From Mucilaginibacter sp. cycad4 (GTDB lineage: Bacteria; Bacteroidota; Bacteroidia; Sphingobacteriales; Sphingobacteriaceae): a DNA stretch of 64,000 nucleotides. A program made the position numbers and the translations under genes. This document shows positions 1-64,000 of the stretch, one piece after another (position 1 is the stretch's first letter; every line of letters begins with the position of its first letter). Below the pieces are notes generated by a model. The model made no database searches. It saw only the letters and a program-made list of their open reading frames with translations, and was not told where the DNA came from. The DNA lies in NCBI RefSeq assembly GCF_034263275.1, contig NZ_CP139559.1, positions 2,108,001 to 2,172,000 of the forward strand, written 5' to 3'.

Positions 1-64
1 CTATATCATCAGGGCGTACGCGAAACTCAGATTCGAAGGTGGAAAGTTGGAGCGGTGTATCCAT
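1..64 (-). CDS. Probable acyl-CoA thioesterase, N-terminal fragment
   Basis: The first 21 codons of a minus-strand gene run off the left edge from an ATG at 64. The readable peptide begins MDTPLQLSTFESEFRVRPDD. The FRVRPDD stretch resembles the start of hotdog-fold thioesterases of the 4-hydroxybenzoyl-CoA type, in which it leads into the catalytic Asp region. Only the N-terminus is visible, so the family call rests on this short resemblance and could be wrong. The gene being real is more certain than its function, because the start is clean and the frame is open to the edge. Confidence 0.5.
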   Translation of the reverse strand, partial: MDTPLQLSTFESEFRVRPDDI

Positions 65-240
65 ACAGCAAATATAGTAAGTAAAGGCAATTCAATATCT
101 TTTGGGTTCGGCAAGGCAAGTATGCTTTGTTTTGACAATAAGGCAGTTAAATTTTTACACAAATTCTTATGATTAATCGCATATCACATGTTTTTTATGT
201 TTAATAAATATATTATGAAATAAGACAGCAGATTAAACAG

Positions 241-266
241 AAAGAGGCTGTAAACACAGCCTCTTT
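241..266 (-). terminator. Rho-independent terminator of the GH71/99-like gene
   Basis: A perfect ten-base-pair stem (AAAGAGGCTG paired with CAGCCTCTTT) closes a six-base loop, 20 bases past the stop codon of the minus-strand glycosidase. The stem itself supplies the A/T flanks typical of a terminator. Confidence 0.85.
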
Positions 267-286
267 CCTTAAAAAGATAAATAAAC

Positions 287-1966
287 TTATTGGTTGACCC
301 TGAATGATTCCCAGCCGCCAACGGTAGCCCGGTTGCAGGTCATGGCTTGTGTGCCATTCTCACCTGAAATGTATTTTCCGTTACCACCCCGGAAGGAAAC
401 GGTACCATCGGCATTACTCACCCAGTCAAATTGTTCCCACGGGCCAATAGACGTACGGTTGCAGGTAAGAGCCTGGGTACCGTTTTCAGATGATACATAT
501 TTACCCGAATTTAACAAGGCAGCTTTACCACCGCCTGCATCAACAATAGTAAATTGTTCCCAGCCACCGGCGGTAACCCGGTTACAATTCATAGGTTGTG
601 TTCCGTTTTCGCTGCTTACGTAGTTATTGTTTGAACCTTTAAGGGTTATCGTTTGTCCTATTGGAGGGGTGGTTGGATTGCTGCCACCCGCTACAGGAGC
701 GGTAGGGCGTACAACAGTAAGCGCAATTTGTCCTTTTAGCATCCTGCCGCCATCGCCTGTTAACCGCAAATAATAATCAGCAGAGCAAACAGTACCGTCC
801 TCGTCCAACGATAAAAAATTAGATCCCGCCGGAACAAATGATGAATTCTCTGATGTTTTGGCAATCTGATTGCCTTCATTGTATTCATCAAACATCGATA
901 TATACAGTCCCTGTGCGCCGCCACGGATCAGGTTATAAAACTGGGTCCACATCAGGTCGCCATGCACACGCTGACGTAATTGCAAATCGCCAGGCAGTAC
1001 GCATGGCTGATAATCAATACCATTAGCGTTGCAATAAGCCTGGTCGCCCACCTGCGTATTGTTGTAAAAATTATTAGCTTCACTTATATTAGCTATTTTA
1101 CCGATCATCCAGGGCGAGATCATGTTGAGGGCATTAAAGGTTGGCAAAAAATCAGGCCGTACCTCAGTGGCGTTAGGGTCGCGCCAATAAGCAGGTACGC
1201 CTCCTATAACATAGCAACCCTGGCTTTTAAACCAATTGATCACATCCAGGCAAACCGCCGCTGAAAATGGATGATCATTATCGTTAAAGCCAAAACCCCA
1301 GATACAGACTACCGGTTTACCATTCTGTTTGGCGTAAGCCGATGATGAGGTATAGGCCGACATCTTATTTGTCCAGTCGGTTTTAATTTCCGACTGCATG
1401 TTTGTCCAGCCACCTACATCGTACATAATATAAAATTTACGGACTGTAGCCTCGGCGGCGGTTTTTACCTTGGCAGTTATAGCGTCTCGTACCGGACCTT
1501 CGCCGCCAGTTGGATTAAAACGCTGCAGCGCCGCGCAATCAATATTATTTTGCTGCATCCACTGAAACTGAACATTAACTGTTTGGTCATTAAAGGAAGA
1601 GAACAGCTTTGCCGGGCTTCCGTTATTCAGATTGGCAAACCCTGTTTGATAAGTGCTGGTGTACTCCCGTACATCAGGCCACGATTTAACGCCGATATTA
1701 TTGGAATTAGGGGCCTGGTTATTGGGGTTAGACCAATGCCACCATAAATTAATGGGCGAACCATCGCCAATAGCGGCAAACCAGCCTTGGTAGCCTACGG
1801 TAATTTTACCCACAACATCACCAACCGGCGAAGCTGCTGTTTTTATTTTTGACTGATTATTATTTGATGTATTGATTGAATTGCCAGCCAGGTCCTTTTT
1901 TGAGCAGGCACTTGCAATACCTATAATAAGCGCACAGCTTAAAACATAAAGTTTTTTTAAGTTCAT
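287..1966 (-). CDS. Secreted GH71/99-like glycoside hydrolase with fascin-like C-terminal domain
   Basis: The protein is a 559-residue lipoprotein. The start is the ATG at 1966, not the open extension back to 2116, because it begins a lipoprotein signal peptide (MNLKKLYVL, then a lipobox ending IASAC). Residues of about 55-425 match the GH71/99-like family (VGYQGWF near the start, then a TIM-barrel-like region with YDVGGWTNM and WGFGFNDNDHPF). About 110 residues at the C-terminus hold three repeats of about 40 residues, each with GKYVSSENGTQ, CNR and a WE.F ending, typical of a beta-trefoil/fascin-like carbohydrate-binding domain. The substrate is not predictable from sequence; family members act on alpha-linked glycans. 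A terminator follows the gene. It looks monocistronic. Confidence 0.85.
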   Translation of the reverse strand: MNLKKLYVLSCALIIGIASACSKKDLAGNSINTSNNNQSKIKTAASPVGDVVGKITVGYQGWFAAIGDGSPINLWWHWSNPNNQAPNSNNIGVKSWPDVREYTSTYQTGFANLNNGSPAKLFSSFNDQTVNVQFQWMQQNNIDCAALQRFNPTGGEGPVRDAITAKVKTAAEATVRKFYIMYDVGGWTNMQSEIKTDWTNKMSAYTSSSAYAKQNGKPVVCIWGFGFNDNDHPFSAAVCLDVINWFKSQGCYVIGGVPAYWRDPNATEVRPDFLPTFNALNMISPWMIGKIANISEANNFYNNTQVGDQAYCNANGIDYQPCVLPGDLQLRQRVHGDLMWTQFYNLIRGGAQGLYISMFDEYNEGNQIAKTSENSSFVPAGSNFLSLDEDGTVCSADYYLRLTGDGGRMLKGQIALTVVRPTAPVAGGSNPTTPPIGQTITLKGSNNNYVSSENGTQPMNCNRVTAGGWEQFTIVDAGGGKAALLNSGKYVSSENGTQALTCNRTSIGPWEQFDWVSNADGTVSFRGGNGKYISGENGTQAMTCNRATVGGWESFRVNQ

Positions 1967-2240
1967 AATTTTAGATGTGATTGTTTGATAGATTGGTATA
2001 TTGACGGGATACAGGCATAACCTGCTAAAAAACCTACGGAGGTTTAAATACGGTAACAGACATAAATAGCAATATTGGTTTAATGGTTTAACCGCAGCCA
2101 TTTTAGGAAAAGGCATCGGTTTTAATTGGTTGGAGGCAAATAACCATTGTAGGATTAAAAAATACTTAATAAAAACTTAATGAAATTACGTTTCGATCAA
2201 ACATCCTTCGATGAGCTAATTGACAATATCGCTAAAAACA

Positions 2241-2273
2241 AAAAGCGGGCGATCTTGTGGACCGTCCGCTTTT
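2241..2273 (-). terminator. Terminator of the HAD phosphatase gene
   Basis: The arms AAAAGCGG and CCGCTTTT flank a 17-base spacer, about 20 bases after the stop of the minus-strand HAD gene. The T-rich arm gives a U-tract on the minus strand. The inner part may pair only weakly. Confidence 0.7.
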
Positions 2274-2294
2274 GATGAGGATACAGAATCTGTT

Positions 2295-3071
2295 TTATGA
2301 CCACCACTTAAGCGGAAAAACTATCTTATCAACCGAGCTTGCCACCATATCCGGCTTAAACGCATAATGGCTCAGCTGGTCTTTACTGGAGATACCAGAC
2401 AGCACCAGGATTGTTTTATAGCCCATTTGCACACCGCCCTGGATATCAGTCTCCATCGTATCGCCAATTACAGTGGTTTCGGCGGTTTCAAGGCCCAGGA
2501 ATTTCCTTGCCGAGCGCATCATTACAGGGCTTGGCTTTCCGGTTACAAAGGCCTTACGACCGGTAGCTTCCTCAATCATGGCTGTTGTAGCTGCTATACC
2601 TAAATTGTTCCAGCCCGGTTTTTTAGGAGAGGGGTCCCTGTTGGTGGTTATAAACTTAGCGCCGGCCAGGATCATGTCGACCGCGCGCTGCACCATTTCC
2701 AAAGTAAAGTTGCGGCCTTCGCCCAAAACAACAAACTCCGGGTCGGAGTCAACAAGTGTGATCCCGTTTTCGTGCAAACTGCTCAGCAAGCCGCCCTCGC
2801 CCAGCACAAAAGCGGTACCATTGGGGCTTTGATCGCCCAAAAATTTCCCGGTAGCCATGGCACTTGTATAAATATGTTTTGTTTCTACAGTTATTCCCAA
2901 TCTTTTAAGCTTGCGTACAACCTCCAGGCTGGTACGCTGGCTGTTGTTGGTCATAAAGGCAAATGGTATATCGTTATCAATAAGGTGTTTGATGAATTTA
3001 TCAGCGCCCTGTATCAGTTCTTCCCCGCTGTAAATTACCCCATCCATATCAATTAAAAGACCTTGTTTCAT
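2295..3071 (-). CDS. HAD-IIA family sugar/nucleotide phosphatase (NagD-like)
   Basis: This 258-residue protein has the complete HAD motif set. Motif I is LLIDMDGVIYSG near residue 8, motif II is the TNNS stretch near residue 41, the conserved Lys lies in FVTGKPSP, and motif IV is VIGDTMETDIQGG. The large C2-type cap between motifs II and III marks the NagD/phosphoglycolate-phosphatase branch (subfamily IIA). Such enzymes dephosphorylate small sugar or nucleotide monophosphates in the cytoplasm; the exact substrate is unknown. It is followed by its own terminator and preceded by an SRPBCC gene 58 bases upstream, so the two may be co-transcribed. Confidence 0.9.
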   Translation of the reverse strand: MKQGLLIDMDGVIYSGEELIQGADKFIKHLIDNDIPFAFMTNNSQRTSLEVVRKLKRLGITVETKHIYTSAMATGKFLGDQSPNGTAFVLGEGGLLSSLHENGITLVDSDPEFVVLGEGRNFTLEMVQRAVDMILAGAKFITTNRDPSPKKPGWNNLGIAATTAMIEEATGRKAFVTGKPSPVMMRSARKFLGLETAETTVIGDTMETDIQGGVQMGYKTILVLSGISSKDQLSHYAFKPDMVASSVDKIVFPLKWWS

Positions 3072-3129
3072 AAGTATAAGTTATAAATGTTTTGTTTTGT
3101 TAAAGAGGCGATGTTGAATAACCGGCGTT

Positions 3130-3513
3130 TTAAGCTCCTTCAAAAAAATCGATCAGGCCGCCAAAATAGCTGTCGTTCCACCCGTCAACAATATCATTAT
3201 AATCATCATCGGGAATGTTGGTGTGCCTTAACTCGGCCGAAGTGCCCTGCTTATCAGCATGCAGTTTGATCGTAACGATAGAATTATCGCTTTGTCCTTC
3301 AAAATACCATTGCTGCACTACTTTTTTATTGGGTTCAAACTCAATGTTTTTACCTACAATACTGCCATCCCACATAGAAAATTCGGTACCGGGCTCTGTT
3401 GACATTTCGGCGACGTCGCCAGTCCACAATTCAATGGTAACCGGGTTGGTGATGGCCATATAGATCTCTTCGGGAGTGGCCGGTATGCTGTAATATTTTT
3501 TAAAATCTTTCAC
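3130..3513 (-). CDS. SRPBCC/AHSA1-domain protein
   Basis: This 127-residue protein has the START-like SRPBCC fold signature of the AHSA1 branch: an N-terminal strand followed by ATPEEIYMAITNP, then WTGDVAEMSTEPG, a GSIVGK turn, VVQQWYFEG, and the C-terminal GWNDSYFGGLIDFFEG helix. The start is GTG at 3513; no ATG gives a complete first strand. AHSA1-like proteins in bacteria bind hydrophobic ligands or act as co-chaperones, but most are uncharacterised. It lies 23 bases upstream of the transporter stop and may belong to the same minus-strand unit. Confidence 0.75.
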   Translation of the reverse strand: MKDFKKYYSIPATPEEIYMAITNPVTIELWTGDVAEMSTEPGTEFSMWDGSIVGKNIEFEPNKKVVQQWYFEGQSDNSIVTIKLHADKQGTSAELRHTNIPDDDYNDIVDGWNDSYFGGLIDFFEGA

Positions 3514-3536
3514 CCGCGCAATTTAGCTGAAATAAT

Positions 3537-4127
3537 TTAAACCTTCACCGGGCCAATTGGCAAAACGGTTTTTCCGTAAATCTCATTCAAAACATTAGCG
3601 ATACCGGTGTATATGGCCGATGCCCCGCAAATAATACCTTCATAACCGGCCAGGTGTTTAATGCCTGCATTGCCGGTAGCATCGCCGGCTACTAACAGGA
3701 AAAATAATATGGTTAACGATGCAAAAACAAATTGCAGCGCGCGGTTAAGCTTTAATGTACCAAAAAACAACAGGAGGGTAAATACACCCCAGATGCTCAG
3801 GTAAGCGATCATGGCTCCTTCAGATGGTGCAGCTCCCCAGCCAAACTTAGGCATTACCAAAAGGCCCACTAATGAAAGCCAGAAAAATCCGTAGGAAGTA
3901 AATGCTGTCAGCCCGAAGGTATTGTTCTTTTTAGCTTCGATAACCCCGGCAATAACTTGCGCCAAACCGCCGTAAAATATGCCCATGGCCAATATCATGG
4001 TGTTTATTTCAAAAAAACCGGCATTGTGAATGTTTAATAAAACGGTGGTCATTCCGAAAGCGCAAAGGCCAAGCGGCGCCGGGTTGGCAATGCCATCCTT
4101 CACTGGTACTGGTGTAGTAGGGATCAT
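3537..4127 (-). CDS. Acetate uptake transporter family protein (GPR1/FUN34/YaaH, SatP-like)
   Basis: This 196-residue membrane protein carries the family signature [14 protein letters not shown] just before the first membrane helix and about six hydrophobic helices in all. I chose the ATG at 4127 rather than the upstream extension to 4196 because it sits shortly before the conserved NPAP motif, as in E. coli SatP (about 188 residues). The family moves acetate/succinate with protons, or acts as an acetate channel. It is divergent from gpmA, with 178 bases between the two starts. Confidence 0.85.
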
Positions 4128-4206
4128 AATAGGTTTTAGTTTATTTGGTTTGTACCGCAAGCTAACTGATTTATAAATATTAAGCAAGTTTTTCACACCC
4201 TTAACC

Positions 4207-4214
4207 TACTTTTG
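4207..4214 (+). promoter_or_regulatory. Bacteroidota -7 promoter element for gpmA
   Basis: TACTTTTG matches the Bacteroidota -7 consensus TAnnTTTG exactly and lies 92 bases before the gpmA start. A clean TTTG at -33 is not present (a T-rich stretch is). The predicted transcript would include the palindromic repeat that follows. Confidence 0.55.
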
Positions 4215-4219
4215 CGGTA

Positions 4220-4300
4220 GCCCCACCCAAACCCTGTCGGCGGGAGGGCTTTAAACAACAACAATAAAAGTTTTCTCTTTAGGAGAGATTTAGAGACGCC
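4220..4300 (+). repeat. Dispersed palindromic repeat, family A (in the gpmA leader)
   Basis: Two segments of the family are visible: GCCCCACCCAAACCCTG...GGGAGGGCTTTAAA and then CTCTTTAGGAGAGATTTAGAG. The same pair of motifs recurs near 11.6, 20.2, 32.1 and 36.5 kb. Each half can fold as a hairpin. This copy lies between the predicted gpmA promoter and the start codon, so it would be transcribed. Confidence 0.7.
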
Positions 4301-4305
4301 TACCT

Positions 4306-4995
4306 ATGCAAAAATTAGTATTAATACGCCACGGCGAGAGTACCTGGAACCAGGAAAACAGATTTACGGGCTGGGAAGATGTCGACCTGTCAGAAAAAGG
4401 CTACGAACAGGCCCATCATGCCGGAAAGATCCTTAATAAGAATGGCTACAATTTCGATATCGGCTTCACATCCTATTTAAAGCGATCAATCAAAACATTG
4501 CATTACATACTGGAGGAGCTCGATCACCTATGGATCCCGGTTGAAAAATCATGGCGGCTAAACGAACGCTTTTATGGTGCCTTACAAGGGTTAAATAAAG
4601 ATGAAACTATTGCCCGATATGGCAAAGAGCAGGTGTTAAAATGGCGGCGTGACCCGAATGAACACCCGCCTGCTATAACTAAAGATGACGCCCGATACCC
4701 TGGCCGTGATCTCAGATACAAGGACCTGACCGAGCGTGAGCTCCCGCTAACCGAAAACCTGAGCGAAACTATGGACAGGGTATTGCCATTTTGGAACGAA
4801 AGAATTGTCAGGGCTATGCGCCGCAATCAAAAGGTTATTGTAGTAGCACATGGTAACAGCCTTCGTTCGCTTATAAAATACATTGATAATTTAAGTGATG
4901 AGGAAGTAACTGCGCTGGAAATCCCTACCGCTACCCCCTGGGTTTATGAACTTGATGGCGACTTAAATAGGATCAGGCATTATTACCTGGAATAA
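4306..4995 (+). CDS. gpmA: 2,3-bisphosphoglycerate-dependent phosphoglycerate mutase
   Basis: This 229-residue enzyme interconverts 3- and 2-phosphoglycerate in glycolysis and gluconeogenesis. The phosphohistidine motif LIRHGES is at residues 6-12 (His9), followed by the substrate loop [26 protein letters not shown] holds the second conserved acid/Tyr pair, and [11 protein letters not shown] near residue 182 carries the second catalytic His. The length is as expected for dPGM (about 230-250). It appears monocistronic, with a repeat-bearing leader of about 90 bases. Confidence 0.95.
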
Positions 4996-5084
4996 TTTGC
5001 CCTCCGGACCTTCATTTCTCTTTTACTTGTAGTACAATTGTTTATCTTGTAAGCCATAAACCAATTAATCCCTAATTAATACGA

Positions 5085-5570
5085 ATGAAAAAATCCGACA
5101 TCTATGAGGTCGCCATTAAAATACTGGGTATATACCTGTTGGTGGCCGATATCTCTAAACTTCCCGGCCTGATTACTTTTATCGGTAACCATGCAAGTTC
5201 ACCTGTCGAGCAGCAAGCTGCCGACCAGGGAAGCCTTTTAATCGTAAATGGGTTAAACTTTATTTTCCTGATCGTGTTAGCCGTATTGCTTATTTCCGGC
5301 ACAAAAAAGATTACCCGCTGGATCACCAATGAAAGTGATTACCAGGAAAACGCGAAACTTTTTGCCGAGCGGAAAGTCATCTACGAAATATCCCTGGTAA
5401 TAATAGGAGGATTATTGTTGGTTGGCACTATTCCCGATTTTTTATATCACCTGTATACGCTTGCTAATGTTAATGAACAAAGCAGTGTAATATTGGCAGG
5501 TGCAAAAATATTCATCGGGATCCTTACCGTAGCTTTTGCTAAGCGAATAGGAGCTTATTTTGCCAGATAG
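5085..5570 (+). CDS. Small four-helix membrane protein, unknown function
   Basis: This 161-residue protein has four hydrophobic segments, at about residues 10-32, 50-68, 97-117 and 134-155. The loop after helix 2 is rich in charged residues (KKITRWITNESDYQENAK). I recognise no domain. It lies downstream of gpmA in the same direction with a 90-base gap and is followed by a strong terminator, so it may be read from gpmA or from its own promoter; no clear promoter is visible. Confidence 0.7.
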   Translation: MKKSDIYEVAIKILGIYLLVADISKLPGLITFIGNHASSPVEQQAADQGSLLIVNGLNFIFLIVLAVLLISGTKKITRWITNESDYQENAKLFAERKVIYEISLVIIGGLLLVGTIPDFLYHLYTLANVNEQSSVILAGAKIFIGILTVAFAKRIGAYFAR

Positions 5571-5593
5571 GCTTGAATGATTTTTAATAGTGA

Positions 5594-5637
5594 AAGGGGG
5601 CTGTATCATGAATATCATGATCAGCCTCTTTTTTTGA
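5594..5637 (+). terminator. Terminator after the four-helix membrane protein
   Basis: The arms AAAGGGGGCTG and CAGCCTCTTT flank an inner palindrome (TCATGA ... TCATGA), followed by a run of seven T on the plus strand. It lies 24 bases after the stop codon. Confidence 0.8.
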
Positions 5638-6004
5638 TTTACTAAGATACTTATACTGTATATAGTCTTGGGTTGACCCTACTAACCAAAGGGGGTTAAC
5701 AGGGTTAACACAATTCAGGGTTGATATTTACATAAATAATTAATAATCAAATAATTGGGTGTTTGTTATGCAGAAAATGTGTAAACCCCCTTTTTGCATA
5801 AATATCATCGGCTAAATTTCAATTCATAGGTAACACAGCACCAAGGGTGGTCGATTTGATTTATGATACAGCCGGATTGTAAGTTTTACCAGGTTTACTT
5901 AACAATAAGTTAATGAAATAGAAATAATTACGAATTAACCTTTGTGCAGTTTTACCGTATAATTTAACATTATTAACTTATACATTAAAACCTAAAAAAT
6001 CATT
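5638..6004. other. Gene-free stretch with a long-range inverted repeat
   Basis: No supportable open frame is present. Arms at 5687-5700 (CAAAGGGGGTTAAC) and 5781-5796 (GTAAACCCCCTTTTTG) are nearly complementary and could fold over an AT-rich spacer of about 80 bases. TTTG at 5941 and TAATTTAA at 5960 make a weak promoter candidate for the following lipoprotein gene. Confidence 0.5.
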
Positions 6005-7615
6005 ATGCTAAAACTTACTAATCTGCGTATGTGGGTATTGGCCGCTGCCGCAACCGGCATGCTGGCAAGCTGTCAAAAAAATGGCCAGATGCCTGCATTG
6101 AAAGATGCTGATCAAACTGCTACCGGTTCAAAAACAATTAAAACCTTAGCTGTATCCTTAACACAGGGTTTTGAAGTTGGCGCAACCAGCCCTAAAACTG
6201 CTTATGACGTATCGCCAACCGGTTCATCAAGCGGCGACAATGTTACCCTGTCGGGCAATTCATGGAATATGTATGATGCCCTGATCGGCAATCTCTCTGC
6301 CGACCAAAAAGCGGGTTCCTGGAGTGCCCGTGTACGCAATACCGGTAAAATTACTATGCTGTTTGATGTTACTACAGGCGTCAGCACAGTTACCATTAAA
6401 AGCGCTACCTACGGCGGCGACAGCCCAAGCACCTGGGGATTGTTTTATTCAGTTAACGGCGGTTCGTCATGGACACAGTCGGGTTCGGCAATTACTACTA
6501 CATCAACATTAACAGTATCTACATTTACAGTTACACAAACCGGTACTGTACGTTTAGAGATCCGTAAGCTAACCGGCGGTACTAACCGTATCAATATTGA
6601 TGATATCACCATTAATGATAACAGCGGCGGCGGTACAGGCGGCGGTACCGTGCTTACAGGCAAAAAATTCCTGTTTGATGCAAGTCACCTTGAAAACGCA
6701 GGCAGCGCCGACTGGCAGATAGATGCTGATGGCACTGAGCAGGTTGCTATTTACACAGGCGGTACAACTACCGAAACCAAGGCACAACGCATTCCTACTC
6801 CTTCATACACAGGTATTACTTCATCTACTACCGAAACTTATTGGAAAGGTGCTCTTTCAGCTTGGGCTGTAGAACTGGTAAAACGTGGTGAGCTGGTTGA
6901 ATCGCTTCCCGTAGGTACAGCAATTACCTACGGCGGCGGTGGCGCGCAGGACCTGAGCAACTACGATGTATTTGTTGTTTGCGAGCCTAACCGTTTATTT
7001 ACTGCTGCCGAAAAAACTGCTTTGATGAACTTTGTGGCTAACGGTGGCGGTTTATTCATGATAGCTGATCATACCGCGGCAACAACCGCCGGTACTGATG
7101 CCAATGGCTACAACCCTTCAGACCGTGACGGTGATGGTTATGATTCGCCAAGGGTTTGGAATGATCTGATGACCAACAACGGTATCAATAACAATAACCC
7201 ATTCGGCTTTAGCGTAAATTATGTTGATATCAGCGAAAGCCCGTCAACCAACGTTTATACCGGCTCCAATGCCGATGCACAGAAAGTACTGAACGGTGCG
7301 GCAGGCACTGCTTCAAAAATGGCTTTCTACGATGGTTCAACAGCAACCCTGTTCCCGACCAACAACTCAAGCGTACAAGGATTATTCTGGCGTAACAGCG
7401 CTACCAATGGTGGCAATGCCAATGCTATGGCATTATTGGCAACCTATGGAAGCGGTCGCGTGGTTTGGATCGGTGATAGTTCAGATGCTGATGACGGCAC
7501 AGGCGATACCGGCGATAACTTGTTTAACGGCTGGTCGGGCGATGCTCCATCAGGATATACCTCGCATTCGTCATTTCATTTAAATGCGTCGTTCTGGCTG
7601 GCTAAAGCCCAGTAA
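6005..7615 (+). CDS. Large lipoprotein with a GATase1-like (ThuA/DUF4350-type) domain
   Basis: This is a 536-residue exported lipoprotein with signal peptide and lipobox (GMLASC) ending at Cys23. Residues of about 50-205 form a beta-rich jelly-roll-like domain. A Gly/Thr linker (GGGTGGGT) leads to residues 220-536, a class-I-glutamine-amidotransferase-like fold: FLFDASH, NYDVFVVCEPNRLFTAAEKTAL, FVANGGGLFMIADHT, and VVWIGDSSDADDG near the end. DRDGDGYDSPR (about residue 375) looks like a Ca-binding loop. The nucleophile Cys of true amidotransferases is not obvious, so this is probably a carbohydrate- or trehalose-utilisation-like domain without known reaction. It stands alone between two terminators. 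Confidence 0.75.
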   Translation: MLKLTNLRMWVLAAAATGMLASCQKNGQMPALKDADQTATGSKTIKTLAVSLTQGFEVGATSPKTAYDVSPTGSSSGDNVTLSGNSWNMYDALIGNLSADQKAGSWSARVRNTGKITMLFDVTTGVSTVTIKSATYGGDSPSTWGLFYSVNGGSSWTQSGSAITTTSTLTVSTFTVTQTGTVRLEIRKLTGGTNRINIDDITINDNSGGGTGGGTVLTGKKFLFDASHLENAGSADWQIDADGTEQVAIYTGGTTTETKAQRIPTPSYTGITSSTTETYWKGALSAWAVELVKRGELVESLPVGTAITYGGGGAQDLSNYDVFVVCEPNRLFTAAEKTALMNFVANGGGLFMIADHTAATTAGTDANGYNPSDRDGDGYDSPRVWNDLMTNNGINNNNPFGFSVNYVDISESPSTNVYTGSNADAQKVLNGAAGTASKMAFYDGSTATLFPTNNSSVQGLFWRNSATNGGNANAMALLATYGSGRVVWIGDSSDADDGTGDTGDNLFNGWSGDAPSGYTSHSSFHLNASFWLAKAQ

Positions 7616-7665
7616 GTATATCATGACCTTTCTTCCGAAAGGGAGAATTACATTTGTTAGTTTAA

Positions 7666-7697
7666 GTCCTGTTGCCACCGGCAACAGGACTTTTTTT
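7666..7697 (+). terminator. Strong terminator after the lipoprotein gene
   Basis: A perfect 11-base-pair stem (GTCCTGTTGCC with GGCAACAGGAC) has a three-base loop and is followed by seven T. It lies 50 bases after the stop. Confidence 0.95.
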
Positions 7698-7794
7698 ATT
7701 TCCCTGCTTCAAACAAGTTAGTTGCTTTTGCAGTTATCATAGTACGAGGTGATCAATGAGGTCGTCTCTTGTTTACCTATACAAAAACATCACC

Positions 7795-8139
7795 ATGAAA
7801 AATTATGAAACCTTAGTGGATGCCACTAATGACCTCATGAAGAGGGGATATACGGCCAACCTTAGCCTTGATGGCGATACTATTGATGATAAAGAAAAAG
7901 ATATCAGGATGACTGCCGATGACTTTGAGATTGATGAGTTTTACCGCTTTGAAGGCCCAAGTAACCCATCGGATATGTCGATAGTATACGCTGTATCATC
8001 GTCAAAATATAACTTAAAAGGCGTGCTGGTAAATGCTTATGGCACTTATGCTGATGATAGCTCATCAGCCCTGGCTGCCAAGTTGCATCATGGCCAGGTA
8101 AGTCATAACCTGCACGGTGAAGACAGGCCGACGGAGTAA
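7795..8139 (+). CDS. Small conserved Bacteroidota protein, unknown function
   Basis: This 114-residue cytosolic protein starts at the ATG at 7795 (MKNYETLVDATNDL); the upstream open extension shows no conserved-looking sequence. It has an N-terminal helix, an acidic middle (DGDTIDDKEKD), a DFEIDEFYRFEGPSNPSDM stretch and a YAVSSSKYNLKGVLVNAYGTY strand pair, ending in a polar tail. Relatives of this kind are widespread in Bacteroidota and, as I recall, are sometimes labelled phosphoribosylpyrophosphate synthetase; nothing in the sequence supports that activity (no PRPP-binding motif). Its own terminator follows. Confidence 0.7.
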   Translation: MKNYETLVDATNDLMKRGYTANLSLDGDTIDDKEKDIRMTADDFEIDEFYRFEGPSNPSDMSIVYAVSSSKYNLKGVLVNAYGTYADDSSSALAAKLHHGQVSHNLHGEDRPTE

Positions 8140-8163
8140 GTCTTAAGTCGAAAATCTTAAGTT

Positions 8164-8219
8164 AAAAGTCGGTGACAAATATTTCTGTAGGGACAGCGGG
8201 ATATTTGTTGCCGGCTTTT
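8164..8219 (+). terminator. Terminator after the small conserved protein
   Basis: The arms AAAAGTCGGTGACAAATAT (8164-8182) and ATATTTGTTGCCGGCTTTT (8201-8219) pair along 19 bases with a few G-T or mismatched positions. Confidence 0.75.
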
Positions 8220-8239
8220 GGCTTTTATGATGGTCAATC

Positions 8240-8277
8240 TTTAAAAATCTCTGCTTAGGGGAGATTCAGAGAGGTTT
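8240..8277. repeat. Partial family A repeat overlapping a gene end
   Basis: AAAAATCTCTGCTTAGGGGAGATTCAGAGAGG resembles the second half of the family A element in the gpmA leader. It overlaps the last codons of the minus-strand gene that ends at 8266, so the repeat supplies part of that gene's C-terminus and stop codon. Confidence 0.5.
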
Positions 8278-8829
8278 ACGGCTCAATTCTTTCATCATTT
8301 TTCTCCCCGCCGACTGGATGGCTGCAGTACCGTTACGCATCAGGAATTCAAGCTGGGCAGGCAACTCATCGGCCACCCAGGGGTAACGATACCGCAAATT
8401 AAGCAAAGCCCAGCCCGCAAATACTTTCACCGCTATTTTAACTTTTGGATCTATCATCCAGTCAAAAAGCTGCTCAACAGCAGGTTCAAGATCAAGGCTG
8501 TTAAGTTTTTGTTTTACCGGGGAGTGTTCTTTTTCTTCGGTTGCGTGCATCAGTATTTTGGCGTAATGCCTTTGGCAGCCGGGGTTCGTAACCTGTGGTA
8601 ACCGTTCAATAAAATATTGCAGGTTGCCGGTAAAAACATCAGCATCCTTCAAAAACATATTTTCAAGCAGCCATGCCGCGCGGAAAGCGAGAGGCTTGTC
8701 GGAATGAAAGGTAGTGTCTATCAGGTCGCGCAAATCAAACTGTTGTTCGGTCAAAATACGGCTTAGTTCAAGCACTTTGAGTTTGCCTATGGTGTTCGCT
8801 ATTTTTTGTGTGAGTTCGTCGCGGGTCAT
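8266..8829 (-). CDS. HEAT-like helical repeat protein, unknown function
   Basis: This 187-residue protein is predicted all-helical. Paired helices such as PLAFRAAWLLENMFLKD, PAVEQLFDWMIDPKVKIAVKVFAGWALLNL and PAQLEFLMRNGTAAIQSAGRKMMKEL resemble HEAT/ARM repeats, which usually mediate protein-protein contact. There is no signal peptide or catalytic motif. Its last residues (SRKPL) fall in a dispersed repeat. It is divergent from the M16 peptidase operon with 125 bases between starts. Confidence 0.7.
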   Translation of the reverse strand: MTRDELTQKIANTIGKLKVLELSRILTEQQFDLRDLIDTTFHSDKPLAFRAAWLLENMFLKDADVFTGNLQYFIERLPQVTNPGCQRHYAKILMHATEEKEHSPVKQKLNSLDLEPAVEQLFDWMIDPKVKIAVKVFAGWALLNLRYRYPWVADELPAQLEFLMRNGTAAIQSAGRKMMKELSRKPL

Positions 8830-8918
8830 TATAGTAGCTTAAAAGTAAATAAATGCCGATACTTAACCTAAAACACTTGCTCATTTTTGGCATTCACTTT
8901 CAATGTCACCAAAAGTTA

Positions 8919-8926
8919 TACATTTG
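8919..8926 (+). promoter_or_regulatory. Bacteroidota -7 element for the M16 peptidase pair
   Basis: TACATTTG matches TAnnTTTG exactly, 28 bases before the start at 8955. TTTC at 8898 is a possible weak -33 element with 17-base spacing. Confidence 0.55.
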
Positions 8927-8954
8927 CTGTCCGTATTAACAATTTAATAGATAC

Positions 8955-10193
8955 ATGGTTAAATTCAACCGATTTACACTTGACAATGGCCTCAGGGTTA
9001 TTGTGCATGAAGATAATACAACGCCAATGGCAGTGCTCAATATTCTGTATGATGTTGGCGCACGCGATGAAGATCCGGAACAAACCGGCTTCGCCCACTT
9101 ATTTGAGCACCTGATGTTTGGCGGATCCGTAAACATTCCTGTTTATGACGAACCACTGCAAAGGGTAGGAGGCGAAAATAATGCCTTTACCAGCAACGAT
9201 ATTACCAACTATTACATAACCCTGCCATCGGCCAACCTCGAAACCGCATTTTGGTTGGAGAGTGACCGGATGCTGAGCCTTGCTTTTAGCGAAAAAAGCC
9301 TTGAGGTGCAGCGTAACGTGGTTATAGAGGAGTTTAAACAACGTTACTTAAATCAGCCTTACGGCGATGTTTGGTTAAAGCTTCGCCCGCTGGTTTACAA
9401 AAAACACCCTTACCGCTGGGCAACCATTGGTAAAACCATCAAACATATTGAGGATGCACAAATCGAAGACGTAAAAGCCTTCTTCAAAAAACATTACAAC
9501 CCTCAAAACGCAATTGTAGTGGTAGGCGGTAATGTAACCACCGAACAGGTAAAAGCGCTTTCCGAAAAATGGTTTGCCCCGATCCCGGCCGGCGAAAAAT
9601 ATCACCGCAGCCTTCCCCAGGAACCTGAACAACAGGAAGCCCGGCGTGAAACTGTTACAGCCAAAGTGCCGCTTAATGATGTGTATATAGCTTTCCAGAT
9701 GGGTACACGTACCGACGAGGATTATTATGTGGTTGAGCTGCTTTCGGATATTCTCTCCCGCGGTAACTCGTCACGGTTGTACAAATCGCTCATCAAGGAA
9801 AAACAGATTTTTAGCGAGGTTCATGCCTACATTACCGGCAGTTTAGATAAAGGAATGTTTGTGTTAGAAGGCAAGCCGCTTGAAGGCATCAGCATTGAAC
9901 AGGCGGAAGCGGCATTATGGGAAGAGCTGGAGAAAATAAAAGCTGAGGAGATCCCGGCAGATGAGCTTACTAAAGTTCAGAATAAAACCGAATCAACCAT
10001 GATTTTCTCAGAAATGTCATTATTGGATAAGGCCATGAACCTGGCCTCATTTGAGTTGCTTGGCGATGCTGACCTGATTAACCATGAAACAGCAAAATAT
10101 CTTGCTGTAAGCGCTGCTCAGGTAAAAGCACAAGCCAATAAACTGTTCAGAAAAGATAATTCATCCACGCTTATTTATTTAGCAGAGAAGTAA
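8955..10193 (+). CDS. M16 family zinc peptidase, catalytic subunit
   Basis: This 412-residue peptidase has the inverted zinc motif HLFEH at residues 48-52 (His48, Glu51, His52) and the distal Glu in EVQRNVVIEEFKQR near residue 128. The second M16 domain begins near residue 200 and contains SSRLYKSLIKEKQIFSEVHAY. There is no signal peptide, so it is cytosolic or uses another route. The next gene, 95 bases downstream, encodes an M16 protein without the zinc motif; M16B enzymes act as such heterodimers. It is related to mitochondrial processing peptidase and PqqF-like enzymes. Confidence 0.92.
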   Translation: MVKFNRFTLDNGLRVIVHEDNTTPMAVLNILYDVGARDEDPEQTGFAHLFEHLMFGGSVNIPVYDEPLQRVGGENNAFTSNDITNYYITLPSANLETAFWLESDRMLSLAFSEKSLEVQRNVVIEEFKQRYLNQPYGDVWLKLRPLVYKKHPYRWATIGKTIKHIEDAQIEDVKAFFKKHYNPQNAIVVVGGNVTTEQVKALSEKWFAPIPAGEKYHRSLPQEPEQQEARRETVTAKVPLNDVYIAFQMGTRTDEDYYVVELLSDILSRGNSSRLYKSLIKEKQIFSEVHAYITGSLDKGMFVLEGKPLEGISIEQAEAALWEELEKIKAEEIPADELTKVQNKTESTMIFSEMSLLDKAMNLASFELLGDADLINHETAKYLAVSAAQVKAQANKLFRKDNSSTLIYLAEK

Positions 10194-10288
10194 CCTTGAT
10201 TTGCCTGATTTTGGGATTGCCCTGATACAAAGTACTTATTGAATTAAGAATCCTAAAATCATGAAAATCAAGGTCAAATAGTATACAT

Positions 10289-11566
10289 ATGATCAACAGA
10301 AAATTAGCCCCCGAATTCAGGGCTATCGATAATATTAATCTGATTAGGCCGGAGCACAGGAAACTCAGCAATGGCTGCAATATTTTTTGCTTCAACTCCG
10401 GCGACCAGGAGCTGGTGCGTATTGAGTGGATCTTCGGCAACCTGAGCTTTGATCCGGCGAAGCCATTGCTTAATATGGCCGTAAACTCCATGCTTACCGA
10501 TGGTACTACAACTTTAACAGCTGCGCAAATTGCCGACAAAATTGACTTTTACGGCGCGTTTTTGCAAGTTGATTATGGGTACGAAAACTCGCAGGTAACA
10601 CTGTATAGCCTGAACAAGCACCTGCATCACACGCTGCCGGTTATTGCCGATATCCTGAACAATTCCATTTTTCCGGAAAAGGAACTGGAGACTTTCAAGC
10701 GCAATCAACAACAAAAATTGCAGGTTAGCCTGCAAAAAAATGATGTTGTGGCCCGCAGGGCTTTTAACAGGGCAGTTTATGGAGCTACCATTTTTGGATA
10801 TGCTGCCGAGATGACCGACTATCAAACCCTTCAGCGCAATGATATGCTGGCACATTACAAAAAAATGTACCAGCCTTCAAATTGCACTATCATTATAGCG
10901 GGTAAGGTTGAACCGGAAACGCTAACACTGCTTACAGATACCTTTGATAAAAACTGGGAAAATAACCTACCCCCGGCTATTACAATACAGCCCGATATTA
11001 AAGCAGCAGCCAACCTGTTTTATTTTACAGAGAAACCGGAAGCATTGCAATCGGCAATCCGGATAGGTACACCGATCATCAACCGTTCGCATGAGGACTT
11101 TCAGGCGTTACAGGTTTTAAATACGGTATTCGGCGGTTATTTTGGATCGCGGCTAATGGCTAACATCCGCGAGGATAAAGGGTATACCTATGGTATAGGA
11201 TCGGGGCTGGCCTCATTTAAGCAGGGCGGGTCATTTTTTATAGCGACTGAAGTTGGCGCAGATGTTTGCAAGCCGGCGGTTGCCGAAATTGAAAAAGAAA
11301 TAAACATCCTGAAAACTGAACTGTTGCCTGAAGAAGAATTATCATTAGTGCGCAATTATATGCTTGGCTCATTATTGGGCAGCCTTGAAAATGTGTTTTC
11401 GCATGCCGACAAGTTCAAAACCATCTATTTTGCGGGTTTGGATTATGATTATTATGACAGGTACACGGTAACCGTAAAAAATATCACTTCAGATAAGCTG
11501 ATTCAACTGGCTAATACTTATTTCAACTTCGATCAGTTTTACAAAGTGATTGTAGGGAAATATTAA
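10289..11566 (+). CDS. M16 family peptidase, non-catalytic partner subunit
   Basis: This 425-residue protein has M16 architecture, but the HxxEH site is absent: the matching stretch reads PLLNMAVNSMLTDGT. It keeps the substrate-binding Arg/Tyr pair of M16 C-terminal domains in GSRLMANIREDKGYTYGIGSG. In M16B heterodimers one subunit supplies zinc and the other the R/Y pair, so this protein should complete the active site of the upstream peptidase. A family A repeat follows directly after the stop codon. Confidence 0.9.
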   Translation: MINRKLAPEFRAIDNINLIRPEHRKLSNGCNIFCFNSGDQELVRIEWIFGNLSFDPAKPLLNMAVNSMLTDGTTTLTAAQIADKIDFYGAFLQVDYGYENSQVTLYSLNKHLHHTLPVIADILNNSIFPEKELETFKRNQQQKLQVSLQKNDVVARRAFNRAVYGATIFGYAAEMTDYQTLQRNDMLAHYKKMYQPSNCTIIIAGKVEPETLTLLTDTFDKNWENNLPPAITIQPDIKAAANLFYFTEKPEALQSAIRIGTPIINRSHEDFQALQVLNTVFGGYFGSRLMANIREDKGYTYGIGSGLASFKQGGSFFIATEVGADVCKPAVAEIEKEINILKTELLPEEELSLVRNYMLGSLLGSLENVFSHADKFKTIYFAGLDYDYYDRYTVTVKNITSDKLIQLANTYFNFDQFYKVIVGKY

Positions 11567-11645
11567 GCCCCACCCAACCCTCCCCGGATGGGGAGGGCTA
11601 AAAGATACAAGTCTCCCCAACCGGGGAGATTAAAGGGTGCCGCCA
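11566..11645. repeat. Dispersed palindromic repeat, family A
   Basis: AAGCCCCACCCAACCCTCCC...GGGGAGGGCTAAAAG is followed by AAGTCTCCCC...GGGGAGATTAAAGGG. Both halves can form hairpins. It fills the gap between the M16 pair and the guaB promoter. A 94-residue open frame over this stretch is not credible as a gene. Confidence 0.75.
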
Positions 11646-11710
11646 ATTATCATCTCAGGGCAATTTTAAATAAATCCGAAATCGAAATTCCAAAATCCGA
11701 AATATTTTAT

Positions 11711-11718
11711 TACCTTTG
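11711..11718 (+). promoter_or_regulatory. Bacteroidota -7 element for guaB
   Basis: TACCTTTG matches TAnnTTTG exactly, 35 bases before the guaB start. The -33 region is not a clear TTTG. Confidence 0.6.
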
Positions 11719-11753
11719 CCCGGCAAATAATAACTCCAAAATAATTATTTGCT

Positions 11754-13226
11754 ATGCAGTTAGACCCATCAAAATTTGTTGCCGAAGGATTAACTTACGA
11801 CGACGTTTTACTACTCCCGGCTTATTCAGAAGTGTTACCGCGCGAAGTGAATACCAGCACTTACTTAACTAAAAGCATCCGGTTAAACATTCCTATTATC
11901 TCGGCCGCCATGGATACCGTTACCGAGGCTGATCTGGCTATTGCCATTGCACAGGCAGGTGGTATAGGTATGTTGCACAAAAACATGACCATACAGGCGC
12001 AAGCCGATGAGGTGCGCAAGGTTAAACGCTCAGAAAGCGGTATGATCCAGGACCCGGTAACTTTACTTGAAGATGCTTTACTTGCAGATGCTTTCCAGAT
12101 CATGAGAGAATTCAGCATTGGTGGTATCCCGGTAATTGACGCCGATCATAACCTGAAAGGCATTATCACCAACCGCGATCTTCGTTTCCAAAAGGATATG
12201 AGCGTTCCTGTAAGCGAAGTAATGACCAAAACTAACCTGATCACTGCACCGGAAGGGACAACCTTAACTGACGCTGCCAACATACTGCAAAGCAATAAAA
12301 TTGAGAAACTACCGGTTGTGAATAAAGATGGGAAACTGGTAGGCCTCATTACTTATAAAGATATTCAGAAAGTTAAAAACTTCCCTAACGCCTGTAAAGA
12401 CGAGTACGGTCGTTTACGCGTAGGTGCAGCTGTTGGTGTAGCCGCCGATAACATTGACCGTGTAACTGCACTGGTTAACGCCGGTGTGGATGTGATTACG
12501 GTTGATACAGCACATGGCCACTCAAAAGGAGTTATTGATATGGTTAAGGCAGTTAAAAAACTCTATCCTAACCTGCAGGTAATTGCCGGTAACATTGCCA
12601 CAGGCGATGCTGCTATTGCCCTTGCCGATGCCGGCGCAGACGCGGTTAAAGTAGGTATTGGCCCTGGTTCAATTTGCACTACCCGTATCATTGCAGGTGT
12701 AGGTGTACCGCAGTTATATGCAGTTTACGAATGTGCCAAAGCCCTTGAAGGCCGCGGTATCCCGGTAATTGCCGATGGCGGTATCAAACAAACCGGCGAT
12801 ATCGTTAAAGCTATAGCAGCCGGTGCGAGCTCAATCATGGCAGGTTCATTATTTGCCGGTGTGGAAGAATCACCCGGCGAAACTATTATATACGAAGGCC
12901 GTAAATTTAAATCATACCGTGGTATGGGTTCGGTTGAAGCGATGGCTAAAGGTTCAAAAGACCGTTATTTCCAGGATGAAACCGACGTGGTAACCAAACT
13001 GGTTCCTGAGGGTATTGTTGGCCGCGTACCATTTAAAGGTAGCATGGCCGAAGTGATATTCCAATACATCGGTGGTTTACGTGCCGGTATGCATTATTGT
13101 GGTGCCGCCAATATCGAAGACCTGCAACGTGCCAAATTTGTGAGGATCACCGCTGCCGGTATGCGCGAAAGCCATCCGCATGATATCACTATTACCAAAG
13201 AAGCTCCTAACTATACCAGCAGGTAA
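11754..13226 (+). CDS. guaB: Inosine-5'-monophosphate dehydrogenase
   Basis: This 490-residue enzyme oxidises IMP to XMP with NAD, the committed step to GMP. N-terminal [13 protein letters not shown], two CBS domains at about residues 95-205, VDTAHGHS, the catalytic loop [10 protein letters not shown] with Cys308 (codon 12675), the IMP-binding DGGIKQTGD and the flap motif RGMGS are all present. The length is typical. It is transcribed alone from its own promoter and closed by a strong bidirectional terminator. Confidence 0.97.
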
Positions 13227-13249
13227 CTCTTATATAAACTGCATAAAAT

Positions 13250-13286
13250 AAAGAGTCTGAAAGATGCAGCATCTTTCAGACTCTTT
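13250..13286. terminator. Bidirectional terminator between guaB and a convergent gene
   Basis: A perfect inverted repeat of 18 bases (AAAGAGTCTGAAAGATGC and its complement) with a tiny loop is followed by a T-rich tract. It lies between convergent stops at 13226 and 13301 and can serve both strands. Confidence 0.95.
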
Positions 13287-13300
13287 TGTTTTTAATGACC

Positions 13301-14080
13301 TTATTGGCCGGTCATAGATGAAGACTTTGAAATTAAGCCGTTGGCTGTAATGATCTTCAATGCCTGATCATAATTGAAACCTACTTTAACGAGCGCGTCA
13401 AAATAGTCTTTATTTAATTTAGCTATTTCGGCTATTTTGCCTGGTTGCTTAAAATAGGCAAGCTGAGCATCGAGTACTGATTTAGCCATCGAGGCATACA
13501 TCGGCCCCATAGAACTCATCGCGTTTTGCATATCATTGGAGGAGTTTCCATAAAATGAACCTGTAGAGGCTGAGTCGGCGGCAACTGGTGGCGGTGGAAG
13601 CAAAACTACGTCTGTTACCTTAACACGCTTGGTTACGGCAGCTTGTTCGGTTAAACTAACATTATAAAAATTAAAATAACTTATTCCGGATTTGTGTAAC
13701 CCGGCGTGTTCAATAATATCAATGGATTTTGCAGCAGCCGGTATTTTTTTAAAATAGATTTTAAATTCAAGTTTATCACCAGCCTTTTTTAATACATCTT
13801 TATTGGGCACCATGGCTATGTTTTCCGACTTAACATAGTCATAATGCTCGTTGCTCAAATCAGTTTGAATAAAGATCTCTTTATTGAGTTGGACCCAAGC
13901 ATTATCCTGATAGGCGTAGTTTTCAAAAGTCACAATAGTATACTGGCTATTGGTTTCAATTTTTTTGATAATTGTTGACTGATCGTCTTTTTGCTCAACG
14001 TTAGGAGTTGTAATGTTTTGCGCGAATGCCTGCGCTGCAATAATAAAAAAGGTGATAATGGTTAAAATAGGTTTTTTCAT
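13301..14080 (-). CDS. Secreted protein of unknown function
   Basis: This 259-residue protein has a Sec signal peptide (MKKPILTIITFFIIAAQAFA, cleavage after AFA). The mature part is beta-rich at first (SQYTIVTFENYAYQDNAWVQLNKE) and then has a Pro-rich stretch (VLLPPPPVAAD) near residue 167. The C-terminal 60 residues are helical with Met/Ser-rich sequence (NDMQNAMSSMGPMYASMAKS). I recognise no family. It is convergent with guaB. Confidence 0.7.
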   Translation of the reverse strand: MKKPILTIITFFIIAAQAFAQNITTPNVEQKDDQSTIIKKIETNSQYTIVTFENYAYQDNAWVQLNKEIFIQTDLSNEHYDYVKSENIAMVPNKDVLKKAGDKLEFKIYFKKIPAAAKSIDIIEHAGLHKSGISYFNFYNVSLTEQAAVTKRVKVTDVVLLPPPPVAADSASTGSFYGNSSNDMQNAMSSMGPMYASMAKSVLDAQLAYFKQPGKIAEIAKLNKDYFDALVKVGFNYDQALKIITANGLISKSSSMTGQ

Positions 14081-14185
14081 GTGATAATTTTTTTAAATAT
14101 ATCAATAATATAAATGTTGTTGTAATAGAATTAACCGGTAACAAAACCTTAATAGGCCATCAAACAAATTTTACTATTATTGAGC

Positions 14186-14770
14186 ATGAAATCTATCTGT
14201 GTATTCTGCGGCGCTAATTTCAACGGCGACCCTGTATTAAAACAAGCTATTGATCAACTGGCGGAGGTAATGGTGAGTCGTGATATCGCCCTTGTATTTG
14301 GCGGCGGTAAAGTTGGTGTTATGGGTTTAATAGCAGATGCCGTGTTAAGCAGAGGAGGCAAGGCCATAGGCATTATTCCGCAATTTTTAATGGATAAAGA
14401 GGTTGGGCATACCGGTTTAACGGAGTTGCATATAGTTGAAAATATGCACCAGCGCAAGCAAATGATGAATGACCTTTGTGAGGGTATCATCACACTTCCC
14501 GGAGGTTTAGGTACCCTTGAAGAATTTTTTGAGGTATTAACCTGGCTGCAATTAGGTTTGCATAATCACCCGATCGGCTTGCTAAACGTCAATGGTTTTT
14601 ACGACCTGTTACTTAAACAGATGGACGTAATGGTTGAGCAGCGTTTTCTAAAGCCAACCAATCGCGAACTGATCCTTACCTCTGGCAATCCAATAGAACT
14701 GGTAAACCTGATGGATAATTTCAATGCCAAACCCGATGATGTATGGTTTAAGGATAGAAATCTTACTTAA
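14186..14770 (+). CDS. LOG family protein (TIGR00730), nucleoside 5'-monophosphate phosphoribohydrolase type
   Basis: This 194-residue Rossmann-fold protein starts at the ATG at 14186 (MKSICVFCGAN). The open frame could begin two codons earlier at TTG. Diagnostic motifs are SICVFCGAN at the N-terminus, VFGGGKVGVMG, and the family signature LPGGLGTLEEFFE (about residues 108-120) with the conserved Glu. LOG proteins hydrolyse cytokinin riboside monophosphates or AMP-like nucleotides to base plus ribose 5-phosphate; in bacteria the role is often nucleotide salvage. It appears monocistronic. Confidence 0.9.
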   Translation: MKSICVFCGANFNGDPVLKQAIDQLAEVMVSRDIALVFGGGKVGVMGLIADAVLSRGGKAIGIIPQFLMDKEVGHTGLTELHIVENMHQRKQMMNDLCEGIITLPGGLGTLEEFFEVLTWLQLGLHNHPIGLLNVNGFYDLLLKQMDVMVEQRFLKPTNRELILTSGNPIELVNLMDNFNAKPDDVWFKDRNLT

Positions 14771-14902
14771 GTCTTAAGTTCGAAGTTTTAGTCAAAAGTT
14801 TTGGTGTTTGCGAAGGTTTATAAGCTGATGAACTGCCTGCTGCCAACTATTTACTGCTAACTGTCTTATCTCTTTAAAACAAAACCGTTTGCAATTCCCT
14901 TT

Positions 14903-14940
14903 TTAGATAGGAAATTTTCTAAATTACCTGTCCTATCTAA
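14903..14940 (+). promoter_or_regulatory. Perfect inverted repeat just upstream of the acyl-CoA carboxylase start
   Basis: TTAGATAGGA (14903-14912) and TCCTATCTAA (14931-14940) are exact complements with an 18-base spacer, ending eight bases before the ATG at 14949. It could be a DNA operator or an RNA hairpin over the translation start region. There is no T-run, so a terminator is unlikely. Confidence 0.6.
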
Positions 14941-14948
14941 AACCAATT

Positions 14949-16577
14949 ATGAATATCGAATTCAATAAAAATGAAGATATTAACAAGCAGCTTGTTTACG
15001 AACTAAACACCCGGCTTAACAAAGTATACCAGGGCGGTGGCGAAAAAGCAGCAGCCAAACAAAAAGAAAAAGGAAAAATGCTGGCCCGCGAACGGGTGGA
15101 TTATCTGATTGATAAAGATAAACCATGGCTGGAGGTGGGTGCTTTTGTTGCAGACGGGATGTATGCTGAACACGGCGGCTGCCCATCCGGTGGTGTTATT
15201 TGCGGTATCGGGTATATATCGGGCAGGCAATGTATTATTGTGGCTAATGATGCTACAGTAAAAGCAGGGGCCTGGTTCCCGATAACGGCTAAAAAGAACC
15301 TCCGTGCCCAGGAAATCGCCATTGAAAACAAATTACCCATCATCTACCTCGTCGATTCGGCCGGGGTTTATCTGCCCTTGCAGGACGAGATCTTTCCGGA
15401 TAAGGAGCACTTCGGCCGGATTTTTCGCAATAACGCCATCATGAGCAGTATGGGGATTATCCAGATCGCTGCCATTATGGGTTCATGTGTAGCAGGAGGG
15501 GCATACCTCCCAATTATGAGCGATGAAGCTATGATTGTGGAAGGTACGGGCTCGGTTTTCCTGGCGGGGTCATATCTCGTAAAATCGGCCATTGGTGAGG
15601 ATGTGGATAACGAAACCCTCGGAGGTGCCACCACCCATTGCGAAATTTCAGGCGTTACCGATTATAAGCAGCCTAATGATCGGGCCGCGCTTGATTCCAT
15701 CCGCAATATCATGAGCATGACGGGCGATTATACCAAAGCCGGTTTCGATCGGATCCAACCCTCTGCTCCAAAACTCAGTGAAAAAGAAATCTATGGCATA
15801 CTGCCCGATAACCGGGAAAAGGCTTATGACATGAAGGAGATCATGCTCCGTTTGTTGGATAATTCAGAGTTTGAACCCTATAAAGATGGTTACGGACAAT
15901 CCATTATTTGCGGCTTAGGCCGTATTGACGGCTGGGCCGTAGGCATTGTTGCTAATCAGCGCAAGGTGATCAAATCAAAAAAAGGGGAGATGCAATTTGG
16001 CGGTGTGATCTATTCCGACTCGGCAGATAAGGCTACCCGTTTTATCATGAACTGTAATCAGAAGAAGATCCCGTTGGTGTTTTTACAGGATGTCACCGGT
16101 TTTATGGTGGGCAGCCGCTCGGAGCAGGGGGGCATCATTAAAGATGGTGCTAAAATGGTGAATGCAGTAGCAAATTCTGTTGTGCCTAAGTTTACCATTG
16201 TTATAGGCAATAGCTACGGGGCAGGCAATTACGCCATGTGCGGCAAAGCCTATGATCCGCGATTGATCTATGCCTGGCCATCGGCCAAAATTGCAGTAAT
16301 GGGCGGCGGACAAGCAGCCAAAACGCTGTTACAAATCCAGGCAGCCGGCTTCAAAGCCAAAGGTGAAGAGATTGATGCTGTAAAAGAAGCTGAATTGTTA
16401 AAACAGATAACCGACAGGTATAACGCCCAAACAACTCCATACTATGCAGCAGCCAGGCTTTGGGTTGATGGGATCATCGATCCGCTTGAAACCCGAAAGG
16501 TAATATCTATGGGCATCGAGGCCGCTAATCATGCGCCTATTGAAAAGGCATTTAATGTGGGGGTGATACAAACGTAG
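14949..16577 (+). CDS. Acyl-CoA carboxylase beta subunit (carboxyltransferase; methylcrotonyl/propionyl-CoA type)
   Basis: This 542-residue carboxyltransferase moves carboxyl from biotin to an acyl-CoA. The N-terminal half has GGGEKAAAKQKEKGKMLARERVD-like start sequence, PSGGVICGIG, and the oxyanion-hole stretch MGSCVAGGAYLPIMSDE. The C-terminal half has QDVTGFMVGS and the second oxyanion region GNSYGAGNYAMCG, then AWPSAKIAVMGGGQAA. The pattern fits methylcrotonyl-CoA carboxylase beta best, but propionyl- or geranyl-CoA cannot be excluded. No biotin-carboxylase alpha subunit is in the window. An inverted repeat lies just before the start. Confidence 0.9.
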   Translation: MNIEFNKNEDINKQLVYELNTRLNKVYQGGGEKAAAKQKEKGKMLARERVDYLIDKDKPWLEVGAFVADGMYAEHGGCPSGGVICGIGYISGRQCIIVANDATVKAGAWFPITAKKNLRAQEIAIENKLPIIYLVDSAGVYLPLQDEIFPDKEHFGRIFRNNAIMSSMGIIQIAAIMGSCVAGGAYLPIMSDEAMIVEGTGSVFLAGSYLVKSAIGEDVDNETLGGATTHCEISGVTDYKQPNDRAALDSIRNIMSMTGDYTKAGFDRIQPSAPKLSEKEIYGILPDNREKAYDMKEIMLRLLDNSEFEPYKDGYGQSIICGLGRIDGWAVGIVANQRKVIKSKKGEMQFGGVIYSDSADKATRFIMNCNQKKIPLVFLQDVTGFMVGSRSEQGGIIKDGAKMVNAVANSVVPKFTIVIGNSYGAGNYAMCGKAYDPRLIYAWPSAKIAVMGGGQAAKTLLQIQAAGFKAKGEEIDAVKEAELLKQITDRYNAQTTPYYAAARLWVDGIIDPLETRKVISMGIEAANHAPIEKAFNVGVIQT

Positions 16578-16656
16578 CTTTTAGTGATTAGAGGTTGGAG
16601 ATAGGGGATTAGTAAAATCTCTTATTTGAAGATACTTAAAGATAAGTTGTAGATAA

Positions 16657-16745
16657 AACGTCATTGCGAGGTACGAAGCAATCGCGAACTTTACAGGGCG
16701 GACCTGCCGATCGGGGATTGCTTCGTACCTCACAATGACGTTTTT
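16657..16745. repeat. Inverted repeat of the CGTCATTGCGAGG type (family B)
   Basis: The outer arms AACGTCATTGCGAGGTACGA...AGCAATC and GATTGCTTCGT...CCTCACAATGACGTT are almost perfect complements, with a GC-rich centre. This motif type is known as an intergenic repeat in several unrelated bacteria. It lies between convergent stops at 16577 and 16782 and may help end both transcripts. Confidence 0.75.
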
Positions 16746-16781
16746 AAGATTATCTTGCGTTCATTTGTAACGCAAATAAAA

Positions 16782-17528
16782 CTAACCTCTATGTCTTTTA
16801 TGCTTTTTCTTTGGTGATTTTGACGAAGATGAGCTTTTTTTATCCGAAGATTTTTTCTCCTCAACTTTAACCGGTTGATTATCGGATGCTTTATTGCTTA
16901 CATCAGTCGAATCTTTACTCAACTGTTTTACAGTAAACTCATTACCGCGTAAACCATACTCCAGCTGGCGTTTAGCCCCTGAAGGTTTGGCCTCTTTGCC
17001 TGTGCCATTAAATATCGGGAATTCCCGCATCAGCTTACCATCCCTGATATAGAAATTATCATTACCACGATAGCCTTTACGCTGTGAACTGGTTAATCTT
17101 GGAAAATCGAGCTTATCAGGCTTGCTGTTATTATCGTTAAATTCAAAAGCGTAGATAGATGTATAATTGGTTGTATCTTTTGATTTTGCCTGGATCAGGA
17201 TCTCCGGGTTGCCATCTACATCCATGTCTGAATTGTAAACGTCAATAATAGCACCATCCAAATCACCGGTTGTTGTGGTATATTTTATGGCCGATGAATC
17301 CGAATGTAATATCATGAAGGCCCCGGCTTCTTCTGAACCGCGGCCCCAGCTCAAAACATCATAGCTTTGCCCCGGCGATACCTCTATCAGTTTGTGAAAC
17401 CTGAAAGGCGCCATTAATTCCGGCTTTTTAGGTACCGTTGGAGTAGCGGGTTTTTTTGTTTCCGTCCCGCCGCATCCTGCCATTAATGCGCTTATCGCAA
17501 GCACAAAAAGGTAAAACCTGTTAGTCAT
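16782..17528 (-). CDS. Lipoprotein with basic Ser/Lys-rich tail, unknown function
   Basis: This 248-residue lipoprotein has a signal peptide with lipobox LMAGC (Cys19). The middle resembles an FG-GAP/VCBS-like or integrin-type propeller fragment (DGAIIDVYNSDMDVDGNPEILIQ), with a DxDxDG loop that may bind Ca. The last 40 residues are low-complexity and strongly basic (KKSSDKKSSSSSKSPKKKHK). It lies 20 bases after the GH20 gene and is probably co-transcribed, so it may assist that enzyme at the cell surface. Confidence 0.7.
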   Translation of the reverse strand: MTNRFYLFVLAISALMAGCGGTETKKPATPTVPKKPELMAPFRFHKLIEVSPGQSYDVLSWGRGSEEAGAFMILHSDSSAIKYTTTTGDLDGAIIDVYNSDMDVDGNPEILIQAKSKDTTNYTSIYAFEFNDNNSKPDKLDFPRLTSSQRKGYRGNDNFYIRDGKLMREFPIFNGTGKEAKPSGAKRQLEYGLRGNEFTVKQLSKDSTDVSNKASDNQPVKVEEKKSSDKKSSSSSKSPKKKHKRHRG

Positions 17529-17548
17529 ATTTTTTTATGATTCAACTT

Positions 17549-19855
17549 TTAATTATACAATGCATCTGGTGTTAACTCGGCTTTGGCTTTGCCCGGCGCG
17601 GTGATAAATACTTTTAACGCCACAGGCCCGGTTCCCTGGTCAAAATATTTTACAGTTACTTTATGGTAGCCTTTTAATAACGGCGCAGCACCCATCTGCT
17701 CGTTCATGGTATGTTTTCCGTCATTATCAACTACCAGTTGGTCGTCAATCAGTAATACCGAACCACCTGCCGACGATGTTGCAAAGCTATAAACGCCATC
17801 GGTATCAATATTAATAAATCCTGAATAAATAACACCGTATTTACCTTTATTTTTTCTCAGATCGGCTGTATTGAAGGTTTTGCTTACACCGCTATCGGCA
17901 GGCATTGTGCCAAGCTGGTTAGTGCTGGTATAAAGTCCCGGATAAACCTGGTACTTAACGCCGGTCGCTGTACCTGTATAATTAACGGCAGCCATTGGCG
18001 CTTTATTATAAACCAATGTGCGGGTTACATTGCTTCGCTTGCCCGATGGGGTTATTACAATGGTTTGCAACTCCCGGTATTGGTCAAGGGGCACATCAAA
18101 ATTTAAAGGAATAGTATAAATCAGGTCTGTTTCGCGTGGGGTATAACCGTCAATAGTATAATGAACTTTAGCTCCTTCGACAGAAGTTTTCAGAACAGCT
18201 GTCAACTTGCTGCCTATCATTACAGTATCTTTTGCGCCGATAGCTGTTGGTACATGGTAATCAAAACCATTTTTATCCAACCATGCCAAGTGCCCTGGTA
18301 AACGTGTATCGGCAAAATCAGTATAATTTTTGTTAGCCAGCGGCGACCAGGCTACTTCCGATAAAGCTAAGAGCCTTGGCAGCAGCATAAATTCAACTTT
18401 AGCATCAGTTGCTACGTATTCCGTCCATAAATTGGCCTGTACACCTTTGATATATTTTTGCTCATCAGGCGATAATACAGCAGGGGTAGGGTTATAGCTG
18501 TAAATTTTTGATAGCGGTTCATTACCCCCAATGCTTAATGGCTCCTGGCTTGGTTTGCCCTGGCCGTGGTCGATGTATAAACCGTTACTTCCCGGCGTCA
18601 TGATCACATCATGTTTTTGTTGCGCGGCAGCAATACCACCGTCTTCACCACGCCAGCTCATTACTGTAGCATTGGGAGCAAGGCCGCCCTCTAAAATCTC
18701 ATCCCAGCCAATGATACTGCGGCCTCTTGAGTTTACAAACTTTTCAATCCGTTGTATAAAATAGCTTTGAAGCGCATGCTCGTCCTTTAGTTTTAATTTT
18801 TTGATCAGTTGCTGGCAAAAAGCCGATTTTTTCCAGGCGTCCTTCGGTGCTTCGTCACCACCAATATGAATATATTTGCTCGGGAAAAGCGCCATTACCT
18901 CGGTCAAAACATCCTGCAAAAAGGCAAACGTTTTTTCATTAGGGCAATAAATATCCTGGAAAACGCCCCAGGTTTCGGCAGGTTTATAAGTTTTGCCGGG
19001 ATCGCAGCTTAATTCCGGATAGGCGGCAAGCGCCGCTTGTGAGTGGCCCGGCATTTCAATTTCGGGCACTATATTAACGAACCTGTCCGACGCATATTTT
19101 ACTACCTCGCGGATCTGGTCTTGTGTATAAAAGCCCCCATATGGAGTATTGTCAAACTGCTGCGGGGTACGGTCGCGATAGCCACCAATCAGTGTTTGCG
19201 CACGCATACTGCTAATCTGGGTTAGTTTTGGATATTTTTTTATCTCAATCCTCCAACCCTGGTCTTCAGTAAGGTGCCAGTGAAAAGTATTAAGCTTATA
19301 GGCGGCTAACAGGTCAATGTATTTCTTAACCATCTCTACCCCAAAAAAATGGCGACCAACATCAAGCATGGCCCCCCTGTAGCCAAAACGCGGATAATCT
19401 TCAATCTGCACACATGGCAGTTTAATGGTAGCAGCATGTTCGGCCGGCATCAGTTGAAGCAGGGTTTGTACGCCATAAAATAACCCGGAACCTTTACCTG
19501 CAACAATTACCTGTTGAGGTGTGATCGTTAAACGGTAACCTTCGGCAGGTAACCCATCGGTGCCGGCGGCTGTTAGGGTTATAACGTTTGTAATCGTGCC
19601 GCTTTTAGCAACAACAACGGGTTTGTTATAAGCCTGGTTATTGGCAAGATAATCTTTAAAAAATACTACTGCTTTGTTTGAAGGTGTATCCGCTTGGATA
19701 GTAGTTTCCTGGCTCAAAACAAATTGGCCGGGAGCTTTTTTCAGCGAAACAGGAGCGGGGATGATACCCAGGTTTGGGTCGGTATCCTGCGCGTTCACAG
19801 TGGTGGTGCACACTGCAAGCACGGCAAGCAGTATCAAAGGAGCCTTTTTATACAT
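17549..19855 (-). CDS. Beta-N-acetylhexosaminidase, GH20, with PA14-like C-terminal domain
   Basis: This 768-residue exported enzyme (signal peptide ending VNAQ) releases terminal beta-GlcNAc/GalNAc. A GH20b domain spans about residues 28-150 and the TIM barrel 155-510. The catalytic Asp-Glu pair is D334-E335 in YIHIGGDEAP; HWHLTEDQGWRIEIKKYP and PEIEMPGHSQAA are other family motifs. A chitobiase-type C-terminal segment (KVHYTIDGYTPRETD) follows, then a PA14-like domain at about 635-768 (YSGFINIDTDGVYSFATSS, LLIDDQLVVDNDG), a likely glycan-binding module. Probably periplasmic, used in chitin- or glycoprotein-derived sugar recovery. Confidence 0.95.
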   Translation of the reverse strand: MYKKAPLILLAVLAVCTTTVNAQDTDPNLGIIPAPVSLKKAPGQFVLSQETTIQADTPSNKAVVFFKDYLANNQAYNKPVVVAKSGTITNVITLTAAGTDGLPAEGYRLTITPQQVIVAGKGSGLFYGVQTLLQLMPAEHAATIKLPCVQIEDYPRFGYRGAMLDVGRHFFGVEMVKKYIDLLAAYKLNTFHWHLTEDQGWRIEIKKYPKLTQISSMRAQTLIGGYRDRTPQQFDNTPYGGFYTQDQIREVVKYASDRFVNIVPEIEMPGHSQAALAAYPELSCDPGKTYKPAETWGVFQDIYCPNEKTFAFLQDVLTEVMALFPSKYIHIGGDEAPKDAWKKSAFCQQLIKKLKLKDEHALQSYFIQRIEKFVNSRGRSIIGWDEILEGGLAPNATVMSWRGEDGGIAAAQQKHDVIMTPGSNGLYIDHGQGKPSQEPLSIGGNEPLSKIYSYNPTPAVLSPDEQKYIKGVQANLWTEYVATDAKVEFMLLPRLLALSEVAWSPLANKNYTDFADTRLPGHLAWLDKNGFDYHVPTAIGAKDTVMIGSKLTAVLKTSVEGAKVHYTIDGYTPRETDLIYTIPLNFDVPLDQYRELQTIVITPSGKRSNVTRTLVYNKAPMAAVNYTGTATGVKYQVYPGLYTSTNQLGTMPADSGVSKTFNTADLRKNKGKYGVIYSGFINIDTDGVYSFATSSAGGSVLLIDDQLVVDNDGKHTMNEQMGAAPLLKGYHKVTVKYFDQGTGPVALKVFITAPGKAKAELTPDALYN

Positions 19856-20137
19856 AATTTATCGATCAGGTTAGTATGAGCCCGTAAGATAAATCTTTTT
19901 AAAAAAATATAAGAAGTTTTGGTATGTAAAAAATTAGTTCATTAACTGATTGGGTGATCAGGTGCTTATCTGAACCTACTACTATAAGCCAATAAATTAC
20001 TATAATCTGTTTAATTCAGCTTCAGGAGAAGCTCCACCGTTGTGTGGCCCTCATGACAATATCCATGCATTATTTTGAAGCGATAAGTTGCCGTGAGGAC
20101 ACGGCAACGGGGGAGATAATTTGAAAACAAAAAAAAA
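19856..20137. other. Gene-free stretch with short hairpins
   Basis: No credible gene is present. GCTTC-AGGA-GAAGC near 20020 and GTTGCCGTG-AGGA-CACGGCAAC at 20087-20108 are perfect small hairpins with the same AGGA loop. With the trxB terminator and the family A repeat they make a dense array of foldable sequences between trxB and the GH20 gene start. Confidence 0.6.
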
Positions 20138-20157
20138 CGACAAGTAGTTACTTGTCG
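20138..20157 (-). terminator. Terminator of trxB
   Basis: CGACAAGTA and TACTTGTCG form a perfect nine-base-pair stem. On the minus strand it is followed by a T-run (the A-run at 20129-20137). Confidence 0.8.
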
Positions 20158-20160
20158 CTT

Positions 20161-20203
20161 TTTAAAGCCCTCTCCCTTTAGGGGAGGGTTTGGGTGGGGC
20201 TCC
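20161..20203. repeat. Dispersed palindromic repeat, family A
   Basis: TTTAAAGCCCTCTCCC...GGGGAGGGTTTGGGTGGGGC is the reverse-orientation version of the first half of the family A element. It abuts the trxB stop codon at 20206. Confidence 0.75.
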
Positions 20204-20205
20204 AA

Positions 20206-21162
20206 TTACGCTGTCACCACATGCTCCTTAGCAGCCAGGTAGCGCTCGGCGTCGATGGCGGCCATACAGCCGGTGCCCGCTGCCGTTACAGCCTGGCGGT
20301 AAATGTGGTCCTGTGCATCGCCGGCGCAGAATACGCCTTCAACGTTGGTTTCGGTTGAGCCGGGACGGGTAATAATATAACCGGTTTCGTCCATATGTAA
20401 CCAGCCTTTAAAAATATCAGTATTAGGGTGGTGACCAATTGCCACGAAAAATCCGGTAACGTCAAGATCAGTTTCGGCATTCGTTTGATTATTGATCACC
20501 TTAACACCGGTAACGCTTTGGCCATCGCCTAAAATCTCCTTGGTTTCGGTATTGTATAAAATTTCAATGTTTGGCGTGTTCAATACGCGGTGAACCATCG
20601 CTTTTGAAGCACGGAACTCATCCCTGCGAACAATCATATATACCTTGCGGGCCAGTTTAGCTAAATAAGTAGCTTCTTCGGCTGCGGTATCACCGGCGCC
20701 AACAATAGCTACATCCTGGCCTTTAAAAAAGAAGCCATCGCAAACAGCACAGGCCGAAACACCAAAGCCGCTGTATTTTTGTTCAGATTCCAGGCCAAGC
20801 CATTTAGCTGAAGCACCGGTTGAGATAATCACGGTATCTGCAGTGATGGTTTTTACATCATCAACCACTACTTTATGTGGCAGGCTTGAAAAATCAACAG
20901 AACTAACATATCCGAAACGGATCTCGGTACCCAGACGCTCGGCCTGTTTGCGGAAATCTTCCATCAGTTCGGGGCCCATAATACCTTGCGGATAGCCCGG
21001 GAAGTTTTCAACTTCGGTAGTTTGAGTAAGCTGACCGCCGGCTAATAAACCGGTGTACATAACTGGTTTAAGATCAGCGCGGGAAGCATATATAGCTGCA
21101 GTGTAACCTGCAGGGCCTGATCCAATGATCAGGCATTTTACGTGTTCAGTTTCTTGAGACAT
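20206..21162 (-). CDS. trxB: Thioredoxin reductase (NADPH)
   Basis: This 318-residue FAD enzyme starts at the ATG at 21162; the 32-codon upstream extension is not supported. The FAD-binding motif IIGSGPAGYTAA is at residues 12-23. The redox disulfide is CAVC at 138-141 (SACAVCDG). The NADPH-binding motif VGAGDTAAEEA follows, then RRDEFRASKAM and the C-terminal FAD motif VFCAGDAQDHIYRQA. It reduces thioredoxin in the cytoplasm. Thioredoxin itself is not in the window. Confidence 0.96.
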   Translation of the reverse strand: MSQETEHVKCLIIGSGPAGYTAAIYASRADLKPVMYTGLLAGGQLTQTTEVENFPGYPQGIMGPELMEDFRKQAERLGTEIRFGYVSSVDFSSLPHKVVVDDVKTITADTVIISTGASAKWLGLESEQKYSGFGVSACAVCDGFFFKGQDVAIVGAGDTAAEEATYLAKLARKVYMIVRRDEFRASKAMVHRVLNTPNIEILYNTETKEILGDGQSVTGVKVINNQTNAETDLDVTGFFVAIGHHPNTDIFKGWLHMDETGYIITRPGSTETNVEGVFCAGDAQDHIYRQAVTAAGTGCMAAIDAERYLAAKEHVVTA

Positions 21163-21235
21163 TTTATTATAAATGAGTTGCGAATTTACAATTTTAAGCG
21201 CATAAGGCAAAGCGCATATCGTCAACAAAGTGACA

Positions 21236-22411
21236 TCATTTGCCTGTATTGGCAGCAAGTACCCGCATCACATTTCCGCCCAATATTTTATCTATATCTT
21301 TTTGTTTATATCCCAGTTTCAAGAGTTCTTCGGTTATTTTAGGATAATCACTTACGCTGTTCAAACCAAGGGGATATGATTCGGCACCGTCAAAATCAGA
21401 GCCTATTCCTACATAGTCAACGCCTATCAGTTTCACTATGTAATCGATATGTTTGATCAGCAACTCAAGCGGTGGTCTCAATTTGTCTGATTCAGTTTTA
21501 TACAAGGTATTTATTCTGATATTAGCAAGATCGACATCATTGTAGACCTTAGTCAATGAATCAAGTTGAACCTTATGCTTGCTCAAAAACTTGATAACTT
21601 TTGGCGTATAAGTACTGTCAACAAAGCCGCTGTAAAAATTGAGGCATATTACACCGCCGTTTTTAGCCAGTGCCTTTAATTGGTCATCCTTTAAGTTGCG
21701 ACGAAATGGATCGATACTATAAGCACAGCTATGTGAGGCGATCACCGGTTTGGAGGTAGTAGCCAGTACATCATAAAAAGTACGTTCGCCCACGTGCGAT
21801 ACATCAACCATCACACCCAGCTCATTGAGGTGTTTCACAATCTGTCTGCCGTAATCGGTAAGCCCTAAATGTTTCAGGCTATCTTTTTTGGTAACCTCGT
21901 CACGTGCCGAGGTAGCCCATGAGGTACTGTTATTCCAGGTGAGGGTTAGATAGCGCATGCCGCGTTTGGCCAGACTGTCGATATAATCCATCCTGTCCTC
22001 AATCATATGTCCGCCTTCAACACCTATCAGCGCAGCCAGCTTTTTATCGGCTACCGCTTTTTTTAACTCTTTGGTATTGTGTACTAAAGTTATTTTATCG
22101 GGATTACGCTTTATGAGTGCATATAACGAATCTACTTCACGATTGGCAAAAGCAAACGCCGTCCCTTTGCCATAGCTTTCACCACACCAGATAGAGAAGA
22201 TCTGGGCATCAAGGCCGCCCTCCTTAGCACGAACAAGGTCGAAATTTCCTTCGGTTTGACGCTTGCCCAAATCGGCTTTGGTTATCAGTTCGTTTGAAAT
22301 AACGTCATTATGCGTATCAATTAAAATAGCCTTTTGATGGATTTGCTGAGCGTTTTGGGCTGATAGCTTCAATGCAAGCAATAACGGGAAAATTAATAGC
22401 GGTTTTCTCAT
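21236..22411 (-). CDS. Membrane dipeptidase, M19 family, exported
   Basis: This 391-residue protein has a signal peptide (MRKPLLIFPLLLALKLSAQ). M19 zinc-site motifs are IDTHNDV (HxD), GVEGGHMIEDR with the bridging Glu, VDVSHVG, and SHSCAYSIDPFRRNL, with GSDFDGAE near the end. M19 enzymes cleave dipeptides, including D-residue-containing ones, in the periplasm. It lies 17 bases after the aldo/keto reductase gene and is probably co-transcribed with it. Confidence 0.93.
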   Translation of the reverse strand: MRKPLLIFPLLLALKLSAQNAQQIHQKAILIDTHNDVISNELITKADLGKRQTEGNFDLVRAKEGGLDAQIFSIWCGESYGKGTAFAFANREVDSLYALIKRNPDKITLVHNTKELKKAVADKKLAALIGVEGGHMIEDRMDYIDSLAKRGMRYLTLTWNNSTSWATSARDEVTKKDSLKHLGLTDYGRQIVKHLNELGVMVDVSHVGERTFYDVLATTSKPVIASHSCAYSIDPFRRNLKDDQLKALAKNGGVICLNFYSGFVDSTYTPKVIKFLSKHKVQLDSLTKVYNDVDLANIRINTLYKTESDKLRPPLELLIKHIDYIVKLIGVDYVGIGSDFDGAESYPLGLNSVSDYPKITEELLKLGYKQKDIDKILGGNVMRVLAANTGK

Positions 22412-22427
22412 AAAAACATCTTAGGTT

Positions 22428-23423
22428 TTACCCAACAATAACCAGGTCACTTAACTGGTTATTGATAAACTCCATTTCTTCTCCGTTGATATGGATATTG
22501 ATAGCCTTGGCGTTTTGGATGGATTGTTCGGCATTGCGGGCACCAACCAGCGCAACTGTTATACCCGGATGATTGATTGTCCAACGGATAACCAGTTGAC
22601 CAAGCGTAGCACCCTTTTCATCGGCCAATGGTTTTATTTTGGCAAGGAAAGCGTTTGTACGTTCGATGTTTTGATCTTTAAAATATTTTACACCCGCACG
22701 ATGATCGCCCTCACCAAAGTTTTGGCCGGGTTTCATTTTCCCGGTCAGCAAACCGCGTTCAAGCGGGCTGTAAGCCAGTATCGCTTTCCTGTTCTCGATG
22801 CAATAGGGAACCAGCTCATCCTCAATAGCACGGTTAACCATGCTGAACGGAACCTGGTTTGCAGCCAGTTTAATGGTTTTGGCAGCTATTTGCATTTGGC
22901 TTACATCGTAATTGCAAACGCCTGCCTCGCGGATTTTCCCCTGTTCCTGCAAGCGCAGGATAGCCTCCATCGTTTCTTCAATAGGCGTTGTTTTGTCCGA
23001 CCAGTGGATCTGGTAAAGGTCGATATAATCGGTACCAAGCCGTTTGAGGCTGCTTTCGCACTCGGCGATAATGCTATCCTTACCGGCATACCGATAAACA
23101 TCAATATCTTTCCCGCCGTTATCCTTGCTTTTAAAAAAGAATTCGCCTTTAGCCAGGTCCCAGCGCAAACCATATTTGGTGAGGATCTGCACTTTGTCAC
23201 GTGGCAGGTCCTTAATTGCCCGGCCAACCAATTCTTCGCTTTTACCCTGGCCATAAACCGGGGCGGTATCAATTGATGTTATTCCAAGATCATAAGCCGC
23301 GCGCATGGCATCAATAGCTTCCTGGTCATCGTTTCCGCCCCACATCCAGCCGCCTGCAGCCCATGCCCCAAAGGTTATCGCCGATACACTTAGTTTACTT
23401 TCGCCTAATCTTCTGTATTCCAT
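22428..23423 (-). CDS. Aldo/keto reductase
   Basis: This 331-residue NADPH-dependent reductase has family motifs FGAWAAGG near the N-terminus, the catalytic Asp/Tyr stretch SIDTAPVYGQGKSEELVG, the catalytic Lys in QILTKYG, and YIDLYQIHWSD with the active-site His. The nucleotide-binding region is PLERGLLTGKMKPG and ALVGARNAEQ. The substrate is unknown. It leads the two-gene unit with the dipeptidase. Confidence 0.92.
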   Translation of the reverse strand: MEYRRLGESKLSVSAITFGAWAAGGWMWGGNDDQEAIDAMRAAYDLGITSIDTAPVYGQGKSEELVGRAIKDLPRDKVQILTKYGLRWDLAKGEFFFKSKDNGGKDIDVYRYAGKDSIIAECESSLKRLGTDYIDLYQIHWSDKTTPIEETMEAILRLQEQGKIREAGVCNYDVSQMQIAAKTIKLAANQVPFSMVNRAIEDELVPYCIENRKAILAYSPLERGLLTGKMKPGQNFGEGDHRAGVKYFKDQNIERTNAFLAKIKPLADEKGATLGQLVIRWTINHPGITVALVGARNAEQSIQNAKAINIHINGEEMEFINNQLSDLVIVG

Positions 23424-23631
23424 TTTAAAAGTAGATTGATGTTCGATTCAAATATATTTAATTAAACATGATTTGAAAGGGTTCCGACTCATCGATAAGA
23501 ATTTAACTGTTGTAATAAATAGAAAGCTGTGGTTATGGATTGAGTAAAATCTGCATATCTGGAATTTGCTTATCAGCATATTAAAAAATTAATTGCCACA
23601 TTTGTAAATAGCACAACCACCTATATAAAAT

Positions 23632-25680
23632 ATGTATTTTTTATATCCTGCTTTTTTATTCGCGTTGCTAAGCCTGGCTATCCCGGTTGTGATCCATCTG
23701 TTCAATTTTCGCAGGTACAAGAAGGTTTATTTTAGCAATGTGCAGTTTTTAAAGGAAGTGCAGGAGCAGCAGGCATCGCGTCGTAATTTAAAGGAACGAT
23801 TGATATTGGCTTCGCGCCTGCTTGCTTTGTTGTTTCTGATACTGGCATTTGCCCGCCCTTTTATCCCCGGCGCTCAGGATGCTAATGCGGGTAAACAGCG
23901 GACGATCAGTGTTTTTGTAGATAATTCCTACTCCATGGAAACCCTTAACCGCGAGGGCTCATTGCTCGATGAGGCTAAACGCCGCGCCAAAGAAATAGTT
24001 TCGGCTTACAATATAAACGACCGCTTTCAACTACTCACGCAAGATTTTGAGGGTAAACATCAACGACTGCTTAGTCGCGATGAGTTTAATGATGCTGTTG
24101 ATGCGGTTAAGGTAAGTCCGCAAAGCAGGGACCTGCAACAGGTGATCAGCAGGCAGGAAAACTTGTTGAAAAATCAAGCTGGGGTAGTTAAGTCGATATT
24201 CATTATTTCAGATTTTCAAAAAAGCAAAAATGATAAACCTGTAAAAGCTGATAGCAATATAGCCATTAGCCTTGTTCAGCTTAAGGCCGGAAACCTGCCT
24301 AATGTGGCGGTTGATTCGGTTTGGCTGCTTAGTGCTGTGCACCGCCCGGGCGAAAGTGAAAAGCTGGTTGTACGCCTGCATAATTATGCAGCAAAAAAGG
24401 CCGAAAAAATCCCCCTCAAGATCCTGATCAATGGCGGACAGAAAGCGCTTGGCAGTTTCAGTATCAATGCCCGTGAAGTTCAAAACGATACTTTATCGTT
24501 TTCGGGTTTAAAAGCCGGATGGCAGCGCGGCGAGGTTCAGCTACAGGATAACCCGGTTACATTTGATAACCAGTTTTACTTCAGCTTTAATGTAAAGCAG
24601 CAAATGCCGGTTTTACTGATTGACGGAGGTACACCTAACGCTTACTTAAAAGCTGTTTTTGCTTCTGATGGTTTTTTTGCCGCAACCCGGGTAGCTGATG
24701 GCAATGTTGATTACGCAGCATTGAATAGCTATCCTATAATTATTATCAGCGATGTTAAAACTATAGCTACCGGCCTGGCCCAGCAGCTAAGAACGTATGT
24801 AGCAAAAGGAGGAACGCTGGTGGTGTTCCCATCGGCCGAAGCTGATTTGGTAAATTATAAATCCTTTTTATTGGCCTTAAACACAGGTTATCCCGAAAAG
24901 CTGGTAACTCAGGATGTAAAAGTAGCTTCCATCAACAGGCAGAGCCCGGTATTTAAAAATGTGTTTGAAAGTTTTCCTCAAAACCCCGATCTGCCCCTGG
25001 TTAAAAAATATTACCAGTTAAGCAAAAGCAGTACTAAACAGAAAAGCCTCATGAACCTTGCTACCGGCGAACCTTTTTGGGAGGGTTATAACAGCGGAAA
25101 GGGAAATGTATATGTATGTGCTGTACCACTCAACGAGGAATTCAGCAATTTGCCCAGGCATGCCCTGTTTGTGCCGGTACTATTTAGAATGGCCTTGTTA
25201 AGCGAACATGACCAGCCGCTGTTTTATACCCTTGGTGCTGATGAAAGCTTTGAAATGCCGCCGGTGCAAATCACCGAAAAGCAGTTGCTCAAACTGAGCA
25301 AAGACGATCAAAGCATTATCCCCGATGTAAAACAGCAGGAGGGGAGTACGCTATTATATGTTTCGGATCAGTTACGTGATCCCGGAATTTATTCGCTGAA
25401 GAAACAGGATAGCACATTGGCTACGCTTGCATTTAATGATAACAGGGCCGAATCAGACATGAGTTATTTTACGGCAGCCGATCTTGAAAAATTATTGCCA
25501 AATGCAAAGCCCTTATTAACAGCAGGAAACGGCTCATTAAAAAGCGTTATTGCCGAATCAAATTTTGGCACACAATTATGGAAACTTTGTATAATTTTGG
25601 CGTTGATCTTCCTGCTTGCAGAAATATTACTGATCAGGTTTTATAAGCCTGATCAACAAGGTGTTATTCAAGCGGGATAG
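23632..25680 (+). CDS. BatA-type membrane protein with von Willebrand A domain
   Basis: This 682-residue protein begins with the BatA N-terminal domain: a hydrophobic helix (LYPAFLFALLSLAIPVVIHLF), FRRYKKVYFSNVQFL and a second helix near residues 60-77. The VWA domain follows with a complete MIDAS start, FVDNSYSM (D-x-S-x-S). Residues of about 320-520 resemble a GATase-like/DUF4159-type region (VLLIDGG, YPIIIISDVKTI, AKGGTLVVFPS). A single C-terminal helix at about 655-673 closes the protein. Such proteins belong to the Bacteroidota Bat/aerotolerance-like set and probably act at the inner membrane. The next gene begins 32 bases downstream. Confidence 0.85.
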   Translation: MYFLYPAFLFALLSLAIPVVIHLFNFRRYKKVYFSNVQFLKEVQEQQASRRNLKERLILASRLLALLFLILAFARPFIPGAQDANAGKQRTISVFVDNSYSMETLNREGSLLDEAKRRAKEIVSAYNINDRFQLLTQDFEGKHQRLLSRDEFNDAVDAVKVSPQSRDLQQVISRQENLLKNQAGVVKSIFIISDFQKSKNDKPVKADSNIAISLVQLKAGNLPNVAVDSVWLLSAVHRPGESEKLVVRLHNYAAKKAEKIPLKILINGGQKALGSFSINAREVQNDTLSFSGLKAGWQRGEVQLQDNPVTFDNQFYFSFNVKQQMPVLLIDGGTPNAYLKAVFASDGFFAATRVADGNVDYAALNSYPIIIISDVKTIATGLAQQLRTYVAKGGTLVVFPSAEADLVNYKSFLLALNTGYPEKLVTQDVKVASINRQSPVFKNVFESFPQNPDLPLVKKYYQLSKSSTKQKSLMNLATGEPFWEGYNSGKGNVYVCAVPLNEEFSNLPRHALFVPVLFRMALLSEHDQPLFYTLGADESFEMPPVQITEKQLLKLSKDDQSIIPDVKQQEGSTLLYVSDQLRDPGIYSLKKQDSTLATLAFNDNRAESDMSYFTAADLEKLLPNAKPLLTAGNGSLKSVIAESNFGTQLWKLCIILALIFLLAEILLIRFYKPDQQGVIQAG

Positions 25681-25712
25681 TTCGATACAAATCCACACAT
25701 AAAGCAGTGCTA

Positions 25713-26963
25713 ATGAATTTGCTTATCAAATCAGCCACTATTATTGATCCCGGATCATCCTTTCATCAACAAGTTGCCGATATTTTAATTGAAAATGGTG
25801 TTATCACCCGCATAGCCGACGATATTGACGCCGATGCCGAACTTTTTGACGCCGAAGGCAAATATGTTTCGCCCGGCTTTTTCGATCTTAACTGTAACAT
25901 AGGCGAATTGGGCATGGAAACGAAGGAAGACCTTAGGTCTGGTACCAACGCCGCTGCTTCCGGTGGCTTTACGGGCATAGCGCTGATGCCTAACAGTCAG
26001 CCGCCTGTACACTCCAAATCAGAGGTGGAATACCTACTTAACCGGTCGAAACGTAATTTGGTTGATGTTTATCCCTTAGGAACCATATCACAAAAACGCG
26101 AAGGGAAAGACCTTGCAGAGATGTACGATATGTACCAAAGCGGCGCTAAAGCTTTTACAGACGGCAACCGGCCTGTACAGGATGCCGGTTTAATGGAAAG
26201 GGCTTTGTTATATGCACAAGGCTTTGACGCTTTGGTTTTCTCATATCCTGAAGATACTGCTATAGCCGGTAAAGCAAAGGTTAATGAGGGCGAGATCAGT
26301 ACGCTGCTGGGCATGAAGGGAATTCCATCCCTGGCCGAAGAACTGATGGTTGCCCGCGATCTTTATCTTGCCGAATACACTGTATCACGCATTCACTTTA
26401 CCACTATATCAACAGCCCGTTCTGTCGAACTGATCCGCGAAGCTAAACGTAAGGGTATTGAAGTTACCTGTGATGTAGCCGCACACCACCTGGTGCTGAC
26501 CGATGAAGCCCTTTTAGGCTTTGACAGCTTATATAAAGTGAAACCCCCGCTGCGTACTGCCGATGATGTTGCCGCACTGGTAAAAGGTTTAAAAGACGGC
26601 ACTATCGATGCCATTGTATCACAGCACACCCCACACGAAATTGAATTTAAAGATGTGGAGTTTGAAGTTGCCGAATACGGCATAATTGGTTTGCAAACGG
26701 CCTTTGCTTTGGCTTTGAAAGCAGGCCTGCCGGTTGAACTGATAGTTGAAAAACTGGCCATCAATCCCCGCGAAATATTGGGGGTTGAATTGCCTGTTAT
26801 TGCTGAGGGCGAAAATGCTAACCTCGTAATTTTTGATACCGATGCCGAATGGGAATATACCGCAGCTAATAATAAATCTAAATCTGCAAACTCTCCTTAT
26901 ATCGGGCAGGGTTTAAAAGGTAAAGTATTGTTAACTTACAACAATCAACAAATCTTTAAATAA
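25713..26963 (+). CDS. Dihydroorotase-like amidohydrolase lacking the metal ligands
   Basis: This 416-residue protein (ATG at 25713; a GTG two codons upstream is in frame) aligns throughout with dihydroorotase: GMETKEDLRSGTNAAASGGFTG, KPPLRTADDV and a C-terminal ENANLVIFD. The residues that bind zinc in active enzymes are replaced. The HxH motif reads N60-C-N62, the His of the HxSxED-type stretch is lost (FSYPED), the HxxHxST motif reads HFTTIST with Thr231, and the DHAPH motif reads Q304-HTPH. It is therefore probably a non-catalytic homologue, comparable to the PyrC' proteins that scaffold aspartate carbamoyltransferase. It is often labelled pyrC, which I avoid here. Confidence 0.85.
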   Translation: MNLLIKSATIIDPGSSFHQQVADILIENGVITRIADDIDADAELFDAEGKYVSPGFFDLNCNIGELGMETKEDLRSGTNAAASGGFTGIALMPNSQPPVHSKSEVEYLLNRSKRNLVDVYPLGTISQKREGKDLAEMYDMYQSGAKAFTDGNRPVQDAGLMERALLYAQGFDALVFSYPEDTAIAGKAKVNEGEISTLLGMKGIPSLAEELMVARDLYLAEYTVSRIHFTTISTARSVELIREAKRKGIEVTCDVAAHHLVLTDEALLGFDSLYKVKPPLRTADDVAALVKGLKDGTIDAIVSQHTPHEIEFKDVEFEVAEYGIIGLQTAFALALKAGLPVELIVEKLAINPREILGVELPVIAEGENANLVIFDTDAEWEYTAANNKSKSANSPYIGQGLKGKVLLTYNNQQIFK

Positions 26964-26970
26964 CATACCT

Positions 26971-27639
26971 ATGATCGATCCAAAAATAGAAACCGCCTTT
27001 ATAGCAGCGCTTGAGGCCTTCTCCAAATACAACAGCTTTGATGCAACCCAGCTAACCGATGAGTTTGCCGATGTATTTGCATCCGACGAAGATTTTTTAT
27101 CAAAAGTAGATGAACTCGATGCGGTTTTTGATGAAAACCCAGAGGTTGAAGAGCTTCGTGAAATATTTTTCGACCTGCTGATGATCAACTTCTTTAGCGC
27201 CGACGTAAAAAAACTGGAAGAAGATTACCTCGACACACCGGAATGGGAGAGCATTGAAGAAGAAACCCTTGACCGTGGTACCGAACTCCTTAATCTTTTA
27301 CTTTACCTTAACGAGTGCGAAGACGAAGATATTGAGCCGGAACTGGAAGACTACCTGAAAGAGTTTTTATTAGTTGATGAGGATGAGTTCCAGGACGAGT
27401 ACCGCATTTATGAACCGGTTATTGCAAACCAGATCCTGATTGAAAGCCCCGTATCGGAGATCAGTAAAGTGGCAACAACGCTTCCTGAGGATTCAGAACT
27501 AAAGGAATTGTTTTACCCAATGATGTGCTTTTTTCAAAATATCGATCCGTCTGATGAAGAGAAGAAGGAGATCGCTGATAATGCCATCAATAAAGAATTT
27601 GATATGGCAGTTTTAGAAATCCTGGTAAATTTTCAATAA
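26971..27639 (+). CDS. Strongly acidic cytosolic protein, unknown function
   Basis: This 222-residue protein starts seven bases after the dihydroorotase-like gene. It is very rich in Asp/Glu (for example DELDAVFDENPEVEELRE and NECEDEDIEPELEDYLKE), predicted helical, without signal peptide or membrane helix. I recognise no domain. The tight spacing suggests co-translation with the dihydroorotase-like gene and a functional link, but the nature of the link is unknown. Confidence 0.75.
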   Translation: MIDPKIETAFIAALEAFSKYNSFDATQLTDEFADVFASDEDFLSKVDELDAVFDENPEVEELREIFFDLLMINFFSADVKKLEEDYLDTPEWESIEEETLDRGTELLNLLLYLNECEDEDIEPELEDYLKEFLLVDEDEFQDEYRIYEPVIANQILIESPVSEISKVATTLPEDSELKELFYPMMCFFQNIDPSDEEKKEIADNAINKEFDMAVLEILVNFQ

Positions 27640-27676
27640 TACAAATAGCATTTAGTAAGTAAATATAAGTCACCAA

Positions 27677-28258
27677 ATGAGTGAAGAAACAGATAAAAAG
27701 ATAAAGAAACAAGGATTGATCAAAGGAATATTCTTAGGGTTGGTAATATCGGCCATAAGCATTATTTACTTTTACTTTATGGTTACGGTAGCTAAATCGG
27801 CAGTGGTCATTACTTTTGGCTCAATAGTGTTTTCATACCTGCTGCCGTTGACTGCCGCAGCTTTATTTTCACTGAGCCTGCGGTCCAAAATAGGAGGGCT
27901 GTGGACAATGCGGCAGGCCGGTACCGGAATTTTTATCATGTTTTTTGTATCGTATTTAATGGTTTTTATTATTAAAGATCAGCTGTTTGCGAAAGTAATT
28001 GAGCCCAACATGGTTAAAAAAACAGAGACTGCCATGGTTAATGCGCTTAACAAACTGAAGGAAGAAACCACAAAGCCGGAGGAAAAGAAAGAAGCTGATG
28101 CTAAAATAGTGGAAATGAAAAAAGCTTTTGATGCCGAAAGGACGGTTACCGTCGGGCAGCAAATTCAGTCGTTAGGGATAAGCATTATATTTTTGTTTGT
28201 TTTATCGATAATTTTTGCAGCCTTCTTTAAGCGGGAAGCCGTTGGATCGGTTTCCTGA
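27677..28258 (+). CDS. DUF4199 family membrane protein (first paralogue)
   Basis: This 193-residue protein has four hydrophobic segments: about residues 13-35, 42-64, 75-95 and a last one at 163-180. Between helices 3 and 4 lies a charged, helical, Lys/Glu-rich stretch (EETTKPEEKKEADAK). This layout is that of DUF4199, whose function is unknown. It lies 37 bases after the acidic-protein gene and ends the run at a terminator. A paralogue follows 460 bases downstream. Confidence 0.75.
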   Translation: MSEETDKKIKKQGLIKGIFLGLVISAISIIYFYFMVTVAKSAVVITFGSIVFSYLLPLTAAALFSLSLRSKIGGLWTMRQAGTGIFIMFFVSYLMVFIIKDQLFAKVIEPNMVKKTETAMVNALNKLKEETTKPEEKKEADAKIVEMKKAFDAERTVTVGQQIQSLGISIIFLFVLSIIFAAFFKREAVGSVS

Positions 28259-28280
28259 CAGTAAAGCGATTAAATCAACA

Positions 28281-28320
28281 ACAAAACAGGCTTTTCAAAT
28301 TTTGAAAGGCCTGTTTTGTT
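28281..28320 (+). terminator. Terminator after the first DUF4199 gene
   Basis: ACAAAACAGGCTTTTCAAA and TTTGAAAGGCCTGTTTTGT pair with one extra C on the 3' arm. The stem core is nearly identical to the terminator after the second DUF4199 gene. Confidence 0.85.
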
Positions 28321-28720
28321 ATAGCAGATTTGCGGAATAAAAACCAGGACAAACACATCTAAATAGGGTTAACATATTTGAGATATAAAGATTACAAATA
28401 ACTAATAATCAGTGCTTTGTGTTTTACAGGATTAGCACTAACTAATATTTTTGAGTAATTAAGCACATCCGAATGTTTGTGCCTGTTATTTGCAAAAATA
28501 GGTGCCGAGGAAGCCTGGGCGTTTAACCTGCTTCAGATCATAAAACAAGTATCATTTGGTGCTAGTAGCTCACCCGCACCATAATCTTTTTCCTTAACTA
28601 TAGTAACAACAAGCCATCGGCGATAAATATTTGAAAAGCGTTTGCCGGGGTAAAAAAATAAACATATACATGATATAAGATAATTAGTTAATTTTAACCA
28701 AACACTAAATAACCTATATC
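28321..28720. other. 400-base stretch without a recognised gene
   Basis: I see no credible open frame, strong hairpin or family A repeat. It is AT-rich towards the right end and presumably holds the promoter of the second DUF4199 gene, but no exact TAnnTTTG element is visible near the start. Confidence 0.5.
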
Positions 28721-29287
28721 ATGGAAGTAAAAAAAGCGAGCCCGTCGCAACCAGCCCTGAAGTGGGCGTTAATTAACCTGGTAACTTCAATAGTTATAAC
28801 TTATGCATTTCAGTTCCTGGATCTTGATCCCAACTCATCTCTTAAATACCTCAGCTTTTTGCCCTTTATCGCTTTTTTGCTGTTAACGCAAAAAGAATAT
28901 AAAGATCAGCTTGGCGGATATATTACCTACGGGGAAGGTTTTTTATCCGGTTTTTTATATGCAATTTTTACAGGCGTTTTCGTTGCGATATTCACTTATG
29001 TTTATTATGCGATATTAAGTCCGGAAATGGTTAATAAAGCCCTTGCTGCTTCACGCGCGCAAATGGAAGCAAAAGGAAACCTGTCGCAAGACCAAATAGA
29101 CAATGCCTTAAGCATGGTAAGTAAATATTTTGCTGTTATCGCAACAGTAAGCGTGGTATTTATATACGCCATTTTCGGTGCTATAGTAAGCCTGATCTCG
29201 GCAGCGGTGTTTAAAAATGAACGATCACCCTTTGACACCGTTTCAGACAATTACGAAGACCCCAAACCAACTGACCCGGCGGTATAA
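28721..29287 (+). CDS. DUF4199 family membrane protein (second paralogue)
   Basis: This 188-residue protein has the DUF4199 layout: hydrophobic segments near 14-30, 40-56, 74-99 and 138-162, a conserved-looking YITYGEGFLSGFLYAIFTG motif, and a charged insert before the last helix (ASRAQMEAKGNLSQDQID). Its tail is polar. It differs clearly in sequence from the upstream paralogue, so the duplication is not recent at protein level even though their terminators are alike. Confidence 0.85.
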   Translation: MEVKKASPSQPALKWALINLVTSIVITYAFQFLDLDPNSSLKYLSFLPFIAFLLLTQKEYKDQLGGYITYGEGFLSGFLYAIFTGVFVAIFTYVYYAILSPEMVNKALAASRAQMEAKGNLSQDQIDNALSMVSKYFAVIATVSVVFIYAIFGAIVSLISAAVFKNERSPFDTVSDNYEDPKPTDPAV

Positions 29288-29390
29288 ACCAGGCACTGAA
29301 AAGCGGAATGCACAAAGCTTAAAGATAAGGAGCTGACTATCAATACGATTCGGTTATTTAAGTGAATTGATTGATAAATTCTATTTAAAC

Positions 29391-29424
29391 CAAAACAGGC
29401 CTTTCAATTGAAAGGCCTGTTTTG
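29391..29424 (+). terminator. Terminator after the second DUF4199 gene
   Basis: CAAAACAGGCCTTTCAA and TTGAAAGGCCTGTTTTG are perfect complements with almost no loop. The stem is nearly the same as the terminator at 28281. Confidence 0.85.
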
Positions 29425-29491
29425 TGTTGTATCTTATTTTGATTCCGGGAGGCAACTAATCGCTAACCTCCAATCGCTAATCACTAACCAA

Positions 29492-30823
29492 CTACTTCTT
29501 CATTACCAGCTTCACAATATCGTTACCAAAAACAAATACCATCAGGGTTACCAAAATTACAAAGCCTACAATCTGCGCGCGTTCAAGGAACTTATCGCTC
29601 AATGGTTTGCCTTTAATCATTTCAATGATCAGGAATACCGCGTGGCCGCCGTCAAGCGCCGGGATAGGTAACAGGTTCATTAATGCCAATACCATCGAAA
29701 GGAAGCCTACCAGTGTCCAAAAGTGAACCCAATCTACAGTACCGCCAAATAAACTGGCTATGGCTACCGGTCCTCTTACAGCTTTGCCCGGATTAACATC
29801 GCCTCTGAAAATTTTACCAATACCTTTCGCATTATCCCTGAAAGTTCCCCAGGCCCTTTGCGCTCCTATCGGAAGGGCCTCAAAAAATCCATACTTTATA
29901 ATTTTGATGTCAGGGAAATCAGTTTTTGCACGGTAAAAGCCCAATTTGCCTTCAGGCGTAACCTGTGCCTTTAAAGTAACCAGTTCGTGATTACGTCTTA
30001 TACCAAGTTCAACCTGTTTGCCTTTATTGACTGAAAGCTGGGCCTGTAATTCGTCCCAAAATACAATCGGATGATTGTTGGCCATTACAATGCTGTCACC
30101 CTTTTTTAAACCGGCTTTTACAGCATTGCTCTTAGGTTCTAATGAGTCCACTACAAATTTAGAGCGCGGTAACCGGCTGATAAAGCCTTCTATATCGTCG
30201 TTCAAATCATTCAGGATGGTACGTGGTATGCTAATCTGCAAAGTTTGAGTGCCGCGCAATATGGTAAACACAGTATTGTCCAATAACACCTGCGGGCTTG
30301 TAAGGTCGTCAAAACGTTCAAATGGTTTACCGTTAATGGCAACTACTTTATCGCCAATTTGCAGCCCTATCTTTTTACCAACTTCACCCGGTACAATACC
30401 ATATTTAGCTGCCGAGTTAGGGATATAGCTATCGCCAAAACGCATGGTTAATACCCAGAATATTAAAATACCCAATATGATATTCACCGTAACACCGCCA
30501 AGCATCACTATAAGGCGCTGCCAGGCTGGTTTTGAGCGAAATTCCCAGGGTTGCGGCGGACCGGCCATTTGCTCGGTATCCATCGACTCATCAATCATAC
30601 CGGCTATTTTTACATAGCCACCCAACGGTAGCCAGCCAATACCATACTCAACACCTTTATGTGTAAATTTAAATAAGCTCACGTTCCAGGCATCAAAAAA
30701 CAGGTAGAATTTTTCTACCTTAATGCCAAAGGCGCGTGCTGCCAGGAAATGGCCCAGTTCATGCAGGATTATTAAAATTGAAAGGCCCAGTATAAGCTGG
30801 CCCACCATGATCACTATACTCAT
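29492..30823 (-). CDS. rseP: Site-2 zinc metalloprotease RseP
   Basis: This 443-residue integral membrane protease cleaves anti-sigma factors or signal-peptide remnants within the membrane. The zinc motif HELGH is at residues 21-25 in the first helix. Two PDZ domains lie in the central region (GVVPGEVG-type start IVPGEVGKKIGLQIGDKVVAING, then LKKGDSIVMANNHPI). The second active-site motif LLPIPALDGGHAVFLI lies in the third helix. It begins 19 bases after the dxr stop, an arrangement common in Bacteroidota and other bacteria. Confidence 0.95.
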   Translation of the reverse strand: MSIVIMVGQLILGLSILIILHELGHFLAARAFGIKVEKFYLFFDAWNVSLFKFTHKGVEYGIGWLPLGGYVKIAGMIDESMDTEQMAGPPQPWEFRSKPAWQRLIVMLGGVTVNIILGILIFWVLTMRFGDSYIPNSAAKYGIVPGEVGKKIGLQIGDKVVAINGKPFERFDDLTSPQVLLDNTVFTILRGTQTLQISIPRTILNDLNDDIEGFISRLPRSKFVVDSLEPKSNAVKAGLKKGDSIVMANNHPIVFWDELQAQLSVNKGKQVELGIRRNHELVTLKAQVTPEGKLGFYRAKTDFPDIKIIKYGFFEALPIGAQRAWGTFRDNAKGIGKIFRGDVNPGKAVRGPVAIASLFGGTVDWVHFWTLVGFLSMVLALMNLLPIPALDGGHAVFLIIEMIKGKPLSDKFLERAQIVGFVILVTLMVFVFGNDIVKLVMKK

Positions 30824-30842
30824 TATCTATATTTATGTAATA

Positions 30843-32030
30843 TTAAAATTGTAATGCCTTTGAGGGCAATTGCTGTATATAATTTTGCGCAAAGATGCGT
30901 GTTTCTTTATCAGTATTCAAATAGTCGGTTAAGGTAGGGTTTGCAATGAAATTTATCTTCTGCATGCACTCCTCAATGATGTTGCTCATGGTTAAAAAGC
31001 CAATTTTACGATCAAGGAAGCCGGCAACAGCCACCTCGTTAGCAGCATTGATGATGCATGGCATATTACCTCCTTGCCTCAAAGCGGTATACGCTAAGCT
31101 TAGATTACGGAAAGTTTCCAGGTCCGGTTTTTCAAAAGTGAGGTTAGCGTAGTCGGTAAAGCTGAAGCGCTTGAAATCGGTTTGTACCCGTTCAGGATAG
31201 GTGAGGGCATACTGTATTGGCAACTTCATATCCGGCAAGCCTAATTGTGCCTTGATAGATCCATCCCTGAACTGCACCAGTGAGTGGATAATGGACTGCG
31301 GGTGAACCACAACATCAATTTGACCGGCATCAACATCAAACAGCCATTTTGCTTCAATCACTTCAAGCCCCTTGTTCATTAACGATGCCGAGTCGATAGT
31401 TATTTTAGCGCCCATTACCCAGTTGGGGTGTTTAAGGGCATCCTCACGGGTAACGTTGGCTAAAAAGTCGAGGCTACGGCCGCGAAACGGTCCGCCTGAA
31501 GCAGTGATAATTAGTTTTTCAATCGGGTTATTGTCTTCCCCAACCAGGCACTGAAAAATAGCCGAATGTTCCGAATCAACAGGCAAAATTTTAACTTCAT
31601 GTTGTTTAGCCAATGCTGTTACAATGTCTCCCGCAACCACAAGCGTTTCCTTGTTAGCAAGAGCAATATCTTTACCTGCTTTAATGGCCGCTATGGTAGG
31701 TTCCAAGCCGGCAAAGCCCACCATAGCCGTCAGTACAACTGCAATTTCGGGATGGGTTACTGTATCAATGATGGCTTGGTGACCGGCAAGTACCTGTATA
31801 GGCAGGTGCGCTAAGGCTTTCTTGACTTCCTGGTATTTGCTTTGATCGCATATAATAACATATTCAGGAACAAACTCGATAGCCTGGCTAATGAGCAATT
31901 CGGCATTAGTATGTGCGGTGAGCAAAAATGCCCTGAATAAATTGCTGTTCCACCTTATTACATCAAGTGTTTGTGTACCGATGCTGCCTGTAGAGCCAAG
32001 AATGGCAATGTTTTTTATATTGTTCACCAA
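30843..32030 (-). CDS. dxr: 1-deoxy-D-xylulose-5-phosphate reductoisomerase
   Basis: This enzyme converts DXP to MEP in the non-mevalonate isoprenoid pathway. NADPH-binding ILGSTGSIGTQTLDV is at the N-terminus, ANKETLVVAG and PVDSEHSAIFQCL (metal-binding Asp/Glu region) follow, then ASGGPFRG, HPNWVMGAKITIDSASLMNKGLE and VHPQSIIHSLVQF. No ATG is available near the expected start: the candidates are TTG at 32030 (395 residues) and GTG at 32027. The repeat element begins at the very next base upstream. Co-transcription with rseP is likely. Confidence 0.95.
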   Translation of the reverse strand: MVNNIKNIAILGSTGSIGTQTLDVIRWNSNLFRAFLLTAHTNAELLISQAIEFVPEYVIICDQSKYQEVKKALAHLPIQVLAGHQAIIDTVTHPEIAVVLTAMVGFAGLEPTIAAIKAGKDIALANKETLVVAGDIVTALAKQHEVKILPVDSEHSAIFQCLVGEDNNPIEKLIITASGGPFRGRSLDFLANVTREDALKHPNWVMGAKITIDSASLMNKGLEVIEAKWLFDVDAGQIDVVVHPQSIIHSLVQFRDGSIKAQLGLPDMKLPIQYALTYPERVQTDFKRFSFTDYANLTFEKPDLETFRNLSLAYTALRQGGNMPCIINAANEVAVAGFLDRKIGFLTMSNIIEECMQKINFIANPTLTDYLNTDKETRIFAQNYIQQLPSKALQF

Positions 32031-32147
32031 TAAAGCCCCTCTCTAAATCTCTCCCCGGCAGGGAGAAATTTTATATATCTTAATTGAATTATGATCATTA
32101 TAATTTTGTTCTTTCATGTCCTTTCCCTCCCGGGGAAAGGATAGGGG
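32031..32147. repeat. Dispersed palindromic repeat, family A (two parts)
   Basis: TAAAGCCCCTCTCTAAATCTCTCCCC...GGGAGAAATTTT and, 50 bases on, CTTTCCCTCCCGGGGAAAGG followed by ATAGGGGCT match the family A motifs. It fills the gap between the GH3-like gene and dxr and touches the dxr start codon. Confidence 0.7.
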
Positions 32148-33644
32148 CTAAATAAAACTCTTTAATCCTTCGGCTATCTTTCTGTCGTTTGAAAGCCTCG
32201 GTACTTTGTTTTGCCCGCCAAGCTTGCCTTCCGAACGCATATAATTTATAAACGCATCTTTTTGCAGGCTTTGGATCACCAAAGGTTGCAAAATGTTACC
32301 TTCTATGAGGTCAAAATAGTAAATATTTTTATTCTGAAGCGCTTTGTCCACTTTTATGGCGAAAGTTTGAAGATCGGCCGGAGCCGAGCCAAACTCAATA
32401 AACCATTCATGATAAGGTAATTGCCCTGCCTCGGGATTAACCTGCGGAGCTACCGTAAACTCAACTATATCAACCCCTTCTTTTTTAGCTACGCTCATTA
32501 ACGCATGTTCTACCTCTTCACCTATCACGTGTTCGCCAAAAGCCGAGATATAATGCTTGATGCGGCCGGTAACAATGATGCGGTATGGGTTTTTGGAAAC
32601 AAATTTAATGGTATCGCCCAGGCTATATCCCCATAAACCAGCGCTGGTATTCATGATCAGCGCGTAGTTTTTGTCTAACTCCACATCTTTAATATTAATG
32701 CGGGTTGGGTTTTCGTTAAAATACTCTTCGGACGGGATAAACTCATAAAAGATCCCGGAATCAACCAGTAATAAAAGCCCTTTTTCTTTTTGCGAATCCT
32801 GGAAGGCGATAAAACCTTCGGATGCCGGGTAAGTCTCTATCGAATCGATCTTAAAACCGATACTTTCTTCCATGCGCGCACGATATGGCTCATAGTTAAC
32901 CCCACCATAAACGTAAAGCTTAAAGTTGGGGAAAATGTCTTTTATCTTTTTTCCGCCAGCTCTGGCGGAAAGCCTGTCGAAATACATCTGGCACCAGGGC
33001 GGGATCCCGCTGATCAGGCGCATATCTTCGTTGAAAGTTTCCTCAACAATGGCATCAACTTTTTCTTCCCAATCTTCAATACAATTGGTTGGGTAGCTGG
33101 GCAAGCGATTTTTTTGCAGGTAGGCCGGAACGTGATGGGCAACTATACCCGAAAGCCTGCCTGTTGATACACCGTGCTTTTCGGCTAAAATGGGGCTGCC
33201 CTGCAGGAATATCATTTTACCATTTACAAAATCGGCCTTACCTGTTTCGTAAATATAACTCAGCAGCGCATTACGTGCAGCTTTGATATGTTCAGGCATG
33301 CTCTCGTTGGAAATAGGGATATATTTTACACCCGACGTTGTACCGGAGGTTTTAGCCAGGTAAGCCGGTTTGCCTGGCCACAGCACATTTTCCTCTCCGT
33401 TAACTACCCGGTCGATATATGGGCGAAGGTCTTCGTAATCGTGTACAGGTACGAGGCGCTTAAAATCCTCGTAATTGTTGATCTGTTCAAATTGATGATC
33501 TTTACCGAAGCCGGTGTTCTTTGCCGCATGTACCAGGTCGGTAAAAGTTTTTTGCTGTAAAGAAACAGCGTTTTTACGTACCTTATTTAGCTCGCGGTTA
33601 ACGAGTGCGGCGAATACCTTACTTAATGCAGATTTAAATCCCAT
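32148..33644 (-). CDS. GH3-family acyl-adenylating enzyme (auxin-responsive GH3-like)
   Basis: This 498-residue protein starts at the ATG at 33644, one base after the upstream gene's stop codon. It belongs to the GH3 branch of the ANL superfamily, known in plants for joining amino acids to acyl acids. The ATP-binding loop is LAKTSGTTSGVKYIPIS (about residues 92-108); VYGGVNYEPYR, ETYPASEGFIAFQ and a C-terminal ALIMNTSAGLWGYSLGDTIKFVS and VTGRIKHYISAFGEHV complete the family pattern. The substrate in Bacteroidota is unknown. Context with two glycosyltransferases and a membrane protein suggests envelope or lipid work (inference). Confidence 0.9.
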   Translation of the reverse strand: MGFKSALSKVFAALVNRELNKVRKNAVSLQQKTFTDLVHAAKNTGFGKDHQFEQINNYEDFKRLVPVHDYEDLRPYIDRVVNGEENVLWPGKPAYLAKTSGTTSGVKYIPISNESMPEHIKAARNALLSYIYETGKADFVNGKMIFLQGSPILAEKHGVSTGRLSGIVAHHVPAYLQKNRLPSYPTNCIEDWEEKVDAIVEETFNEDMRLISGIPPWCQMYFDRLSARAGGKKIKDIFPNFKLYVYGGVNYEPYRARMEESIGFKIDSIETYPASEGFIAFQDSQKEKGLLLLVDSGIFYEFIPSEEYFNENPTRINIKDVELDKNYALIMNTSAGLWGYSLGDTIKFVSKNPYRIIVTGRIKHYISAFGEHVIGEEVEHALMSVAKKEGVDIVEFTVAPQVNPEAGQLPYHEWFIEFGSAPADLQTFAIKVDKALQNKNIYYFDLIEGNILQPLVIQSLQKDAFINYMRSEGKLGGQNKVPRLSNDRKIAEGLKSFI

Positions 33645-33645
33645 T

Positions 33646-34347
33646 TCAATTGGTTTCAGATAGGTCATCATCCACATCGAGGTGGCTGTAAACCAGTTTG
33701 CGATAGGCTGCCATCAAAATAATGTTTGCAAATGGAATGGCTATTATTAGCCCCACAACAGTTATAGCGGCTACCAGCATCAATATTTCGATTATTATGA
33801 AGATCAAAAAGTACTTAAAAAAATTCCCCTTAATCAAATAAAAGCTTTGTTGTACTGATTCTATCGGGCCCGATGCGTCATCGACAATGAAGCAGGTGCA
33901 AATAGGAAAATAGAACAGAAAAAAGAACTGAACGACAAGTCCGATTATAAATTTGAAAAAGTCCTGGGCGAAGCCTTCTTTTAAACCTTCAACCAGGTGT
34001 GTTGCAAAAACAGCTAATGTACTAACCAATACCAGTAGCGTAAGATAGCTTACCAGCATCCTGATTTTAGGAATGATCTCACTAAAATCAAAGTCATAGT
34101 ATTCTTTATCCATTAGCCTGAATACCAGTTTTATAAATGCAAGAAATATAAAAGTTATTTCAACCAGCAATACAACAAAACCAATAGAACTCACCATTGC
34201 ATTGTCATCAAAATAAAATACGGTAAAGCCAGATATGAATACAATTATCATGGCAACTACCGAATAGACCGAGATTATGGCAAAATTCTTCTTTAAAATA
34301 TTCCATGCGGTTTTAATGGTCTCCGCTACAGAAAAAGGGTGGTACAT
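33646..34347 (-). CDS. Multi-pass membrane protein (DUF975/GDPD-membrane-domain-like)
   Basis: This 233-residue protein has about six hydrophobic helices, with PFSVAETIKTAWNILKKNFAIISVYS at the N-terminus, a pattern seen in glycerophosphodiester phosphodiesterase membrane domains. A later FYLIKGNFFKYFLIFIIIEI repeats the same theme. The C-terminus is acidic (LDVDDDLSE). No enzyme motif is visible. It sits tightly between the GT2 gene (5 bases upstream) and the GH3-like gene (1 base downstream), so it is almost certainly in one operon with them. Confidence 0.75.
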   Translation of the reverse strand: MYHPFSVAETIKTAWNILKKNFAIISVYSVVAMIIVFISGFTVFYFDDNAMVSSIGFVVLLVEITFIFLAFIKLVFRLMDKEYYDFDFSEIIPKIRMLVSYLTLLVLVSTLAVFATHLVEGLKEGFAQDFFKFIIGLVVQFFFLFYFPICTCFIVDDASGPIESVQQSFYLIKGNFFKYFLIFIIIEILMLVAAITVVGLIIAIPFANIILMAAYRKLVYSHLDVDDDLSETN

Positions 34348-34352
34348 ATTGC

Positions 34353-35321
34353 TTATGATCTACTTAAAACTTTCCGCTTCCAAAAATCCTGTATAAATCC
34401 TAACCCGTAGGCAATAAGTTGTGTGAAGGCAGCTATAATGCTCAAAAATGCGATTTTTAACGATTTATTTTTCCACCAGGCATGGAAAAATATTAACAAA
34501 GTGAAAATCAACAGTATAAAATTACCTATCGGTGCTAATACAGAGCCAAACAGGTTTAGAATAATAGTTAGTATAACGCCCACTGTAAAAGCGGCCGGAA
34601 AAAAATGAACCAGCTTTAATTCCTGCGGAAAAAACTTTGATATGTTGATACGCGCCCGGCCGAAAAAGTGAAGCTGTTTATAAAACTGGTAAAAGTTGGT
34701 GCGCCGTTTATGGTATACAATGGCATCGGGGATCAGCCCGATTTTAAAACCCAGTGAATGGATGCGGATGCTGTACTCAATATCCTCGCCAAGGCGGGTG
34801 ATAATAAAGCCGCCGGCTTTTTCCCAGGCTTGTCTTGAAACGCCCATATTAAAGCTGCGCGGATGAAACTGGCCAATACCCTTTTTATTGCCGCGGATGC
34901 CCCCGGTAGTAAAGGGAGAGGTCATGGAATAGCTGATAGCTTTTTGCGTAGGCGTGAAAGATTCGTGCGCACCATCCGGCCCTCCGTAAGCATCAAGGTA
35001 ATTTGCAGCCAGCGAGTTGTTTACAATCTCCAGATAGGCAGGAGGGATCAAACAATCCGAATCAAAAATTACAAAATAGTCGCCTTTAGCACGCTCAAAA
35101 CCAAAGTTGCGGGTAAAGCCCTGGCCTTCGTTCTGTTTTTTAAAATAGCGCAGGTTAAGCTTATCGGTAAATGTATTTACTATGGCTTCAGCGTCATTTA
35201 CAGAACCATCCTCAATAACCAACACCTCAAAATCCCTGTACGTTTGCAGCGTTAAGGTTTCCAGCAGTTCTTTGATTTCCTGCGGGCGGTTATATAAAGG
35301 AATGACGATGGAAAAAAACAT
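34353..35321 (-). CDS. GT2 family glycosyltransferase, membrane-anchored
   Basis: This 322-residue protein has a GT-A fold: FSIVIPLYNRPQEI, VLVIEDGS (nucleotide-binding Asp), NFGFERAKGDYFVIFDSDC with the DSD metal motif, and GEDIEYSIRIHSLG, the family ED motif. Two or three hydrophobic helices at the C-terminus (about residues 240-315) anchor it in the membrane. It is the second gene of a minus-strand run; the intergenic gap to the upstream GT2 gene holds a 17-base-pair inverted repeat. Confidence 0.9.
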   Translation of the reverse strand: MFFSIVIPLYNRPQEIKELLETLTLQTYRDFEVLVIEDGSVNDAEAIVNTFTDKLNLRYFKKQNEGQGFTRNFGFERAKGDYFVIFDSDCLIPPAYLEIVNNSLAANYLDAYGGPDGAHESFTPTQKAISYSMTSPFTTGGIRGNKKGIGQFHPRSFNMGVSRQAWEKAGGFIITRLGEDIEYSIRIHSLGFKIGLIPDAIVYHKRRTNFYQFYKQLHFFGRARINISKFFPQELKLVHFFPAAFTVGVILTIILNLFGSVLAPIGNFILLIFTLLIFFHAWWKNKSLKIAFLSIIAAFTQLIAYGLGFIQDFWKRKVLSRS

Positions 35322-35346
35322 GTTTTGCAGATAGATGTGAGATTAG

Positions 35347-35415
35347 AGATGTTAGATATGAGACTCTGGAACCCTGCTGAAAATTAAAAAGTCTCAAATC
35401 TCATATCTAACATCT
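35347..35415. repeat. Inverted repeat of simple-sequence type (family C)
   Basis: AGATGTTAGATATGAGA at 35347-35363 and its exact complement at 35399-35415 form a 17-base-pair stem with a 35-base loop, extended by further partial pairing. It lies between two glycosyltransferase genes. Similar ATTAG/AGATT-rich tracts occur near 16.6, 29.5 and 49.6 kb. Confidence 0.7.
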
Positions 35416-35424
35416 AAAATCTAA

Positions 35425-36375
35425 TTAAATTGTTTCCTCAATTTGATAATGGTTGCGCTCGCTTGCGCTGCGCGATACAAGCTCGGCAACAAAGCCTGTC
35501 AAAAACAACTGGGAACCTAATATGATTGCCACCAATGCTATGTAAAACAACGGGCTTGTAGTTACATCCCTGTATTTTAGGTTATGTGCTATATTATAAA
35601 GCTTTTCCCAAATTATCCAGATGGCCATAACTAAACCCGTAAAAAAGCTCAATGTGCCCAGCGTACCAAAAAAGTGCATAGGGCGCTTGCCAAATTTACC
35701 TACGAAGAATATCGAAAGCAGATCGAGAAAGCCATTGATAAACCTGCTTAAGCCAAACTTGGTTTTGCCATATTTACGGGGGCGGTGCTCAACAATCTGC
35801 TCACCAATTTTGGTAAAACCTGCCCATTTGGCAAGCACCGGGATGTAACGGTGCATCTCACCATAGATCTCGATGTTTTTAACCACAACATTCCGATAAG
35901 CTTTTAAACCGCAATTAAAATCGTGCAGGTTGTTAATTCCACTCATTTTGCGGGTGGCCGCGTTGAATAGCTTGGTTGGTATGGTTTTGCTGAGCGGGTC
36001 GTGCCTTTTTGCTTTCCAGCCCGAAACAAGGTCGTATTTTTCTTCGGTTATCCGGCGGTAAAGTTCAGGGATTTCATCCGGGCTATCCTGCAGATCGGCA
36101 TCCATAGTAATTATCACGTTGCCTTTGGCGGCAATAAATCCTGTGTTAAGGGCTGCAGATTTACCGTAATTACGCCTGAATTTAATGCCTTTTATAAAAG
36201 GATTGCCGGTTTGCAGTTTTCTGATCATTTCCCATGATCCGTCCTTGCTGCCATCGTCAACCAAAATTATCTCGTAAGTAAAACGGTTTTCATCCATTAT
36301 CCGGCTAATCCATGAGGTTAATTCGGGTAACGATTCTACTTCATCGTAAAGAGGTACTACAACTGATATATTCAT
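35425..36375 (-). CDS. GT2 family glycosyltransferase (polyprenyl-phosphate sugar transferase, DPM1/ArnC-like)
   Basis: This 316-residue protein has ISVVVPLYDEVESLPEL, ILVDDGSKDGSWEM, MDADLQDSPDEIPELY (the DAD-type metal motif with DLQD characteristic of dolichyl/undecaprenyl-phosphate transferases), and NCGLKAYR. Two C-terminal membrane helices (about residues 225-250 and 268-292) match the GtrB/ArnC layout. Likely role: load a sugar onto undecaprenyl phosphate for envelope glycans. It is the first gene of the minus-strand run. Confidence 0.92.
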   Translation of the reverse strand: MNISVVVPLYDEVESLPELTSWISRIMDENRFTYEIILVDDGSKDGSWEMIRKLQTGNPFIKGIKFRRNYGKSAALNTGFIAAKGNVIITMDADLQDSPDEIPELYRRITEEKYDLVSGWKAKRHDPLSKTIPTKLFNAATRKMSGINNLHDFNCGLKAYRNVVVKNIEIYGEMHRYIPVLAKWAGFTKIGEQIVEHRPRKYGKTKFGLSRFINGFLDLLSIFFVGKFGKRPMHFFGTLGTLSFFTGLVMAIWIIWEKLYNIAHNLKYRDVTTSPLFYIALVAIILGSQLFLTGFVAELVSRSASERNHYQIEETI

Positions 36376-36476
36376 TTATAGGGCTGTGATAAACGGCTGC
36401 ATATGCCGCAAATCATCCGCAAAAATATAAAAAATAGGGAATGGTTTGCAACATGGGAGCAAATCAAATTGCCGCT

Positions 36477-36552
36477 AAGCCCCACCCAACCTTCACCGGA
36501 AGGGAGGGCCTTAGAAGTCTCCCCTTCCGGGGGGAGATTTAGAGGGGGCTGT
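36477..36552. repeat. Dispersed palindromic repeat, family A
   Basis: TAAGCCCCACCCAACCTTC...GGAAGGGAGGGCC is followed by TCTCCCCTTCC...GGGGGGAGATTTAGAGG. Two hairpins are possible. It lies between divergent genes (GT2 start 36375 and M1 start 36647). Confidence 0.8.
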
Positions 36553-36594
36553 TATAAAAAAACAAGCCTGATACTACGTAACCAAGCAATTACG

Positions 36595-36624
36595 TTTCAA
36601 CTCAAATATATTTTAATATCTTTC
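36595..36624 (+). promoter_or_regulatory. Candidate Bacteroidota promoter for the M1 aminopeptidase
   Basis: TTTC at 36595-36598 and TATCTTTC at 36617-36624 (one mismatch to TAnnTTTG) are 18 bases apart; the start codon is 22 bases downstream. Confidence 0.45.
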
Positions 36625-36646
36625 CCTCACAATTAAAACACAATTA

Positions 36647-39250
36647 ATGAAATTCTACAAAGCCGCGTTGTTATTGGTTTTAGGCTTTTATGCCGGTGAA
36701 GTAAATGCCCAAAATGCAGATCAGGCAGCGCCTAAGTATGATCAGCATAAAGTATTTAACCCCATATTTTACCCTGAAAGGGGAGCTGAGTTCAGATCGG
36801 CCAGCGGTGCTCCTGGCCCGAAATACTGGCAAAACCGGGCCGATTATAAACTTGATGTAACGCTTGATACCGCTAAACACCGGATAGAAGGCAGTACTTT
36901 AATTACTTATACCAATAACAGCCCGGATGCACTTGGCTTTTTATGGCTCCAGGTAGATCAGAATATTTACAAGGATGACTCACGTGCCGAAGCCACGAGC
37001 AATGTTTCGGGAGGCAGGTTCGCAAATAAATCATATACAAAGGGTGCCGAAATAAAATCGGTTTATATCATCAACAAAGGCAAAACGCTGAAAGCTGATT
37101 ACCTGATCACCGATACCCGCATGCAGATCAAGCTGAAAGATTCGTTACGTGCAGCCGGAAACAAATTGCAGATCAAGATTGAATATGGTTTTGATGTTCC
37201 TGAATATGGTACCGACCGGATGGGCCGGCAGCACACTAAAAATGGCTGGATCTATGAAATTGCCCAGTGGTACCCGCGCATGGAAGTTTATGATGACGTA
37301 ACCGGATGGAACACCATACCTTATCTTGGCGCAAGCGAATTTTACCTGGAGTATGGTAATTTTGATTATACCATTACCGCACCTGCAAGCCTGATCGTAG
37401 CAGGATCGGGTGAGCTGCTTAACCCCGCCGAAGTATTATCACCCACCTCGATAAACCGTTTGGCCGAAGCGCGTAAAAGCGATAAAACAGTTACCATTAA
37501 AGATTCGACCGATATTTTACTCAATAATGATTACCCGAAAAAGCCAACGCTTACCTGGCATTTCATGTGTAAAAATGCGCGTGATGTGGCCTGGGCAGCT
37601 TCAAAAGCATTTATCTGGGATGCGGCGCGGATCAATTTGCCAAGCGGTAAAAAAGCGCTTGCGCAATCTGTTTACCCGGTGGAAGCTAAAGGGAATAACG
37701 CTTATGGCCGCTCAACCGAATATGTTAAAGCCGCCATTGAATTATATAGCGATAAATGGTTTGAATATACCTATCCTGTTGCTACCAACGTGGCTGGTAT
37801 AGTAGGCGGGATGGAATATCCCGGTATAGTATTTTGTGGTTCAAATAATCAAAACGGAGGTTTATGGGAAGTTACCAATCATGAGTTTGGCCATAACTGG
37901 TTCCCGATGATAGTTGGCTCAAATGAGCGTAAATACGCCTGGATGGACGAGGGTTTTAATACCTTTTTAAATAATGTTGATACCAAGGTATTTAACAAAG
38001 GCGAATACTACGAAAAGCCCGATCAGCAAAAAAGCGCCGGCTTTTTATTCAGCCCCGGTGCCGAGGCCATTATGAATGTACCTGATGTAATACAGGAAGA
38101 TTTTTTAGCAGTTGCCGCTTATGAAAAACCAGCGTTAGGTTTAACTATCTTACGCGAACAGATTTTAGGTGAGGAACGTTTTGATTATGCATTTAAAACC
38201 TACATCAAACGCTGGGCTTTTAAACACCCAACTCCATGGGATTTTTTCCATACGATGGATAATGCAGCAGGTGAGGACCTGAGCTGGTTTTGGAACGAAT
38301 GGTTTTTCACCACATGGAAAGTTGACCAGGGTATAAAGGATATTTCATATCCTGATAATGATGCCGCAAAGGGCGCCATGATCACCATTGTGAACCTGGA
38401 AGAAATGGCATTGCCTGTTACTATATCTATTAAAGAAGAGAACGGAAAAACCGGCACTGTAAAACTCCCGGCTGAGATCTGGCAGCGCGGCGATACCTGG
38501 ACATTCCCATACAAATCAACCTCAAAAATTGCTTATGCCACTATCGATCCTGACCATACCCTGCCCGATATTAACCCCGAAAACAACTCATACAGCGGGT
38601 TGCCAATTCCACAGGGCACAACTGCAGGTACCGTTATCAAAGCGTATTTGGATGCCATTGGCGGTGCCGATAAGCTAAAGAACGTTCACGACCTGCAAAC
38701 ATCGGCAGTTGGTAATGTACAAGGTGCTGAAGTTCAACTGGTGACCCGGTACAAAATGCCTGATAAGTATTTCCAGGAAGCAATAGTACCTTCATATAAT
38801 AACCTGGTTGTATCCCACGTAACGCTTAATGGCGACAGCATAAAAGCCAGGCAGGTTAACAGGGATGTGCAGCTTGATGATGCAGGTAAAAAAATGATCA
38901 AACTTAAAAGCCGTCCGTTCCCTGAACTTGATTACGAACGCATAAACCAAAATATGACCTTACAGCCCATATTGCGTGTTGTAAACGGTGAGCTCGCTTA
39001 CGGGGTCGATGTCAATATAGGTACCGATGTTCATGTCCATAATTATTACAGCCAAAAAACGGGGTTAAAGCTTAAGCAAACTATTGAAGGTGCAAATGAC
39101 CTGTCGGTTGAATTTGGCAACTATGAGGGTATAAACGGGGGGATTAAAATTCCATTCTCCATAAAAACAATCCTGGTTGGACAACCAATTGAGTTTAAGG
39201 TTAAGGAAACATCAGTCAATTCCAATCCTTCGAACGAGGCTTTTAAATAG
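36647..39250 (+). CDS. M1 family zinc aminopeptidase, exported
   Basis: This 867-residue protein has a signal peptide ([22 protein letters not shown]). The GAMEN-equivalent exopeptidase motif reads VGGMEYPG at residues 386-393. The zinc site is HEFGH (His412, His416) with the third ligand Glu435 in DEGFNTF, matching the HExxH-x18-E spacing exactly. The N-terminal beta domain lies before residue 300. After residue 630 comes an extra beta-rich region ([19 protein letters not shown]-type LolA/outer-membrane lipoprotein-like fold) uncommon in classic M1 enzymes. It probably trims peptides in the periplasm. Confidence 0.93.
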
Positions 39251-39274
39251 GTTTTTTATTATAAAATAATCGAG

Positions 39275-39319
39275 GGCATCCTTGTTTCAATTGACATGAA
39301 AGTAAGGGTGCCTTTTTTG
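39275..39319 (+). terminator. Terminator after the M1 aminopeptidase gene
   Basis: GGCATCCTT and AAGGGTGCC pair (one G-T wobble) around an inner TTTCA/TGAAA stem, followed by six T. It isolates thrS from the peptidase gene. Confidence 0.8.
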
Positions 39320-39342
39320 CGCCATTAAAAATTTGAAACTGC

Positions 39343-39377
39343 TTTGATGTTAAATGCTATTTAAAATTCTATTTTTG
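39343..39377 (+). promoter_or_regulatory. Bacteroidota promoter of the thrS operon
   Basis: TTTG at 39343-39346 and TATTTTTG at 39370-39377, an exact TAnnTTTG, are 23 bases apart. Transcription should start near 39384, giving a leader of about 70 bases. Confidence 0.65.
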
Positions 39378-39392
39378 TACCCACAAAATGAG

Positions 39393-39411
39393 GGTCACTT
39401 TGTAGGTGACC
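39393..39411 (+). promoter_or_regulatory. thrS leader hairpin resembling the tRNA-Thr(UGU) anticodon arm
   Basis: A perfect six-base-pair stem (GGTCAC with GTGACC) closes a seven-base loop, TTTGTAG. Read as an anticodon loop, position 33 is U, positions 34-36 are UGU, the anticodon for Thr ACA/ACG codons, and 37 is A. In E. coli the thrS mRNA operator also mimics the tRNA-Thr anticodon arm and is bound by threonyl-tRNA synthetase to block its own translation (established knowledge). That this hairpin does the same here is inference. It lies 41 bases before the start codon. Confidence 0.55.
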
Positions 39412-39452
39412 GTTTAAACGTAATTTTATAAAACTTTAAATCATAGTTGTAG

Positions 39453-41378
39453 ATGATTAACATTACACTTCCTGATGGATCCGTTCGTCAGTATGACAAA
39501 GGGATCACTTCTATGCAAATCGCGCAGTCGATTTCTGAAGGATTAGCCCGCAACGTATTAGCAGCCGAAGTTGACGGACAGGTTTGGGACGCAAGCCGCC
39601 CTATTGAGCAGGATGCCCACGTTAAATTATTGACCTGGAACGATGCTGACGGCAAATCAACTTTCTGGCATTCATCGGCCCACTTAATGGCCGAGGCCTT
39701 GGAAGCCCTTTATCCGGGTACTAAATTTGGTATCGGTCCGGCAATTGAAACCGGTTTTTATTACGATGTTGATTTTGGCGACAAGGTTTTATCTTCTGAC
39801 GAGTTTAAGCAGATAGAAGATAAAATGATTGAGCTTGCTAAAACCAAAGAGGAGTACATCCGTAAACCGGTAAGCAAGGCTGATGCTATTGAATACTTTA
39901 CCGAAAAAGGTGACGAGTATAAGCTTGACCTGATCAAGGATTTGCCCGATGGTGCTATTACTTTTTATTCACAAGGCAATTTTACCGACCTGTGCCGCGG
40001 GCCTCATATCCCTAACACAGGCTTTATAAAGGCGGTTAAGCTGATGAGCCTTGCCGGTGCATACTGGCGTGGCGATGAAACCCGCAAACAGTTAACCCGT
40101 ATATACGGCGTTACTTTCCCTAAGGCCAGCGAACTTACTGAGTACCTCCACATGATCGAAGAAGCTAAAAAGCGCGATCACCGTAAGTTGGGTAAAGAAT
40201 TGGAGTTATTTGCTTTTTCAGAAAAGGTAGGTATGGGCTTGCCATTGTGGTTACCTAAAGGAACTGCATTGCGCGAACGCCTGGTGAGCTTTTTACAAAA
40301 GGCACAGGTTAAAGCAGGATATGAGCAGGTAATTACACCGCATATCGGTCATAAAAACCTGTATGTAACATCCGGTCACTACGAGAAATACGGCGCCGAC
40401 TCGTTCCAGCCGATAAAAACACCGCAGGAAGGAGAGGAGTTTTTCCTGAAACCAATGAACTGCCCGCATCATTGTGAGATCTATAAAACAAAACCGCGTT
40501 CATATAAAGATCTGCCGGTACGTTTTGCTGAGTTTGGTACTGTGTACCGTTACGAGCAAAGCGGCGAGTTGCACGGTTTAACCCGCGTGCGTGGCTTTAC
40601 TCAGGATGATGCCCACCTATTTTGCCGTCCGGACCAGGTGAAGGATGAGTTTAAAAAAGTAATTGACCTTGTATTATATGTATTTAAAGCTTTAGGCTTT
40701 GAAAACTATACTGCACAGGTGTCATTACGTGATCCGGAAAATAAGGCTAAATACATCGGTACAGATGAAAACTGGGCTTTAGCCGAAAGCGCGATCATTG
40801 AAGCGGCTGCCGAAAAAGGATTAACTACCGTTGTTGAATTAGGTGAAGCCGCATTTTACGGGCCGAAGCTTGATTTTATGGTAAAAGATGCTCTTGGCCG
40901 TAAATGGCAGTTGGGTACCATACAGGTTGATTATAACCTGCCCGAGCGTTTTGAACTGGAGTACACTGGCAGCGACAACTTAAAGCATCGCCCGGTAATG
41001 ATCCACAGGGCGCCATTTGGTTCGATGGAGCGCTTTATAGCAGTATTAATTGAGCATTGCGCAGGTAATTTCCCGCTGTGGTTATCGCCCGAGCAGTTCA
41101 TTATACTACCCATATCAGAAAAATATGAAGAATATGCAAAAAAAGTTTCTGATATATTAAAAGATTCCGATATTTGCGGGCTAATCGACTTCAGGGACGA
41201 GAAAATAGGCAGAAAAATACGAGATGCTGAAGTCAAAAAAATCCCTTACATGCTGGTTGTGGGCGAAAAAGAAGCTGCCGAAGGGCTGGTTTCTGTACGT
41301 AAACACGGTACCGGTGATTTGGGAAGTATGAGCATTGAAGATTTTAAAGAACAGATAACTAAAGAAATAACAGTATAA
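39453..41378 (+). CDS. thrS: Threonyl-tRNA synthetase
   Basis: This 641-residue class II synthetase charges tRNA-Thr. The TGS domain ([16 protein letters not shown]) is at residues 1-62, and the editing domain at about 65-225 contains [13 protein letters not shown] and the [12 protein letters not shown] motif. The catalytic core has zinc ligands Cys in [13 protein letters not shown], then the class II motif 2 [13 protein letters not shown] and motif 3 [15 protein letters not shown]. The C-terminal anticodon-binding domain covers the last 100 residues. The infC gene begins one base after its stop, in the classical order thrS-infC-rpmI-rplT. Confidence 0.98.
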
Positions 41379-41379
41379 C

Positions 41380-41946
41380 TTGGCATTAAACAAACCTTTC
41401 AATAGAGGACCAAGGCTTCCTTTTAAGAAAAAAGAAGCCGAACATAACATAAACCAATTCATTAGGGCTCAGGAAGTTCGCCTTGTAGGTGATAACGTAG
41501 AGCAGGGAGTTTACTCATTAAGAGATGCCCTTGCAATTGCACAGGAGCAGGAACTGGATCTGGTTGAAATATCTCCAAACGCCGTACCACCGGTTTGTAA
41601 AGTAACTGACTATAACAAGTTTATTTACGAGCAGAAGAAAAAGCTTAAAGAGATAAAAAGCAATGCCAAGCAAACGGTTATTAAAGAAATCCGTTTCGGA
41701 CCGAACACTGACGACCATGACTTTGAATTTAAATTAAAGCATGCCATTAAGTTTTTGGAAGCCGGCGAAAAGGTAAGGGCTTACGTACACTTTAAAGGCC
41801 GCGCCATTGTTTACAAAGAACAAGGCGAGATTTTATTACTTCGTTTTGCCCAGGCATTAGAAGAAGTAGGTAAAGTAGAACAATTACCTAAGCTTGAAGG
41901 AAAAAGGATGTTTTTAACCCTTGCTCCAAAGGCCGCGAAAAAATAA
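41380..41946 (+). CDS. infC: Translation initiation factor IF-3
   Basis: This 188-residue factor binds the 30S subunit and checks start-codon pairing. The N-terminal domain holds [22 protein letters not shown] and [30 protein letters not shown], followed by the [19 protein letters not shown] linker and C-terminal domain. The start is TTG at 41380, one base after the thrS stop; no in-frame ATG lies at a suitable place. A non-AUG start is conserved in many infC genes (AUU in E. coli), allowing IF-3 to limit its own synthesis. Confidence 0.97.
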
Positions 41947-41956
41947 CACAAAAAGT

Positions 41957-41986
41957 GCATCTGTTCATTTATAATTGTACAGATGC
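41957..41986 (+). promoter_or_regulatory. Hairpin between infC and rpmI
   Basis: GCATCTGT and ACAGATGC form a perfect eight-base-pair stem with a 14-base loop, followed by only a short T stretch. It may be a processing or attenuation site, or an L20 autoregulation element; the sequence alone does not decide. Confidence 0.45.
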
Positions 41987-42038
41987 TTTAAAAGAAAACG
42001 TTGAGAAACGTTAATATCTAACACAAATAAATAGAGTT

Positions 42039-42239
42039 ATGCCAAAAATGAAAACCAATTCCAGTGCTAAAAAGCGCTTTAAGCTTACTGGAACCGGTAA
42101 AATCGCAAGAAAAAACGCATACAAAAGCCACATCTTAACCAAGATGTCGACAAAACGTAAGCGTGCCCTTGGTCAAACCAGCTTAGTATCTGATGCCGAC
42201 ATGGGTAACGTAAAACGTATGCTTTGTATCGGAAAGTAA
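42039..42239 (+). CDS. rpmI: 50S ribosomal protein L35
   Basis: This 66-residue protein has the L35 signature: [22 protein letters not shown], then [14 protein letters not shown]. It is basic and of normal length (about 65). It lies 92 bases after infC and 81 bases before rplT in the standard operon. Confidence 0.98.
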
Positions 42240-42320
42240 TTCACAAATTTTAAAACCAGGTATTAGAGTTTTAAGTCCGGCACACGAGATGCAGGCACTC
42301 ACTACCAAAAAACACACAAG

Positions 42321-42665
42321 ATGCCACGTTCAGTTAACGCAGTAGCGTCGAGAAGACGCAGGAAAAGGATCATGAACCTCGCCAAAGGTTATTGGGGTTC
42401 ACGTAGCAAGGTATACACCATTGCAAAAAACACAGTTGAAAAAGGTTTACAGTACGCTTACCGCGACCGTAAAACCAAAAAGAGAGAGTTCAGGGCTTTA
42501 TGGATCCAACGTATTAACGCTGGTGCCCGTCAGCATGGAATTTCTTACTCTCAGTTAATGGGTAAATTAGCCGCTAAAGAAATTGGCTTAAACCGTAAGG
42601 TATTAGCTGACTTAGCAATGAACAACCCTGATGCTTTCAAAGCAGTTGTTGATGCAGTAAAATAA
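42321..42665 (+). CDS. rplT: 50S ribosomal protein L20
   Basis: This 114-residue protein binds 23S rRNA early in 50S assembly and, in several bacteria, represses its own operon. It has [54 protein letters not shown] and [11 protein letters not shown], all family hallmarks. It is the last gene of the operon, followed by a strong terminator. Confidence 0.98.
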
Positions 42666-42685
42666 TATCGCATTGTAAATGCATG

Positions 42686-42712
42686 AAAGGCCGCAAATTG
42701 CGGCCTTTTTTT
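42686..42712 (+). terminator. Terminator of the thrS-infC-rpmI-rplT operon
   Basis: AAAGGCCGCA and TGCGGCCTTT form a strong GC-rich stem with a short loop, followed by seven T. Confidence 0.95.
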
Positions 42713-42749
42713 GTTTTAATTTAATTGTTTGAGTGGCTATTTTTACGGT

Positions 42750-43823
42750 ATGACATCAAACAAGGAGGGGCAGCCTGCCTTATCTAATTTATTGCGCAGC
42801 AATTATTATCACTCCTTAAACGGATTTCGGGGCATTTCAATTATCCTTGTTATATTTTATCACCTTCAATTATCTGATAGTTATTTTTATACCACCGTAT
42901 TCAACGGAGGGTTAGGGGTAAACATTTTCTTTGTCATCAGTGGCTTTTTAATCACAAGCTTATGTCTAAAAGAAAAAGAAGCGACCGGTGACCTGTCGTT
43001 AAAAAGGTTTTATATAAGGCGCCTTTTGAGGATTTTTCCCTTAGCCTATTTGTATATCGGGGTGGTGTTTTTATTAAACCATTTCTACAGATTAAACATT
43101 TCGTGGGTTCAATTTGCAGGTTCAGCATTATATCTAATGAATTTCAGCTATTTCCGGAGCCATGATTTCACTTATTACTTCAGTCACTATTGGTCGTTAT
43201 CGGTTGAGGAACAATTTTATCTCCTTTTTCCTTTTATTTTAAAGATCAACAGAACTGCATTTTATTATATCATTATCAGCATTGTATTCGCATTGCCGCT
43301 ATTGTGTACGGTGCAACAGTTTGTTCCGGTTTTGAACCGTGGCATTATTTACGGTTTTACTCATTATTTTATAAAATTTCAGTCAATTGGTGTTGGCTGT
43401 TTTTTTGCGTTGGTTGCCTCTAAAGGAACTTTGAATGTAAATTGGCTCAAACAAACAAAGGTAGCTGGCAATATTTTGGCTATAATATTGATGTTTGGAT
43501 TGCATTTTGACGAATTTTACTCCTTAAGATCACTGTACGTAAACCTGGTGATTTCGCTAACTACGGGCTATTTAATTTTAAGCAATATCGTACCGGCAAA
43601 TGATTGGATTTTTAAAGTATTAAACAATAAATTACTGTCATTTATTGGTATTCTATCGTATGGCATATACATATGGCAACAGTTATTTACCGGCCGGGAT
43701 AGTAAAATGCCATTAAGCATATTTCCTTACAATCTATTGGGTTTGATTGCTGTCCCTTTATTATCATATTACCTTTACGAACGGCGTTTTCTAAAACTTA
43801 AATCAAAATTTAAAAGGAAATGA
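42750..43823 (+). CDS. Acyltransferase 3 family membrane protein
   Basis: This 357-residue protein starts at the ATG at 42750; an in-frame TTG seven codons earlier lies close to the rplT terminator. Acyltransferase-3 features are NGFRGISIILVIFYHLQL near the N-terminus with the active-site His, NGGLGVNIFFVISGFLIT, and RFYIRRLLRIFPLAYL (RxxR motif), then SHYWSLSVEEQFYLLFPF. About ten membrane helices are predicted. Such proteins O-acetylate sugars of LPS, exopolysaccharide or glycolipids; the substrate here is unknown. It stands alone. Confidence 0.9.
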   Translation: MTSNKEGQPALSNLLRSNYYHSLNGFRGISIILVIFYHLQLSDSYFYTTVFNGGLGVNIFFVISGFLITSLCLKEKEATGDLSLKRFYIRRLLRIFPLAYLYIGVVFLLNHFYRLNISWVQFAGSALYLMNFSYFRSHDFTYYFSHYWSLSVEEQFYLLFPFILKINRTAFYYIIISIVFALPLLCTVQQFVPVLNRGIIYGFTHYFIKFQSIGVGCFFALVASKGTLNVNWLKQTKVAGNILAIILMFGLHFDEFYSLRSLYVNLVISLTTGYLILSNIVPANDWIFKVLNNKLLSFIGILSYGIYIWQQLFTGRDSKMPLSIFPYNLLGLIAVPLLSYYLYERRFLKLKSKFKRK

Positions 43824-43860
43824 AAGCTAATAACACCTTGGAATAAATGTCGTAATTTTA

Positions 43861-44595
43861 TTATTTAACAACAATCACCTCAACAAACTCATCCGGATCG
43901 TTATTAATATCCATATACTGTTTAAAATTCTGGATATCCTTGTCAACCATGTTTTTGAATACCGGGTTTAGTATTTTGGCTATGCCTGCGCCTACACCGC
44001 CTGCCGGGGGCTGATAACTGATCACTACATCAACAATGGTGCCTTGCCCGTCAACAGTATCCTGAAAGCGTACTTTACCGGCATTATTGATCATTGAATC
44101 GGACAGGGAGCTCCACCCGATTACTTCATTAGGTTCGTCATGAACAATCTCAGCATGCCAGCTAACCGTAGCAACGTTTTTAGGTAATTTGAGCACCCAA
44201 TGCGAGTATTTTGAGTCGATGACCTCCACACTTTCCAGGTGTTTCATAAAAAGGGGCAGGTTATCAAGTTTGCGCCAAAATGCGTAAACCTTTTGCCGAG
44301 GTTTATTTACTACAAAAGACGAGCGGATATTTACATTTATGGGATTGGTTGATAGCTTGCCAATGCGTTTATAAAGCTCACAATGCCCGGTAATGCCCCG
44401 GTTTAACAAGTAACCACCGGCGCCTATTTTTACGATACTTGCAAACGGATTTTTGAAAATGTTTTTAAAGCCTGAAAAACCGAGTTTCATGCCACCTGCA
44501 ATAGAGGTAAAGCGTTCGGGCCAGTTCAGGTTTATGCGGTCATCGCCATAAAGCACGGGGAAGTTGTCGGTATATTTTACTATTGTAGTTGCCAT
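43861..44595 (-). CDS. DUF2892-SRPBCC fusion protein (cyclase/dehydrase-like)
   Basis: This 244-residue protein has two parts. Residues of about 25-75 (NWPERFTSIAGGMKLGF...IGAGGYLLNRGITGHCELY) resemble DUF2892, a short membrane-associated module. Residues 85-225 form an SRPBCC/polyketide-cyclase-like domain: VNIRSSFVVNKPRQKVYAFWRKLDNLPLFM, VEVIDSKYSHWVLKLP, WHAEIVHDEPNEVIGWSSL, and a GAGIAKILNPVFKN helix. This fusion is common in bacteria, often near stress genes. Ligand unknown. It lies downstream of the serine hydrolase gene with a 65-base gap. Confidence 0.8.
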   Translation of the reverse strand: MATTIVKYTDNFPVLYGDDRINLNWPERFTSIAGGMKLGFSGFKNIFKNPFASIVKIGAGGYLLNRGITGHCELYKRIGKLSTNPINVNIRSSFVVNKPRQKVYAFWRKLDNLPLFMKHLESVEVIDSKYSHWVLKLPKNVATVSWHAEIVHDEPNEVIGWSSLSDSMINNAGKVRFQDTVDGQGTIVDVVISYQPPAGGVGAGIAKILNPVFKNMVDKDIQNFKQYMDINNDPDEFVEVIVVK

Positions 44596-44660
44596 AGGTT
44601 TTTAAATAGTTGTCGTTTTTAAAACACCCATTGCGCCACTAAGTTTTCCTGAAGTGAATT

Positions 44661-45920
44661 TTATTTCTTTTTGCTATAGGTGAATTTAAATTTAGTTAAA
44701 TCGGGCAGGTGCTTTTTAGGGCGATTTAATTCATACTGATATATCACCCGGCCAAGATTTTTCAGGAAAGGCAGGCATACGGTAGCGTATTCATATTTAT
44801 TATCGTTCAGGATCCCATCCTCGTTTGATTGTACAACGGCACTGAGCATAAACTCCACCTTGTTTTTAAAATCTACGATATAGGCGTTGTCAATATCATA
44901 ACCATAGCTATCACCAACTTTATTGAAGATCCTGATATCGGGGTTAATAATAGCGGTGCTGTCACCTCCATAAAACAAAAACTTGCAATAGGCAGGGAAA
45001 TATTCAGGCCGGTTATAGGTGGGTTTTGTGTTTTCGGTAGGGAAGGTGCTCATATAACGGTAAACGAAGCGATAGTCGTCCTGCTTTAAATTAAAGCGCT
45101 GTGTTTTCGGGAAAGTTTCGGGGAACAGCAATCGCTTAAGCACCATTTGCTGATCAGCAAGGGGGTAAACATTCTTTTCAGAAAAATCAAGCGGTTTATT
45201 AACCAGCCGGTCGCTGCTATCTAAATAAGCTTTGCCTTGCAGCATATTTTCAAGGTGCATAGGATAATTCAAAACATCATATAATGCCGGCTTATGATAA
45301 ACCAGCCTGCCATCGTCATAAAAATCGATGGGATTGGTATGTCTTGTACTCTCACCGGCATCGCCGATGGCTAACCTGCCCACAATACGGGTGTTGTTAA
45401 GATGATATTTCTTAAGCTTCTGGTTAACCTCAGCACGGCCGACAAACTCGTAGAGCCGGTTATATGCATCATTATCGCTTACCAGCAAGATCTTTTTAAT
45501 ATAGTTTTCGATGCTCGGCAAACCTGTTGAGGATGATGTATCTATTTTAACTTTAGTCTGGCCGGCAAATGCGCTATCGGTGATCATGACCGATTTGCGG
45601 CTTAAGCCTTTTATTTTTAACTCGTTTAATTTTTCAATGGCAAATATGGCTGTAGGAAGCTTTACCGTGCTTGCCGGGTAAAAATAATGACGCGCATTAA
45701 GGCGATAGCTGTATGAAGTAAAGTGCGGAACATTGTCTTTATCCCTGTCGATCCGGGTATACATGATCTGTATTTCGTTTTGTGCAGGATGGTTCAAAAT
45801 GCCTGAAAATAGTTCGGGATGGCTATATAGTAAGCCTTTCAGAAAAATGGTATCAGGTTGCTGGGCAAAACTGCCAAGTGCGCTCATCATCAATAATAAA
45901 ATGCAGCAATGTTTCATCAT
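44661..45920 (-). CDS. Serine hydrolase, class A beta-lactamase-like, exported
   Basis: This 419-residue protein starts at ATG 45920 or 45917 (MMKHCCILLLMMSALGSFAQ, a signal peptide). The long upstream extension overlaps the btuB promoter and riboswitch and is rejected. Penicilloyl-serine-transferase motifs are visible: SxxK as PASTVKLPTAIFAIEKL, the SDN motif in LLVSDNDAYNRLYEFVG, and a third motif that is altered (FNKVGDSYGY rather than KTG). It could be a beta-lactamase, a DD-peptidase-like enzyme or a non-antibiotic esterase. Divergent from the cobalamin-receptor gene. Confidence 0.85.
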   Translation of the reverse strand: MMKHCCILLLMMSALGSFAQQPDTIFLKGLLYSHPELFSGILNHPAQNEIQIMYTRIDRDKDNVPHFTSYSYRLNARHYFYPASTVKLPTAIFAIEKLNELKIKGLSRKSVMITDSAFAGQTKVKIDTSSSTGLPSIENYIKKILLVSDNDAYNRLYEFVGRAEVNQKLKKYHLNNTRIVGRLAIGDAGESTRHTNPIDFYDDGRLVYHKPALYDVLNYPMHLENMLQGKAYLDSSDRLVNKPLDFSEKNVYPLADQQMVLKRLLFPETFPKTQRFNLKQDDYRFVYRYMSTFPTENTKPTYNRPEYFPAYCKFLFYGGDSTAIINPDIRIFNKVGDSYGYDIDNAYIVDFKNKVEFMLSAVVQSNEDGILNDNKYEYATVCLPFLKNLGRVIYQYELNRPKKHLPDLTKFKFTYSKKK

Positions 45921-45939
45921 GATAAATATAGTTATGTAG

Positions 45940-45971
45940 TTTGAGGTTAACAGATACTTATTGTACTTTTG
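45940..45971 (+). promoter_or_regulatory. Bacteroidota promoter of the cobalamin-receptor unit
   Basis: TTTG at 45940-45943 and TACTTTTG at 45964-45971, an exact TAnnTTTG, are separated by 20 bases, the usual Bacteroidota spacing. Transcription should start near 45978, just before the riboswitch. Confidence 0.75.
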
Positions 45972-45984
45972 CAGCGCTTTAGGT

Positions 45985-46152
45985 TTCATTAAACTATTTT
46001 TTAATGAATTAAAAGGGAATACGGTGTAAGTCCGTAACTGTCCCGCAGCTGTAAGCTCCGTAACCGTTGCCAAATCTATAAGGTCACTTTCTGTAAACAG
46101 GAGGGAAGGCCAGGCAAAAAGGGGAGTAAGTCAGAAGACCTGCCAAGGCATT
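45985..46152 (+). promoter_or_regulatory. Cobalamin riboswitch
   Basis: Class hallmarks appear in order: AAAAGGGAATACGGTGTAAG, TCCGTAACTGTCCCGCAGCTG with the family's CCCGCAGCTGTAA core, CCGTAACCG, the AGGAGGGAAGGCCAGG stem, and a closing GTAAGTCAGAAGACCTGCC. Binding of adenosyl- or methylcobalamin should lower expression of the downstream receptor when B12 is plentiful. The exact ends are approximate. The start codon of the receptor lies about 130 bases past the core. Confidence 0.95.
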
Positions 46153-46282
46153 ATATGTTATTCATAGCTTTCGGGGATTGAAGCTTGGATGTGAATGCTC
46201 TTCATTTGGCGTGTTTTCATTTTTATTCATTTCCGTGTATGCTATTTCGTATGCATTATTATTTTACACATATACATTATAC

Positions 46283-48232
46283 ATGGAAAAAAAGTACGCT
46301 AAAATTACTTTGGGTTTCGGCTTATTAGCAGTTGGTTTATCTGCCACAAGCGCATACGCACAGGATACCACACGCACATTAAATACGGTAGTAGTAACTG
46401 CAAGCCGGTCGCCCAAAAAGCTGTCAGATATTGGCCGCGTTGTTACCATAATCTCTGCGGATGAGATCAATAAATCGCAGGGCAAATCATTACCTCAATT
46501 ATTAAATACCGTTGCCGGTATAACTTTTTCAGGTGCAAATAACGCCCCTGGCATCAGCACTTCGGTTTTCCTGCGCGGGGCTTCGTCAGGTAACACGCTC
46601 GTGCTTGTTGATGGTTTCCCGGTAAACAATGCTTCGGGCATCGATGGAAGTTATGACCTTAACGCCTTTTCGCTGGACATGGTAGATCATATCGAGATTT
46701 TAAAAGGAAGCGGTTCAACACTATATGGATCCGATGCTGTAGCGGGTGTTATCAATATCATCACCAAAAAAGCTAAAGAACAAGGATTGACCGGCGGCCT
46801 GCAGCTAACCGGCGGCAGCTACAGTACGTTTAAAGAGTCGGCCTCACTAATTGGGCGGGTAAAAAATACAGGTATAGCTATTAACCTTTCAAATACCGAT
46901 TCAAAAGGTTTTGCAGCAGCTACAGATACCACGGGCAAAGGTGGTTTCAAGAAAGATGGTTTTCACCAACGCTCGGCCAGTGTAAATCTGAACCAGTATA
47001 TTTCATCAAAATTTATTCTGAACGGAAACCTGCAGGTAAGCCATAACACGGGCGATTTACCATATGGCGCTTTTATAAGTGATAATGATTACACTTATAA
47101 AAACACATTCTTATTTGGTGGTGTAGGTGCAAAATGGATTTTGCCTAAAGGTAACCTTAATGTGAACCTGTCACAAAATACAGTCCAAAATAATTTTACT
47201 AACCTGCCATCCGATAATGGCGGAACCCACCAGGTTACGAAAAATACAGGCCGTATAACCAATGCCGAAGCTGTGTTTAATTATGAATTGAATAAGTATT
47301 TGGATATCACCAGTGGTGCGGCCTTTAAATACAGCAACACAAGCCAGTACAGTCTGTATGAGTCGACAGCTTACCAGTCACCTGCAAGCATTATCAAAGC
47401 AGGCGATGCTGCTAATAACATATTTAGTGCATATACATCGTTGTTTTTCAAATATGATATCTTCCACATGGAATTGGGTGGTAGGTATAATAATCATAGC
47501 AAATACGGCGATAAGTTTACCTACACTATCAATCCATCATTATTCCTTGCTGATCAGTTTAAGATCTTTGGTACAATAGCTTCTGCATTTAGGTCTCCTT
47601 CATTATACCAGTTGTTTTCAGAATATGGTAATCCTAAATTAAACCCTGAAATCACTACATCGTACGAAGCAGGTTTTGACTGGGAAATTGTTAAGAATAC
47701 ACTTTCATTTAATACCCAGTTTTTCAAGCGCAATACCAAAGATGTCATCTATTTTAAAAACCTGCCTGGCCCCCCTTATAGTCAATATGCAAACGGGCAA
47801 CAGCAAAAAGATAAAGGCTTTGAAACCGAGTTGAAATATCACGACAATAAAATTCATGCATCTGCATATTACGCTTATGTAACAGGTAAGCTTACTGATG
47901 AAACTGGTGCACAAACCGGCAATCTTTACCGCAGGCCTAAGAATACTTTGGGTGCCAACATCAGTTATGATGTTTTAAACGATTTTCAGGTTGGCGTTAA
48001 CTACAAATATACAGGCAACCGTACCGATCTGGCTTTTATAAACTTTGAATCAAGTGTGATTACGCTGAAGCATTACAACCTGGTTGATTTGCACCTGGAA
48101 TATAAAGCAACAAAAAATTTAAATGTTTTTGGCGACCTGAACAACGTTTTGGATACTAAGTACGTAGACTGGTTAGGATACAATACACGCGGTATTAACT
48201 TTATGCTTGGCGCAAGGTATCAATTTAAATAG
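46283..48232 (+). CDS. TonB-dependent outer-membrane receptor, BtuB-like (cobalamin/corrinoid)
   Basis: This 649-residue receptor starts at ATG 46283 (MEKKYAKITLGFGLLAVGLSATSAYAQ, signal peptide). A plug domain at about residues 35-150 has TLNTVVVTASR, a TonB-box-like start, VFLRGASSGNTLVLVDGFPV, IEILKGSGSTLYGSDAVAGVINIITKK. The 22-strand barrel fills the rest, with no SusC-type N-terminal domain; the length fits BtuB (about 600-650). The B12 riboswitch upstream supports corrinoid import, though the substrate could be a B12 precursor. The DUF6580-type gene follows 51 bases on and shares the terminator. Confidence 0.93.
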   Translation: MEKKYAKITLGFGLLAVGLSATSAYAQDTTRTLNTVVVTASRSPKKLSDIGRVVTIISADEINKSQGKSLPQLLNTVAGITFSGANNAPGISTSVFLRGASSGNTLVLVDGFPVNNASGIDGSYDLNAFSLDMVDHIEILKGSGSTLYGSDAVAGVINIITKKAKEQGLTGGLQLTGGSYSTFKESASLIGRVKNTGIAINLSNTDSKGFAAATDTTGKGGFKKDGFHQRSASVNLNQYISSKFILNGNLQVSHNTGDLPYGAFISDNDYTYKNTFLFGGVGAKWILPKGNLNVNLSQNTVQNNFTNLPSDNGGTHQVTKNTGRITNAEAVFNYELNKYLDITSGAAFKYSNTSQYSLYESTAYQSPASIIKAGDAANNIFSAYTSLFFKYDIFHMELGGRYNNHSKYGDKFTYTINPSLFLADQFKIFGTIASAFRSPSLYQLFSEYGNPKLNPEITTSYEAGFDWEIVKNTLSFNTQFFKRNTKDVIYFKNLPGPPYSQYANGQQQKDKGFETELKYHDNKIHASAYYAYVTGKLTDETGAQTGNLYRRPKNTLGANISYDVLNDFQVGVNYKYTGNRTDLAFINFESSVITLKHYNLVDLHLEYKATKNLNVFGDLNNVLDTKYVDWLGYNTRGINFMLGARYQFK

Positions 48233-48283
48233 CGTTTGTTTATTGTACGGATTATTAAGTAATTTTACGCCATATATAAAATC

Positions 48284-48847
48284 ATGACCGCAAAAGATAA
48301 CACCAACCGCAATCTGTTTTTGATTATAATGATAGCAATAGCCGCGATATTTAGGGTGCTTGCTCTTTATTTTCCATCACTATATAATTTCACCCCTGTT
48401 GGGGCAATAGCCCTATTTGGAGGAGTGTACTTTAAGGACAAGTGGAAAGGCTATATCGTTGTATTGGCGACTTTATTTTTCACTGATTTAGTGATCAACT
48501 ATCTACGTACATCAACAATTACATTTGGTTACAGTGTAACCTTTTGGGTGTATTTAAGCTTTGCATTAATGGTTTTGGTTGGCAGTTTGATTAAAAAAGT
48601 TAATGTTTTAAATATATTATTAGCTTCAACAGCCCCGGTGCTTATCCATTGGCTGCTCACCGATTTGCCAGGTGAATTGTATCCGCATACACTTGCAGGT
48701 TATGGTCAATCATTAGTAGCTGCCATACCATTTGAATACAATCTTCTATACGGAACATTTGTGTTTAGCGCGATACTTTTTGGTAGCTTTGAGTTAGCTA
48801 AGAATAAGTATACTTTTTTGCAGGATAAAAAGCAATTGGCTTTATAA
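48284..48847 (+). CDS. DUF6580-type membrane protein, candidate B12-linked transporter component
   Basis: This 187-residue protein has about five or six hydrophobic helices: residues 9-29 (FLIIMIAIAAIFRVLALYF), 37-47, 58-74, 85-103, 110-125 and 150-168. NFTPVGAIALFGGVYFKDKWK and TDLVINYL are recognisable of DUF6580, a putative transport family resembling ECF S-components. There is no catalytic motif. It is the second gene of the riboswitch-controlled unit, so B12 control and a role in corrinoid or cobalt passage across the inner membrane are plausible (inference). A terminator follows. Confidence 0.8.
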   Translation: MTAKDNTNRNLFLIIMIAIAAIFRVLALYFPSLYNFTPVGAIALFGGVYFKDKWKGYIVVLATLFFTDLVINYLRTSTITFGYSVTFWVYLSFALMVLVGSLIKKVNVLNILLASTAPVLIHWLLTDLPGELYPHTLAGYGQSLVAAIPFEYNLLYGTFVFSAILFGSFELAKNKYTFLQDKKQLAL

Positions 48848-48866
48848 GATAAATGAACTTAAATTT

Positions 48867-48900
48867 AAAGCGGATTGTTGAAAAACGATCCGCTTTTTTT
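48867..48900 (+). terminator. Terminator of the cobalamin-receptor unit
   Basis: AAAGCGGATTGTT and AACGATCCGCTTT pair with one G-T wobble around a GAAA tetraloop, followed by a T-run. It separates the sirtuin gene from the riboswitch transcript. Confidence 0.92.
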
Positions 48901-48930
48901 GTGGGCTACCAGCCATCTACTTAATTCAAT

Positions 48931-49617
48931 ATGAAAAATATAGTAATACTAACCGGAGCAGGTATCAGCGCCGAAAGCGGCTTAAAAACATTCAGGGACA
49001 GCGATGGGTTGTGGGAGGGCTACAATATTGAAGATGTTGCGACCCCTGAAGCCTGGGAACATAACCCGGTTATGGTACAGCAATTTTATAACGAGCGCCG
49101 TAAAACTGTATTGGAAGTAAAGCCTAACGCGGCGCATTTTGCCCTTGCCGCGCTCGAAGAAAAATATAAAGTAACCATTGTTACACAAAACATCGACGAC
49201 CTGCATGAAAGGGCAGGTTCAACTAACGTAGTACATTTGCACGGCATCATTACCCGGTCGCAATCAAGTATCAAACCGGAGCTTACTTATCCAATTGATG
49301 GCTGGGAAATTAAAATGGGCGAGAAATGTGAATTAGGCTCACAATTGCGCGCCCATGTTGTTTGGTTTGGTGAGCCTGTGCCAATGATAGAGCAGGCAGC
49401 TATGATCTGCGCCGGCGCTGATTTATTTATCCTTGTTGGATCCTCGCTGGCAGTTTACCCGGCTGCGGGACTGATAGGTTATGTTGACCCTGAAGTGCCG
49501 AAATATATTATTGATCCCAATATCCCTTCAGTAAATGTAAGGGGAAACCTAATTAAGATCCAGGAAAAGGCTACAATTGGCGTGCCGGCGCTGGTGAACG
49601 AATTATTGAAAGATTGA
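48931..49617 (+). CDS. Sirtuin NAD-dependent protein deacylase (class III-like), zinc cysteines missing
   Basis: This 228-residue deacylase removes acyl groups from lysines using NAD. NAD-binding motifs are LTGAGISAESGLKTFRD at residues 7-23 and TQNIDDLHERAG at 85-96, with catalytic His104 in HLHG. Tyr53 and Arg56 (FYNERR) match the Tyr-x-x-Arg pair that lets CobB/SIRT5 accept succinyl or malonyl groups. The usual four zinc-binding cysteines are gone: the region after HLHG reads SQSSIKPE...KCELGSQLRAHVVWFGE, with a single Cys. It is downstream of the B12-unit terminator and probably has its own promoter. Confidence 0.93.
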   Translation: MKNIVILTGAGISAESGLKTFRDSDGLWEGYNIEDVATPEAWEHNPVMVQQFYNERRKTVLEVKPNAAHFALAALEEKYKVTIVTQNIDDLHERAGSTNVVHLHGIITRSQSSIKPELTYPIDGWEIKMGEKCELGSQLRAHVVWFGEPVPMIEQAAMICAGADLFILVGSSLAVYPAAGLIGYVDPEVPKYIIDPNIPSVNVRGNLIKIQEKATIGVPALVNELLKD

Positions 49618-49656
49618 AATCACTAATTCGCTAACTTACTAAATCAATAACTATTT

Positions 49657-50370
49657 ATGAAGTGCATCTTCAATTGGAGCGGCGGTAAAGACAGCGCCCT
49701 CGCCTTATACTATTGCCTGCAAAATCCGGAGATTGAGATAGCGTATCTTGTAACCACCATTAATGACGCGGCCGACAGGATTTCGATGCATGGAGTAAGG
49801 ACGGAGTTGCTGATCAAACAGGCTAAAGCTATCGGCATTCCATTGTACGAGATCCGCCTGCCCGAAATGCCCGGTATGAAGGAGTACGATGATGTGATGC
49901 GCCATCATTTGACCCGTTTTAAAACTGAAGGCATAACCCATTCAATTTTTGGCGATATATTTTTACAGGATTTGCGGGATTATCGTGATGCCCGGTTAGG
50001 CGAAGCTGGCCTCACCGGTATTTACCCATTGTGGAAACGAGACACTTGCGAGCTTATCAATGAGTTTTTAGATCTCGGTTTCGGAACTGTGATAGCCTGT
50101 ACCCAGCAGCGCCTGGAAAGGATAGTTGGAAAAGAAATCAGCAGAGAACTAATTGACGCTTTGCCTGAGAATGTTGATGTATGCGGCGAGAACGGGGAGT
50201 TTCACACCTTTACTTTTAAGGGGCCGATATTTGCGCATGAAATAAAATATATAACCAGCGTAAAGATTTTTAAGGAATATGCCGCACCAAAAAATGCTGA
50301 TGATTCATGTGCCTCCATTTCAGACTCAAAGCCTTCCGGCTTTTGGTATTGCGACTTTTTACCGGCTTAA
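49657..50370 (+). CDS. PP-loop ATPase, Dph6/diphthine-ammonia-ligase-like (COG2102)
   Basis: This 237-residue protein has the N-type ATP pyrophosphatase loop NWSGGKDSALALYY at residues 6-19, HGVRTELL, and the C-terminal VCGENGEFHTFTFKGPIF motif shared with eukaryotic and archaeal diphthine-ammonia ligase. Bacteria have no diphthamide on EF-G, so the activity must differ; an amidation or adenylation reaction on another substrate is expected. It lies 39 bases after the sirtuin gene and may be co-transcribed with it. In other Bacteroidota related proteins sit near B12 genes as I recall, which I cannot verify here. Confidence 0.88.
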   Translation: MKCIFNWSGGKDSALALYYCLQNPEIEIAYLVTTINDAADRISMHGVRTELLIKQAKAIGIPLYEIRLPEMPGMKEYDDVMRHHLTRFKTEGITHSIFGDIFLQDLRDYRDARLGEAGLTGIYPLWKRDTCELINEFLDLGFGTVIACTQQRLERIVGKEISRELIDALPENVDVCGENGEFHTFTFKGPIFAHEIKYITSVKIFKEYAAPKNADDSCASISDSKPSGFWYCDFLPA

Positions 50371-50396
50371 CCTTGTGTTATTTGGCTAAATACCGT

Positions 50397-50579
50397 CCAA
50401 AATTAAATTTTGTTTAATATTATAAATATCTTGTTTATCAATATGTTAATATATAATAATTCAAGTTTTTATTCATATAAGTAATAAACCAAGAGGAATT
50501 ATTTACTCAAAAGGCACCATCTTGCCAAATTAAATTTTGTTTTAGGGAATGTAGATTTATAAATATCTAATTATCAATA
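50397..50579. repeat. Pair of AT-rich direct repeats
   Basis: Two imperfect copies about 130 bases apart share CCAAA-TTAAATTTTGTTT followed by TATAAATATCT and TTATCAATA. They occupy the gap between convergent genes (stops at 50370 and 50597). CAAAATTAAATTTTG is itself nearly palindromic, so the copies may be operator-like or decayed terminators. Confidence 0.5.
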
Positions 50580-50596
50580 CTATTAACAAGATTAAT

Positions 50597-50845
50597 TCAA
50601 TAATTGTATCTGAAATATGCATCTTTATAATCGGTGCGCATATCGTTAAAGCGGGTAGCTACTTTCTTTAAAAACTCGTCATCAAGTAATTCAAAAACAC
50701 TGTTAACACCGTCGGTTAAATCCATCTCGGGGATCTTGTAACTTTGCTCAAGGGAGCCCTGCTCTATCTTTACAATAAATTTATTGTTCATATTCAGGAT
50801 AGAGATCTTAAAATCCAGGTGCGGGAGTTCTGCAATAATTCTCAT
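50597..50845 (-). CDS. Small protein of unknown function
   Basis: This 82-residue protein (MRIIAELPHLDFKISILN) has a beta-rich first half (NNKFIVKIEQGSLEQSYKIPEMDL) and a helical second half (SVFELLDDEFLKKVATRFNDMR). No family motif is recognised. It begins seven bases after the CrtA-like gene stop, so the two are likely co-transcribed. Confidence 0.65.
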   Translation of the reverse strand: MRIIAELPHLDFKISILNMNNKFIVKIEQGSLEQSYKIPEMDLTDGVNSVFELLDDEFLKKVATRFNDMRTDYKDAYFRYNY

Positions 50846-50852
50846 GTCTTTT

Positions 50853-51554
50853 TTATTTATCCAATAAACCGTTTAAGGGGTCTTTTCCATTGATGGTACC
50901 AAAGCTTGTAACAGGTTTAAACCGGGCGAAGAGCTCTTCGCTATACCAGCTTTCACTTCTTGTCTTTTTTATCACTTCGGCATGTTCAGGGCTTTTATAG
51001 GCAAAAGCTTTTACATGATCCAGGCTTTCCCAAACAGAAAATGTAGCCTGCCTGTATACCGGCGCTTCGCCAATGCCAAACGAGTTGATGTACCCAGGTA
51101 CAGATTTCATCATATCTGCAACCGCGTCAACGTTAGCCCAAAAATTCTTTAACCTGTTAAACCTTATGGTGGCGCGGGTAAGTACTGCAACAGGGCCATT
51201 GATCTCGTTCGCTTCGGGCTTACCAAAAGGTTCTTTGCCATCCCAGCTTCCATGGCTTTGCAGGGGTTGGCAAAGCATTGTCCAGCTTTCGGCACCCAAT
51301 GTTTTCCACCAGGAGGTTACGAAAGATTTACTGTAAAACTCATCGAAATCTTTGCGGTTATCCCAGCAAGCCAATAAACCCCATTGCTGCCAATCGGGTT
51401 CAAGATCAAAAGTTCCGTTTTTGCCTGAGCCCAGAAGCTTGTAAAAGCTGCATCCTTTTTGCATTAACAATGGGAGGCGATGAATAGCCATAGCCAGCAG
51501 GGCAAAAGGAATAAACAGCTTACGGTAGCGGATTATAGTGAGGCTAACAATCAT
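50853..51554 (-). CDS. Spheroidene monooxygenase-like (CrtA-like) protein
   Basis: This 233-residue protein starts best at ATG 51554; an open frame extends further but lies under the fRMsr promoter. The CrtA family pattern is seen in LACWDNRKDFDEF, ATIRFNRLKNFWANV, the YRQATFSVWESLDHVKAFAYKSPEH stretch and WYSEELFARFKPV near the C-terminus. CrtA is a heme-type carotenoid oxygenase; the Bacteroidota members of the family lack a carotenoid context here, so the true substrate is unknown. A single hydrophobic N-terminal segment (IIRYRKLFIPFALLAMAIH) may anchor it. Confidence 0.8.
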   Translation of the reverse strand: MIVSLTIIRYRKLFIPFALLAMAIHRLPLLMQKGCSFYKLLGSGKNGTFDLEPDWQQWGLLACWDNRKDFDEFYSKSFVTSWWKTLGAESWTMLCQPLQSHGSWDGKEPFGKPEANEINGPVAVLTRATIRFNRLKNFWANVDAVADMMKSVPGYINSFGIGEAPVYRQATFSVWESLDHVKAFAYKSPEHAEVIKKTRSESWYSEELFARFKPVTSFGTINGKDPLNGLLDK

Positions 51555-51616
51555 GCAAATGCTAAATAAAAGATTAAATATGATATTTGCCTTATTTACT
51601 TTCAATACCACATCCT

Positions 51617-51624
51617 TACTTTTG
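51617..51624 (+). promoter_or_regulatory. -7 element directly before the fRMsr start
   Basis: TACTTTTG, an exact TAnnTTTG, ends only four bases before the ATG at 51629. If used, transcription would begin at or just past the start codon, giving a leaderless or near-leaderless mRNA. TTTG at 51586 is 27 bases upstream, too far for a normal -33 box. Confidence 0.45.
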
Positions 51625-51628
51625 TACC

Positions 51629-52105
51629 ATGGCAGAGGATTTAACAATTACCACATCAACCGATAAAACCGATCAATACACCGCGCTTATCCCGCAAATT
51701 GAGGCTTTACTCTATGGTGAGCCCGATTTGGTCGCCAATATGGCAAACGTCGCTGCAGCTTTAAAGGAACAGTTTAAATGGTTTTGGGTGGGATTTTATT
51801 TGGTAAAAGAAAATGAGCTGGTTTTAGGGCCGTTTCAGGGACCTGTAGCCTGTACCCGCATCGGCTTAGGGAAAGGTGTTTGCGGAGCGGCCTGGCAGCA
51901 AGCAAAGACACTGGTTGTGCCCGATGTTGATGCATTTCCGGGGCATATTGCTTGCAGCTCACTTTCCCGCTCGGAAATTGTGGTGCCTGTGTTTAAAGAT
52001 AATAAAGTAGTGGCTGTACTTGATGTGGATAGTGAACTGCTGGATCAGTTCAACGAAACCGACGCACAGTATCTTGAGCAAATAGTAAAGCTTATTAATT
52101 TTTAA
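51629..52105 (+). CDS. Free methionine-(R)-sulfoxide reductase (GAF-domain fRMsr)
   Basis: This 158-residue GAF protein reduces free Met-R-sulfoxide. The start is ATG 51629. The three redox cysteines are in the expected places: Cys75 (VACTRI), Cys85 (GKGVCGAAW) and Cys109 (GHIACSS), followed by RSEIVVPVF and VLDVDSELLDQF. The next gene's ATG overlaps its stop by one base, and the two after that are also overlapping, so fRMsr heads a tight three- or four-gene run with DNA-repair character. Confidence 0.92.
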   Translation: MAEDLTITTSTDKTDQYTALIPQIEALLYGEPDLVANMANVAAALKEQFKWFWVGFYLVKENELVLGPFQGPVACTRIGLGKGVCGAAWQQAKTLVVPDVDAFPGHIACSSLSRSEIVVPVFKDNKVVAVLDVDSELLDQFNETDAQYLEQIVKLINF

Positions 52106-52755
52106 TGAGCAGGATCTATCTGATTGCCGGCCTTGGCGCCGATACGCGCGTATACAACAATATCAACCTTAACGATGAGCACGAAGTAACAACTATCGAC
52201 TGGGTTGAACCTGATTTAAATGATACTTTAGTTACTTACGCGCAAAGACTTATTTATCAATACAATATCAAACCAAACTCAGTACTGATCGGCAACTCCT
52301 TAGGCGGGGTTATCGCTGTTGAAATGGCAAAGTTCATACCTGTTGAAAAGGTCATTTTAATCTCCAGTATTAAAACCAGCGATGAGGCACCACGGTATTT
52401 TAGTCTTTTCCGCACGTTGCCTGTTTACAAACTCATTCCGGGTAAGATATTTAATTCGATGGGAGGTATGGCAAAACCGTTGTTTGGGAACATGAGCCGG
52501 GAGGACGCGTGGTTATTCGGCGACATGCTCAAAAAATCGTCGCCGGTATTTATGAAATGGGCCATGTATGCTATCCTGCATTGGAAAAACGACATTATTC
52601 CACCAAATCTCTACCACATTACTGGTGATAAAGACCTGGTGTTTAACTATAAAAGAATAAAAGATGCTACCATTGTTAAGGGCGGTACGCATATCATGAT
52701 CTTCGATAAGGCAAAAGAGATCAATAAATTATTGAAGGGGATACTGAAAAAATGA
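52105..52755 (+). CDS. Alpha/beta hydrolase fold protein
   Basis: This 216-residue protein has the nucleophile elbow GNSLGG at about residues 62-67 (IGNSLGGVIAVEMAKF), with the catalytic acid likely in DKDLVFN and His in GGTHIMIFDKA near the end. YLIAGLGADTRVYNNI marks the oxyanion/N-terminal turn. Substrate unknown. It overlaps fRMsr by one base and the glycosylase gene by four bases. Confidence 0.88.
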   Translation: MSRIYLIAGLGADTRVYNNINLNDEHEVTTIDWVEPDLNDTLVTYAQRLIYQYNIKPNSVLIGNSLGGVIAVEMAKFIPVEKVILISSIKTSDEAPRYFSLFRTLPVYKLIPGKIFNSMGGMAKPLFGNMSREDAWLFGDMLKKSSPVFMKWAMYAILHWKNDIIPPNLYHITGDKDLVFNYKRIKDATIVKGGTHIMIFDKAKEINKLLKGILKK

Positions 52756-53354
52756 AAATACCTGAAAGTTATTATCTGGGCGATGATGTTGTAAGTATCA
52801 GTAAAGATTTGTTAGGCAAGTATTTATTTACTTGTATAGATGGTGTAATTACAGGAGGTTATATTGTTGAAACAGAGGCCTATAATGGCGTTGCAGATAA
52901 AGCTTCACACGCTTTTGGTAATCGACTTACATCCCGGACTAAAACCATGTTCATGCAGGGCGGCATAGCTTACGTTTATCTCTGTTATGGTATTCACGAA
53001 ATGTTCAATATCGTTACTTCTGTTGAAGGGCATCCACAGGCAATACTCATCAGGGCCATCCAACCTACTGATGGTATCGAGGCTATGCAAGTACGGCGTA
53101 ATATGGCAGTGCTAAAGCCTAATATTACGGCAGGCCCCGGTTCGCTAGCTAAGGCTTTAGGGATTTCGCGCAATATCAATGCGTATAGCTTGCAAGGCGA
53201 TACTATTTGGCTCGAAGATCGTGGTTTAACTTTTCCTGATGAGCAGATAAAAGCGGGCCCGAGGATAGGGGTAGATTATGCCGCCGAAGATGCTTTACTG
53301 CCTTATCGTTTCTATGTAAAAGGCAATATTTACGTGAGCAAGCCCAATAAATAA
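52752..53354 (+). CDS. DNA-3-methyladenine glycosylase (AAG/MPG family)
   Basis: This 200-residue repair enzyme removes alkylated purines. AAG signatures are VSISKDLLGKYL, IVETEAYNGVADKASHAF with the catalytic Glu42 and Tyr44, RTKTMFMQGGIAYVYLCYG with the intercalating Tyr region, and ILIRAIQP. Its first four bases overlap the end of the hydrolase gene. The pairing with a Met-sulfoxide reductase suggests a damage-response run (inference). Confidence 0.95.
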   Translation: MKIPESYYLGDDVVSISKDLLGKYLFTCIDGVITGGYIVETEAYNGVADKASHAFGNRLTSRTKTMFMQGGIAYVYLCYGIHEMFNIVTSVEGHPQAILIRAIQPTDGIEAMQVRRNMAVLKPNITAGPGSLAKALGISRNINAYSLQGDTIWLEDRGLTFPDEQIKAGPRIGVDYAAEDALLPYRFYVKGNIYVSKPNK

Positions 53355-53379
53355 GCTTGCTATTTTGTAATATTGGCGA

Positions 53380-54663
53380 ATGAACTATCAAAACGATCTG
53401 GCATTTGCCCGGCAGCAGGATGAGCAGGATTCGCTAAAAGATTTTAGAAGCCGCTTCTTAATTCCAAAGCACAACGGCGAAGATGCAGTTTACCTTTGCG
53501 GTAATTCACTTGGATTGCAACCCGTATCAGCACAGCAATACCTGGCCGATCAATTAAACACCTGGGAAAACCTTGCTGTCGAAGGTTGGTTCCAGGGCAA
53601 TGACCCCTGGCTTGACTATCATAAATCTGTTACCGGCTCAATTGCCCGCCTCGTAGGAGCCCGGGAAAATGAAGTTACCGTAATGAATTCACTTACAGTA
53701 AACCTTCATTTATTGATGGTAAGTTTTTATAAACCAGATAATAAACGTTTTAAAATTATCATGGAAGGAGGGGCTTTCCCTTCAGATCAATACGCAATGG
53801 AAAGCCAGGTGAGGTTTCATGGCTTCAACCCTAAAGATGCGATAATTGAGATTTTTCCGCGGGAGGGCGAGGTTACATTACGTACTGAAGATATCATCCA
53901 GGCCATTGATCAAAACCAAAATGAACTTGCATTAGTGCTGTTTGGCGGGATCAATTATTATACCGGGCAGTTCTTCGATCTTAAAGCGATAGCTGATGCT
54001 GCTCATGCGGCAGGAGCTTATGCCGGGTTTGATCTGGCCCATGCTGCGGGCAATGTCCCATTGCAATTGCACAACTGGGGCGCCGATTTTGCTTGCTGGT
54101 GTTCGTATAAATACATGAACTCGGGGCCGGGCGGCATAAGCGGTATTTTTGTACACGAAAAACATTTTACAGGTAAAGAGATGAACAGGTTTGCCGGCTG
54201 GTGGGGATACCGCAGGGATAAGCAGTTTCTGATGGCCCCGGGTTTCGATCCCGAGGTTGGCGCAGCCGGCTGGCAGGTAAGCACAAGTCCAATATTGCTT
54301 CTCGCTTTGTTTAAAGCCTCTATGGCTATTTTTGATGATGCGGGCGGTTTAGGCATCCTTCGAGAGAAAAGCGTTCGTTTAACGGGCTATTTAGAGTTTT
54401 TAATCCAGGCAATCAATCAACAGGAAGGTGAGGAGATCTACAGAATCATTACACCTGGCGATCCGGCAATCCGTGGCTGCCAGCTTTCGGTAGTTTGCAA
54501 GCGAAATGCGCGGGCAATTTTTAACTATCTGGCACAAAACGGCGTTATAGGCGACTGGCGCGAACCTGATGTGATCCGCCTGAGCCCTGTACCACTTTAC
54601 AATACATTTGAGGATGTTTACAAAGCAGTCAGATTGATGGCTGATGCATTAAAAGCTGTTTAA
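53380..54663 (+). CDS. kynU: Kynureninase
   Basis: This 427-residue PLP enzyme splits kynurenine or hydroxykynurenine to anthranilate (or hydroxyanthranilate) plus alanine. Family motifs are YLCGNSLGLQP, MNSLTVNLHLLMVSFYKP, IIMEGGAFPSDQYA, GINYYTGQFFDLKAI, and the PLP Lys in WCSYKYMNSGPGG (about residue 245), then HAAGNVPLQLHNW. It follows the glycosylase gene by 25 bases. No other tryptophan-catabolism gene is in the window. Confidence 0.95.
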   Translation: MNYQNDLAFARQQDEQDSLKDFRSRFLIPKHNGEDAVYLCGNSLGLQPVSAQQYLADQLNTWENLAVEGWFQGNDPWLDYHKSVTGSIARLVGARENEVTVMNSLTVNLHLLMVSFYKPDNKRFKIIMEGGAFPSDQYAMESQVRFHGFNPKDAIIEIFPREGEVTLRTEDIIQAIDQNQNELALVLFGGINYYTGQFFDLKAIADAAHAAGAYAGFDLAHAAGNVPLQLHNWGADFACWCSYKYMNSGPGGISGIFVHEKHFTGKEMNRFAGWWGYRRDKQFLMAPGFDPEVGAAGWQVSTSPILLLALFKASMAIFDDAGGLGILREKSVRLTGYLEFLIQAINQQEGEEIYRIITPGDPAIRGCQLSVVCKRNARAIFNYLAQNGVIGDWREPDVIRLSPVPLYNTFEDVYKAVRLMADALKAV

Positions 54664-54676
54664 ATTTTGCACAGAT

Positions 54677-55531
54677 ATGGTTTATTATAATCCCAAAGAA
54701 TGGTTTTCATTCATTTTTAAAATAAATAAGGCCGAAACACTTCGCGAGTTGTTTCCGCTGATGATTGCAGTAGGTGCATATGCAGGCGTGGTTACTTATT
54801 TCCTGATCGACTTTTGGCAGCTGCCCGATACAAGCATACTCAAGAAGGTAATCTTTATTCATCAGACTATCGGTTTTGTATTTTCATTGTTATTGGCCTT
54901 TCGTATCAATTCGGCTTATGACCGCTGGTGGGAGGGCCGCAAGATCTGGGGAAGCCTGGTGAACAATAGCCGCAATCTCGCAATTAAATTAAAGCACCTG
55001 ATTAGCGAAGATGAACTGGCTTTTTTCAACTATGCTATTCCCCGTTATGCAAGGGCCCTGAGAGATCATTTACGGGATGAATATGTTCCGGAGGAGCAGT
55101 CGTTCGTCAGTGTTGATGCTCAAAAGCATGTGCCTAATCAGGTGGCTTCCGAAATGATCAAAAATATTTACCGGTTAAATAAAGAAGGTGTTATTAACCC
55201 GGAGCAATTGTTTAGCATAACAGCCGAAATTACTTCTTTTACAGATATTTGCGGCGCTTGTGAACGAATTAAGAAAACACCTATTCCGTTTTCTTACAAT
55301 GTATTTATTAAGAAATTTATCTTTACATACATCATGACCCTGCCGTTTACCTGGGCCTTTGATCTCAAGTATTTTATTATCCCGATAATCTGCTTTGTAC
55401 TTTTTGTTTTTGCGAGTATTGAATTATTAGCCGAAGAAATTGAGGACCCATTTGGTCGTGATGCCAATGATTTACCCTTGGATAGCATTTGCGAAAACAT
55501 TCAAAAACATGTAGGGGAGTTGATAGGATAA
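54677..55531 (+). CDS. Bestrophin family ion channel
   Basis: This 284-residue membrane protein (bestrophin/RFP-TM, KpBest-like) has the family signatures LLAFRINSAYDRWWEGRKIWGSLVNNSRNLA at about residues 74-104 and the C-terminal EEIEDPFGRDANDLPLDSICENI. Four membrane helices are predicted. Bacterial members conduct Na+ or anions. It lies 13 bases after kynU and five bases before the HDAC-like gene. Confidence 0.93.
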   Translation: MVYYNPKEWFSFIFKINKAETLRELFPLMIAVGAYAGVVTYFLIDFWQLPDTSILKKVIFIHQTIGFVFSLLLAFRINSAYDRWWEGRKIWGSLVNNSRNLAIKLKHLISEDELAFFNYAIPRYARALRDHLRDEYVPEEQSFVSVDAQKHVPNQVASEMIKNIYRLNKEGVINPEQLFSITAEITSFTDICGACERIKKTPIPFSYNVFIKKFIFTYIMTLPFTWAFDLKYFIIPIICFVLFVFASIELLAEEIEDPFGRDANDLPLDSICENIQKHVGELIG

Positions 55532-55536
55532 AACGC

Positions 55537-56439
55537 ATGCTCAAAATAGCTTACGATCCGATATACGCCCATCCGATGCCCGAAGGCCACCGCTTTCCGA
55601 TGCTGAAGTATGAACTGATCCCGGCCCAGTTATTACATGAAGGCGTGATAAGTACGGGTAACCTGTTTTCGCCCGGCCTGCTGGAAGAAGATATCATTAT
55701 CCGTACCCATGATGTAAATTACTGGCGCCAGCTTCGCGATCTCACGCTTTCACCAAAAGAACAACGCCGTACGGGTTTTCCTTTATCGGCGCGGTTGGTT
55801 GAACGGGAGGTGAGGATAGCAAAGGGTACAATCGATGGCTGCCGGTATGCTTTTGAGGATGGTGTTGCATTCAATGTTGCAGGCGGAACACATCACGCAG
55901 GCAGTAACTGGGGCGAAGGTTTCTGCTTGTTAAATGACCAGGCAATAGCAGCTAATTATTTATTGTATAATAAATTAGCTACCTCTATCTTAATAATTGA
56001 TTTAGATGTGCACCAGGGTAACGGCACTGCCGAAATTTTTGAAAATGAGCCCAGGGTATTTACTTTCTCTATGCATGGGGCCAACAATTTTCCATACAGA
56101 AAGGAACATTCTGATCTGGATATCCCTTTACAGGATGGCGTAAGCGATGACGAGTTTCTCGACATACTTAAAACAACCCTGCCGCGATTGATTGAGCAAC
56201 GTAAGCCTGACTTTATTTTTTACCTTTCGGGTGTTGATATTTTGGCCACCGATAAGCTGGGCAAGCTCACCCTGAGCAAAGAAGCGTGCAAAGCCCGTGA
56301 TCAGTTTGTTTTTGAACAATGCATCAAACGCAATATACCGGTACAGGTAAGTATGGGAGGAGGCTATTCACCGCAGATTAAAGATATTGTTGAAGCGCAT
56401 TGCAATACATTCAAAGCAGCTATCGACCTTTATTTTTAA
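55537..56439 (+). CDS. Histone deacetylase-like amidohydrolase
   Basis: This 300-residue protein starts at ATG 55537; an open extension overlaps the bestrophin gene. Zinc-deacetylase motifs are AGGTHHAGSNWGEGFCLLND (His-His pair), IIDLDVHQGNGTAEIF (Asp and His zinc ligands), TFSMHG, and YLSGVDILATDKLG near residue 225 with the third ligand Asp. The substrate could be acetylpolyamine, acetoin or a protein lysine. Its stop overlaps the stop of the convergent MATE gene by four bases, leaving no room for a terminator. Confidence 0.93.
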   Translation: MLKIAYDPIYAHPMPEGHRFPMLKYELIPAQLLHEGVISTGNLFSPGLLEEDIIIRTHDVNYWRQLRDLTLSPKEQRRTGFPLSARLVEREVRIAKGTIDGCRYAFEDGVAFNVAGGTHHAGSNWGEGFCLLNDQAIAANYLLYNKLATSILIIDLDVHQGNGTAEIFENEPRVFTFSMHGANNFPYRKEHSDLDIPLQDGVSDDEFLDILKTTLPRLIEQRKPDFIFYLSGVDILATDKLGKLTLSKEACKARDQFVFEQCIKRNIPVQVSMGGGYSPQIKDIVEAHCNTFKAAIDLYF

Positions 56440-57818
56440 TCTTTGGCTATTATGGGCATTACAGGCTTTATCTTGTGGCTTTTACTAAGCAGGTTAAAAC
56501 GTACAAATAAAAGTACCGAAGCAGTTCCCAGGCCCAACACAAGGCCATACCAAACCCCATATACGCCAAGATTTAATTTAATACCAAGTAGGTAACCAAC
56601 AGGCAAACCAATTATCCAGTAAGCCAGAAAAGTAATAACGGTTGGGATATTTACGTCGCCCATGCCCCTTAGCACGCCAAGCCCAACAACCTGCGCACCA
56701 TCAAATAATTGAAAAAATGCTGCTATGATAAGTAGTTGTGATGCAATAGCAATTACCTCTTTATCCGAAGTAATTATCCATGGTAAAAGATGCCTGCCTA
56801 AAGCAAATACTACCGCCGTAAAACTCATGAACAACAGTACAATATGATAGTTGGAGATAGCCGCAAGCCTTAAATTACGATGATCACTTACACCAAAATA
56901 GTTACCCGACTTAATTGCTGCAGCCGCACCAATGCCGCTGGCCATCATATAAGTCATGGATGCCATGGTTATGGTTACCTGGTGTGCGGCCTGCGCAACT
57001 ACACCAATGGTGCCAACCAATAATGCAGCACCGCCGAATGCGCTGATCTCAAACGTGTATTGCATTGCCACAGGCGCCCCGATTTTCATGATCTGGATAC
57101 CCCGAAGTCTGTCGATATTCTTAATAGCAAAATCTGTTAAATAAGTTTTAAAATTCTTTGACCGGAAAACATAGATCCCCATAACGGTTGCCATTAAGCA
57201 ACGATCTATAAGTGTACTATAGCCCACACCTCTGATGCCCATTGGTTGGATGCCAAACAAGCCCTTAACAAAAATTATCCCGAACAAAATATTAATAAGG
57301 TTGCCCCATATGGATATCATCATGGCTTGTTTGGTGAAGCCCAGGCCTTCGGCAAACTGCTTGAATGTATTGAAGATAAGCAGCGGGATCAGGGACAGGC
57401 TAAGCAAAAATAAATATGGCTTAGCTTCCTTCACAACCTGGGGCGATTGGTCAAGGTGACCAATAAGTAACATGGTGCCAAAATAAATTCCGCAGAACAG
57501 AATAATGCCGCTCAGGATATTCAGGAATAAACTATTGGAAAGTAACAGCCCGCACTCTTTATGATTTTTGCGGCCATTGTTTTGGGCGATAAGTGGCGTT
57601 AAGCCATAAGAAATACCCATACCAATCACCAGCGGAACCATAAAGAGGCTGTTTACGGTTGACACCGCAGCCAAAGAAACAGTACCTGCAAAGTGACCAA
57701 CAATAATGGTATCAGACATTTGAACGAGCGTATGCCCTACGTTTGATATAATTACCGGGATAGCCAGTTTAAGGCTTTCAAGATAATAAGGTTTGTATTT
57801 TTGGTAAACGGCTCTCAT
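56436..57818 (-). CDS. MATE family multidrug exporter
   Basis: This 460-residue protein has 12 predicted membrane helices. It begins with YYLESLKLAIPVIISNVGHTLVQMSDTIIVGHFAGTVSLAAVS, the family-typical first two helices, and has the second-half repeat RLRGIQIMKIGAPVAMQYTFEISAFGGAAL. MATE proteins expel cationic drugs by Na+ or H+ antiport. It ends on the convergent HDAC gene. Confidence 0.93.
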   Translation of the reverse strand: MRAVYQKYKPYYLESLKLAIPVIISNVGHTLVQMSDTIIVGHFAGTVSLAAVSTVNSLFMVPLVIGMGISYGLTPLIAQNNGRKNHKECGLLLSNSLFLNILSGIILFCGIYFGTMLLIGHLDQSPQVVKEAKPYLFLLSLSLIPLLIFNTFKQFAEGLGFTKQAMMISIWGNLINILFGIIFVKGLFGIQPMGIRGVGYSTLIDRCLMATVMGIYVFRSKNFKTYLTDFAIKNIDRLRGIQIMKIGAPVAMQYTFEISAFGGAALLVGTIGVVAQAAHQVTITMASMTYMMASGIGAAAAIKSGNYFGVSDHRNLRLAAISNYHIVLLFMSFTAVVFALGRHLLPWIITSDKEVIAIASQLLIIAAFFQLFDGAQVVGLGVLRGMGDVNIPTVITFLAYWIIGLPVGYLLGIKLNLGVYGVWYGLVLGLGTASVLLFVRFNLLSKSHKIKPVMPIIAKD

Positions 57819-57870
57819 AATTACTCAGGCAACAGGAGCGCAAAAGTAACCATTCGGGCACACAGAAAAG

Positions 57871-58503
57871 TCAGCAGGCTGTATAATATTCTTCCTTTTC
57901 GGTTGTGTTGATCTTGACCAGGCCTGATAATATCAGGTCAACGAGTACATTTTGAGCACGCCTGCGCCCAACTTTAAGCAGTTCGCTGCATTCTTTTATG
58001 GTGATTCGGCCAGCCTTTTCCAAATGGCCAAGCAAGGTGCTTTCGTTTTCAGAATACTCTATTAAAACACCCTGATCATTTGACGAACGTTTTAAAACTT
58101 CCAGCACAATTTTGCTGGCTAATACACTTTTATCTTTAACGCGTACATAAGCCCACCATTTGCCATCTTCGGCGAGAGCATAATGGGGCTTTAGCTCGCT
58201 TGCGGTTATCTCTACAACGAGGACTAATTTATCATCAAAATACACCTCTTCAAAAACAGGTTCAAGAGCCGGCCTCGAAAATAAATGAGCTGCCTTTGTT
58301 ATCATGTACCTTTCCTCGTCGTCAGATTTTACACCTTTTATTGTTCCATCATCAGTTACGCCAATAAGTAATTTACCACCTTTGTTGTTAGCAAATGACA
58401 CCATCGTCCGGGCTATTTTTTCGCAGCTGGTTATTGTTTTTTTAAAGTCGACAGTTACGCCTTCTCCATCAAAAATTAGCTTCTTAACATTTGTTCTACT
58501 CAT
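57871..58503 (-). CDS. AlbA_2 (Schlafen-type) domain protein with winged-helix tail
   Basis: This 210-residue protein has the AlbA_2 domain at about residues 10-130: EGVTVDFKKTITSCEKIARTMVSFANNKGGKLLIGVTDDGTIKGV, with the FANNKGG core and DDG loop. Residues 145-205 (ESTLLGHLEKAGRITIKECSELLKVGRRRAQNVLVDLILSGLVK) form a winged helix that probably binds DNA. Full-length AAA_4 regulators are longer, so this is the short form. It stands 14 bases upstream of the GNAT gene's end and may share its transcript. Confidence 0.85.
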   Translation of the reverse strand: MSRTNVKKLIFDGEGVTVDFKKTITSCEKIARTMVSFANNKGGKLLIGVTDDGTIKGVKSDDEERYMITKAAHLFSRPALEPVFEEVYFDDKLVLVVEITASELKPHYALAEDGKWWAYVRVKDKSVLASKIVLEVLKRSSNDQGVLIEYSENESTLLGHLEKAGRITIKECSELLKVGRRRAQNVLVDLILSGLVKINTTEKEEYYTAC

Positions 58504-58516
58504 AGCCTGTTATTAA

Positions 58517-58975
58517 TTATTGGGGCTTAATATAAGGTGTGAAGATCTCCATCCATGTTTCCGGGCGGGAGAGTGGCGAAAATCCAAACTGGCTATACAA
58601 ATTATGGGCGTCTTTGGTAGCTAACGACCACCTTCTCAAGCCTTTCAGGTCGGGGTGCTTAACAATTGTTTGTACCAGCCATTTGGAAAGGCCTTTGCCA
58701 CGATAAGCGGGTAAAACAAATACATCGCAGATATAAGCGAACGTGGCATTATCGGTAACAACACGTGCAAAACCAACCTGTTCATCGTTTAGATAAATAC
58801 CAAAACACATGGAGTTTTCAATGGCTTTTGCCATTTTTTGCCGTGGGATACCTTTTGCCCAGTACGATTCATTATTCAGGTAATCATAAATAATATCAAC
58901 GTTAAGCAAATTTTTATCGGTTGAGATTGTGAAGCCCTTTTTTTCAAAAGCCTCGTCATTCATAATTACAGTCAT
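58517..58975 (-). CDS. GNAT family N-acetyltransferase
   Basis: This 152-residue protein (ATG at 58975, or 58963) has the GNAT acetyl-CoA motif VLPAYRGKGLSKWLVQTIV at about residues 87-105 and VGFARVVTDNATFAYICDVFV before it. GLRRWSLATKDAHNLYSQFGFSPL completes the fold. It acetylates an unknown small molecule or protein amine. It lies eight bases after the DUF4442 gene and 13 bases before the AlbA_2 gene. Confidence 0.92.
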   Translation of the reverse strand: MTVIMNDEAFEKKGFTISTDKNLLNVDIIYDYLNNESYWAKGIPRQKMAKAIENSMCFGIYLNDEQVGFARVVTDNATFAYICDVFVLPAYRGKGLSKWLVQTIVKHPDLKGLRRWSLATKDAHNLYSQFGFSPLSRPETWMEIFTPYIKPQ

Positions 58976-58983
58976 CAGTATAT

Positions 58984-59460
58984 TTATATAGTAGTATCAA
59001 TAAAGTTTAAGTTTCGTACATAAACCTCTATCATGAGGGATACGCATATTTCGCCATCTTTATTGTAAATGTCAATAGGGAAGGAGCGAATAAATTTACC
59101 GGAGGTGTTTAAAACATGTTCCGCATGGGCTATGTCGCTATCAGTCAGTTCAATATGAAAAAATAAATTTGTTGCCGCCGGCTTTGCATATTTTACAGTT
59201 GCTGATTTTGACCAAACCATTAGTTTATAGCCTTTATGACTAAGTATTTGATAAAAGAGTATGGGATAAAAGGGATCCGCAGCCGAAAAAAGCGTACCGC
59301 CAAAAATCGAGTTATTATAGTTTTTGTTAAGGAAACTCTTCCTGATCCTTACTTCAACGCCACGGTATCCTTTGCTGAATTTAACTACCCAGATGCGCTG
59401 GAAAAGGAGAGGGGGGTAGAAGCGCATTACCCACTTTAATAATCCTTCGGATACTACCAT
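58984..59460 (-). CDS. DUF4442 hotdog-fold thioesterase-like protein
   Basis: This 158-residue protein starts at ATG 59460; the open frame reaches a TTG at 59511. DUF4442 traits are KWVMRFYPPLLFQRIWVVKFSKGYRGVEVRI, NYNNSIFGGTLFSAADPFYPILFYQIL and the VKYAKPAATNLFFHIELTDSDI strands. The family belongs to the hotdog superfamily and is suspected of thioesterase action on acyl-CoA, unproven. It heads a three-gene minus-strand run. Confidence 0.8.
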   Translation of the reverse strand: MVVSEGLLKWVMRFYPPLLFQRIWVVKFSKGYRGVEVRIRKSFLNKNYNNSIFGGTLFSAADPFYPILFYQILSHKGYKLMVWSKSATVKYAKPAATNLFFHIELTDSDIAHAEHVLNTSGKFIRSFPIDIYNKDGEICVSLMIEVYVRNLNFIDTTI

Positions 59461-59635
59461 AGCGCTTAAATATCGGAAAAAATTAAACAAAGGATAGTAA
59501 ATGTGGATCAAATGAGTGTATGTTCAAAAATAAAAAAGATGATGCAATCCAAAATAACCGGTAAACAATAAGCCCAAAGTTTGGTTTATAGTATGGTTCA
59601 ACATAAATTGATCATTTAATCAAAAGTAAATAACT

Positions 59636-59830
59636 ATGAAAAAGCAATTTTTAAGTTTCGCACTTGTCGCGGCAATGATAGGCGCTATTGCAACCAGCTG
59701 CAGCTCAGAAAAAAAAGCAGGCGACGGATCTGACAGCACAAAAATGGATTCAACAAGTGCACCGGCACCGGCAGCTACAGACACTGCTAAGACTGATACT
59801 GCCAAAAAGGATACTACCAAGAACTTGTAA
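59636..59830 (+). CDS. Small lipoprotein with Asp/Thr/Lys-rich tail
   Basis: This 64-residue product has a signal peptide and lipobox (AIATSC, Cys22), followed by a disordered Ser/Thr/Asp/Lys tail containing the short repeat TDTAKTDTAKKDTTK. Such mini-lipoproteins are common in Bacteroidota and have no assigned role. A strong terminator follows. Confidence 0.75.
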   Translation: MKKQFLSFALVAAMIGAIATSCSSEKKAGDGSDSTKMDSTSAPAPAATDTAKTDTAKKDTTKNL

Positions 59831-59836
59831 TTTAGT

Positions 59837-59891
59837 AAAGCATAAAAAATCCCGGTCTGGGTATTTCACCAAACCGGGATTTTTTATGCTT
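59837..59891. terminator. Bidirectional terminator between the small lipoprotein and the SDR gene
   Basis: AAAGCATAAAAAATCCCGGT and ACCGGGATTTTTTATGCTTT are perfect complements around a 15-base loop, with T-runs on both strands. Confidence 0.95.
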
Positions 59892-59904
59892 TTTCTTTAA
59901 AATT

Positions 59905-60699
59905 TCAGAACGCCGTTTTTATAACACCGCCATCGGCCCGCAAAGTTGCGCCGTTGGTTGCTGCCGATAACGGGCTTGCAACATATGTAACCAAACTGGC
60001 AATTTCATCTGTTGTAATAAACCGCTTTATTAATGATGTGCCGCGCATATTGGTGAAAAATTCTTTTTCTACCTCTGCGTTACTTAAGCCCTGGTCTTTT
60101 GCCAAAGCCTCTATAAAGTCACCAACACCTTCAGATAAAGTTGGCCCGGGCAAAACGGTATTAACAGTAACACCTGTACTTTTTGTAAGTTCGGCCAGGC
60201 CACGGGCAACCGCAATTTGGGCAGTTTTGGTTGTTCCGTAATGGATCATTTCTTCAGGGATCTGATATGCCGACTCGCTGGAAATAAAAATAATACGTCC
60301 CCAGTTTTTGTTGATCATCTTATCGAAATAAGCTCTTGACAATCGTACGCCGCTTAATACATTAACTTCAAAAAACTTCAGCCAGTCGGCATCGGTAATT
60401 TCAGCAAATGGCTTAGGCTCAAAAATACCAACATTGTTTACCAGGATATCAACTTCCGGCAGTTGGGCTATGAGTGCTTCAATTTGCTGAATGTTTGAAA
60501 AATCCGCAGCAATGCCGTAAATCTTGCTATTCCCGGTTTCTGCAGTTAATTTTTTAACAACTTCATCAACCTTGGGTTGGCTCCTGCCGTTTACGTATAC
60601 CGCAGTACCCTCGTTACCTAATGCTTTTGCAATAGCGTAACCAATGCCGGCTGTTGATCCGGTTACAAGTGCTGTTTTATCATTAAGTTTAAGATCCAT
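59905..60699 (-). CDS. Short-chain dehydrogenase/reductase
   Basis: This 264-residue NAD(P)-dependent oxidoreductase has TGSTAGIGYAIAKALG (cofactor loop TGxxxGIG) at residues 14-29, NNVGI (NNAG-type) near residue 88, the catalytic triad Ser in IFISSESAYQIP and YGTTK (Tyr-x3-Lys), and VLPGPTLSEG. Substrate unknown. It is convergent with the small lipoprotein across a bidirectional terminator. Confidence 0.93.
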   Translation of the reverse strand: MDLKLNDKTALVTGSTAGIGYAIAKALGNEGTAVYVNGRSQPKVDEVVKKLTAETGNSKIYGIAADFSNIQQIEALIAQLPEVDILVNNVGIFEPKPFAEITDADWLKFFEVNVLSGVRLSRAYFDKMINKNWGRIIFISSESAYQIPEEMIHYGTTKTAQIAVARGLAELTKSTGVTVNTVLPGPTLSEGVGDFIEALAKDQGLSNAEVEKEFFTNMRGTSLIKRFITTDEIASLVTYVASPLSAATNGATLRADGGVIKTAF

Positions 60700-60817
60700 G
60701 ATTTTTAATTTTGCTTTAATAACACAAGTGTAGCACTGTTGTTAGCTTAAGGCAGATTTTAAAATCAAAGATTAAACAGTATTGACAATTAATGCGAAAT
60801 CTTGAATATAATTAAAT

Positions 60818-61621
60818 TTAACCCTGGCCGGGTTGGTACATTCTTTTTTCAACAGGTTGATAATATTCATTTAAGTTTTCGGGTACGCGGGATTTATAAC
60901 CTAAAATTTGCCTTAAGTCGTCGCTCAATCCTTCGCCAAATTCATATCCTAAAAATCTTGGATAATCAAGTTGTTGCTTAAAGAAGGGTTTCGTAAAAGC
61001 CATGGTTAATGTCCGCCTTGTTGCGTCAGTGTAATTTTTACCGGCTGCATGCCACAAATTGGAGTCAAATAAAATAATGCTGCCTTTTTTTGTATTGGCG
61101 CGATCTGCATTTTTATAAAAGAAATCGCTTTCTGGCTTTTCATCGCTTTTATGAGATCCGGATAAAAAATAAGTCGATCCGTTTTCCGGAGTAAAATCAT
61201 CTAAAGTGATCATCATCTGGATCATTACTTTAAAATCGCCGGTAAAACTTCTTATATCCCGATGGATATTCTGAACATAAGGTTTTTCATCTTTTAAGTT
61301 AATGACTGCGCCCAGTGAGTTAATAATGTAATTTCCTTTTAAAAAATGTTTCATCTGATCTGCACAGTATTTTCGTTCAAGAAACTTCAGTGAAAATCTT
61401 TCCCGTTCAACCAGGTGGTGCAGCGTGCCGTTCATATTGTCGCCTATACCATTTGCAATTTGAATTTTTCGCCTGGCATCATATGCAGGTACCAATGAAT
61501 CCCTTATTTCGTCAACGAAGGCATCATCCAGGGCATTCTCGTATATAATCCATCCGTATTCGTCCATTACCTGGTCGAACACGGTAAGGTCAGCATCGGA
61601 ATAGTTAAACTTATTTTTCAT
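60818..61621 (-). CDS. Phytanoyl-CoA dioxygenase (PhyH) family enzyme
   Basis: This 267-residue Fe(II)/2-oxoglutarate oxygenase starts at ATG 61621 (MKNKFNYSD), eight bases after the FemAB-like stop. The iron site is His-x-Asp in NIHRDIRSFTG, and the distal His in LWHAAGKNYTDATRRTLTMAF, whose Arg binds 2-oxoglutarate. PhyH-type enzymes hydroxylate lipids, amino acids or natural products. The substrate is unknown; the tight link to a FemAB-like enzyme suggests a paired tailoring step (inference). Confidence 0.88.
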   Translation of the reverse strand: MKNKFNYSDADLTVFDQVMDEYGWIIYENALDDAFVDEIRDSLVPAYDARRKIQIANGIGDNMNGTLHHLVERERFSLKFLERKYCADQMKHFLKGNYIINSLGAVINLKDEKPYVQNIHRDIRSFTGDFKVMIQMMITLDDFTPENGSTYFLSGSHKSDEKPESDFFYKNADRANTKKGSIILFDSNLWHAAGKNYTDATRRTLTMAFTKPFFKQQLDYPRFLGYEFGEGLSDDLRQILGYKSRVPENLNEYYQPVEKRMYQPGQG

Positions 61622-61628
61622 TTTGTAA

Positions 61629-62717
61629 TTAATTAAGGTTTTCAATTGTGGTGGTTTCGGGTTCAGAGGTAGCTGCCTGTGTTTTTCTGTTTGGATGACG
61701 ATATAAAGGGAAGAATTTAATTTCAGGGTTGGTATCTACACCCGATCTTAAAACGAGATCGTTGTAGGCAGGTTCATCGTTGATGTAGCACCAGATCCGG
61801 TCTTTTACCTGTAAGTTAGAGAAAAGCTTTTTGAAATTAAAAAGAGAATCTTCCTTTCCGCCCACGCCACCTCCAAGGTGAAAGATCTTTTTTCCCAATC
61901 TTCTGCCAATCATGCTTATTTCATCTGTTAACAATTTACTCGGAGAGATATTCAGGTAATCGGGTGAAGTGGCTGAAAGGTGATTTCGGACAATATTATC
62001 AGATAATAAAATGAGCGCTCCGCACATGAGGTTAGGCCCGTCGTATATTAAAATGAGCTTGTTTTTCATGTACTCTTCATTAAGAAGATTGATGAAATGC
62101 TGAACATCAAAATAGTAATTGGATGAAGCATTCAACCTGTCCATATTTTTATAATACATTTCAGCGAAATCTTCGATTTCCTGAACCGTATCTGCTTCCT
62201 TGATAACAAAGCCCATTCTTCGCAGGCTTCTTATTTGGCGGCCAAGCCTTTTATCATATCTACTTTGCTGCTCTTCAACAGTTACGGAGAGGTCAACATA
62301 TAATGTTGTTCCATTATCCGTTATACCGCCAATATTTTCTAACAGATGATGCTGATTAAGAAACGGATGTAATCTTGAAAAGATGCAAATGGTCGATTCT
62401 TCCCTCATGAAATTTGTAAATGCAGCTTTAAATTGCATGGTTGTTGAGGCCGGCAGACTGGTAAGGATAATATTGGATATCGGCCCCGAATAACCATACA
62501 CACAAGTCATATCGAAGTATTCGGAGCTTTCGATCTTTCTTTTGATCACTGGCAACGCTATGAAGAGTTCTTTCTCTTCATAGACAAATAAAAGTGGTTC
62601 TCCCTCGGTATTTAAAGAATGATAATACCAGGTATGAAACCCTTCGTGTGCACATGACCGGTTTATATATTCGTCCCAATCTTTTCTATTACGTATAGTG
62701 ATACTTCGATAACTCAT
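61629..62717 (-). CDS. FemAB-like GNAT-fold protein
   Basis: This 362-residue protein has two GNAT-like halves in the FemAB manner. The later half contains RYDKRLGRQIRSLRRMGFVIKEADTVQEIEDFAEMYYKNMDRLNASSNYYFD, LILIYDGPNLMCGALILLSDN, and ATSPDYLNISPSKLLTDEISMIGRRLGKKIFHLGGGVGGKEDSLFNFKKLFS, the region that matches peptidoglycan-bridge and BioF2-like acyltransferases. It would move an aminoacyl or acyl group onto a sugar or peptide; the acceptor is unknown. The PhyH gene follows after seven bases. Confidence 0.8.
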   Translation of the reverse strand: MSYRSITIRNRKDWDEYINRSCAHEGFHTWYYHSLNTEGEPLLFVYEEKELFIALPVIKRKIESSEYFDMTCVYGYSGPISNIILTSLPASTTMQFKAAFTNFMREESTICIFSRLHPFLNQHHLLENIGGITDNGTTLYVDLSVTVEEQQSRYDKRLGRQIRSLRRMGFVIKEADTVQEIEDFAEMYYKNMDRLNASSNYYFDVQHFINLLNEEYMKNKLILIYDGPNLMCGALILLSDNIVRNHLSATSPDYLNISPSKLLTDEISMIGRRLGKKIFHLGGGVGGKEDSLFNFKKLFSNLQVKDRIWCYINDEPAYNDLVLRSGVDTNPEIKFFPLYRHPNRKTQAATSEPETTTIENLN

Positions 62718-62897
62718 AAGTGAATCTTTATTATTATAAAGGGTTATTGATTATATGCCAGGGGGGAGGGCAGGAGCTATACAGCAGTCGATGGTGTTTG
62801 GACAGCTAATAGCTTTTAAAAAATGAAAAAATTATTCAAGTGAGGCGATAAAGCACAGACTAATGGTATACCAGAAAGATAAGACTATAAATTTAGT

Positions 62898-63758
62898 TTA
62901 AAGCAGGTATTTTACAGTATCAAAAGCTTTACGTAACCGAAACCGGCCCAACTCAAATAGTATATATCTCTTAACATACAACAGCAGGAGCATTTTCTTT
63001 TGCATTCCGCGATAATGGAAACGCCTGATGATCAGGTTAAAATCGCTGATAACCATTTCCATACGGGCTTCATTCCTTATCATGCTCCAAATACCTCCAA
63101 CATGGTTACGATAACAACTCATTACTTCGGGCATTACATATATTTTACGCCCTGTATTAAATGTCGCGAAAATCTTAAAAAACTTATCGGCTGCGTAACA
63201 GCTCAAATACCATTGTTTTTCAAATAATTCGTGAACTTCAGGGATATTATGATAAACAACAGTGGCCGTTTTGGTTTCTACCTGCTTGCCAACCAGCAAA
63301 TCGTGATAGGTATACTCAAGCGGTACCGGGTTGGGATCTAAATTTAGTGTATTATCATGGATGTCGATTACCCGCGTGTAGTGGCAGCAAATAATATAGT
63401 CCGGATTATTTTCTAAAAAGTCGACTTGCTTTTGCAGCTTTTGCGGGCTCGTCCAGTAGTCGTCTCCATCACAAAGTGCAATGTATTTTCCTTCACATGC
63501 TTTGATAGTATTAATTGTATTTAAATGAGCGCCACGGTTTTTTTCCGGGTAAATTATCTTGATTTTATCCGGGTATTTTTCCTTGTATAATTTCAATATC
63601 TCAGTTGTGCCATCGGTTGAGCAATCATCGCCAATAACAATTTCATATCGAAAATTAGTTTCCTGCATCAGGAAGCTTTCAATAGTTTGACTGATAAAAT
63701 CTTTATGGTTATAAGTAGTACAGCAAACGCTAACCATCAGGTTCTGATCTGTTATCAT
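62898..63758 (-). CDS. GT2 family glycosyltransferase
   Basis: This 286-residue protein has the GT-A motifs MVSVCCTTYNHKDFISQTIESFLMQ, IVIGDDCSTDGTTEIL, NTIKACEGKYIALCDGDDYW with the DGDD metal motif, and EVMSCYRNHVGGIW. It has no membrane helix and is likely cytoplasmic or peripheral. It lies upstream of the FemAB-PhyH pair with a 180-base gap. The end of the window carries another possible GT2 start, pointing to a glycan locus to the right. Confidence 0.92.
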   Translation of the reverse strand: MITDQNLMVSVCCTTYNHKDFISQTIESFLMQETNFRYEIVIGDDCSTDGTTEILKLYKEKYPDKIKIIYPEKNRGAHLNTINTIKACEGKYIALCDGDDYWTSPQKLQKQVDFLENNPDYIICCHYTRVIDIHDNTLNLDPNPVPLEYTYHDLLVGKQVETKTATVVYHNIPEVHELFEKQWYLSCYAADKFFKIFATFNTGRKIYVMPEVMSCYRNHVGGIWSMIRNEARMEMVISDFNLIIRRFHYRGMQKKMLLLLYVKRYILFELGRFRLRKAFDTVKYLL

Positions 63759-63803
63759 ATAAAAGGTAAAATTTATTTATAGGCTTATTATAGGTGAGTT
63801 TCC

Positions 63804-63849
63804 TGGATGCCTGGTTTAGCATTTTAATAAAATACCAACCAGGCATCCA
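63804..63849. other. Thirteen-base-pair inverted repeat
   Basis: TGGATGCCTGGTT at 63804-63816 and AACCAGGCATCCA at 63837-63849 are perfect complements with a 20-base loop. There is no strong T-run on either side. It may end a plus-strand transcript from the left or act as an operator between divergent genes. Confidence 0.6.
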
Positions 63850-63938
63850 TTTTGGATATCGCGCAATGCTTCGCCATATGACTCACATTATCTATTTAAT
63901 CGAAAAAGTCTATTGTGTCAAATAGCTTTTAATTTCCA

Positions 63939-64000
63939 ATGAGTTTCGATCAAAAAATCAATAATTCCGAGTCGGCTAATACAGCAATTTTGCTATGTCA
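63939..64000 (+). CDS. Possible N-terminus of a GT2 glycosyltransferase, cut by window edge
   Basis: From ATG 63939 the frame is open to the edge and ends ...NTAILLC, which resembles the first strand of GT2 enzymes (ILLCTYN). Twenty codons are too few to be sure. If real it would be a plus-strand glycosyltransferase gene divergent from the minus-strand one. Confidence 0.4.
   Translation, partial: MSFDQKINNSESANTAILLC

Follow-up and report, generated by a model that had tools for sequence, protein, structure and literature searches.

Two putative mimics of the tRNA-Thr anticodon arm in the thrS mRNA of Mucilaginibacter sp. cycad4 and related bacteria

The analysed window is a stretch of 64,000 nucleotides from the genome of Mucilaginibacter sp. 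cycad4, and all features described here lie on its plus strand. The gene at 39453–41378 encodes threonyl-tRNA synthetase (ThrRS, 641 aa; the product and, in our proposal, also the repressor), identified by a TIGR00418 match (E 1.8e-218, 727 bits against a cut-off of 384); its eight best named relatives are all from Mucilaginibacter (91–93% identity). It is followed by infC, encoding IF-3 (41380–41946; TIGR00168), rpmI, encoding L35 (42039–42239; TIGR00001), and rplT, encoding L20 (42321–42665; TIGR01032), and the order thrS-infC-rpmI-rplT is the same in E. coli. In the list of open reading frames, infC is annotated with a TTG start directly 3' of thrS; non-AUG starts are frequent in IF-3 genes. 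Sub-threshold matches to unrelated Rfam families are clustered over the end of rplT and just 3' of it (42535–42760), possibly owing to a single strong hairpin or terminator.

The region before thrS begins with a putative promoter element, TATTTTTG (39370–39377), which we take to be a -7 box of the Bacteroidota type. It is followed by a first hairpin, here called arm 1 (GGUCAC-UUUGUAG-GUGACC, 39393–39411), an A/U-rich single-stranded linker of 27 nt (39412–39438) and a second hairpin, arm 2 (AAUCAU-AGUUGUAG-AUGAUU, 39439–39458), whose 3' strand is formed by the thrS AUG and codon 2. Among the 83 leaders of the family in which an arm 1 was picked, a TAnnTTT[G/A/C] box ends 7–16 nt 5' of this arm in 59, lies farther away in 11 and is absent within 45 nt in 13. 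Judged from this putative box, thrS transcription would start a few bases 5' of arm 1; the start site has not been mapped. A comparison of the leader with Rfam 15 gave no family match at E values up to 5.

A sequence-only reading of this DNA had singled out the hairpin GGTCAC-TTTGTAG-GTGACC as a mimic of the tRNA-Thr anticodon arm located between promoter and start codon. The hairpin is present as described, with six Watson–Crick pairs and a seven-base loop (39399–39405), between the -7-like box and the thrS ATG at 39453. The proposed tRNA fit also holds, as the loop reads U32 U33 U34 G35 U36 A37 G38, with UGU at 39401–39403, and positions 33–37 match the UGU isoacceptor. A point against it is that arm 1, folded alone, closes two more pairs within this loop (U-G and U-A), giving a UGU triloop (-9.0 vs -7.2 kcal/mol). 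The tRNA-Thr arms of the same genome, as obtained with ARAGORN from 30 of its 54 tRNA places, are ACTGA-CTTGTAA-TCAGT (UGU) and CTTCC-TTGGTAA-GGAAG (GGU). Our comparison of leader sequences supports the mimicry at thrS, but the reading was incomplete, since a second mimic containing the start codon had been missed. This arm 2, AATCAT-AGTTGTAG-ATGATT, carries the same loop (U33 U34 G35 U36 A37 G38 on the 3' side) and spans -14 to +6, with the AUG within its 3' strand.

Leaders were compared from the complete order draw, which comprises 91 genomes of one family in 10 genera, and from 129 further genomes. Together with 20 outgroups, the latter cover 149 of the 276 thrS-bearing genomes outside the family. 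An unbiased scan, in which no loop sequence was demanded, recorded every hairpin that had five or more Watson–Crick pairs and closed 7 or 8 loop bases; numbering each loop from its 3' side, we then tallied the triplet at positions 35-36-37. Between -120 and -15 of the family leaders, the triplet GUA was found in 78/91 genomes (next triplet 5/91), compared with 2/91 in the control region (-250 to -125) and a mean of 1.09 (maximum 6) in 100 dinucleotide-shuffled leader sets. At the start-codon region, GUA was present in 85/91 genomes and GUU in 4/91. The 129 non-family leaders showed 17 cases of GUA between -100 and 0, with 11 for the next triplet and one GUA farther upstream; after shuffling, the mean was 0.92 and the maximum 3. 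Family leaders are related, so their counts do not represent independent trials; the recurrence of the loop across families is the stronger point.

When G35 and U36 were required, an arm 1 with at least five Watson–Crick pairs was picked in 83/91 family leaders. These two bases consequently reach 100% by construction, and the counts include two wrong picks, namely G339, where the real arm (GATCAC-TCCCGTAA-GTGATT) is located downstream of the pick, and G348, a genome without evident arm 1. Position 34 was occupied by U (54), A (17), C (10) or G (2), position 33 by U (71), A (6), C (5) or G (1), and position 37 by A (78), U (4) or G (1). No arm 1 was picked in eight leaders, but five of these (G347, G336, G309, G345 and G361) show the loop by eye on a mismatched or shorter stem. 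No evident arm 1 was found in 4/91 family genomes (G348, G349, G355 and G322), of which G355 and G322 also lack arm 2. In four loci with a CAATGU-type arm 1 (L203, L201, L205 and L210), arm 1 appears by eye to be seated on an additional outer stem, resulting in a longer two-part hairpin. The 17 loops with A34 correspond to the anticodon AGU, which is not on either tRNA-Thr gene found in the own genome; this fits recognition of positions 35 and 36 by a protein and not the copying of one given tRNA. PMC9976931 lists G34, G35 and U36 as the bacterial threonine identity elements in the anticodon, and the free position 34 of arm 1 departs from the G34 of that list. The conservation of G35-U36 with a free base 34 is as would be expected if ThrRS reads G35 and U36, for which no binding data exist.

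The sequence-only reading had proposed aligning the leaders of relatives as a check, and the check was passed: NGU, together with A37, is retained in the loop, and the stem shows covariation. For the covariation count, 69 distinct hairpins were used (51 from the family and 18 from other families). In these arm-1-type stems, 137 cells were changed on both sides, compared with 34.4 in shuffles; the further pair types numbered 21 (shuffles 16.8) and the score amounted to 0.943 (shuffles 0.258), none of the three values being reached by any of 500 shuffles. The hairpins had been chosen for pairing, and the 96.6% of paired positions is therefore partly a matter of construction, but the diversity of pair types is not. 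The number of pairs with a change on both sides (6/6) was reached by 410/500 shuffles and is uninformative. The observed variety includes GGTCAC/GTGACC, GTTCGC/GCGAAC, ACACCC/GGGTGT, CAATGT/ACATTG, CCTGC/GCAGG and CCACC/GGTGG. In the MAFFT alignment A1, the first arms of Sphingobacterium were misaligned.

We further searched with a covariance model (R1) trained on first arms and on the single arms of other families, without any second arm. Its E-values are rough, and the first whole-genome look scored only 150 of several hundred candidates. Within the 64-kb window, arm 2 scored 24.2 bits (E 0.0013) and arm 1 21.7 bits (E 0.0062), followed by a third match at E 4; arm 1 was among the training sequences, arm 2 was not. 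In the complete genome of 7.1 Mb, arm 2 was the top match among the 150 of 757 candidates scored, arm 1 was not among the matches listed, and the only other match listed lies inside an open reading frame that is SusC-like by eye. Across 31 genomes of the genus (own genome included), 30 gave a match at E up to 2 among the candidates scored, and the best match started 14 nt 5' of the thrS ATG in 22 of them (arm 2) and 59–65 nt 5' of it in the other 8 (arm 1). When both strands of 80 named thrS loci (383,682 nt) were searched, 56/57 matches proved to be in sense orientation and to lie within the leader or across the start. Arm 2 was detected in 24/24 Sphingobacteriaceae loci (L003–L025 and L041, a family assignment that we presume from the genus names) and arm 1 in 21/24, while a single arm was present in 11/56 other named loci, including Echinicola, Belliella, one Algoriphagus, Cyclobacterium and Spirosoma. 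Part of the named loci are the same sequences as those used for training, so that the search is an independent test for arm 2 and not for arm 1. A second model (R2), applied to 149 genomes of the class, gave matches at E up to 1 in nine, five of them family members with the match at thrS and four with weak matches elsewhere.

A regulon extending beyond thrS was considered and rejected. The R1 matches in the genus genomes numbered 66, of which 43 are at thrS and 23 elsewhere; among the 21 of the latter that were inspected, no common downstream gene was found, only three having a downstream open reading frame. Eighteen of 20 non-thrS matches overlap an open reading frame in sense or antisense orientation; L393 and L405 do not, the latter being located 120 nt before an open reading frame. 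The remaining inspected match is the one in the SusC-like frame of the own genome. The matches L394 and L395 appear to represent the same hairpin, CATTACAGTAGTATGTAATG, antisense to apparently one gene (an open reading frame of 741–743 aa) in two members of the genus, and this is probably a chance hairpin carried by coding sequence.

The distance between the arms is conserved as well. The linker measures 22–36 nt in 60/81 two-arm leaders (mean 27.7) and 37–82 nt in the other 21/81. In 20/21 of the long linkers (exception G365), a hairpin ends within 5 nt of arm 2, and the exterior length, i.e. with each helix of the minimum free energy fold counted as 2, is 22–31 nt in 20/21 (18 in G316), with a mean of 26.4 and a standard deviation of 2.4. 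Mononucleotide shuffles of the long linkers brought on average 5.6/21 into this range (maximum 12 in 200 rounds), with a standard deviation of 9.4 (minimum 5.9); the mis-picks G339 and G348 were left out, and several of the 21 leaders are close relatives. Compared with shuffles, the extra linker hairpin is less stable in G080 and G138 and equally stable in G365. In G299, G327, G335, G356 and G319, an extra hairpin just 5' of arm 2 restores a single-stranded length of about 26 nt. Such a kept end-to-end distance is what a dimer gripping both arms would ask for.

Based on these observations, we propose, with good though not full confidence, that the thrS leader is a translational operator bound by its own product ThrRS, similar in its working to that of E. 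coli and consisting of two arms with the AUG in the second. What the sequences show is the pair of arms, the identity of their loops, the covarying stem of arm 1, the specificity for thrS and the conserved spacing; binding and repression are inferred. The first arm is predicted to sit close to the 5' end of the transcript, the second contains the AUG, and about 27 unpaired bases separate them. With ThrRS in excess over its tRNA, one dimer might hold both arms through its two anticodon-binding domains. Arm 2, weak alone like a real tRNA arm, would form only part of the time; once pinned by ThrRS with the AUG in its stem, it would keep the 30S subunit off, and plentiful free tRNA-Thr would compete ThrRS away and allow translation of thrS. 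The ThrRS of this locus aligns to the E. coli enzyme over the anticodon-binding domain, where R583, E600 and R609 are kept and N575 is replaced by D; these residues are anticodon contacts of the E. coli protein. PMC11088916 describes ThrRS as a dimer with anticodon-binding domains. In the absence of binding or expression data, the binding of ThrRS, the seating of one dimer on two arms, the repression of initiation and the competition by tRNA all remain inferences.

One could argue that ThrRS binds only arm 1 and its single-arm counterparts and that the sequence conserved around the AUG serves translation initiation, its hairpin shape being incidental; we consider this explanation unlikely, but the most serious of the alternatives. 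Arm 2 with at least five Watson–Crick pairs was found in 89/91 family genomes, with a loop of 7 or 8 bases, U (83) or C (6) at position 34 and A (85) or U (4) at position 37, and both arms with at least five Watson–Crick pairs were scored by script in 83/91, including the false arm 1 of G348 and the wrong arm-1 pick of G339. The stem of arm 2 shows no covariation, as five of its six pairs are invariant (44 sequences out of 58 in alignment A3), which would favour an initiation element, but this is also accounted for by the coding function of its 3' strand. The pairing of arm 2 thus rests on conservation and on a codon-2 bias. Codon 2 of the family thrS genes is AUU in 86, AUC in five and AUA in none (n = 91), whereas 86 other genomes with a Met-Ile start use AUU (39), AUA (35) and AUC (12). 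The avoidance of AUA is what the outermost pair of arm 2 would demand, although codon bias may contribute.

The folding energies are in part in favour of the initiation element. Arm 2 alone amounts to -2.1 kcal/mol, compared with -2.4 and -3.7 for the two tRNA-Thr arms, and reaches a probability of only 0.21 in a fold of the leader plus 60 nt of coding sequence, in which the AUG bases are paired otherwise (0.68, 0.83 and 0.91); an AUG that stays open until ThrRS binds is consequently not predicted by that fold. A strand swap between arm 1 and arm 2 is conceivable where both stems read AUCAC/AUCAU, but it is not general, as other stems of the family cannot form it. The single arm of other families, described below, also fits a binding site confined to arm 1. 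Against it stands that a model of first arms retrieves arm 2 as the best match of the genome among the candidates scored, that UNGU persists in arm-2 loops differing in length (7 or 8) and in base 34, and that the arm-to-arm distance is kept. Furthermore, Bacteroidia start regions favour A at -3, -6, -12 and -13, and Shine–Dalgarno pairing is not general there, according to PMC9976891. The family thrS starts show U at -3 (98%), -6 (99%) and -12 (90%), and A at -13 (97%); the block thus has U in place of the preferred A at -3 and -6, although it has A at -13 as preferred. In the arm-2 mimic, positions -3 and -6 correspond to U36 and U33.

Less probable still is that the hairpins serve mRNA stability or standby, or that the UNGUA loop is the site of another protein such as IF-3 or L20 of the same operon. 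Arm 1 is indeed near the predicted 5' end, but a hairpin that merely stabilises the mRNA would not require a constant loop. The gene infC is present in 150/159 thrS loci, and linkage of the arms to thrS cannot be separated from linkage to infC; nine loci lack infC, of which two are incomplete (L054 and L059) and seven have no arms. The kept bases, on the other hand, are anticodon positions 35-36 of the gene's own tRNA and A37, with position 34 free, and the lack of any Rfam match at the above threshold speaks against another factor. On the same ground, a leader of L20 or of another ribosomal protein was rejected as a candidate.

We regard a tRNA-sensing leader of the T-box type or a transcription attenuator as very improbable. 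Aminoacyl-tRNA synthetase genes are frequent T-box targets, but the loop is the anticodon itself and not a threonine codon, so that tRNA-Thr cannot pair with it codon-wise, and the Rfam comparison of the leader, with E values up to 5 admitted, gave neither a T-box nor a Thr_leader match. U-rich stretches occur 3' of arm 1, but only after some bases, and the U-run is not adjacent to the stem. Finally, a chance hairpin in one genome, for which the sequence-only reading had left room while not favouring coincidence, and with which the overall fold of the leader, no more stable than shuffles (z -0.66; 44/200 equal or better), would be compatible, is refuted by the loop scan of the 91 genomes, the covariation, the model searches in named loci and genus genomes and the spacing.

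Having weighed these alternatives, we return to the ThrRS operator and its distribution. The two-arm form was found in the order searched. In some other Bacteroidia families, the same loop is carried upstream of thrS on unrelated stems, as one arm with the stem starting 25–39 nt before the AUG (families f38, f39, f41, f50, f56, f64, f67, f70 and f8); in several of these, only some members carry the arm. Four members of the G+C-rich family f41 (L245, L248, L252 and L262) have single-arm hairpins with CGU as the "anticodon", located some 30 nt 5' of thrS; the loop rule is kept there, but the stem, rich in G+C, is very different. Most other Bacteroidia leaders were negative, with only 17/129 positive in the unbiased scan; the single arm was scored in 28/129 at a loose threshold (four Watson–Crick pairs), some of them doubtful. 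Family f4 provided one doubtful case in nine, and most other families none. No arms were found in 20 outgroup leaders, one each from 20 families outside the class.

Among the matches listed in a search limited to open-licence full text, no title or beginning of an abstract described a thrS operator of Bacteroidota, and a term search of the main text of PMC2864571, which reports 104 candidate RNAs, found neither "thrS" nor "threonyl". If true, our proposal would add a defined translational control element to Bacteroidota. The start-codon arm would represent a compact design, with the AUG placed within a look-alike of the protein's own tRNA, and the natural variants at position 34 would state the recognition rule, i.e. 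N34 free and G35-U36-A37 kept. In addition, the Bacteroidota case offers a direct test of the need for two arms and a kept spacing.

Several known systems invite comparison. T-box leaders let tRNA supply control genes related to amino acids, as stated in PMC4695836; in contrast to the thrS leader, whose loop carries the anticodon and which has no Rfam T-box match, the T-box RNA reads the tRNA directly. A further case is that of the yeast HisRS and ThrRS, for which the available parts of PMC6542539 and PMC9956033 report anticodon-arm mimics in mRNAs (the own mRNA; RPC10). In both cases, a synthetase binds a look-alike of the anticodon stem-loop in an mRNA, although here the binding is inferred; the yeast systems are eukaryotic, and those parts of the two sources do not describe occlusion of the start codon.

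Autoregulation of ThrRS by tRNA mimicry is a textbook case from E. coli. According to PMC11088916 and PMC9976931, domains II and IV of the E. coli operator are hairpins resembling the anticodon arm, and the ribosome has a domain of its own. A Met anticodon placed in the loops is reported to let MetRS take over in E. coli. As a positive control, the same scan was run on the E. coli thrS leader and yielded ten hairpins, including UUCGUGU (-42 to -21) and AUUUGUUG (-106 to -84), which are 42 nt apart and which we ourselves assign to domains 2 and 4; R1, run on a 4-kb E. coli locus, gave as best match the upstream hairpin of the thrS leader, albeit weakly (E 0.33). The E. coli operator and the one proposed here are both located in the 5' leader of their own gene, have two hairpins with tRNA-Thr anticodon-like loops (G35, U36) and follow the order arm, single-stranded linker, arm and start codon. 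They differ in that the AUG is inside arm 2 here, whereas the E. coli ribosome-binding domain, with Shine–Dalgarno sequence and AUG, is separate from the arms, and in that the linker measures about 27 nt instead of 42 nt; moreover, the host phylum lacks general Shine–Dalgarno pairing and some relatives are single-armed. The arm-less outgroup leaders make us lean towards an origin separate from that of the E. coli operator, with descent undecided. If true, finding the two-arm logic in a distant phylum without general Shine–Dalgarno use would point either to repeated emergence or to an age well beyond what has been assumed. On balance, and with distinctly less assurance than for the operator as such, we favour a two-arm operator in Bacteroidota that is independent of that of the Enterobacteria, in which the AUG is placed in arm 2 and a dimer would clamp a spacer of about 27 nt and close the AUG directly; the one-arm leaders of several further Bacteroidia families, including relatives of the Cyclobacteriaceae and Chitinophaga types, would represent its simpler state.
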